A DNA stretch of 36,661 nt, from assembly GCA_945828585.1 (NCBI GenBank), contig CALZRN010000005.1, forward strand, positions 1 to 36,661. Reading direction: 5' to 3'. Both the position numbers and the translations under genes were made by a program. The notes under the pieces were generated by a model that was not told where the DNA came from, ran no database searches, and saw nothing but the letters and a program-made list of their open reading frames with translations. Shown here piece after piece: positions 1 to 36,661 of this stretch. Position 1 is the first letter of the stretch. Every line of letters starts with the position of its first letter. This stretch comes from an uncultured Bacteroidales bacterium. Its GTDB lineage: Bacteria; Bacteroidota; Bacteroidia; Bacteroidales; Paludibacteraceae.

Positions 1-3000
1 GAGTATCCACCTCTGGATCCAATCCGCTATACTTAGTAGCACAGAAGAGATTCGATGCAGAGAAGAAGATTCGACAAGTAGAGATATGCGCCTTCTCGGT
101 CCATTTACGAGCCAACGTATAACCGATATTAAGCGACGCTAAACGAAGATAAGACGCATCTTCTACGTATTTGTCTGTCAACACGAGCGAGGTACAGTAC
201 GGATTGGCAACTTTAGCATTTGCATTTTGTTCATCAACATACGCTGCCATAGCTTTGTAAGCATCACCTGTTAAGTTGTTGCCGCTAAACTCAGCGGCGA
301 AACCGCGCATGAAGTTTCCATTAGCATCAAAAAGTGAATAACGTTGATCATAAGCATATGCTGCCAGCAAGTTGCGGTTACGCGTAGAACTACAAACAGA
401 AGAATAATCTAATGCCGCCATATTTACGACATCGTTACCAATAGAATATGTGAAGTTAGCAGCAAAATCAACTTTACCCCAGTTATCTCCACCGACAAAA
501 CAGTTAATATTAAAACCACCAGTTACAGTAGGCAGTGTATTTCCTATTTTCTGGAGGCTATACTCACCCTTTTCGTCTTTTACAATCTTCGGCATACCTG
601 GATAAGCTATTCCTAACGGAGTTTCAATAGCCTTTCCTTCTGCATCCTTCCATCCCCCCATAGCTCCTGTACTTTTGTTATACGAAGCAAAATCAGCTGC
701 AGTATACCATCCGTCTGTTTTGTAGCCATACACATCACCGACAGCAGAACCAGGAGTCAACATATACTCATACTCTTGCGTATAATACGTTGAGAAGCAA
801 CCGGTAGGAACCTTATACGTATCCATACCTCCAAGATCCACTACGGTATTGTGATTATATGACACATTCGCATCGACTGTTAATCCATAAGAAAGGTCTT
901 TGGCGCGTCTATCGAGAATTACGCCTTTAATGGAGAACTCAACGCCCTTGTTATCAGTAGAACCGATATTACGATATTGGTAATTGTATCCACCCGTAGC
1001 CAAACGATAGCGAAGAATCAGGTCGTTAGTATTATTCCAATATAAATCAATTGCACCGCTCAAACGCTCGTTAAAGAAACCATAGTCAATACCAAAATCA
1101 CGGGTAACCGTTGTCTCCCATTTCAAGTTTGGATTAGCAGCGATAAGGTAGTTGTTGGTTCCATTTTGACCATCCGTTAGTATTGTACCCATACCTTGCA
1201 TATATGGAGATTGAGATGCCAGATAATCAAAATGGAGATATCCGAGATCAACTTGATTATTACCAACTGTTCCATACGATAGGCGGAATTTCAAGTTAGA
1301 AAGCCAACTTTGTGCCGGAGCCATAAACTCTTCGTCCACCATACGCCAAGCAACAGCCACGGAGGGGAAGAAGCCCCATTGATTGCCCTTTGTAAATCTA
1401 GAAGAACCATCTGCACGGAAAGTAGCGGTAATGTAGTAACGTCCCTTATAATTATAGTTTGCGCGTGCAAAGAACGAAAGCATATTGTCTGTAGGATCTA
1501 CATAATTCTTGATAGTAGATTTTTGAGCCTGACCAAGTAAACTGAACACCTGCGCCCCAGAGAGCGTTGGATCAAATCCATACCCATATATGGTTCGCAA
1601 TTCTCCTTTGTTAATAGTTTGCTCCTCACCTAACAAAAGTGAAAAATCGTGAGCATTACCGACAAACTTTTGCGCGTATTCAAAGGTGTTAGTTTCCTTC
1701 AAACGAGACGTAACATCGTTTGTCGAAACAGAATGACCGAAGCCCTGACCAACCTGAGCATTACCTTCACCTTGACGTGCATAAAATGTTGTTTTACCAT
1801 AGTAGCGATCTTGAGCTACTGTACGGTTTTCATAACCCAACTCTGCTTTTAAGGTAAAGTACTTCAAGAATTTGTAACTAACATATCCATTCAAAGTAAG
1901 TTTATTATCTACCTTTTTCTTATAACTATCATCAATCGCAATAATCGGATTCCAAAGGTTACCGAGATCAGTATCATCTTCCATATCCTTTATGTAAGCC
2001 TCTATACCTGGAAGAGGAATGAAACTTACTGCATTACGCAAACGGCTCTCACTGGTTGAACCCGCATCTTGGGCGCTGTTTGTTCCTGCGCCCAACACAT
2101 TGGTATTTGTATAACGCGCTGTGGCGGCGATCGTCAAGTTCTTAATCGGTTTGAATTTCGTTTTTAAGGAAATATTGTTTCGGGAGTAGTTAGAACCGTA
2201 CATGATAGAATGATCATCAATACGGTTGTATGTAAAGTTAAAATTAGCGGACTTCATACCGCCAGAAATATTAAAGGTGTGATTGGAATTCAAGTGATTA
2301 CCTCCAAATGTTGCATCTTGCCAATCAATATCACCATTTTCATCTTTAAAAGCATGATATATATCCAACTGATTTTGGCTCATATTGGGAAAAGCAGCAG
2401 AAAGAGCAGACTCGTCAGTACGGAATTTCCTCCATTGTTCAATTACGCTACTAAATGAGCCATGAGTCTTCTCCGTTTTATTATATCCAACGCGATCAAA
2501 ATACTTGTAGAAGTTATCTAATAACTTACTATCTTGTCCTTTTCCATCAAAATATGCATATTCATACTGCATACGGAGAAAATCTTCTCCATCCATCATA
2601 TTATATTTTTTTGCAATATGACGCCAACCCATATATCCAGTATAGTCAGCATGAATAGTCATTTTCTCGCCATCTGCCGATTGTGTATCTTTGGTAGTAA
2701 TGATAATAACGCCGTTCGCACCTTGAGCACCATAGATGGCGGTAGCCGCAGCGTCTTTCAAGACGTCCATCGAGGCGATGTCACTCGGCGCGATATCCGA
2801 GATACTCGACACAGGAAAACCATCCACGATATACAACGGCTCATTACTTTGCGTCAATGACGTACCACCGCGGACACGGATCTTCACGTCAGCATCCGGG
2901 CTGCCTTCCGTCGTTGTAACCGTCACACCGGACAACTTACCTTGCAGCGCTTCCGCAGCAGAAGTAACAGGAATATCCTTCAACTGCTCTGCACCTACAG

Positions 3001-3373
3001 AAGCCACGGATGTCACAACGTCACGTTTCTTCGTCGTACCATAACCGGTTACAACCACTTCCTCAAGTACCTCACTGTTTTCGGAGAGTACTACGTTCAT
3101 CGTGTTGCCGGTGATGTTCAGCTCCTGGGTCTTCATACCGATGTACGAGAAAACCAACACCTTCGCATCGTCGGGGACATCCAGACTGTAGTTACCGTCG
3201 AAATCTGTCACTGTACCAATAGTGGTACCTTTCACGACCACGGAAGCCGAGATAATCGTCTCGCCCGTCTGATCCTTTACCGTTCCGCTAATCACACGTG
3301 CTTGAGCAGCCATACCTACGAAAAGTAAGGCCGAAAGCATCATGGTACGGAACACTGAGAAATTCAATTTCAT
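1..3373 (-). CDS. SusC/RagA family TonB-linked outer membrane protein (3' end outside the window)
   Basis: Minus-strand ORF, open at the window edge and so absent from the ORF track. Starts MKLNFSVFRTMMLSALLFVGMAAQARVISGTVKDQTGETIISASVVVKGTTIGTVTDFDGNYSLDVP (signal peptide plus carboxypeptidase-D-like repeat), then VVVTGYGTTKKRDVVTSV, LQGKLSGVTVTTTEGSPDADVKIRVRG and a TonB plug. Confidence 0.95.
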   Translation of the reverse strand, partial: MKLNFSVFRTMMLSALLFVGMAAQARVISGTVKDQTGETIISASVVVKGTTIGTVTDFDGNYSLDVPDDAKVLVFSYIGMKTQELNITGNTMNVVLSENSEVLEEVVVTGYGTTKKRDVVTSVASVGAEQLKDIPVTSAAEALQGKLSGVTVTTTEGSPDADVKIRVRGGTSLTQSNEPLYIVDGFPVSSISDIAPSDIASMDVLKDAAATAIYGAQGANGVIIITTKDTQSADGEKMTIHADYTGYMGWRHIAKKYNMMDGEDFLRMQYEYAYFDGKGQDSKLLDNFYKYFDRVGYNKTEKTHGSFSSVIEQWRKFRTDESALSAAFPNMSQNQLDIYHAFKDENGDIDWQDATFGGNHLNSNHTFNISGGMKSANFNFTYNRIDDHSIMYGSNYSRNNISLKTKFKPIKNLTIAATARYTNTNVLGAGTNSAQDAGSTSESRLRNAVSFIPLPGIEAYIKDMEDDTDLGNLWNPIIAIDDSYKKKVDNKLTLNGYVSYKFLKYFTLKAELGYENRTVAQDRYYGKTTFYARQGEGNAQVGQGFGHSVSTNDVTSRLKETNTFEYAQKFVGNAHDFSLLLGEEQTINKGELRTIYGYGFDPTLSGAQVFSLLGQAQKSTIKNYVDPTDNMLSFFARANYNYKGRYYITATFRADGSSRFTKGNQWGFFPSVAVAWRMVDEEFMAPAQSWLSNLKFRLSYGTVGNNQVDLGYLHFDYLASQSPYMQGMGTILTDGQNGTNNYLIAANPNLKWETTVTRDFGIDYGFFNERLSGAIDLYWNNTNDLILRYRLATGGYNYQYRNIGSTDNKGVEFSIKGVILDRRAKDLSYGLTVDANVSYNHNTVVDLGGMDTYKVPTGCFSTYYTQEYEYMLTPGSAVGDVYGYKTDGWYTAADFASYNKSTGAMGGWKDAEGKAIETPLGIAYPGMPKIVKDEKGEYSLQKIGNTLPTVTGGFNINCFVGGDNWGKVDFAANFTYSIGNDVVNMAALDYSSVCSSTRNRNLLAAYAYDQRYSLFDANGNFMRGFAAEFSGNNLTGDAYKAMAAYVDEQNANAKVANPYCTSLVLTDKYVEDASYLRLASLNIGYTLARKWTEKAHISTCRIFFSASNLFCATKYSGLDPEVDT

Positions 3374-3538
3374 ACAGAGAATTTTGTTTGTTTTTATGAT
3401 ATAGTTAATTTAAATGATATTACGTTTTACGTAAACAGGTGTCAAAAAACGGCGCAAAGGTACAAAAAAAGCGTCAATCTCATGTAGAAAAATTGACGTA
3501 AAAATTACACATATGTACTTTTTTGCTAAATTGACTTG

Positions 3539-5506
3539 TCAAAACGGCTCTGCATAGGTACAACCCTCGCGCCATCTGGAGCAGCCGTAACGCGTATTGC
3601 CGCGGATGATCAAGCCCTGTCGGCAAACGGGGCAAAGCATGCCTGCCTTGTTCGTCTTGACATCTTTGACGACTCCGGAAGTCATCTCCTTGAGTTCCGT
3701 CAAGAAATCTTGCGCTTGATATTCGCCTCGCTCTATCTCACGCAGTTTTTTCTCCCATAGACCCGTCAACTCTGCGGACTTAAGCAAGGGAGAGATAATC
3801 GTGTGAATGAGATCGATACCCACTTGAGTAGCACGGAGCGACTTACCTTGCTTTTGGATATACTTGCGTTGATAGAGTTTCTCGATGATGGCTGCGCGGG
3901 TAGATGGACGACCTATACCATTCTCCTTCATCGCCTCACGTAGTTCGTCATTCTCGACCGTTTTGCCGGCCGTCTCCATCGCGCGCAGAAGAGTCGCCTC
4001 CGTGTAATACTTAGGCGGAGTTGTCGTCTTCTCTTTCAAGAACGGCTCATGAGGCCCACTCTCGCCTTTCACAAACGCCGGCAACGACTTGCTTTCCTCC
4101 TGATTGTCGGAGTTCTCGGCTTCATCGGAGGTATCCTTTGTACTTTGTACTTCGTCACTTTGTCCCTTCTCAAACACGGTTCTCCATCCGGGTTTGAGAA
4201 CCTCCCGCCCGGTTACTTTGAAATCAATCTCACCGGCTTTTGCCAGAACAGTCGTGTTGCTAACCTCGCATTCGGGATAGAAAGCCGCAATGAAATGCAA
4301 TGCCACCAGATCATACACCTTCTTCTCATCCGCCGTCATGGCGTCCGGCCGCTGCCCCGTAGGAATGATAGCATGGTGGTCGGTAACTTTCTTGTTATCA
4401 AACACTTTCTTCGATTTGGGTAATGAGCCGGCACTTTTCTTGCCATCGGCTTTGAGCCCCAATAACGGCGCTACCTGCGGGAAATAGTCTTTGATGCCCG
4501 CCAACGTACCCGGTACTTTGGGGTAGATATCATCACTCAGATAAGTCGTATCCACACGGGGATAAGTGGTCAGACGTTTCTCGTAAAGAGACTGAATGAG
4601 CTGAAGCGTCTGCTCTGCGGAAAAGGAATATTTCTTATTACAATCCACCTGCAGCGAAGTTAGATCATACAGTTTCGGGGCAAACTCCGTACCTTTCTTC
4701 TTCTCCACAGAGGTAATCAGGAACGGCTGGTCTTTGATAGCGTCCACAAGTGCCTGTCCCTGCTCCTCGGAAGTGATGGCATATTCGTCCTCTTCCGTCG
4801 GTAATTGGGCACTAAAAAGTGTGTCGCGGTAGTTGGTTTTCAACTCCCAATAGGTGCGCGGCACGAAGTGATCGATCTCCGCCTGCCGTTTTACCACCAG
4901 CGCTAACGTCGGCGTCTGTACACGTCCCACGGAGAGCACCTGCCGGTCTTTTCCACTCCCGCGCGCGTACCTTATAGTATAGGCGCGCGTGGCGTTCATG
5001 CCTAACAACCAATCGCCTATCGCCCGCATCATGCCCGCCTCATATAAGTGCTGGTATTCGGATTGATCTTTCAGTTGGCGGAATCCCTCACGGATAGCCT
5101 CTTCGGTCAGCGAGTTCACCCACAGACGCTTTACCGGACACTTGCATCCGGCCTGCTGATAGACCCATCGTTGGATGAGCTCTCCTTCCTGACCGGCATC
5201 ACCACAGTTAATGACCTCATCGGCACCCGCAATCAGCGACTTGATGACATTAAACTGCTTATGTACCCCTTCGTCACCGGAGACTTTGATAGAAAAACGC
5301 GGAGGAATCATCGGCAAGGAACTAAGGCTCCAAGCCTTCCATTGGTCTGTATATTCCTGCGGATCGAGCAATGCGCATAAGTGACCAAAGGTCCAGGTCA
5401 CCTGGTATCCATTGCCCTCAAAATAGCCGTCCTTGCGCTGCTTGGCACCCAGGACGTTCGCTATATATGCACCCACAGAGGGTTTCTCCGCTACACAGAC
5501 AATCAC
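3539..5506 (-). CDS. topB: DNA topoisomerase III (type IA), GTG start
   Basis: MIVCVAEKPSVGAYIANVLGA..., INCGDAGQEGELIQRWVY, SVGRVQTPTLALVV, LTTYPRVDTTYL, and a C-terminal Cys-rich segment CPVCRQGL...YGCSRWREGC. Confidence 0.95.
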   Translation of the reverse strand: MIVCVAEKPSVGAYIANVLGAKQRKDGYFEGNGYQVTWTFGHLCALLDPQEYTDQWKAWSLSSLPMIPPRFSIKVSGDEGVHKQFNVIKSLIAGADEVINCGDAGQEGELIQRWVYQQAGCKCPVKRLWVNSLTEEAIREGFRQLKDQSEYQHLYEAGMMRAIGDWLLGMNATRAYTIRYARGSGKDRQVLSVGRVQTPTLALVVKRQAEIDHFVPRTYWELKTNYRDTLFSAQLPTEEDEYAITSEEQGQALVDAIKDQPFLITSVEKKKGTEFAPKLYDLTSLQVDCNKKYSFSAEQTLQLIQSLYEKRLTTYPRVDTTYLSDDIYPKVPGTLAGIKDYFPQVAPLLGLKADGKKSAGSLPKSKKVFDNKKVTDHHAIIPTGQRPDAMTADEKKVYDLVALHFIAAFYPECEVSNTTVLAKAGEIDFKVTGREVLKPGWRTVFEKGQSDEVQSTKDTSDEAENSDNQEESKSLPAFVKGESGPHEPFLKEKTTTPPKYYTEATLLRAMETAGKTVENDELREAMKENGIGRPSTRAAIIEKLYQRKYIQKQGKSLRATQVGIDLIHTIISPLLKSAELTGLWEKKLREIERGEYQAQDFLTELKEMTSGVVKDVKTNKAGMLCPVCRQGLIIRGNTRYGCSRWREGCTYAEPF

Positions 5507-5533
5507 GTGATTTACAATTTAGTCATTTACCAT

Positions 5534-7819
5534 TTACGATTTCTGCACTCCGTAACCATACCCGTAACCGGCACGAAGACCCTTCACGCCGTTGAGCACG
5601 CAGGTGACATTATGCATCCTATTCTGGGCGATGACATTATTGATATACTCGATCATCTCCGACGGCGTGTATTTATAACGGCATACAAAGATGGTTATAT
5701 CTGCGATGCGATCCAAGAGATAGGTATCGCTCACCAAAGCCACCGGCGCCGTATCCACGAGAATATAGTCGTACCGCTTACGCAACTCCGCGAAGAGCCC
5801 ATCGACACGCTCGGTCTGCAGTAACTCTGCCGGGTTGGGAGGTATCGTTCCGCAAGGGATGATATCTAAATTCGGATGCTCGCCGCTCGGTACAACGATA
5901 TCGTCTATCGCAACATCCGGATCCGCCAGATAATCCGTCAGATGACCTTTATTGCTCAGCCCGAAATAAGCAGCTAACATCGGTTTGCGGATATCCAATC
6001 CTACCAACGCCACTTTCTTTCCCAAGATAGCCAACGACAAGGCTGTATTACTTGCCACATACGATTTTCCATCTCCGTTGATACATGAGGTCACCAAAAT
6101 GACCGGAGATTTCACATCGGCAGGAATCACATAGCGTAAGTTCGTTCGGATCAGGCGGAACAACTCAGCCGAAACCGTTGACTCGCCTTCATGGATTGCA
6201 ATATGCGCATTCCTGGAGTTTTGTACCAACTGCCCCAACAGAGGTGCATGAATTCGCTTCTCAAACTCCTTCGGATCGTCGATCTTGTCATTGATAAGGA
6301 CGTAAAGATATAGGATTCCTGCGGGTATCAACAACCCCAAAAAGATACATATCAGCATCAGTTTGATAAGCTTCGGAGACTGACTCTTAACATCGCGTTG
6401 CGGGACATCCAGCACTTTCGCCGGCATCGTCGTCGCAGCCAACATCAGGGCATTCTCTTCACGTTTCTCATACAGAAAGACATACAAACGCTCTCGTAAT
6501 TGTTGCTGGCGTACAACGCGTACATACTCACGCTGCTGCTCCGGGGCATCTTTGATTTTACGGGTGTATTTCGAGTCCTGCGACAGAAGATTGCGCTGGC
6601 GGATCTTCAAGCTCTCGCGCACCGACCCTATCGTAGCGATGATGTTTTGACGCATGATAGCGAGTTGCGCATTCATCTGCTCAATAACGGGGTTGTCATC
6701 CGTGGCGGTACGAAGAATACGCATGCGTTGCAGCAGCAAAGCGTTGTATTCCGACAGGCCGCTCGACAGCGATGCATCCGTCACACCGATATTCGAAGGA
6801 ATGAGGCTATTACGTTTGGTTTCGTCCCGCAAGAATTCATCGATATACTCCACCAGACTCAGCTGAGTCTCTATCTCCGCCATTGCGCGTTGCTCCGCAC
6901 TGCTGGCCGAGAGAAATAGTTGCGCTTGGGCCTGGATATCAGCGATGTTATTGCTCTCTTTATAGTCCGAAACAGCATTCTCGGCGTCGGCCAGCTCCTT
7001 TGTGATGATAGCCAACCGCTCCTCGATAAAATTCGCCGTGTTCGTCGCAATCATATTTTTGTCCACCACGGCATTCAGGTTATATTGCTCGATCAGCTGA
7101 TTCAGCAAGGCCTTATCGCGTTCGGGCATGGGGGACTTTATCGACATCTTGATGATGTTCGATTCCTTCTTGTATTGCGAAATAGATAGCATCTCGCCAT
7201 AACCGGCCACTACCAACTCGCGGCGACTGTGAAAAACACGATACGTCGTATCTTGACTCAACGCGCGGTTGGCATGGATCTGTATCGTTCCGATTCCCGT
7301 CTCTATTGGCGCATTCAAACTCTCCACACGGGTTGTCGAACGATGGAAGAAACCGTTTTTGGTTTTTATCTTATACCCTTTTGAGGTGGGTTTTACGATA
7401 ATGGAGAAGGGGGTTTTCTCTGCCCTTTCCGTCAAAGATATATAGTCCACAGAAAAAGCCGGATTCCGAAACTCGCCTTCCCATCTCAGCGAACCTTTTT
7501 TCGCATGTGCATCCCAGAGATCAAGGGCATCAATAGCCTGATACAACAGGCCTCTCGAAGCCAACACCACCACCTCGTCTTCGGCTGCCTGATTGCCGGT
7601 CAAACCCAACATTGACAAAGATGCCATCTCTTCGCCAAAGCCGTCTTTTTGACGCAACATGATGGCGGCATCGGTCGTCCACTTAGGGCTCTTTCGCAAA
7701 TAATAGCAGACACCCAAGAGTACAAAACACGCTACTCCTATCGCAAACCACCACCAGTGCTCCAGCACAATGCGCATCACTTTGCGCAAATCTATCTCGT
7801 TATTTTGATTTGTTTCCAT
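5534..7819 (-). CDS. Exopolysaccharide tyrosine autokinase / chain-length determinant (Wzz domain plus BY-kinase)
   Basis: N-terminal Wzz-type TM region, coiled coil, second TM; C-terminal Walker A SCINGDGKS, A' ALVGLDIRKP, B YILVDTAP, and a Tyr cluster GYGYGYG near the C-terminus. Confidence 0.93.
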   Translation of the reverse strand: METNQNNEIDLRKVMRIVLEHWWWFAIGVACFVLLGVCYYLRKSPKWTTDAAIMLRQKDGFGEEMASLSMLGLTGNQAAEDEVVVLASRGLLYQAIDALDLWDAHAKKGSLRWEGEFRNPAFSVDYISLTERAEKTPFSIIVKPTSKGYKIKTKNGFFHRSTTRVESLNAPIETGIGTIQIHANRALSQDTTYRVFHSRRELVVAGYGEMLSISQYKKESNIIKMSIKSPMPERDKALLNQLIEQYNLNAVVDKNMIATNTANFIEERLAIITKELADAENAVSDYKESNNIADIQAQAQLFLSASSAEQRAMAEIETQLSLVEYIDEFLRDETKRNSLIPSNIGVTDASLSSGLSEYNALLLQRMRILRTATDDNPVIEQMNAQLAIMRQNIIATIGSVRESLKIRQRNLLSQDSKYTRKIKDAPEQQREYVRVVRQQQLRERLYVFLYEKREENALMLAATTMPAKVLDVPQRDVKSQSPKLIKLMLICIFLGLLIPAGILYLYVLINDKIDDPKEFEKRIHAPLLGQLVQNSRNAHIAIHEGESTVSAELFRLIRTNLRYVIPADVKSPVILVTSCINGDGKSYVASNTALSLAILGKKVALVGLDIRKPMLAAYFGLSNKGHLTDYLADPDVAIDDIVVPSGEHPNLDIIPCGTIPPNPAELLQTERVDGLFAELRKRYDYILVDTAPVALVSDTYLLDRIADITIFVCRYKYTPSEMIEYINNVIAQNRMHNVTCVLNGVKGLRAGYGYGYGVQKS

Positions 7820-7825
7820 ACACCC

Positions 7826-8620
7826 TTAATTTTTTACGACTGTCACAATTATCGTTGCAGCACTCAATGCCGTAGATACTACGCTCAGCCACAAACCGGA
7901 ATTCGTACTACTGATAGCGCGCACCTTGTTCGGCGAGACATAGACAACATCGTTTTGTTGAAGGAAATAATAGGGAGAGGTATAGATATCTGCGTTCCCT
8001 AAATTGAGTCGCGCCAACTCTAATTTTCCGTTTACCTCGCGGGTGATCAACACATTGTCTCTACGGCCATACGGAGTCAGATCACCGGCTGCTGCAAGAG
8101 CGTCAAAGATAGTCATCCGACCACTCGGCATGGATACTTGACTCGGACGGTTCACCTCGCCTAACACCGACACTTTTGCGCCAACAACCGAAACCCGCAC
8201 AGTGGGGTCAATCACCTGTTGGGACAAGACCTTGCGAATCGCCTCCTCTGCCTCGGGACGGCTCAGTCCGCCTACTTGTAACTTTCCCAACACCGGCATC
8301 TCGATATACCCCGCCGCATCCACAACATAGTATTGCAACATCGGAGTCGTCTGAACCTGATTAGACCCGGGAGCCGCATAAATAACCGTCGGAAGGTTAT
8401 AAGGAGCTACTGCCTCTTTATCAAGCGCTGATACAAAAACCGTCAGAGCATCACCCGGACGAATCACATGTTCCGTCCGAGGAGAGTATTTCGCATTGAT
8501 GGAATCAACCTTAGACGCATCCGCATCATGCAGGTAAGTTAATTGTTTCTGCGTTACACAACTCACAGCCGATATAGCGGCTATAATCAACACACAGAAT
8601 TGTCGAGTAATTTTATACAT
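7826..8620 (-). CDS. Polysaccharide biosynthesis/export lipoprotein (Wza-like, SLBB)
   Basis: Likely start is the internal Met MYKITRQFCVLIIAAISAVSCVTQKQ (lipobox), not the tracked start at 8650; VIRPGDALTVFV, VLGEVNRPSQVSMPSGRMTIFDALAAAGDLTPYGRRDNVLITRE. Confidence 0.9.
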   Translation of the reverse strand: MYKITRQFCVLIIAAISAVSCVTQKQLTYLHDADASKVDSINAKYSPRTEHVIRPGDALTVFVSALDKEAVAPYNLPTVIYAAPGSNQVQTTPMLQYYVVDAAGYIEMPVLGKLQVGGLSRPEAEEAIRKVLSQQVIDPTVRVSVVGAKVSVLGEVNRPSQVSMPSGRMTIFDALAAAGDLTPYGRRDNVLITREVNGKLELARLNLGNADIYTSPYYFLQQNDVVYVSPNKVRAISSTNSGLWLSVVSTALSAATIIVTVVKN

Positions 8621-8647
8621 AGTTCTTCCAAAGTATTCAAAAGCGTG

Positions 8648-8679
8648 CAAAGGTACACATTTTTTTTGACATACACAAG
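8648..8679 (-). promoter_or_regulatory. Bacteroidetes-type promoter upstream of the Wza-like gene
   Basis: Minus strand: CTTG-N20-TACCTTTG. Confidence 0.6.
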
Positions 8680-8704
8680 AATATACACTTTTTTTATCAA
8701 ATTA

Positions 8705-8736
8705 TTTGCATATATGCAAAAAATATTGTAATTTTG
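8705..8736 (+). promoter_or_regulatory. Bacteroidetes-type promoter upstream of the sigma-54 activator
   Basis: TTTG(8705-8708)-N20-TAATTTTG(8729-8736). Confidence 0.75.
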
Positions 8737-8759
8737 CATGACATTTTGTCAGGTTTACT

Positions 8760-9935
8760 ATGACGCAACAAGAATTATTAGCTATCAAACAGCGTTTCGG
8801 CATCATCGGTCAAAGTCCGTTGCTGAACCGCGATATAGAGATTGCCGTGCAGGTCGCACGCACGGATCTGAGTGTGCTCATCACTGGAGAGTCCGGTGTG
8901 GGAAAGGAGCATTTTCCGAAAATCATCCATGCTTTCTCTTCTCGCAAACACGGTGCCTATTTTGCCGTGAACTGCGGCGCCATCCCCGAGGGCACCATCG
9001 ATAGTGAGCTGTTCGGACACGAGAAAGGCGCTTTTACCGATGCCAAGAACGAGCACAAAGGGTATTTCGAAATAGCCGATGGAGGTACTTTATTCTTGGA
9101 CGAAGTGGGAGAACTTCCTCTTCAGACGCAGGTTCGTCTGCTACGTGTCTTGGAGACCGGCGAGTTCCTGCGCATGGGCTCCAGCCAAGTCCGCAAGACC
9201 AATGTCCGCGTCGTGGCAGCCACCAATCTGAACATGCGCCAGGCTATAGACGATGGCCGCTTCCGGGAGGATTTGTTCTACCGCCTCAACACCGTAGAAA
9301 TACGCGTACCCGCGCTGCGCGAGAGAAAAGAAGATATACCTCTGCTCTTCCGTAAGTTCGCCGTGGATTTCTGCAACCGATACCAGATGCCCCCTCTCTC
9401 ACTCAACGAAGAGGCTACGCGCTTGCTCCAAAACTCCTATTGGCGTGGTAACATCCGTCAGCTCAAGAACTTAGCCGAACAGATTGCCGTCATCGAGATG
9501 GATCACCAGATCAATGCCGACACGCTCCGCCAATACCTGCCCAAAGAGGAAAACCAACAGAGTATCGTCCTGCGAAAGACGCCGACTGAGTCCACCGGGA
9601 AAGACTACTCACACGAGATTGGCATCCTTTATAATATGGTCATGCAGAATAAGAAAGAGATAGAGGAACTCAAAGAATTACTTCATCCTTCTCCGGCAAA
9701 AGAGCATGAGATCTCGCCCGCAGCGACCATCACCATCTCTCCGTCGCCCGACACAACGCCACGAAAAACCATCGAGGCAGAAGATATCGAAGATAGCTTG
9801 CGCGTGGATGAAGGAGAGAAAGAACTGATCCGACGAGCCTTGGATCTAACGAATGGCAACCGTAAAGAAGCCGCCGCAAGACTCGGTTTCTCTGAACGAA
9901 CACTATATCGCAAAATCAAAGAGTATGGACTATAA
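8760..9935 (+). CDS. Sigma-54-dependent Fis-family transcriptional regulator lacking a receiver domain
   Basis: Walker A GESGVGKE, GAFTDA loop, GGTLFLDEVGELPLQTQVRLLRVLE, FREDLFYRLN; C-terminal Fis HTH NRKEAAARLGFSERTLYRKIKEYGL. Confidence 0.95.
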   Translation: MTQQELLAIKQRFGIIGQSPLLNRDIEIAVQVARTDLSVLITGESGVGKEHFPKIIHAFSSRKHGAYFAVNCGAIPEGTIDSELFGHEKGAFTDAKNEHKGYFEIADGGTLFLDEVGELPLQTQVRLLRVLETGEFLRMGSSQVRKTNVRVVAATNLNMRQAIDDGRFREDLFYRLNTVEIRVPALRERKEDIPLLFRKFAVDFCNRYQMPPLSLNEEATRLLQNSYWRGNIRQLKNLAEQIAVIEMDHQINADTLRQYLPKEENQQSIVLRKTPTESTGKDYSHEIGILYNMVMQNKKEIEELKELLHPSPAKEHEISPAATITISPSPDTTPRKTIEAEDIEDSLRVDEGEKELIRRALDLTNGNRKEAAARLGFSERTLYRKIKEYGL

Positions 9936-10509
9936 TAGAGCAAATCAGACTGGCGAGACACTATCGAGACAGAATCGGATCGGTACTAAAAGGGTACTAA
10001 ACAAGAGTAAAGTGCTATCATTCTGCGGTACACTTTTACTCCTGCTGGCCTCTTGTTCTATCTCCTATAAGTTCAACGGAGCGAACATCAACTACCAGAC
10101 TACCCACTCCATCTCCATTGCCGACTTTCCGAATAACGCGCCATTGGTGAACCCTACCCTCAGTAACAATCTGTCGGAGGGCATCCGAGACTTATACCAA
10201 CGTCAGACACGTCTGCAGATTCTACGAAAAGGCGGTGATCTGGAGTTAGAGGGCGAAATAGTAGGATACGACATCTCCCAAGGAGCCATCGGTGCTGACA
10301 GCTATGCTTCGGAAAGTAAACTGACCATCCGCGTCAACGTACATTTCACCAACAACATCAACCCCGAAGACTCGTTCGACAAGACGTACTCTGCATCGCA
10401 GACCTTCGACGCCAGCCGACTCTTGACAGACGTGCAAGACGAGTTATGCGCAATCATCATTCAGGAGATCGCGGAGAACATCTACAACGATACAGTAGCT
10501 AAATGGTAA
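9925..10509 (+). CDS. LptE-like (LPS assembly) lipoprotein
   Basis: Likely start MDYNRANQ at 9925, overlapping the regulator by 11 bp; LLLLASCSISYKFNGANINYQTTHSISIADFPN...QTRLQILRKGGDLELEGEIVGYD resembles Bacteroidetes LptE. Confidence 0.85.
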   Translation: MDYNRANQTGETLSRQNRIGTKRVLNKSKVLSFCGTLLLLLASCSISYKFNGANINYQTTHSISIADFPNNAPLVNPTLSNNLSEGIRDLYQRQTRLQILRKGGDLELEGEIVGYDISQGAIGADSYASESKLTIRVNVHFTNNINPEDSFDKTYSASQTFDASRLLTDVQDELCAIIIQEIAENIYNDTVAKW

Positions 10510-10514
10510 TAAAT

Positions 10515-10537
10515 CAGCCCCGAAAGAGGCTGTTTTT
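10515..10537 (+). terminator. Intrinsic terminator-like hairpin between convergent genes
   Basis: CAGCC-ccgaaaga-GGCTG followed by TTTTT; the T tract overlaps the stop codon of the convergent OmpA gene. Confidence 0.65.
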
Positions 10538-11597
10538 ATAGAAGTACAATTTCGACCCGCCGGTTCATCTGACGGTGCTCTTCACTGTCATTAGGCACAA
10601 TCGGATCTCTTTCTCCTCTTCCCTCAATCTCGATCCGGTCTACATGAATACCGCGTCGCTCCATCTCGCTACGCACCTCTTGACATCTGCCTTCAGACAG
10701 AGATTGATTGGAACGGTCCGAACCGATATTATCCGTATGCCCCACAATGCGGATTCGCTGGGTGGGACGGATTCTCAGAAATTGATACAACTCATTCAAT
10801 GCCGGCTCAGAAGTAGCCAGAATACGAGTCTTTCCGTTCGCAAAATAGATGTTATGCAGCACAAATGATTTCACCTCCTTCGGGGACATCACCACTCCGC
10901 CAAACAATGCGGGATCCGTGATAGTATCACGGAAAGGAAAATAGTCCACGGCTGTAGCCTCTATAGTATAATAGGGAATACGGTCATCTAACAACACCGC
11001 CAACACCGAATGCAGCGTATCCGACGTGGTTTGCATGATACGTTTCCGCTCATGATTGCGAACAATAACATTTGCTGCCACCGGACGCGATGTCAGCGAA
11101 TCCGTCACCGTAAATGTCAGACGGGTCTCCGGATACAAATAAACCTTGACGGTATCTTCATCCGCCCGGTGATTAAAACGAACCGTATCAGAAGGAAAGA
11201 ACCCGGTCTTCGCAGCCGCCGCCCAATACTGACCATTCGGCAAGCCGCGGGAGACACGGGCGCGTTTGTTATCCGTGGGCTTGTTGACCTTCGGCTTCTT
11301 ATTCGGACGAGCGTTCTGCTCTTGTACCGTAATATGCGTTGCCGGTAGCGGTTCGCCGGTCTTCTGGTTAAAAGAATAAACGTACAGCAAAGGCCTACCT
11401 TCCTTGATTCTTTTCTTCTTATCTGCTTTCAGCTTTGCTGCCCTTTTCTTCTCTGCCTTGCGCTTCGCTGCTACTCGCTTCTGCTCCGTCTTAGCACGCT
11501 GTTTCGCACGCTTCTGCGCATTCGATGCCGCATACAAATCGCCACCTCCGATCATCAGAGCCAGCGCACATAGATATATCACGATTCGAAAACGCAT
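10536..11597 (-). CDS. OmpA-family outer membrane protein with basic N-terminal segment
   Basis: Probable start MRFRIVIYLCALALMIGG at 11597; C-terminal OmpA motif IRIVGHTDNIGSDRSNQSLSEGRCQEVRSEMERRGI. Confidence 0.88.
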   Translation of the reverse strand: MRFRIVIYLCALALMIGGGDLYAASNAQKRAKQRAKTEQKRVAAKRKAEKKRAAKLKADKKKRIKEGRPLLYVYSFNQKTGEPLPATHITVQEQNARPNKKPKVNKPTDNKRARVSRGLPNGQYWAAAAKTGFFPSDTVRFNHRADEDTVKVYLYPETRLTFTVTDSLTSRPVAANVIVRNHERKRIMQTTSDTLHSVLAVLLDDRIPYYTIEATAVDYFPFRDTITDPALFGGVVMSPKEVKSFVLHNIYFANGKTRILATSEPALNELYQFLRIRPTQRIRIVGHTDNIGSDRSNQSLSEGRCQEVRSEMERRGIHVDRIEIEGRGERDPIVPNDSEEHRQMNRRVEIVLL

Positions 11598-11666
11598 AAG
11601 ATACAAACGTTGTTTTTTCTTCTTAAATATCAACAGGAGGATAGTCCCGTGACTACCCTCCTGTCG

Positions 11667-11741
11667 TGGTCCCACTTGGGCTTGAACCAAGGACCCCCTG
11701 ATTATGAGTCAGGTGCTACTAACCAACTGAGCTATGGGACC
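11667..11741 (-). tRNA. tRNA with CAU anticodon (elongator Met or Ile2)
   Basis: Minus strand GGTCCCATAGCTCAGTTGGTTAGTAGCACCTGACTCATAATCAGGGGGTCCTTGGTTCAAGCCCAAGTGGGACCA: full cloverleaf, anticodon loop CTCATAA, CCA not encoded. Confidence 0.93.
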
Positions 11742-11751
11742 GTAGTCAGTA

Positions 11752-13392
11752 TTATTTCTTCTGACGGGCATTGCTGAAGAGCACAAGGCTCTCGTCTTTG
11801 GTAATCTGCATCTCCTTCGCCGTCAACTCCGGAATATTCAGCTTAGTTCCCGGGAGCAACGCATTCGGATTAGAGATCTTCTCTTTATTGGCAATGTAGA
11901 TATATACCCAGCAATAGGTGTTGTTATAGTATTGGCGTGCCAACTTAGCCAGCGTTATGCTCTTCGTTACCGTCACTTCCTCTCCGCCGCGTTGCTGGTA
12001 GGTGTTGACTTTCTCCAGACGACTACTCTCCGTCAGAGGCACTGTCTTCTCGCCCTCCGGGCGGTTGGCTTTCTGGTCATCCAGGTTATTCTTCATACGA
12101 TCGAAGGTCTCCTTATCCACCAGACGGATAGCGGCGCGACGGTTCGGACCATACGAAGTGGTGCTGCGACGAGCGATAACCTTACCCATACCACCGGCAT
12201 GCATACGCTCCATCTCGATGCCGTGCTCCTGAGCCAACTCTTCCACTACATTGTCCGCGCGTCTGTCGCCCAATGCATAATTGAAGCTGTTAGATCCGGT
12301 ATTGTCGCAATAACCCGTTACAATCGCATACAACGTGGTATCCTCTTGCAGACGCTCTGCTACTTGCTGGATAGTGATCAGACCTTCATTGTCAATATCG
12401 GATTTGCCTTTAGCAAAATATACATAGTAGTATTTATCCTGTTCTCTCTCTTTTTCAAACTGGCGAAGCGTCTCGCGGATGATAATCGAGTCACGACGCA
12501 GGATGACGGTGTCATGACAAGGTTTCTGCTCAACCTTCTTCTCCCATGTATCGAATGCGCTGATGTTACGTACGTGGTTCTTGGATTGCGACTCAAATTT
12601 AATACGCATATTCAACGTCACGTCAAAGATACCATCGTTGTTCTTCGACGCAAACGAAGAGGGGCTATACGGGTGATATCCGCGTCCGTCCACGTAGTCA
12701 CGGGTAAAATAGGAATAGTTTGCACGTACACCGAGCGCGAGGGTTCGGTTGAGGTTAAACTCCACATTTACACCTGTCTGCAGGTAACCGATAGACTTAT
12801 AACCCTTATCACGCTCCGGAGCTACTTCACCATCCGCATTGATATACGATGCCGTATTTCCTCTCTTGTGTGTCGGATTATATTCAATGCCCGTACGCGG
12901 ATCAACATAATAATCATCCATATGGTATTTGGTCCTTCTATAGAACGCAACACCACCGCCAACGTACGGAATTACGGAAAGTATCTTCTTTTTCGCACGC
13001 GGGAAGATGAGACTAATAAGGTCCATAGACAAGTAACCTCCAGCTTTATGCATATGACCGGTCAAGAGGGTATCTGCATGGCCTGTTGCACCCGTTACGG
13101 TGTACATATCGTACATATACTCGATACCCAAACTCCACACCGGAGTAAAGTTATACTCCAACGCCAAACCCGCAGCCGGTACTGCAACGGTATGCTTTGC
13201 CTCTGATGTAAAATCTCCATCGAAGGAACTAAATCCTATGTGAGGAATAATCGACCAGTGTGCAAACTCCGGCGGAATATTCTCATTCTCCTCCACTTTG
13301 TAAGGATGAGCACCCTTTGCTTCTTCACTCTCCTGAGCCCACATAGGCAGGCTAAGAAGCAACAGAGACAAGATATATAAGCCTTTTTTCAT
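11752..13392 (-). CDS. OmpA-family protein with C-terminal LysM-like domain
   Basis: Likely start MKKGLYILSLLLLSLPMWAQ; beta-barrel region; YAIVTGYCDNTGSNSFNYALGDRRADNVVEEL; tail TVTKSITLAKLARQYYNNTYCWVYIYIANKEKISNPNALLPGTKLNIPEL. Confidence 0.9.
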   Translation of the reverse strand: MKKGLYILSLLLLSLPMWAQESEEAKGAHPYKVEENENIPPEFAHWSIIPHIGFSSFDGDFTSEAKHTVAVPAAGLALEYNFTPVWSLGIEYMYDMYTVTGATGHADTLLTGHMHKAGGYLSMDLISLIFPRAKKKILSVIPYVGGGVAFYRRTKYHMDDYYVDPRTGIEYNPTHKRGNTASYINADGEVAPERDKGYKSIGYLQTGVNVEFNLNRTLALGVRANYSYFTRDYVDGRGYHPYSPSSFASKNNDGIFDVTLNMRIKFESQSKNHVRNISAFDTWEKKVEQKPCHDTVILRRDSIIIRETLRQFEKEREQDKYYYVYFAKGKSDIDNEGLITIQQVAERLQEDTTLYAIVTGYCDNTGSNSFNYALGDRRADNVVEELAQEHGIEMERMHAGGMGKVIARRSTTSYGPNRRAAIRLVDKETFDRMKNNLDDQKANRPEGEKTVPLTESSRLEKVNTYQQRGGEEVTVTKSITLAKLARQYYNNTYCWVYIYIANKEKISNPNALLPGTKLNIPELTAKEMQITKDESLVLFSNARQKK

Positions 13393-13433
13393 GATAAAAT
13401 GAGATTTTATCGTCATATTCACAATTCAGGGCG

Positions 13434-13465
13434 CAAAGGTACTGCTTTTTTTTGACATATGCAAA
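13434..13465 (-). promoter_or_regulatory. Bacteroidetes-type promoter upstream of the OmpA-LysM gene
   Basis: Minus strand: TTTG-CATATGTCAAAAAAAAGCAG-TACCTTTG (N20). Confidence 0.75.
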
Positions 13466-13500
13466 CTTTTTGGCAAAAAAATTTTTTTTTGTTACTCAGT

Positions 13501-13532
13501 ATTGCATATATGGGATTTATTTTGTATCTTTG
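13501..13532 (+). promoter_or_regulatory. Bacteroidetes-type promoter upstream of pta
   Basis: ATTG-N20-TATCTTTG. Confidence 0.7.
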
Positions 13533-13580
13533 CACTCGATTTAGTTACATCGTATTTCAAATACTAAAACGCTATATATT

Positions 13581-14579
13581 ATGGACATTTTAAATCAAAT
13601 GATTGCGCGCGCGAAGGCTAATCCGCAGCGCATTGTGTTGCCGGAAGGTGACGAACCTCGTACGTTGGAAGCTGCAAACATCCTGTTGAGAGACAAGATT
13701 GCGCAACTTATTTTGATTGGTGACCCGGAAAAGATCAAAGCCATGGCTGCTGAAAAGGGTTATGAACACATCCATGAAGCGAAGATTGTAGACCCGATTC
13801 ACGATCCGAAAATGCCGGAGTACGCGAATCTACTCTTCGAGCTCCGCAAGGCAAAAGGCATGACGGAGGAAGAGGCTGCGAAGAAAGCACAAGATCCTTT
13901 GTACCTCGGCTGTCTGATGATCAAGGCAGGTGATGCAGACGGAGAACTCGCTGGTGCACGCGGCACAACGGCAGATACCATCCGCCCCGCATTCCAGATC
14001 CTCAAGACCAAACCCGGTTGCTCCATCGTCAGCGGGGCATTCCTGATGTTCACTCCGGCTAAACACTTGGGAGAGAACGGATTCCTGCTCTTTGCCGACT
14101 GCGCCGTAAACCCGAATCCGGATGCTAAACAGCTGGCAGAGATAGCTATCTCTACAGCAGAGACCGCACGCGCTATCGCAGGCATCGAGCCGCGCGTAGC
14201 TATGCTTTCCTTCTCTACCAAGGGTAGCGCTAAGCATGAACTCGTGGACAAAGTAGCCGAGGCTGCCAAGCTTGCCAAAGAGATGGCGCCTGAGCTGGCT
14301 CTTGACGGCGAACTCCAGGCTGACGCAGCGCTGATTGAGTCCGTCGCTGCTACCAAAGCGCCGGGCAGTCCTGTAGCCGGAAAAGCAAACGTACTCGTCT
14401 TCCCGGATCTCCAGGCTGGAAACATCGGCTATAAACTCGTGGAGCGTTTCAGCGGGGCGGACGCCGTGGGACCGATTCTCCAAGGTATCGCCGCGCCGGT
14501 CAATGACCTCAGCCGCGGATGCAAAGTGCAAGACATTGTTCAAATGGTGGTTATCACTGCCAACCAAGCTATTAAGTAA
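13581..14579 (+). CDS. pta: Phosphate acetyltransferase
   Basis: [36 protein letters not shown]..., [53 protein letters not shown]. Confidence 0.96.
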
Positions 14580-14589
14580 TACATGAAGG

Positions 14590-14638
14590 TTCGGGCAAGT
14601 CGAGTGTAAGCTCGCTTACGCTACTCGACGTAGCCGAA
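14590..14638. repeat. Large imperfect hairpin in the pta-ackA intergenic region
   Basis: GTCGAGT+GTAAGC / GCTTAC+(GCT bulge)+ACTCGAC, enclosed by TTCGG/CCGAA. Confidence 0.75.
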
Positions 14639-14665
14639 GCTCCAAAATTTTAATTCATTACAATT

Positions 14666-15856
14666 ATGAAGATTCTGGTATTAAACTGCGGAAGTAGCAG
14701 TATTAAATATAAGCTCTTTGAGATGGAGAGCAAAACCGTGATAGCGCAGGGTGGCATCGAGAAGATCGGTCTGCCGGATTCGTTCCTTCTGGTCAAACTG
14801 CCCAACGGTGAGAAAGTAAAATTTGAGAAACCCATGCCGGAACACACCGTGGGTATCGAGCTCATCCTCGAGAAACTGGTGGATCCGGAAATCGGCTGCA
14901 TCAAGGACCTCAAGGAGATCAACGCTGTCGGTCACCGCGTAGTCCATGGTGGCGAGAAATTCAACAAATCCGTGCTCATCACCCCGGAGGTAAAAGCGCA
15001 GATCGTGGAGTGTATCGACCTCGCTCCGCTGCATAACCCCGCTAACCTCAAGGGTATTGAGGCGATCGAGAAGATCCTGCCGGACGTTCCCCAAGTAGCT
15101 GTCTTCGACACCGCCTTCCACCAAACCATGCCGGACTACGCGTACATGTACGCGCTTCCTTATGAATTATACGAGAAGTACGCCATCCGCCGCTATGGTT
15201 TCCACGGCACCAGCCACCGCTATGTATCTGCACGCGTATGCGAGTTCCTCGGCGTCGATCCGAAAGGCAAGAAGATTGTTACCGCCCACATCGGTGGCGG
15301 CGGAAGTTGCACGGCTGTCATGGACGGCAAGAGCGTGGACACCTCTATGGGGCTGACGCCGGTGGAGGGTCTCGTCATGGGTACACGTGCCGGTGACCTC
15401 GACCTCGGCGCTGCTACCTTCATCATGGACAAAGAGCATATGGATACCGCTGCTTTCAACAACCTCGTCAACAAGAAGTCCGGTCTCCTCGGCGTCTCCG
15501 GTGTCTCCAGCGACTGCCGTGACATTGAAGCGGCCATCAAAGAGGGCAACCAACGCGCTGACCTCGCACGGAAGATGTTCATCTACCGCGTGAAGAAATA
15601 CATCGGTGCGTACGCCGCAGCAATGAACGGCATCGACATCCTCGTCTTCACCGCCGGTATCGGAGAGAACGATCCGTACATCCGCGCAGAAGTGATGAAG
15701 GGTCTCAGTTACCTCGGCATCGAGCTGGACGAAGAGGCGAATAACGTTCGCGGCGAAGAGCGCATCATCTCCAAGAAGGGCTCCAAAGTAACCGTCTGCC
15801 TCATCCCCACCGACGAGGAACTCATGATTGCCACCGATACCCAAGCTTTGGTATAA
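14666..15856 (+). CDS. ackA: Acetate kinase
   Basis: MKILVLNCGSSSIKYKLF, GHRVVHGGEKF, FDTAFHQTMP, RRYGFHGTSHRYVS, VTAHIGGGGSCTAVMDGKSVDTSMGLTPVEGLVMGTRAGDLD. Confidence 0.97.
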   Translation: MKILVLNCGSSSIKYKLFEMESKTVIAQGGIEKIGLPDSFLLVKLPNGEKVKFEKPMPEHTVGIELILEKLVDPEIGCIKDLKEINAVGHRVVHGGEKFNKSVLITPEVKAQIVECIDLAPLHNPANLKGIEAIEKILPDVPQVAVFDTAFHQTMPDYAYMYALPYELYEKYAIRRYGFHGTSHRYVSARVCEFLGVDPKGKKIVTAHIGGGGSCTAVMDGKSVDTSMGLTPVEGLVMGTRAGDLDLGAATFIMDKEHMDTAAFNNLVNKKSGLLGVSGVSSDCRDIEAAIKEGNQRADLARKMFIYRVKKYIGAYAAAMNGIDILVFTAGIGENDPYIRAEVMKGLSYLGIELDEEANNVRGEERIISKKGSKVTVCLIPTDEELMIATDTQALV

Positions 15857-15876
15857 AAAACACACCACTATCTACC

Positions 15877-17517
15877 ATGAGCAAACCCATTATTTACCAA
15901 CTCTTCCCGCGCCTTTTGGGCAACTACAACGAGACGCGCAAACATAACGGCACCAAGGAAGAGAATGGCTGCGGGCGATTTGTAGATATCAACGAGCGTG
16001 CGCTCAAGTCCATCGCGGACTTGGGTGCCACGCATGTTTGGTACACCGGAGTCATCCGACACGCCACAGCCCAATACAACAACCCGGCTATCACCAAAGG
16101 CAAAGCCGGTTCGCCTTATGCCATCACCGACTACTACGATGTCGATCCCGACTTGGCAAAGAACGAAGCCAAGCGTATGCAGGAGTTCGAAGCCCTTGTC
16201 AAACGCACCCACAACGCCGGACTCGGTGTCATCATCGACTTTGTGCCCAACCACGTCAGCCGCGAGTATAAATCTCTCTGCAAACCTGCTGGCGTAGAGG
16301 ATCTCGGAGAGAAAGACCATCCCGAATGGGCCTTCTCGCCGCTCAATAACTTCTACTACCTGCCGGGTGAACGATTCACGATGGACAAGGACCTCCAGGG
16401 CTATGAAGAGTTCCCCGCCAAGGTCACCGGCAATGATTGTTTCACTTCGCATCCCTCCCTCAACGACTGGTACGAGACCGTCAAACTGAACTACGGCGTC
16501 TTCTATCAGGGCGGGCGGGAGAAGCAGTTCGACCCCATCCCCTCTACTTGGGTCAAGATGCGCGACATCTTGCTCTTCTGGGCGGACAAAGGAATCGACG
16601 GCGTGCGGGTAGATATGGCGGAGATGGTGCCTGTTGAGTTCTTCGCGTGGGCGATTGCAGCCGTGCGGAAGAGACATAAGAAATTCCTTTTTATCGGCGA
16701 GTGTTACGACCCGAACCAATACGACGCATACCTCGCGGCGGGATTCGACTACCTGTACGACAAAGTGGGCATGTACGACTACCTCCGAGGAGTCATCAGT
16801 AAGGGTTGGCCCGCAGAAGGCATCACCGCCAAATGGATGCAGCACGGCGACGAACGACTCAAGCACATGCTCTATTTCCTTGAGAACCACGACGAGCAGC
16901 GACTCGCCAGCGGCTTCTTCAGCGGAGACGGACGGTGCGCCGAACCGGCAATGATTGTGGCGGCTACCCTCAATCAATGTCCCGTCATGATCTACTCCGG
17001 CCAGGAGTTAGGCGAACGGGGGATGGAGATGGAGGGATTCTCCGGCATCGACGGCAGAACCACCATCTTCGATTATTGGGGCGTCAAATCCATCCAGGCT
17101 TGGGCGAACAAAGGTAAGTTCGACGGCGCTAAACTCTCGCCGGAACAAAAAGAACTGCGCGAGTTTTATCAGAAACTCCTAACCCTCACGCGTGATGACA
17201 AAGCGATCCAGAAAGGCCGCATGTACGACATCACCTATGCGCAGGGGGACGGTTTCAATAAACGCCAGCACTTCTCTTTCATCCGGCATATCAAAGGAGA
17301 GACACTCCTTGTGGTCGTCAATTTCCACGACCGCGAGCAGCAGATCCACCTCCGCTTGCCAAACGACGCCTTCGTCTATCTCGAGATGGATGGCAAAGCC
17401 AAAGCGACCGCCACAGATCTTCTGCGTGGAGGCAAACAGCCGATTGATTTTGCCCCGGATGCCTTCTTCGACATCGCGCTGCCTGCTTGGACCGGGGTGG
17501 TCTTAAAAATCAAGTAA
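15877..17517 (+). CDS. GH13 alpha-amylase family enzyme, no signal peptide (probably cytoplasmic)
   Basis: DFVPNHVSREY, GIDGVRVDMAEMVP (nucleophile Asp), KFLFIGECYDP (acid/base Glu), YFLENHDEQR. Confidence 0.93.
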   Translation: MSKPIIYQLFPRLLGNYNETRKHNGTKEENGCGRFVDINERALKSIADLGATHVWYTGVIRHATAQYNNPAITKGKAGSPYAITDYYDVDPDLAKNEAKRMQEFEALVKRTHNAGLGVIIDFVPNHVSREYKSLCKPAGVEDLGEKDHPEWAFSPLNNFYYLPGERFTMDKDLQGYEEFPAKVTGNDCFTSHPSLNDWYETVKLNYGVFYQGGREKQFDPIPSTWVKMRDILLFWADKGIDGVRVDMAEMVPVEFFAWAIAAVRKRHKKFLFIGECYDPNQYDAYLAAGFDYLYDKVGMYDYLRGVISKGWPAEGITAKWMQHGDERLKHMLYFLENHDEQRLASGFFSGDGRCAEPAMIVAATLNQCPVMIYSGQELGERGMEMEGFSGIDGRTTIFDYWGVKSIQAWANKGKFDGAKLSPEQKELREFYQKLLTLTRDDKAIQKGRMYDITYAQGDGFNKRQHFSFIRHIKGETLLVVVNFHDREQQIHLRLPNDAFVYLEMDGKAKATATDLLRGGKQPIDFAPDAFFDIALPAWTGVVLKIK

Positions 17518-17536
17518 ACTGAATACTGATAACTGA

Positions 17537-18496
17537 ATGCTGAATACGTTCAAAGAGATCATGCGTCTGGTGAGGTGGAGCAACCTGCTCTTCCTCGCCG
17601 CGCTGATATACCTCATGGAGAAATGGGTAGCCGTACCCATTCTGGATGCGGCGGCATTTGGGGAGCAACTCCCGTGGTTCATCACCCTCCTGTTGGCGCT
17701 GGCGACCGTCCTGATTGCCGCCGGCGGATACGTCATCAATGACTATTTTGATGTCAAGATCGACCGCATCAACCGGCCCGACGAGCTGATCGTCACCCGC
17801 ACCATCCCCAAACCCACTGCCATGCACCTCAGTCTCTGTCTGAGCGGCGTGGGCATCCTCTGCGGACTCGGCATCGCCATACTCCTGCGCAGCATGACCC
17901 TCGGCATCCTGTTTATCCTCGTACCGGGACTCTTGTGGTTCTACTCCTCCTCGTATAAACGCCTCTTCATGATCGGCAATCTCATCATCGCCTTGCTCGC
18001 AGGCCTGACACCGATGTCGGTAGCGATGACGAACGTGGCGCAGCTCCGGCTTCGCTACGCCCCTATCCTGCCTTACACCTCCCTCGAGCACGACCTCTAT
18101 GCCTGGCTCGGAGGCTTCGCGCTCTTCGCGTTCCTCCTTACCTGGATGCGGGAGATCGTCAAGGACATGCAGGACCAGATGGGAGACCGAGAGCTGGAGT
18201 GTCACTCCATGCCGGTCGTTTGGGGAGACACATGGACGAAAATCTTCGTGACAGCCCTGGCGGTACTCACCCTCGCCATCATCGGCCACCTCTGGTACCG
18301 TGTCTTGCCGTTCCCCATCGGATGGAACAGCCTCAGCACGAGATATATTGTCCTGGGAATAATAACGCCCCTCCTCGGGGCATTAGGGTTGTTGTGGGCA
18401 GCGAAGATTCCTTCGGATTATAAGAACTGCCAGCAACTCATCAAGTTCACGATGTTCCTCGGAATGCTCTACAGCATCTGCTTGAGGGCCTTGTAA
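17537..18496 (+). CDS. UbiA-family prenyltransferase (geranylgeranylglycerol-phosphate geranylgeranyltransferase-like)
   Basis: Polytopic; VINDYFDVKIDRINRPDELIVTR (NDxxDxxxD-type motif), TWMREIVKDMQDQMGDRELECHSMPV. Confidence 0.88.
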   Translation: MLNTFKEIMRLVRWSNLLFLAALIYLMEKWVAVPILDAAAFGEQLPWFITLLLALATVLIAAGGYVINDYFDVKIDRINRPDELIVTRTIPKPTAMHLSLCLSGVGILCGLGIAILLRSMTLGILFILVPGLLWFYSSSYKRLFMIGNLIIALLAGLTPMSVAMTNVAQLRLRYAPILPYTSLEHDLYAWLGGFALFAFLLTWMREIVKDMQDQMGDRELECHSMPVVWGDTWTKIFVTALAVLTLAIIGHLWYRVLPFPIGWNSLSTRYIVLGIITPLLGALGLLWAAKIPSDYKNCQQLIKFTMFLGMLYSICLRAL

Positions 18497-19032
18497 ACGA
18501 GGTGCACGGGGAATCCCATCACGTTGAAATACGACCCTTTCATCTCTGTGCAGGCGATATAACCGATCCACTCCTGCACCCCATACGCACCGGCTTTGTC
18601 AAAAGGCCGGTATTTTTGTATATAGTGCCGGATCTCTTCGTCCGTCAACGCGCAAAAAGTCACATCTGTCTTATCGACCACGGTCTCCATCGCTTTCCCT
18701 TTTTGGACAAAAGTGACGGCGGTGAACACCTGATGGGTCTTGCCGGAGAGGGCGCGCAGCATCGCATACGCCTCCGCCTCGTCGTGGGGCTTGCCTAACA
18801 TCTGCCCCTCCAACCATACTATCGTATCTGCTGTGATAAGGATCTGCCCCTCCTTGAGCTTTCCCTCGTACGCGTGCGCCTTCGCGCGCGATATATAATA
18901 AGGTATATCGCCGCCCTGCAACTCTGCCGGATAATGTTCATCGGCATCGATTGTAACAGCCGTAAATGGCAGGTCTAAACCTGCCATCAACTCGCGCCTT
19001 CTAGGGCTCTGACTTCCTAAGATAATTTCCAT
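18469..19032 (-). CDS. maf: Maf family nucleotide pyrophosphatase
   Basis: MEIILGSQSPRRRELMAGLDLPF, ILITADTIVWLEGQMLGKPHDEAEAYAMLRALSGKTHQVFTAV, FDKAGAYGVQEW. Tail overlaps UbiA convergently by 28 bp. Confidence 0.95.
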   Translation of the reverse strand: MEIILGSQSPRRRELMAGLDLPFTAVTIDADEHYPAELQGGDIPYYISRAKAHAYEGKLKEGQILITADTIVWLEGQMLGKPHDEAEAYAMLRALSGKTHQVFTAVTFVQKGKAMETVVDKTDVTFCALTDEEIRHYIQKYRPFDKAGAYGVQEWIGYIACTEMKGSYFNVMGFPVHLVYKALKQML

Positions 19033-21668
19033 CAGAATAAATCTAATTGTGTATCTTGTGGCTTCTCGAAGGTCATCTTCACGCCTTCCACCTCAATCTC
19101 TTCAGGTGCCTTCTTCTCTTCCTCCTGTAGCGGCGCTTCAGCCTCCTCCTCTGTTTCCTCCTCTACCTTCGGTTCGGGCTCCGGGGCTGGCTCCGGCTCG
19201 GGGGTGATATCTTCGATGCTCGCCACCTCCAGAGTCGTCACGCGTTTACCCTTCGCCTTGGCGGATTTCTCATCGATAAACTCAGCCATCGTGATCTCCA
19301 TCGGCTCGTGTTTCTCGTCGCTGAACAGCACGCGGAACACCGCCTCCTCACGGTCGGATAGCACGACAATCCGGGAGTCTTTGTCTTCGCCTAAGAACGA
19401 TTGAACCTTCGCCTGCGCGTCGTCTAACTTAAACCGCTTTCCGTAGTAGTATTTCAACTCGCCGTTCCATTGAATCAGCGACCATACCTTGTCCGCATCC
19501 AGCTTCTCAATCCGCAGGATGTTATCCTCGAAATGGGCGGTGAGGTCATAACTGGTGGTGTAGTATGTACCATCGTTATTGATCACGAGGATCCGGTCGT
19601 CGTCCCAGAACTCGCCCAGATACACTCCGTGTTCGTCGTAGTTGACGCGCAGCACATCCGGGTCAAACCATACCTTCCGACCGCCGAGCGTCGAACGGCC
19701 TTTCTGTTTCAGAGTGATGGATTTGACTTCGTATTTGGTCAGCAGATTGCCTCGCGCCGTGCGCGATTTGACGGCTAACTCGCTCAGATCCTTGCATACC
19801 TCTAACTTCTTGAGGTGAAGCGCCGGCTTCAGCGCCACGCGGATCACCTCCGCCTCACCGTTCGGGTTGACGGTGAAATACATCACTTTCGACCCCGGCT
19901 TGCCTTGCGTCAGGTCGTACTCCTTATCCCGCGCCACACCGGTCACGGAAAAGCGTTTCATGTAGTACGGACCTTTCTTGCCGTCGCGGTAAACAACGTT
20001 ATACACCGTCCGCTCATCGCCGCGCTGGAACACAGCGATATGCAATATATCCGTCCCGACAAACAGCTTCTCGGCTACCTTCACCACCTTGTATTTGCCA
20101 TCCTTGTGGAAGACGATCAAATCATCGATATCCGAGCAGTCGAACAGGTAGTTATCTTTTTTCAAGCCCGTCCCGACGAATCCCTCTTCGCTGTTCATGT
20201 ACAGCTTGACGTTGTTCTCCACAACCGCCTGCACGTTGATCGCACCGAAGTTACGCACCTCGGTCTTACGCGGATAGGCCTCGCCGTATTTCGCCTTCAG
20301 CATCTCAAACCACGAGATCGTGTAGTCCGTCAGATGGTTGAGGTTCTTGATGCACGCCTTGATCTTCTTCTCCAGTTCCTTCATCAGTTCATCCGCCTTC
20401 TTGGAGTCGAACTTCGTGATGCGCAGCATTCGTATCTCGAAGAGTTTCTCGATATCTTCGCTCCTCACCTCACGGATCAGCTGGGCCTTGAACGGCGTCA
20501 ACGCCTCGTCCACAAACGCAATCAGCTTCTCCTTATTCGGCGCGTTCTCGTAACCCTCCTCTTTATAGATGCGGTTCTCGATGAAAATCTTCTCTAACGA
20601 GGTGTAGAAATACTTCTCCTCCAGCTCCCCTTTCTCGATCTCCAACTCCCATTTCAGCAGCGCTTTGGTATTCTCCGTGGAGAGTTTGAGCAGGTTGCTC
20701 ACAGTAGTGAAGATCGGCTTGCGGTTCTCCACCACACAGCAGTTCGGGCTGATATTCACCTCGCAATCCGTGAAGGCATAGAGTGCGTCAATCGCTTTGT
20801 CCGACGACGAACCCGGCGCCAGCTGCACAACGATACGTGCCTGATCAGCGGTGAAATCGTCAATCTTCTTGATCTTGATCTTACCTTTCTGGTTGGCCTT
20901 GAGGATAGTCTCGATAATCTTCGAGGTGGTAGTTCCGTAAGGAATCTCCGTGATAATCAGGGTCTTGTTGTCGTCCGCCTTCTGGATCCTTGCGCGGATC
21001 TTCACCTGTCCGCCGCGTTCGCCGTCGTTGTACTTGGTCACGTCGATCACGCCGCCGGTCGGAAAATCCGGATAGAGTTGGAACTCCTGACCCCGCAGGT
21101 ACGCCAACGAAGCGTCGCAGAGCTCGTTGAAGTTATGCGGCAGAATCTTCGAGTTCAGACCCACGGCGATACCCTCAACACCTTGCGCCAACAGCAGCGG
21201 GAATTTTACCGGCAGGTGGATCGGCTCGTTCTTACGGCCGTCGTAACTCTTCATCCACTCCGTCGTCTTGGCGTTGAACACCGCCTCTAACGCAAACTTA
21301 CTCAGCCTTGCCTCGATATAACGGGGAGCCGCAGCGCCGTCACCCGTCAGGATGTTGCCCCAGTTTCCCTGGCAATCGATCAGCAGGTCTTTCTGGCCCA
21401 ACTGCACCAGCGCATCGCCGATGGACGCATCGCCATGAGGGTGGTACTGCATCGTCTGGCCAACGATATTGGCGACCTTGTTGTATTTCCCGTCATCCAC
21501 CGTCTTCATCGCATGAAGAATACGGCGCTGAACGGGCTTCAGGCCATCCTCTATCGCCGGTACAGCACGCTCCAGTATCACATACGACGCATAGTCCAGA
21601 AACCAATCCTGGTACATTCCCGTCAAGTGATACTTCACAGCATCATTGAATCCACCCTGACCTGCCAT
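19032..21668 (-). CDS. parC: DNA topoisomerase IV subunit A (type IIA topoisomerase A subunit)
   Basis: YASYVILERAVPAIEDGLKPVQRRILHAM, HPHGDASIGDALVQLGQ, GDGAAAPRYIEARLS (catalytic Tyr); ATGA overlap with maf; acidic Pro/Glu-rich tail ending DTQLDLF. Confidence 0.93.
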   Translation of the reverse strand: MAGQGGFNDAVKYHLTGMYQDWFLDYASYVILERAVPAIEDGLKPVQRRILHAMKTVDDGKYNKVANIVGQTMQYHPHGDASIGDALVQLGQKDLLIDCQGNWGNILTGDGAAAPRYIEARLSKFALEAVFNAKTTEWMKSYDGRKNEPIHLPVKFPLLLAQGVEGIAVGLNSKILPHNFNELCDASLAYLRGQEFQLYPDFPTGGVIDVTKYNDGERGGQVKIRARIQKADDNKTLIITEIPYGTTTSKIIETILKANQKGKIKIKKIDDFTADQARIVVQLAPGSSSDKAIDALYAFTDCEVNISPNCCVVENRKPIFTTVSNLLKLSTENTKALLKWELEIEKGELEEKYFYTSLEKIFIENRIYKEEGYENAPNKEKLIAFVDEALTPFKAQLIREVRSEDIEKLFEIRMLRITKFDSKKADELMKELEKKIKACIKNLNHLTDYTISWFEMLKAKYGEAYPRKTEVRNFGAINVQAVVENNVKLYMNSEEGFVGTGLKKDNYLFDCSDIDDLIVFHKDGKYKVVKVAEKLFVGTDILHIAVFQRGDERTVYNVVYRDGKKGPYYMKRFSVTGVARDKEYDLTQGKPGSKVMYFTVNPNGEAEVIRVALKPALHLKKLEVCKDLSELAVKSRTARGNLLTKYEVKSITLKQKGRSTLGGRKVWFDPDVLRVNYDEHGVYLGEFWDDDRILVINNDGTYYTTSYDLTAHFEDNILRIEKLDADKVWSLIQWNGELKYYYGKRFKLDDAQAKVQSFLGEDKDSRIVVLSDREEAVFRVLFSDEKHEPMEITMAEFIDEKSAKAKGKRVTTLEVASIEDITPEPEPAPEPEPKVEEETEEEAEAPLQEEEKKAPEEIEVEGVKMTFEKPQDTQLDLF

Positions 21669-21674
21669 CAGCGG

Positions 21675-21839
21675 TTATCCCTTTCTGTTAATGAAAATAT
21701 AGGCTAAGATACCGGCTACCTCACATACCATACCGGCGATTAGCAAACTATTCTCCGGCAGAGCAAACTTGTACACCACCAGGAATAATACACCTAAAAT
21801 CAGGAGACAAACTCCTAAATACTTCTTGAATAATTCCAT
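21675..21839 (-). CDS. Small membrane protein, 54 aa
   Basis: Below the ORF track cutoff: MELFKKYLGVCLLILGVLFLVVYKFALPENSLLIAGMVCEVAGILAYIFINRKG (two hydrophobic helices), immediately upstream of parC on the same strand. Confidence 0.75.
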   Translation of the reverse strand: MELFKKYLGVCLLILGVLFLVVYKFALPENSLLIAGMVCEVAGILAYIFINRKG

Positions 21840-21984
21840 AATAACGCGTTATTTCGTTGCCCAAAGGGCATGATTAATCATTTCACGCTGCAAATTTACT
21901 ACAAAAAATTTGAATTACCAAATAAATTGGCAAAAAAAATGAAGAATGCTTGTATTAATGAATGTTTTTGGCGATTTATTTGGA

Positions 21985-22095
21985 GTTCGCTACATTTAGC
22001 GAACGTAACTTCGAGGTGGGACGGCTTGCCGTGTCGGTGCCCTCGAAATTACTACAAATTTTTGCAAGGTGCCCTCGAAGTTACTACAAATTTTT
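21985..22095. repeat. Composite repeat/hairpin region at the 3' end of dprA
   Basis: Hairpin GTTCGCT-acattt-AGCGAAC (21985-22004); direct repeat ggtgccctcgaaNttactacaaattttt at 22036-22063 and 22068-22095 (1 mismatch); inverted partial copy taacttcgagg (22006-22016). Confidence 0.8.
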
Positions 22096-22986
22096 CATAT
22101 ATACCCCTCCCGGCAGAGCGCGTACGTACCCCTCTATCTCTAACATCGTCAGCTCGGATGCCACCTCGCCATACGCCAGACCGGTCTCCATGACGATAAG
22201 GTTGATATGCATTCCCTCCTCCGCCTCCTGCAGCTTGGCGAGGATGATCTGCTGCTCCTTAGTCAGGTTGTCCATCAGTCCGATCAGGCTGGTCTGCATA
22301 CCTTCCGAAGCACTCTTCCGGGTCTTCCATTCCATCGCCTTAATGAGATCCTCCGCCGAAGTGATCAGGCGGGCTCTACCGTCACGGATAAGGCCGTTGC
22401 ATCCCTCGGAGGCAGGGTCATTGGGCCGACCCGGGAAAGCGAACAAAGCACGGTCGTAGGCTTTCGCCCTCAACGCGGTAGTCAGACTGCCGCCGTGAGC
22501 ATGACTCTCCACAACCACCACCGCATCCGCCATTCCCGCGATAATCCGGTTGCGTTGGATAAAATACGGGGCAAACGGTTCTACGCCTAATTCGTATTCC
22601 GACACTACTCCGCCGTTCTCCATCGCCGCTTCCGCTTCCGGCCGGTGTTGGGACGGATAGATCCGGTCCAGACCGTGCGCCAGCACCATGATGGTCGGGA
22701 TCCCGTACCGGATGGCCGCACGATGTGCCGCGATATCGATCCCGTACGCCCCGCCGGAGACGATGACAAGATCATCGAGACGCTCGTGCAACTCGCGCAC
22801 AAGCTTCTCGGTTAGCTCCTTGCCCCGTTCGGTCGGACGCCGCGTGCCCACGATCGCCACCACATGCCGGCTCTCCGTAGGGATATTACCCCTTACGTAC
22901 AGAGGATTCGGCTTGTCATGGCATGACTGCAGGCGATACGGATAGTCCGCATCTTCGGGAGTCCAAACACGGAGGGGATATCGCAT
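22084..22986 (-). CDS. dprA: DNA-processing protein DprA (Rossmann/DprA-DrdA domain)
   Basis: VAIVGTRRPTERGKEL, LVIVSGGAYGIDIAAHRAAI, YFIQRNRIIAGMADAVVVVESHAHGGSLTTALRAKAYDRALFAFPGRPNDPASEGCNGLI, DprA winged-helix-like tail. Confidence 0.93.
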   Translation of the reverse strand: MRYPLRVWTPEDADYPYRLQSCHDKPNPLYVRGNIPTESRHVVAIVGTRRPTERGKELTEKLVRELHERLDDLVIVSGGAYGIDIAAHRAAIRYGIPTIMVLAHGLDRIYPSQHRPEAEAAMENGGVVSEYELGVEPFAPYFIQRNRIIAGMADAVVVVESHAHGGSLTTALRAKAYDRALFAFPGRPNDPASEGCNGLIRDGRARLITSAEDLIKAMEWKTRKSASEGMQTSLIGLMDNLTKEQQIILAKLQEAEEGMHINLIVMETGLAYGEVASELTMLEIEGYVRALPGGVYMKNL

Positions 22987-22992
22987 GATTAC

Positions 22993-23664
22993 TTATCGAT
23001 CGGAGAGATGGATCTTTTGACCATAACATAAATCGCCGGCATCGCCAAGACCCGGTACGATATACTTCTTCTCGTTTAGCACCGGATCGATCGCCGCGCA
23101 CCAGAGGGTGACATCGTCGCGGTCGTTCAGCGCCTTGCGTATGTACTCGATGGCTTGCGGCGTGGCGATAGTGCAGCATAGATGCGTATGCCGCGGCGTT
23201 CCGTGCTTCAGAAGCGCCAGATAACCTACCTCCATCGACATGCCGGTCGCTAACATCGGATCCACTACGATCAGGGTTTTCCCCTCGATAGAAGGCGCAG
23301 CCATGTACTCCGCCACGATCTCTAACTCGCCGTCCTTACCCTCACGCCGATAGGCGCTCAAGAAACCATTGTCCGCATGATCGAAGATATTCAGGAACCC
23401 CTGATGAAGCGGCATGCCGGCACGCAAAATGGTCGCCAGCACCAACTGGTCGGAGATAACATCCACCGTCGTCTTCGCCAGCGGAGTCTGCACGTCCGTG
23501 GACGCGTAGTTCAGCTCCTTGCTCAACTCGATCGCCATGACCTCGCCGATACGCTCGATGTTCCGGCGAAAACGAAGACGGTCTTTCTGGATATCCACGT
23601 CGCGGATCTCGCGAAGGAAATTATTGAGCACGCTATGGTGCTCCGACAGATTGATAACTTTCAT
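22993..23664 (-). CDS. upp: Uracil phosphoribosyltransferase
   Basis: LATILRAGMPLHQGFLNIFDHADNGFLSAYR, KTLIVVDPMLATGMSMEVGYLALLKHGTPRHTHLCCTIATPQAIEYI. Confidence 0.93.
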   Translation of the reverse strand: MKVINLSEHHSVLNNFLREIRDVDIQKDRLRFRRNIERIGEVMAIELSKELNYASTDVQTPLAKTTVDVISDQLVLATILRAGMPLHQGFLNIFDHADNGFLSAYRREGKDGELEIVAEYMAAPSIEGKTLIVVDPMLATGMSMEVGYLALLKHGTPRHTHLCCTIATPQAIEYIRKALNDRDDVTLWCAAIDPVLNEKKYIVPGLGDAGDLCYGQKIHLSDR

Positions 23665-24305
23665 TATTGCATGGATTTAGCTGCTTTCTGCTCGGCTTTC
23701 ACGCTGGCTACGCGGGCCTTGAGTTCTGCCTCGATACCGGCAAGAGTGGTCGCTTTCTGCGCTACCTCCTGGTTGTAGGTCTGGAGCTTGGTCTGGTGGT
23801 TCTGGATAGCGGTCTCGAGGTCCGATACGGCGCGCTGACGCTCTGCTAACTCGCGAAGCGCATAACCCAACTCCTTCTGCTGTTGCTCCAGGAAAGCCGT
23901 GTACGTCTCGCGCGTCTCTGCGTTCAACTCTTTCTGCTTCGTCAGCATCTTCTGCTGATCTGCTACAACTTTCTGCATCGCTTTCAGTTCGCCCTCTTCT
24001 TTGTCGTAGAGTTTCTTCATCGATTCCGCCATCTTGGTTGCGTCCTTCAGGGAGTTAGCCATCTCTTTCGTGAGCTGCTGCTCCGTCTTGAGCTCCTCTT
24101 TGGCGGCTTTCAGCTCCGCCTCGTTCATCTCCAATGCCTGAGCCACTGCGTCCAACGATGCGCGATACATGATGGGCTCCTTCATGTACAGGACACGCAA
24201 AGAATCTACCTTGAACTCCGCCAGCGTAACCGTTATCGGAGTCACTTTCTGGGCCATGGCGCTTACGCTCATTGCCACGAAAACTATCAAAAAGAACTTT
24301 TTCAT
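23664..24305 (-). CDS. Secreted/periplasmic coiled-coil protein of unknown function
   Basis: Likely start MKKFFLIVFVAMSVSAMAQ (signal peptide) at 24305, then a long Glu/Lys/Gln-rich coiled coil; overlaps the upp start by 1 nt. Confidence 0.8.
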   Translation of the reverse strand: MKKFFLIVFVAMSVSAMAQKVTPITVTLAEFKVDSLRVLYMKEPIMYRASLDAVAQALEMNEAELKAAKEELKTEQQLTKEMANSLKDATKMAESMKKLYDKEEGELKAMQKVVADQQKMLTKQKELNAETRETYTAFLEQQQKELGYALRELAERQRAVSDLETAIQNHQTKLQTYNQEVAQKATTLAGIEAELKARVASVKAEQKAAKSMQ

Positions 24306-24329
24306 ATCGATAAACTTTGAATTCCGCTG

Positions 24330-24360
24330 CAAAGATACTAAAAAATTTGCAAATGTCAAA
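24330..24360 (-). promoter_or_regulatory. Bacteroidetes-type promoter for the coiled-coil/upp/dprA transcription unit
   Basis: Minus strand: TTTG-N19-TATCTTTG. Confidence 0.7.
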
Positions 24361-24377
24361 ATTTTTCTATATCTTTG
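24346..24377 (+). promoter_or_regulatory. Bacteroidetes-type promoter for the DUF5063 gene
   Basis: TTTG(24346-24349)-N20-TATCTTTG(24370-24377), interleaved with the divergent minus-strand promoter. Confidence 0.75.
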
Positions 24378-24400
24378 CACGTTTTTTTATGAATTAAGGT

Positions 24401-24910
24401 ATGAAAAGTTTCGTTTATTCGGATTCTACGATAGCTTTTGTGACTGCGGCGGCGCAGACCTGCCTGCTCATTGAGCAGACCGCGGACCACGATCGCGAGG
24501 AATGGCGGGAGCAGATGTTACGTCTTCTTCCGGTGCTCTATCTGAGGACACGTTTGCTCGAACCGGCTCAGACGGTCATGGAGGACGAGCCGCAGCGCTT
24601 TGTCGCCGAGGAGGATTATAACTTCGCCTTGGTCGGCGTCCGCAACCTCTTGGGGCAGGACGATGCCTACCTCGATGTCTTTGTCGATCAGGGCATCTAC
24701 ACCGACGAGATCCAGACCTCCTACATCTCTGAGGGGCTCGCGGATATCTATCAAGAGTTGAAAGACATGGCGGCAGCGTTCCAGACTGGCGAGGAACCGG
24801 TCATGAACGACGCAGTGGTTCTCTGCCGGGAGGCCTTTAATACGCATTGGGGACGAAAACTACTCTCCGTAATGAGAGCTTTGCATGAGATATCAGACAC
24901 ATCATATTAA
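24401..24910 (+). CDS. DUF5063 domain-containing protein
   Basis: SFVYSDSTIAFVTAAAQTCLLIEQ...LRLLPVLYLRTRLLEPAQ...YISEGLADIYQELKDM...THWGRKLLSVMRALH. Confidence 0.8.
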   Translation: MKSFVYSDSTIAFVTAAAQTCLLIEQTADHDREEWREQMLRLLPVLYLRTRLLEPAQTVMEDEPQRFVAEEDYNFALVGVRNLLGQDDAYLDVFVDQGIYTDEIQTSYISEGLADIYQELKDMAAAFQTGEEPVMNDAVVLCREAFNTHWGRKLLSVMRALHEISDTSY

Positions 24911-25706
24911 CTCCGACCTGCTCCAATGGATGCCGGTGGTGGCATTCGACGGCGAAGTGATTGTGGTGGACCGCGTGGAGCAGGTTCCCGAAGCTGTGGC
25001 ATACCTCTCGGCCCAACCGGTAGTAGGCGTGGATACGGAGTCACGGCCTTCTTTCACACGAGGCATCCATTATCCCACAGCGCTCGTCCAGATAGCCTCT
25101 CATGAGCGGTGCTACCTCTTCCGCCTGACTCATGTCGGCATGCCGCAGGAGCTCGCGGATTTCTTTGCCAACCCCGCGGTCTGCAAAGTCGGACTCGCTT
25201 TCCGCGATGACATCAACGGCCTCCGCCGCAGGCGGAACTTCACCCCTGCCAACTGCGTGGACATCCAGCACATGGTGCCCCAGTACGGCATACTCGACCT
25301 CGGACTCCAGAAGATCTACGCCATCTGTTTCGGCAAGAAGATCTCCAAGAGCCAGCAGCTGACCAACTGGGAGAACACCCACCTCACCCCCGAGCAGGCG
25401 CGCTACGCCTCTACGGACGCATGGGCGACACTCCTTATTTATGAGGATCTGCTCGCGCACGAGCAACTCGCCCCCGACGAGGTCATCGCCCTCAAACGCG
25501 AAGAGAAAGAGCGCCAGATTGAGCACCAGCAACAGATCCAGGACCAGCGCCTCCGCGAGCAGGGCATCGAGCCCCCGCCCCATCTGACCCTCGAGGAGCG
25601 CGAGGAACGACAAGCCGCCAAAAGACGCGAAGCACGCAGACGCAAACGCCATCGCAAAACTGCTAATAAAAAGAATTCATCATCCCGTAATCCCGTAATC
25701 CCGTAA
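24885..25706 (+). CDS. 3'-5' exonuclease (RNase D-like DEDD family)
   Basis: PVVGVDTESRPSFTRG, VGLAFRDDINGL, CVDIQHMV, QLTNWENTHLTPEQARYASTDAWATLLIYEDL; 26-bp overlap with the DUF5063 gene; very basic C-terminus. Confidence 0.9.
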   Translation: MRYQTHHINSDLLQWMPVVAFDGEVIVVDRVEQVPEAVAYLSAQPVVGVDTESRPSFTRGIHYPTALVQIASHERCYLFRLTHVGMPQELADFFANPAVCKVGLAFRDDINGLRRRRNFTPANCVDIQHMVPQYGILDLGLQKIYAICFGKKISKSQQLTNWENTHLTPEQARYASTDAWATLLIYEDLLAHEQLAPDEVIALKREEKERQIEHQQQIQDQRLREQGIEPPPHLTLEEREERQAAKRREARRRKRHRKTANKKNSSSRNPVIP

Positions 25707-25734
25707 GTACGTCATTACGCAAAAAAAATATCCT

Positions 25735-27159
25735 ATGAAACGATTTGTCCTTATTCTTTATTCCTTACTCATTGTTCTCTCCGCCTCCGCCGAGATCAAG
25801 TACATCTTCTATTTCATCGGTGACGGCATGGGCACCAACCAGATCCTCTCGGCAGAGATGTACCGCTCGGCTATCCAAGGCGAGCCTCTCGGCCGCGTAC
25901 AGACCCTGATGACCACCTTCCCTTACTCCGGGCATGCCTCGACCTACTCCAAATCCAACGGTATCACCGACTCCGCAGCCGCAGGCACATGCCTCGCCAC
26001 GGGCTCCAAGACCACCAACGGCACCCTCGGTCTTGATGCCGACGGCAACCGCCTGACGACCATCGCCGAGGACCTCAAAGCCCAAGGATGGGGCATCGGC
26101 ATCATGACTACCGTCGCGATCGACCATGCGACACCGGCGGCTTTCTACGCCCACGTGGAGAAACGCAGCGACTACTACAAGATCGGCAAACAGCTCTGCT
26201 CCTCGGATTTCGATTTCTTCGGCGGCGCCGGTTTCCATCACCCCCAGGGCAAGCACGACGACAAATCCACCAACCTCTACCGCTTAGCCGAGCAAAACGG
26301 CTACACCATCATCCGCAGCCTCGAAGAGGCTCGCCCATTCATCATTCCATCATTCAGCGGCGAAGCCGCGGCTCATTCCTTCAATAAACTCATCATGGTC
26401 CAGCCCGGCGATACCGGTATGAACCATGGTTCCAACCTCCCCTACGCCATCGACCGCAAGGAAGGCGACTTGACCCTCACGCAGATCGTCTCTACCGCCA
26501 TACCCTTCCTCAATGCCCGCTACGAGCGCTTCTTCATGATGGTCGAGGGCGGTATGATCGACTATGCCTGCCATGGCGACGATGCGGCAACCGCCATCGG
26601 TGAGACTTGGGATATGAACGACGCCATGCAAGTCGCCTATGACTTCTATCTCGCGCACCCCGACGAGACCCTTATCCTCGTCACCGCCGATCATGAGACA
26701 GGCGGTCTGGCGCTCGGCAACAGCGATTATACCCTCCATCTGGACCTCCTCCGAAACCAGAAATGCTCCTCTTGGATCCTCTCCGACCGCTTCACAAAGC
26801 TCTTCAAAGAGAACCCCAAACCCCGCTGGGAGGATGTGAAACGTCTCTACCGCGAGAACCTCGGTTTCTGGGACACCGTGGAGATCTCCGACGACGAGGA
26901 GAAAGAACTGAAAGCCCTCTACAAAACCGCTTGTGCCGGCAAAGCCAAAGACACGAAGAATATGTACAAATCCATCAACGCGCTTGGCGAAGCAGGCATC
27001 GCGTTGCTCAACAAGAAAGCCCACATCGGTTGGACTACCCGCGCCCACTCGGCACACGCCGTTCCGATCTTCGCCATCGGCCCCAACGCCGAACTCTTCT
27101 CCGGCTGGCACGACAACTCCGACATCGTTCCTCTCCTAAGAAAAACGCTTGGCAACTAA
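25735..27159 (+). CDS. Alkaline phosphatase, secreted
   Basis: Signal peptide MKRFVLILYSLLIVLSASA; IFYFIGDGMGTNQ, GITDSAAAGTCLATGSKTTNG, MVEGGMIDYACHGDDAATAI, ILVTADHETGGLAL, WTTRAHSAHAVPIFAIGP. Confidence 0.95.
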   Translation: MKRFVLILYSLLIVLSASAEIKYIFYFIGDGMGTNQILSAEMYRSAIQGEPLGRVQTLMTTFPYSGHASTYSKSNGITDSAAAGTCLATGSKTTNGTLGLDADGNRLTTIAEDLKAQGWGIGIMTTVAIDHATPAAFYAHVEKRSDYYKIGKQLCSSDFDFFGGAGFHHPQGKHDDKSTNLYRLAEQNGYTIIRSLEEARPFIIPSFSGEAAAHSFNKLIMVQPGDTGMNHGSNLPYAIDRKEGDLTLTQIVSTAIPFLNARYERFFMMVEGGMIDYACHGDDAATAIGETWDMNDAMQVAYDFYLAHPDETLILVTADHETGGLALGNSDYTLHLDLLRNQKCSSWILSDRFTKLFKENPKPRWEDVKRLYRENLGFWDTVEISDDEEKELKALYKTACAGKAKDTKNMYKSINALGEAGIALLNKKAHIGWTTRAHSAHAVPIFAIGPNAELFSGWHDNSDIVPLLRKTLGN

Positions 27160-27172
27160 GCCAAGCGTTTTT
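27141..27172 (+). terminator. Intrinsic terminator with the alkaline phosphatase stop codon in the loop
   Basis: AAAAACGCTTGGC-aactaa-GCCAAGCGTTTTT, 13-bp perfect stem; stop codon TAA at 27157-27159 falls in the loop. Confidence 0.92.
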
Positions 27173-27236
27173 CTTGAGGCCTCTGCCTCTCCGTTCCGTC
27201 TCCCGCATCCTCTCGTTCCGCCCCTCTGTGCCCCCT

Positions 27237-27341
27237 CCCGCATCCTTGCGGGCCTATTTCGTCCATTCCGCCGGATGCTATCCGGCACCTCCCGCATCCT
27301 TGCGGTCCCCTCTGTGCATTTCTCGCGCATCCTTGTGCGAG
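27237..27341. repeat. Cluster of four short hairpins sharing a GCATCCTTGC-like core
   Basis: CCCGCA-tcct-TGCGGG (27237-27252), GCCGGAT-gct-ATCCGGC (27270-27286), CCGCA-tcct-TGCGG (27292-27305), CTCGCGCA-tcct-TGTGCGAG (27322-27341). Confidence 0.85.
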
Positions 27342-27350
27342 CCCATACCA

Positions 27351-27380
27351 AACAGCCCTGCCATTTCTGACAGGGTTGTT
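27351..27380. terminator. Second terminator-like hairpin
   Basis: AACAGCCCTG-ccatttctga-CAGGGTTGTT, 10-bp stem with one G-T pair. Confidence 0.55.
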
Positions 27381-27417
27381 AAGTTCATTTCGCCATAAAG
27401 GCGAGATTCGCTAATGA

Positions 27418-27561
27418 TTACAGGTTTTCGCCGGGCACAGAAGGTCCTATGCTACGAGCCGGTGCTGGCTCCGGACCAGAACCGGAATCCAGCAACATCA
27501 CATGTGCATCAGCCAACATAGGCTGCATCTCCATTTTCGGTGTATTATACATCTTTTTCAT
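27418..27561 (-). CDS. Short peptide ORF, 47 aa (MKKxYxxP-type Bacteroidales small peptide)
   Basis: Not in the ORF track (<60 aa). MKKMYNTPKMEMQPMLADAHVMLLDSGSGPEPAPARSIGPSVPGENL*. Start is 25 nt after octamer array B. Confidence 0.7.
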   Translation of the reverse strand: MKKMYNTPKMEMQPMLADAHVMLLDSGSGPEPAPARSIGPSVPGENL

Positions 27562-27585
27562 AATAATTATTGTTTGCGTTGATTA

Positions 27586-27633
27586 TTTCTAGTTGACTAG
27601 TAGACTAGTAGACTAGTTTTCTAGTTGACTATC
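27586..27633 (-). repeat. Octamer array B: 6 units of NCTAGNNN in perfect 8-bp phase
   Basis: Minus strand GATAGTCA|ACTAGAAA|ACTAGTCT|ACTAGTCT|ACTAGTCA|ACTAGAAA; begins inside the stop codon (TGA) of the four-helix gene. Confidence 0.93.
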
Positions 27634-28192
27634 AAAACCCTCTCTTATTCTTCCGAGCGGAAAACATCCGCTCTTTCACGCCGCCCTCGGCTAAGAACTC
27701 CGCCTCTATCTTCTGCAATAATGTCATCAGTCCTTTGTCTGCCTGATGAATCAGCGTCAGAGCTGTATTACAAAAAGTCTCTTTATCCCACTTCTCATAG
27801 TAGGGTGCGTAGTCTTCCACTTCGTTATGCGCCGCGCAGAACTGTAGCATCTTGCCAAATCGTTCGTGGTCGCGCGACCATAATTTCAGGCGGTTGGAGC
27901 GCAACTGGTCTTCGTAGTCTTCGCGCAACTCTTGCAGACTTCCGCGAGCTACATTAACCAAATGCAATCCTGTATCAGTAGATGTCATCTTGTCCTCTAA
28001 ACCCTCAACGATATTCTGCTTGCCGGATCGCGCCGCTTGCTGCATTTGACCGTACGTCCTGTCCGAAGGCTGGAGGTACTTGTCTATATAGTAAATCGTC
28101 ATATCGTATAGAATAACGCTCTTCTTATAGCAGACCAAGTTGCGATACCCTCCCGGATGAATCAGAAACCCGCCAGGGTTTAAAGTAGTCAT
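27632..28192 (-). CDS. Four-helix bundle protein (TIGR02436 / 23S rRNA IVS-protein-like) with suffix domain
   Basis: HPGGYRNLVCYKKSVILYDMTIYYIDKYLQPSDRTYGQMQQAARSGKQNIVEGLEDKMTSTDTGLHLVNVARGSLQELREDYEDQLR matches the four-helix family pattern (RSGKQNIVEG, NVARGSLQEL). Confidence 0.85.
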   Translation of the reverse strand: MTTLNPGGFLIHPGGYRNLVCYKKSVILYDMTIYYIDKYLQPSDRTYGQMQQAARSGKQNIVEGLEDKMTSTDTGLHLVNVARGSLQELREDYEDQLRSNRLKLWSRDHERFGKMLQFCAAHNEVEDYAPYYEKWDKETFCNTALTLIHQADKGLMTLLQKIEAEFLAEGGVKERMFSARKNKRGF

Positions 28193-28204
28193 CTTCGTCG
28201 TGAT

Positions 28205-28300
28205 TTTGTAGTTTTCTAATTTACTAGTCTTCTAGTTGACTAGTCTACTAGCTGACTATCTTTCAAGTTTTCTAGTAGACTAGTTGACTAGCAGACTATC
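28205..28300 (-). repeat. Octamer array A: 12 degenerate units of NCTAGNNN in perfect 8-bp phase
   Basis: Minus strand GATAGTCT|GCTAGTCA|ACTAGTCT|ACTAGAAA|ACTTGAAA|GATAGTCA|GCTAGTAG|ACTAGTCA|ACTAGAAG|ACTAGTAA|ATTAGAAA|ACTACAAA; starts the base after the stop codon of the giant gene. Confidence 0.93.
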
Positions 28301-31300
28301 TTATTTTACCAACTTTCCGGTTACATCATACATCTGCTCAGCGCGGAGGATGTAAACGTGCTCATTGAGGATAACCTTCTGAACGCCAGTCTCATTAGCC
28401 TCTGCATTTTCCACACCGGTGGTTACTTGCGGAGCCTTCTTGACGAGTAACAGGCCATAGCCTTCGTTGTTACCCTTCGCGAAGTCGCTGGTGTATTCGC
28501 CCATCGACAAGTTCCAGATGATTGCGCCGTTCAGCGTCAGGTAGAGATTTGCGTTGTCCATTGCCGGAGCGCTGATCGTGTACTCGCCAGCCTGCGGAGC
28601 GTAGAGCGTCAAGCTATACTCAGCCTGGTCGTTCACCATCGGAGCGTTAACCATACAGAGCTTCATGCCATAAGCTTTTCCGCTGATACGTGCTACCTTC
28701 GGCATCTGGCTCATAAACATCTTCACAAGGTCTTTGTCTTGCTCATACTCATTGAGAGCATCTTCGCTTGCAGAGATATAGAGTTTGTCTTTGGATACTT
28801 CGTTACCGAAGCGTACTGCGACATTCTTTATCTCATAAGCCTTGTTACGAGCTGGAGCATAGATCGTTCCTACTTCGTCCATCGCAACAACACTTGGTGT
28901 ACTTGCTTTGTAGAAGAACGGCAGACCTACAGGAATCGTCATACCCGGAGTAATAGTCACGTACTCATAGGTGTACGGATCCAGATATTGAGCATTGTAA
29001 GCAAACGTACCGCCAATCCATCTCGGGTTACCGAAACCGTTCCAACCCTTGTCGGAATCTTCACCGGTGCCATCATATGCTTTAGCACTCATACTGTTAG
29101 TCTCACTCATTGCGCCGGTTACAGAAGCTTTGAAGCGGAAGGTCTTCGTGTTACCGTCAACCGTCATCAGGTAGAATACACCCGGTTGCAGGATGCCGCG
29201 ATACTTCTTCCAGCCGTATTGACCGTTAGCACGGATGTCACCATGATAATCCATGATTGCATAGTTCACTTCGTTCTGCAGTTTAGCACCTGTCTCAGCA
29301 TCATAGATACCATTGAGAGCGTCCACTGCGAACGGCAGTGAGAATGCGTGCCATTGGTTCGGATCTGCTGGAACACCTGCCATACTGGTACCTAAGGTCA
29401 AGTCATAGATGATCTCTCCGCCGGTAGCCAGAGTGATGTTGGTTACTTCGTCCAACTCGGTAGCTACACCATGGAAGTCACCATTGTTGTCCGTTACACC
29501 CATCGTCGTGGAGAAGTAAACCGTCGGAGTGGTAGTTGCTGCATGAGCAACAATCTTACTACCATCCTCAACTACTACGCTCTCAGCCGTTGTAGGTTGG
29601 TTAACCTCTACAGTAGCACCGTTTTGAGCAGTAATGCTCTGTGCATTAGTCGGCTCGTCAATCGTCAGTGTTATGCCTTCACCGCTTGCAATAATCGCCT
29701 CACCTTCAGTATAACCGAGGTCAGAGATGTTAATAGTTTCAGTTACCACTACTGCCTTACCGAACAGTTGGATATCCTTTTGAGTACCACCGTATGGTTT
29801 GAAGCGCGGGCTACCGCTATTGTACTGGATTCTCTTAGAACTACTGTTAGTAATATGAACATTATTGCCGCTGAAGCTAATCGTCCAAACTGTAGCATTA
29901 GTTTTCGTATCCCACTTCAGGTCATCATTAGAGTTACCGGTAGAAGTCAAGTAGTTTGCACCATCCTTCGTGATCTTCCAGCCGTTCTCAACTTGCTCAA
30001 GGGTCATTATTAGTACATCCTCCGTGTACGTAGCTACACCATCGCTCAAGCTTACACCATTAGTAATCGAAGCCATATACTTGTTGCTGCCGAGGTCACC
30101 TGCCATTGCGAAGGAGTTCTCTCCATAGCTGCAGCCCAGAGCAATTTGCATTCCGTTAGAGAGTGCGCTTGCGCTGGTTACCATCGACATCTTGTTAACA
30201 GGTACGCTTGCCTTTCTCCATTGAGCAACGAACTCAACGGCTTCTGCCGGCATCGTGAACGAAGCACCTGACTTAAACAGCTTGCTGCCGTACTTCCAGC
30301 CTTGGAAGGTATAACCTTCTCTTGCAATAGCTGCAGCAATCGTGAATTGGTCGCCTGCGTACTGTGCAACCTCTGTCGGAGCGTCAGCCGTACTACCGTT
30401 CATATTATAGGTCACAGCATACGTTGAAGCATTTGTCCATTGAGCGGTCAGCGTAATGTCTTCTTCTACCTCACCAATATTTTGATTTGCTTGGTAAATT
30501 GTGGTAGTCTCATTCAGTTTCCATCCTGCAAACTCGCTATGCGACTTCGTCGGAACATTCTCGCAGATGGTGAACTCACTACCCTTATTGATGATAGCAT
30601 TCTGGCAACCGCCTTCACCACCGTTAGCATCGAACGTGATCGTCACCTTCTCTACCGGCGAAGAGGTGTAGTAGGTCTTGCTGGCATCAAATTCTACATC
30701 AATATTGGTTATGATTGCATTACCACCTTTCGGTACGATATAACCTGCCGTTACAGTCTCGCCGGAGAGATCAAGCGTCTGAGAAGCAGCAGCTGTACCG
30801 GATACAATGTATGCGATATTACCGGAACCGCTATAGTCCGAAGCACTCAAGCCTACAGACTTTGTCGTAGAAGTTGTAATAGCGATGCTGAAGATCTTAC
30901 CCGGACAGTTCGGAATCTTAATAGAGGCATCCTTGTCGGTGTTAATCTGCATACCTTTATTCTTGTATGCTTTAACAATCCATTCGCTACCATCCGTAGC
31001 TGTTACATTAACTGCATTCCCGTAACTTAAGTCCTTATCAGCCACATCAGCCGTGTAGTTCAATACATAGTGATTTGTTTCACCCTCTCCTTCTACTCGG
31101 CTATAGATACCATAGAGACTAACCTCTGCGACACCTGTTTGCGGAGTATATTCCGTAATAGTCGTCGGAGCAACTTCCGTCTCTTCTGCTTGCTCAGTAG
31201 TAGCCCAACCTACGAAGGTGAAGCCTGTCGGAGCCCAAGCAGAACCATCTTGTACGATAGTGAACGCTACATCTTGCTCTTTGTCGATAGATGCTTTCTC

Positions 31301-34300
31301 AACGCCTCCTACCATAAACGAGATCTTAGTTGTAGCAATCTCAACCCATGTTGCTGTAATCGTCACAGCCGCAGCCGGCATTGTGATATATTTGCCATTT
31401 GCATCTTCTGCAATCTCAACTGCATCACCGGAAACTGTCTTCGTTACAGCCCAACCGTTGAAACCATGATTGGCCCAGCTATAGGTATTCTCCGGCAGAT
31501 AAACCTTTGATTCTGCCAACTGAGGATCAATAGCTTGAGGAGCCGATCCTTCGGTTGCACCTCCATTTGCAAACGTTACAGAATAACGTGCACGCTCAGC
31601 GATAACATTTACGGTAAACGTTGTGGTCTTCGCGCTATAGTTGATCGAACCACTATTGTTCGTTGCTGCCAAATTCGCTGTGACAGTAGCCTCACCTGCG
31701 CCAGCAGCATGGAGTTTACCCTCAGCAATCGTCACAACTTCTGTATTACTAGATTCGGTCAGTGTAACAACACCATCACCATCCTTTGTGACGCTAAGGT
31801 CAGCAACAGCGATATCTTCTGTTACATTAACCTCCATCTCAGCCACATTAGCAATCGTAAATTGCGGCGCACGGAGTTGATAAACAACCGTCGAGCTCTT
31901 CAACTCCGGAGTTGCGCTGTTGTAATACTGAATCTTACCCTTGACTATTACATCATCGCTTGCTTTCACATTGCCTTTTGCAGACTCACTTGAAGAGAAA
32001 TACTTACCTTGCCAAATCGTAAACTGATTTGTGCTTTTTCCATCTGCAGAGATATAGTAGGTTCCGCTATTATTTGCATCAGCAACTACAATACCTTTCA
32101 CATAGACATCGTAACTCGACTCGTTCGTACTCTTATAAGCATTAACGATAATGTCGTTGATCTCTGCAGCCGTGTAAGCTGTAGCCTGATCGTTAGCAAT
32201 ATCCTTAACAACTACCTTATAAGTAGCACTCTTACCCTTGTATGTTACTGTGATAGTATTTTCACCTGCCTTAGAGTTATCATATGCTGTAGCATCATCA
32301 AACGAAGCCAACTCTGTTACTGGCTCTTCAGGGATATCCTCTACATATGTAGCCGTTACAACCGGTTTAGTTGGTAATGCGTGACCAACATAAGTTATTA
32401 CGCTTTCGTACGACAAACTGATAGAAGCAACCGTCTTGCTGGTATATGTCACAGCAACTACAGTAGCATCACTCGTCTTTCCGCCATACGCTGCCGTTAC
32501 GTTCACATTTCCGGCTGCTGTTACGATATTCTCAGACAGATTTGTACTCCAAACACCATCTTCATTTGTTACATCCTTAACGTAACCTGTATTGTAGGTT
32601 GCAGTAGCCGTCAAGCCTGCGAACGAGAATATATTATCCTCCGATGAGTAAATGGTCTTAGTCGCTTCACCGCCAATAGCGACGCTACTTACACTTGCAA
32701 CGACCAGCGATGTCAGATAACTATTATCCATATCGTAACTGCCTTGGTAGTTATTCAACTTACCAAATACGCGAACCTTATCACCAATCTTCAAATCGGT
32801 CACATCATTAAAGGCAGCATTGTCGAGACCCTTTCCGCTATAGATACGAACCTTAGCACCACCTTCAGCAGAACCATTGTCGGAAATAAAATAGGTCATT
32901 TTACCTTCATTTACTGACGTTCCGGCTGTACAAACAATACCATCGATATACGTATCGGCGCGTTCGTCGTTGTATTTCGGAATAAGAGCAATAGCCTCAG
33001 CAACCGTAAACGGCAGGCTGATGTTATATGTAGCCTCAGCAACGTCCGAAGCCTCTTTTCCTTCTTCTACTGCATAAGCCTTGACAGTGTAAGTACCGCG
33101 CTCTTTGAGTTCGATTGCTGCCGAATAAGTTTGCTTGGTGCCTGAAGTCTTAGGATCAGAACCATCTAATGTATAATAGATTGTTGCACCATCTTCAGCT
33201 AACATCTCAACAGTCTTAGTTGCATCGAATATTCCACCGTCAGTTAAAACGGGAGTAGTTGCTTTCTGCAAACAAGTTGTTGAGTAATTGCCATAAACAG
33301 GATCAGAAACGGTTTTCTTATAGAAAGCAAGTGTCTGACCACTAATATTGTTACTAATAGATGCATAGCAACGGAAATCCAGTTTATCGGCATAAACTCC
33401 TAAATAACGACCTGTCGTTTGGATATTATATAAGTAACTCTTGTCAATTTTAAAGTTCTTATTGTCTCCAGTACCAACGCGCACGCCATCATTGGCAGTT
33501 GTACAATACAGCCACTTATTTGTTACACCCTTAGGATAGAGCACAAAATTTTCTCCATCCTTAACGATATCCCAAAGAATACTGTCTGCCGGAGAAGCGA
33601 TTTCATCGTTTTCGTCTGTTACTTCTACAGCAGCAGGACCTGCACTTGTGCCTTTATTATTGGACATTGCCCAAGTTGTGGTTTCTGCAGCGACTGTTTT
33701 AGATTCAGTAACGATTACAACGCTTCCACTTTCGATTTCACCCAAAGCAGTCTTTACATAACTCGTAACACCTGCGCTAACTACACTTGCATAAACTGCA
33801 TAGATATGATTCTCACCCTTATTCGGCAGAACGTAAGTAGCGCCCAACTCAGGAGCCGTATTACAATTCTCGTCAGTACTCCAACCCATAAACTCCTTAC
33901 TGCAAGAAGCAGCAGATGTCGGCAGAGTTACTTCTTCTTTCCAATAGTGTGTATTCTCGCTATCGAACGTACTTTCTCCATTCGCATCGTGCAGTTTTAG
34001 TACTGCTACCTCATGGGTGTACGTTACTTCTACCATCACCTCATTATCAGGCATCGTGAACGAACAAGTCGTCTTGTCTTGCGAAACCGAATAGTCTGCA
34101 CCAACTACCGTCCATTCGCTGATCGAATAACCATCATTCGGAGTAGCGGTCAGTACTACTGCTACATCTTTCAATACGTCAGCAATATCAATTACTTCAT
34201 CATCCGAGGTAGCTACCACCGTACCATTTGCACTGGTGATACCAATTTCGTGTCCGCTCGGAGCAGTAACGGTAACTGCACAAGTAGCAGTAACAGTACC

Positions 34301-35932
34301 GGTAACAACCGAAGTAGCGGTAATAGTTGCGGTTCCTTCACCCATTGCTAGTACCGCACCGTCCTCATCTACCATCACTACACCCTGATCGTCAGAATAC
34401 CAAGTAACACCGTTATATGCATCAGCCGGTTCAACTGCCGTTACGCTCAAAGCATCTTCTGCTTCAACCAACAACTCCAACTCTGTCTTATTCAGTGTCA
34501 AGCCTGTTACAGGAATATACTCAAAGGTTGCTGCAATAGCAACATCAGAAGACGGCATCGTAAACGAATATACACCTTGTACAGGAGTAATAGCCTGTCC
34601 GCCTTGCGTTACCGATGCGATTTGATAGTACGTACTTGCTGTCGGAGTAATAGTTACCGTCGCACCTTCTTCAACTTGATCGCCCGAACTAATATCCGAT
34701 CCGCCTACACTAACAGCAACCGAACCTCCCGTCGGAGCACCATTAAATGTTACAGAGTGCTTCGGCAACGCTTTTTTGTAAAGAGTTAATGCCCCGCCGA
34801 TACTACTCGCATAGCAAGCAAAACCAAAAGTTCCATTGTTGCGTAACCATTTTTTGTCACGATCTGACGTAGCAGCGGCACGACCTTTATTCTCAAAATC
34901 GTATGTTGAGCTTCCACTTGCAGTCCAAAGAGCAAAATCTGCAGTTCCTGCATCAAGTAAAGCACCTTGACTCTTTGAAGATGTACCAGCCGCATATTTC
35001 TTAACAGCTGCATTATAAATCGTCCAGTAATCACCGCTTGCAGCAATATGCCAGATAATTGCCTCGTCAGGATTAGTAAGTTTGGCATTTTCAGGGCTTA
35101 CCTCTAAATAGTCAAAGCGACTAGTAGTAATAGTATTTTTCAGTGCTTTACCGCTATAGTAGATTACATAATCACCTTCCACCAAATCACCGGAGAATAA
35201 TGCAAATGTTCCCGTCGGCTCCGAAACTTTCACAGCAGCAAAGCCGGAAGTTGCCGAACCATTATCATCCGTTACAACACAATAGTAATATGTCGTACCG
35301 GCACTTGTCGTCAAAGGGGTGTAGCTAGCATCTGTTCCTACGATCGATGCTCCTTCTGTACTCTTCGTCGTATTGCTATACCACTGATAATGCAAATCAC
35401 CAGCAGATGCCGTTGCTTCTACTGTCAATGCTGTAGCCGATTCTCCAACCACATAATTTGCATCTACTGGGTCTGTAGAAATGGTCGGATTTGCGGGACC
35501 ACCCGGTACTTCTTCCAACCAAACATTAAGTTGACCACTAGAATAGGATCCAAAATTTGCTGTATTAGTTTGGGAATTACATTTCAAACAATAGTTGTTA
35601 ATTTTTAATTGAAGCAAATTAGATGAGTTTGTTATAGCCCAATTAGCTGCGCTTGCAACTACATCGACTTTGCCATTTGCTTTAGAACTTGCTAAGGAAA
35701 GATAGTTTCCACTTTCGAACTGAATACTCCAATTGTCGCCAGATTTTGTAAAAGTAAACACTTCCGCATCTGTTTTGTTTGTTACGGCAGAACCCTGCTT
35801 GCCAGTTGCGGCGGAAGCCCCATGATCAGCTACCGACAAATAATAATCAGTGCTATTGGATTTTGTAGCACCAATGTAATACTTCTTTCCACTTTGAATG
35901 TTTGAGACCGAAGTAATTTTGGCTCCCCACAT
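28301..35932 (-). CDS. Giant multidomain secreted/surface protein (Ig-like, Listeria-Bacteroides repeats, OB-fold-like and CHB_HEX_C-like modules); true start probably ATG at 35988 but out of frame by one base
   Basis: 2543 aa from MWGAKITSV; contains VTITFDANGGEGG...FAGW...LTAQW, ATIYYTLDGSDPKTSGTKQTYSAAIEL, Big_2-like GVTWYSDDQGVVMVDEDGAVLAMGEGTATITATS; C-terminus VQKVILNEHVYILRAEQMYDVTGKLVK. Confidence 0.88.
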   Translation of the reverse strand: MWGAKITSVSNIQSGKKYYIGATKSNSTDYYLSVADHGASAATGKQGSAVTNKTDAEVFTFTKSGDNWSIQFESGNYLSLASSKANGKVDVVASAANWAITNSSNLLQLKINNYCLKCNSQTNTANFGSYSSGQLNVWLEEVPGGPANPTISTDPVDANYVVGESATALTVEATASAGDLHYQWYSNTTKSTEGASIVGTDASYTPLTTSAGTTYYYCVVTDDNGSATSGFAAVKVSEPTGTFALFSGDLVEGDYVIYYSGKALKNTITTSRFDYLEVSPENAKLTNPDEAIIWHIAASGDYWTIYNAAVKKYAAGTSSKSQGALLDAGTADFALWTASGSSTYDFENKGRAAATSDRDKKWLRNNGTFGFACYASSIGGALTLYKKALPKHSVTFNGAPTGGSVAVSVGGSDISSGDQVEEGATVTITPTASTYYQIASVTQGGQAITPVQGVYSFTMPSSDVAIAATFEYIPVTGLTLNKTELELLVEAEDALSVTAVEPADAYNGVTWYSDDQGVVMVDEDGAVLAMGEGTATITATSVVTGTVTATCAVTVTAPSGHEIGITSANGTVVATSDDEVIDIADVLKDVAVVLTATPNDGYSISEWTVVGADYSVSQDKTTCSFTMPDNEVMVEVTYTHEVAVLKLHDANGESTFDSENTHYWKEEVTLPTSAASCSKEFMGWSTDENCNTAPELGATYVLPNKGENHIYAVYASVVSAGVTSYVKTALGEIESGSVVIVTESKTVAAETTTWAMSNNKGTSAGPAAVEVTDENDEIASPADSILWDIVKDGENFVLYPKGVTNKWLYCTTANDGVRVGTGDNKNFKIDKSYLYNIQTTGRYLGVYADKLDFRCYASISNNISGQTLAFYKKTVSDPVYGNYSTTCLQKATTPVLTDGGIFDATKTVEMLAEDGATIYYTLDGSDPKTSGTKQTYSAAIELKERGTYTVKAYAVEEGKEASDVAEATYNISLPFTVAEAIALIPKYNDERADTYIDGIVCTAGTSVNEGKMTYFISDNGSAEGGAKVRIYSGKGLDNAAFNDVTDLKIGDKVRVFGKLNNYQGSYDMDNSYLTSLVVASVSSVAIGGEATKTIYSSEDNIFSFAGLTATATYNTGYVKDVTNEDGVWSTNLSENIVTAAGNVNVTAAYGGKTSDATVVAVTYTSKTVASISLSYESVITYVGHALPTKPVVTATYVEDIPEEPVTELASFDDATAYDNSKAGENTITVTYKGKSATYKVVVKDIANDQATAYTAAEINDIIVNAYKSTNESSYDVYVKGIVVADANNSGTYYISADGKSTNQFTIWQGKYFSSSESAKGNVKASDDVIVKGKIQYYNSATPELKSSTVVYQLRAPQFTIANVAEMEVNVTEDIAVADLSVTKDGDGVVTLTESSNTEVVTIAEGKLHAAGAGEATVTANLAATNNSGSINYSAKTTTFTVNVIAERARYSVTFANGGATEGSAPQAIDPQLAESKVYLPENTYSWANHGFNGWAVTKTVSGDAVEIAEDANGKYITMPAAAVTITATWVEIATTKISFMVGGVEKASIDKEQDVAFTIVQDGSAWAPTGFTFVGWATTEQAEETEVAPTTITEYTPQTGVAEVSLYGIYSRVEGEGETNHYVLNYTADVADKDLSYGNAVNVTATDGSEWIVKAYKNKGMQINTDKDASIKIPNCPGKIFSIAITTSTTKSVGLSASDYSGSGNIAYIVSGTAAASQTLDLSGETVTAGYIVPKGGNAIITNIDVEFDASKTYYTSSPVEKVTITFDANGGEGGCQNAIINKGSEFTICENVPTKSHSEFAGWKLNETTTIYQANQNIGEVEEDITLTAQWTNASTYAVTYNMNGSTADAPTEVAQYAGDQFTIAAAIAREGYTFQGWKYGSKLFKSGASFTMPAEAVEFVAQWRKASVPVNKMSMVTSASALSNGMQIALGCSYGENSFAMAGDLGSNKYMASITNGVSLSDGVATYTEDVLIMTLEQVENGWKITKDGANYLTSTGNSNDDLKWDTKTNATVWTISFSGNNVHITNSSSKRIQYNSGSPRFKPYGGTQKDIQLFGKAVVVTETINISDLGYTEGEAIIASGEGITLTIDEPTNAQSITAQNGATVEVNQPTTAESVVVEDGSKIVAHAATTTPTVYFSTTMGVTDNNGDFHGVATELDEVTNITLATGGEIIYDLTLGTSMAGVPADPNQWHAFSLPFAVDALNGIYDAETGAKLQNEVNYAIMDYHGDIRANGQYGWKKYRGILQPGVFYLMTVDGNTKTFRFKASVTGAMSETNSMSAKAYDGTGEDSDKGWNGFGNPRWIGGTFAYNAQYLDPYTYEYVTITPGMTIPVGLPFFYKASTPSVVAMDEVGTIYAPARNKAYEIKNVAVRFGNEVSKDKLYISASEDALNEYEQDKDLVKMFMSQMPKVARISGKAYGMKLCMVNAPMVNDQAEYSLTLYAPQAGEYTISAPAMDNANLYLTLNGAIIWNLSMGEYTSDFAKGNNEGYGLLLVKKAPQVTTGVENAEANETGVQKVILNEHVYILRAEQMYDVTGKLVK

Positions 35933-36100
35933 TTGCCCTAAGCCTACAAATAGGCATAGGAATAATGAAAAAAGTTTAGTTTTCTCATAATGTTAATGAA
36001 TTGAATTGTTTGTATATAAATTTTATTGTTTAACTAAAATAAATGATTTATGAAACACTTATTAACTTTTTTGAGGCATGACGTTAGTGCGACGTTGGCT

Positions 36101-36133
36101 TTGACCGTCGGTTGACCGTCGTTCGACCGTCGG
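36101..36133. repeat. Three tandem 11-bp repeats TTGACCGTCGG/TTGACCGTCGT/TCGACCGTCGG
   Basis: Exact 11-bp phase in the intergenic region between divergent genes; two weaker GACGTT units precede it (36080, 36091). Confidence 0.85.
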
Positions 36134-36139
36134 GGGACT

Positions 36140-36661
36140 ATGCTAAAACACTATGCTTTCATGCTGCTGTTTTTGCTCGGTAGTTTGAATGTGTGGGGAG
36201 CTAGTCCTGTACAGAGTACATTCTCCAAAAATAGCACGATTAGCAATAATCAAGTAACAGAAGGCGGTGTAACTTGGACTATTAACACGGGAACTAAAAC
36301 AGGTTCTCCAGCCGCGCCTGCTGGTGCTAACTTTCAAAGGAGTACAGGTCTCAAGTTCGGGGAAAGTGGATCTAAATATTACAAACCCGTAACATTTACA
36401 ACTTCCTATTTTGATGATTACAATGTAACAGCAGTAGAAGTGTATATCTGTAATAATGGTAATAAAGCGGGAACTCTTACAGTAACGCAAGGCAGTACGC
36501 AAATAGGAACTCAAACAGAAACATTTGGCACGACATGGACCGTTTTAAAAGCTGAAACCCAGAGTGGTAATGGAGGTGCATTGAGCATTTCTTACTCTGT
36601 GGATCAGGCCTTCTGTATTAATTACATCAAAGTCACCTATACTGGCTCAACAAATCCGACC
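36140..36661 (+). CDS. Secreted protein of unknown function, truncated by the window end
   Basis: Open reading frame to the window end, not in the track: MLKHYAFMLLFLLGSLNVWGASPVQSTFSKNSTISNNQVTEGGVTWTINTG... with signal peptide; beta-rich, Thr/Ser-rich. Confidence 0.75.
   Translation, partial: MLKHYAFMLLFLLGSLNVWGASPVQSTFSKNSTISNNQVTEGGVTWTINTGTKTGSPAAPAGANFQRSTGLKFGESGSKYYKPVTFTTSYFDDYNVTAVEVYICNNGNKAGTLTVTQGSTQIGTQTETFGTTWTVLKAETQSGNGGALSISYSVDQAFCINYIKVTYTGSTNPT

What the first reader, a model, noticed from the sequence alone, without database searches (positions are those of the whole stretch)
27586..28300. Four-helix-bundle gene bracketed by two perfectly phased octamer arrays
On the minus strand a 12-unit array (96 bp, 28205-28300) precedes and a 6-unit array (48 bp, 27586-27633) follows the four-helix-bundle gene. 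Both keep an exact 8-bp register with NCTAGNNN units and both begin GATAGTC. Array A starts the base after the stop codon of the giant gene; array B starts inside the TGA of the four-helix gene. TIGR02436-type proteins were first described within 23S rRNA intervening sequences, which are insertion-like. The gene plus flanking arrays may be an inserted cassette, or the arrays may be the binding target or RNA partner of this small basic protein. That function is inference.
Basis: partly seen in the sequence, partly recalled or inferred. Interest (0 to 1): 0.8.

Follow-up and report, generated by a model that had tools for sequence, protein, structure and literature searches.

The report
Mobile gene between paired repeat arrays
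A small gene for a four-helix protein sits between two matching arrays of 8-letter DNA repeats, and the same arrangement, with different repeats each time, recurs around this protein family in many bacterial phyla and is present or absent at the same spot in related species, so it looks like a widespread and largely overlooked mobile element.

Summary
Both arrays exist at the stated coordinates in an exact 8-bp register; the CTAG core is exact in 12 of 18 units. The pattern is not local. Nearly all TIGR04258 (four-helix-suffix) genes of the genus have tandem arrays of period 8, 9 or 10, on both sides in most (63% by a strict test, 1% of control genes). Canonical S23/PF05635 genes in other Bacteroidota, cyanobacteria and several further phyla have period 7 or 8. 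The two arrays match each other and can base-pair; unit length follows the protein tree. At the nuoC-nuoD junction of one family the S23+arrays unit is present in 11 genomes, absent in 15, decayed in 2 or 3. In the two nearest sister species the window's own junction is 38-39 bp instead of 739 bp. Cassette proteins are 94-99% identical between species whose ParC is 74-90% identical. Gene-less arrays are scattered through the genome.

Best reading: an intergenic insertion element resembling the S23-encoding intervening sequences of 23S rRNA, whose complementary array arms enclose the gene. Presence/absence and arm matching are shown. Protein-arm binding, RNA excision and the chemistry of movement are inferred.

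The parts
28205..28300 (-). Upstream arm (array A): 12 units of 8 bp, NCTAGNNN, between the stop of the giant gene and 12 bp before the start codon of the four-helix gene
   Evidence: period-8 score 0.72 and pairing with array B z = -8.2
27632..28192 (-). Four-helix-bundle suffix protein gene, 186 aa (TIGR04258; S23/Avd-like fold)
   Evidence: AlphaFold model pLDDT 84.5, best Foldseek matches 2GSC and 2RLD
27586..27633 (-). Downstream arm (array B): 6 units of 8 bp, beginning inside the TGA of the four-helix gene
   Evidence: period-8 score 0.75
28301..35932 (-). Upstream neighbour (host gene): 2543-aa repeat-rich surface protein ending ...MYDVTGKLVK*; not part of the element
   Evidence: similar C-termini precede the element in L221, L224, L226, L234
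27418..27561 (-). Downstream neighbour (host gene): 47-aa ORF MKKMYNTP...; not part of the element; the junction with the giant-type gene is 38-39 bp in sister species

Best explanation
The gene and its two arrays form one insertion element: arm, gene, arm. The arms are short-period tandem arrays that match each other, so the transcript (or a single DNA strand) can fold with the gene inside a loop, the same layout as the S23-encoding intervening sequences that interrupt 23S rRNA in some bacteria, but here placed between protein genes, usually running from the stop codon of one gene to just before the start codon of the next. Elements of this kind come and go at fixed sites and pass between species. 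The four-helix protein most likely binds its own arms and supplies their specificity, because unit length and motif track the protein lineage and change in both arms together. Gene-less arrays elsewhere in the genome are most simply solo arms or remains of elements. Shown: the architecture, its recurrence across phyla, arm-arm matching, presence/absence, a remnant, transfer between species. Inferred: protein-arm binding, RNA-level excision, and the chemistry of insertion, for which the element encodes no recognisable enzyme.
For: Recurrence: 42 S23 loci show tandem periodicity only at 7 and 8 bp (and multiples; 9 weakly) against a flat 300-gene control, p = 4.5e-12 and 3.6e-11 in Bacteroidota; cyanobacteria p = 5.8e-7 and 2.4e-7 against their own controls; genus controls, both arms 63% vs 1%. 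Matching arms: inverted in canonical S23 (28.5 vs 17.1, p = 1.9e-11; cyanobacteria 55.1 vs 17.2), direct with palindromic cores in TIGR04258 (45.5 vs 17.0, p = 2.6e-19); RNA duplex z -2.0 and -3.6 vs -0.15 in controls, window -8.2. Arms co-vary: at nuoCD, own-pair score 31.3 vs 20.2 across species, permutation p = 5e-5. Period follows the protein tree (8 changes vs 24 shuffled) and agrees between arms in 31 of 33. Presence/absence: nuoC-nuoD gap 462-605 bp with S23 in 11 genomes, 29-60 bp in 15, remnants in 2 or 3; within one genus G367 and G460 are occupied while G530 is empty with 96% identical NuoD. Window site: 739 bp vs 39 and 38 bp in sister species. Remnant: L028 keeps the last six codons of a lost copy plus its downstream array. 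Transfer: e.g. 99.5% vs ParC 79%, 98.9% vs 79.7%, window 94.6% vs 79.5%.
Against: No recombinase, nuclease or reverse transcriptase is encoded in the element. At the window site the flanking surface gene and small ORF are diverged from those of the sister species, so exchange of a larger block cannot be excluded there. At nuoCD repeated loss from one old insertion could explain part of the pattern. Gene-less arrays outnumber the genes. Arm pairing is computed, not measured, and arrays with palindromic cores also pair with themselves.
Confidence: 0.7

Rival explanations
1. Regulator with operators: the four-helix protein is a resident DNA- or RNA-binding regulator, the flanking arrays are its autoregulatory sites and the scattered arrays, which sit just after stop codons or just before start codons, are its regulon. 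It need not be mobile.
For: Arrays lie in transcribed junctions and 5' leaders; unit type tracks the protein lineage; scattered arrays resemble the arms of the genome's own gene better than those of other genomes (best of 120 assignments).
Against: Arms flank the gene on both sides, including after its stop. The unit is missing from orthologous operons. Proteins are far more alike between species than ParC.
Confidence: 0.15
2. Neutral repeats: short tandem repeats grow by slippage wherever tolerated (gene junctions, protein loops), and S23 genes merely persist in such places.
For: Arrays of several kinds occupy the same two loops of an acyl-CoA-ligase-like protein in different species; array length varies.
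Against: Control genes of the same genomes show almost no such arrays. Both arms share motif and period and stay complementary while the motif changes. Slippage does not keep two separated arrays matched.
Confidence: 0.1
3. Junction spacers: CTAG arrays act as three-frame TAG stops or mRNA insulators between genes, unrelated to the four-helix gene.
For: An 8-bp unit places TAG in all three frames within 24 bp, and many arrays start at a stop codon.
Against: Other loci use units without a stop codon (CTCCGAG, GCCTA) and periods of 9 that keep frame; two period-9 arrays are translated inside an open reading frame.
Confidence: 0.03

Closest known systems
23S rRNA intervening sequence (IVS) with S23 ORF (Coxiella, Leptospira)
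   Same: Related four-helix gene as the only ORF of a short insertion. The Coxiella IVS is excised by RNase III and carries tandem GACAGAT heptamers just upstream of the S23 start codon (PMC4990558).
   Different: Lies between protein genes instead of in rRNA; arrays on both sides; period 8; direct units with a palindromic core.
S23 / PF05635 / TIGR02436 family and DGR accessory protein Avd
   Same: Fold: best structural matches are 2GSC and 2RLD. A published alignment links 2GSC to Avd (PMC10053308).
   Different: Window protein scores below the PF05635 and TIGR02436 cut-offs, has the TIGR04258 suffix, and no reverse transcriptase was among the neighbours scanned.
TAACTGA heptamer direct repeats of Beggiatoaceae, cyanobacteria and Bacteroidetes; cyanobacterial short tandem repeats (STRR)
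   Same: Scattered short-period arrays in gene junctions, often just before start codons, with no known mechanism (PMC4679880). Heptamer arms of this type flank cyanobacterial S23 genes here.
   Different: The literature found does not link them to S23 genes; that TAACTGA sets belong to S23 elements was not tested.
REP sequences with RAYT genes
   Same: Gene flanked by repeats that are also scattered in intergenic regions (from general knowledge).
   Different: RAYTs are HUH transposases and REPs are palindromes of 20-40 bp; neither applies here.

Membership tests
TIGR04258 four-helix-suffix proteins | Score above curated cut-off | tested here: met
   58.7 bits vs 40
S23 / PF05635 / TIGR02436 | Score above curated cut-off | tested here: not met
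   24.5 vs 33.8 and 23.1 vs 24
S23 / PF05635 / TIGR02436 | S23 four-helix fold | tested here: met
   2GSC TM 0.80 and 2RLD TM 0.73 normalised to the target; E-values only 0.01-0.06
23S rRNA IVS | Located inside a 23S rRNA gene | tested here: not met
   Flanked by protein genes; no Rfam match in 27300-28500
23S rRNA IVS | Ends pair to form a stem with the ORF in the loop | tested here: met
   By computation only: duplex z -8.2, -40.9 kcal/mol
23S rRNA IVS | Excision from RNA by RNase III | not testable with these tools
   Needs RNA ends or in vitro cleavage
REP/RAYT | HUH transposase | tested here: not met
   Only the PF05635-type domain found
Diversity-generating retroelement | Reverse transcriptase next to the accessory gene | tested here: not met
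   17 window proteins scanned, including the large neighbours of 19-36 kb; none is a reverse transcriptase
Anti-phage defence system | Match to a PADLOC model | tested here: not met
   No family
CRISPR array | Repeats of 20 bp or more with unique spacers | tested here: not met
   8-bp units, no such spacing

The most novel reading that the evidence does not exclude
A widespread class of mobile element with no transposase: a non-enzymatic four-helix protein recognises tandem arrays that form the element's own arms, both arms are rewritten together when the unit changes, and classic scattered arrays such as cyanobacterial heptamers and Beggiatoa TAACTGA sets are its solo arms, the 23S rRNA intervening sequences being one insertion site among many.
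Probability: 0.4. Interest if true: 0.95.

Novelty: new variant of a known kind. Interest (0 to 1): 0.83.

Why it matters
S23 proteins have been known for decades without a function, and short-period arrays in bacterial gene junctions have been described several times without a cause. Tying the two together gives both a testable explanation, suggests that rRNA intervening sequences are one case of a general intergenic element, and points to a way of spreading DNA that involves no recognised recombinase.

Tried and rejected
A strict CTAG-octamer scan first suggested that most TIGR04258 genes lack arrays; this was an artefact of the fixed motif and period. L028 first looked like a pre-insertion site, but it carries the 3' end of a lost copy. 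Perfect (CTAGAAAA)n runs in Vibrio and Rhodobacteraceae matched the pattern scan, but the Vibrio genome tested has no PF05635 gene, so these were treated as unrelated microsatellites. A shuffle-based duplex test timed out and was replaced by a mononucleotide-shuffle version. No Rfam, PHROG or PADLOC match was found. Searches of the open-access library found no paper linking S23 genes to such arrays except the Coxiella heptamers; the library lacks most subscription journals, so novelty is provisional. Handedness differs between groups (inverted in canonical S23, direct with palindromic cores in TIGR04258) and is unexplained.

Full report
OBSERVATION. Reading the minus strand, the 2543-aa gene ends in TAA at 28301, array A runs 28300-28205 in twelve 8-bp units, the 186-aa gene runs 28192-27632, and array B starts on the G of its TGA and runs 27633-27586 in six units. 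The register is exact throughout; the CTAG core is exact in 12 of 18 units. The genome holds 72 CTAGn4CTAGn4CTAG triplets and none for the reversed control.

THE ARRAYS ARE A GENUS FEATURE AND ARE SCATTERED. In a 300-genome sample of the family, the pattern is common in the window's genus and nearly absent from the other 32 genera. In the host genome 17 further arrays were read; most fill a gene junction, beginning at or overlapping a stop codon and ending just before a start codon, usually between co-directional genes. Only three TIGR04258 genes exist in this genome, so most arrays stand alone.

THE GENE IS BRACKETED IN OTHER SPECIES TOO. A first scan for CTAG octamers around TIGR04258 genes found both flanks occupied in many of the ~186-aa subfamily and none in others. 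A motif-free periodicity test showed why: the other subfamilies carry arrays of period 9 or 10 with other cores (CTAGn5, CTTAAWGAC, TCCAGAAAT, CTCCGAGnnn, GCCTAnnnnn). In the host genome the three genes carry period 8 (window), 9 (contig 1) and 10 (contig 43). Against 104 control genes of the same genus, both arms exceed the 95th control percentile at 63% of 67 loci versus 1%, and one or other arm at 94%. Up- and downstream periods agree in 31 of 33 loci, and period follows the protein tree with 8 changes against 24 for shuffled labels.

THE SAME LAYOUT OCCURS AROUND CANONICAL S23 GENES. Thirty PF05635 loci from across Bacteroidota and further loci from genomes named as Planctomycetaceae, Kiritimatiellae, Anaerolineae, Yanofskybacteria and Scytonema were tested. 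Tandem periodicity peaks at 7 and 8 bp in S23 flanks and is flat in 300 control genes (p = 4.5e-12 and 3.6e-11 up- and downstream in Bacteroidota, 2.8e-6 and 3.2e-5 in the others). In 22 cyanobacterial S23 loci against 166 cyanobacterial control genes, period 7 is enriched on both sides (p = 5.8e-7 and 2.4e-7) and both arms pass in 59% versus 0%. In Lishizhenia a 118-aa S23-type gene between CTAG octamer arrays sits between a fadB-like and a thiolase-like gene. The Coxiella IVS is reported to have tandem heptamers directly upstream of its S23 start codon (PMC4990558).

THE TWO ARMS MATCH. In canonical S23 loci the arms are inverted copies (local score 28.5 versus 17.1 in controls, p = 1.9e-11; direct not enriched), most strongly in cyanobacteria (55.1 versus 17.2). 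In TIGR04258 loci they are direct copies whose cores are often palindromic (CTAG, TTAA, TCCGGA, CTATAG), which also makes them complementary. Predicted RNA pairing between the arms is stronger than in controls in both groups (mean z -2.0 and -3.6 versus -0.15; window -8.2, -40.9 kcal/mol). At the nuoC-nuoD site the motif differs between species, yet each upstream arm matches its own downstream arm better than those of other species (31.3 versus 20.2, permutation p = 5e-5). Two separated arrays that change together need a common cause: selection on pairing, binding by one protein, or copying of one arm from the other.

PRESENCE AND ABSENCE. In one Bacteroidota family, the nuoC-nuoD junction carries an S23 gene with arms in 11 genomes (462-605 bp), is empty in 15 (29-60 bp), and holds array or gene remains in two or three. 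Within a single genus G367 and G460 are occupied and G530 is empty although its NuoD segment is 96% identical. For the window itself, the two nearest relatives found (G193 and G169, ParC 97% and 96%) keep the order ParC, DprA, UPRT..., alkaline phosphatase, small ORF, surface gene, but the junction between the surface gene and the small ORF is 38 and 39 bp, with no four-helix gene and no arrays; it is 739 bp in the window and 675-752 bp in four other species that have the gene. The surface gene and small ORF are diverged between these species, so the window case alone cannot separate insertion of the unit from exchange of a larger block; the nuo case can. In the host genome another copy has been lost, leaving its last six codons and downstream array (L028 against L235/L236).

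TRANSFER. TIGR04258 proteins are 94-99% identical between species whose ParC is 74-90% identical, for example 99.5% versus 79% (G289/G256), 98.9% versus 79.7% (G021/G272), and 94.6% versus 79.5% for the window gene and its G021 relative. Some are draft metagenome assemblies, so single cases could be binning errors; the trend across many pairs is not easily explained that way.

SCATTERED ARRAYS FOLLOW THE RESIDENT GENE. Genomes with a period-8 gene have more CTAG octamer triplets (median 15 versus 2; zero in 0 of 16 versus 17 of 41; p = 2e-4). Units of scattered arrays resemble the arms of the same genome's gene better than those of other genomes (best of 120 assignments among five genomes); this is a small test and base composition may contribute. 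In the host genome two period-9 arrays lie in frame inside an acyl-CoA-ligase-like gene next to the period-9 copy; most orthologs lack them and several have heptamer arrays at the same two loops.

MECHANISM. The best-supported account is an insertion element made of arm, gene and arm. The arms can fold together with the gene in the loop, as in the rRNA intervening sequences. The protein has the S23 fold (model pLDDT 84.5, best matches 2GSC and 2RLD) and is the obvious candidate to bind the arms, because unit type tracks it. No catalytic domain was found in it; how the element moves is open. Possible routes are a single-stranded hairpin intermediate handled by host enzymes, or recombination between arrays. 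These steps are inference.

NOVELTY. S23-encoding insertions in rRNA are known, and short-period arrays in gene junctions are known (PMC4679880). The searched open-access library held no paper joining them as one intergenic element; because subscription journals are missing this is provisional. I therefore file it as a new variant of a known kind, while noting that it may prove to be a new class.

Noticed in passing
L019:1510-3189 (G000 contig 1): An acyl-CoA-ligase-like gene carries two in-frame period-9 arrays coding (SET)n/(ASS)n linkers; orthologs lack them or carry CAAATCAC-type heptamer arrays in the same two loops.
   Followed up: partly
L016/L080/L082/L079 and L072/L073/L077: Four-helix-suffix genes nearly identical between clearly different species, suggesting recent transfer.
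   Followed up: partly
window 27418-27561 and relatives: A family of small MKKxYxxP ORFs (about 47-60 aa) sits directly downstream of surface genes ending in GEKMYDxxGxLVK; function unknown.
   Followed up: no
window 27170-27400; L492:11350-11975: Downstream of the alkaline phosphatase gene there are dispersed hairpin-like repeats (GCCGGATxxxATCCGGC, CGCAAGGATGCG), multiplied in the sister species G169.
   Followed up: no
L493:8880-9522: In sister species G193 two small ORFs, which by eye look like an MNT/HEPN toxin-antitoxin pair, lie between the alkaline phosphatase gene and the small ORF.
   Followed up: no
L118, L119, L138, L170, L173, L181: Long perfect (CTAGAAAA)n-type octamer runs in Vibrio and Alphaproteobacteria; the Vibrio genome tested has no S23 gene; probably ordinary microsatellites.
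   Followed up: partly
G000 contigs 1, 2, 18, 26: Period-9 CTAG arrays are also scattered through the genome (97 triplets against 1 for the control pattern).
   Followed up: partly
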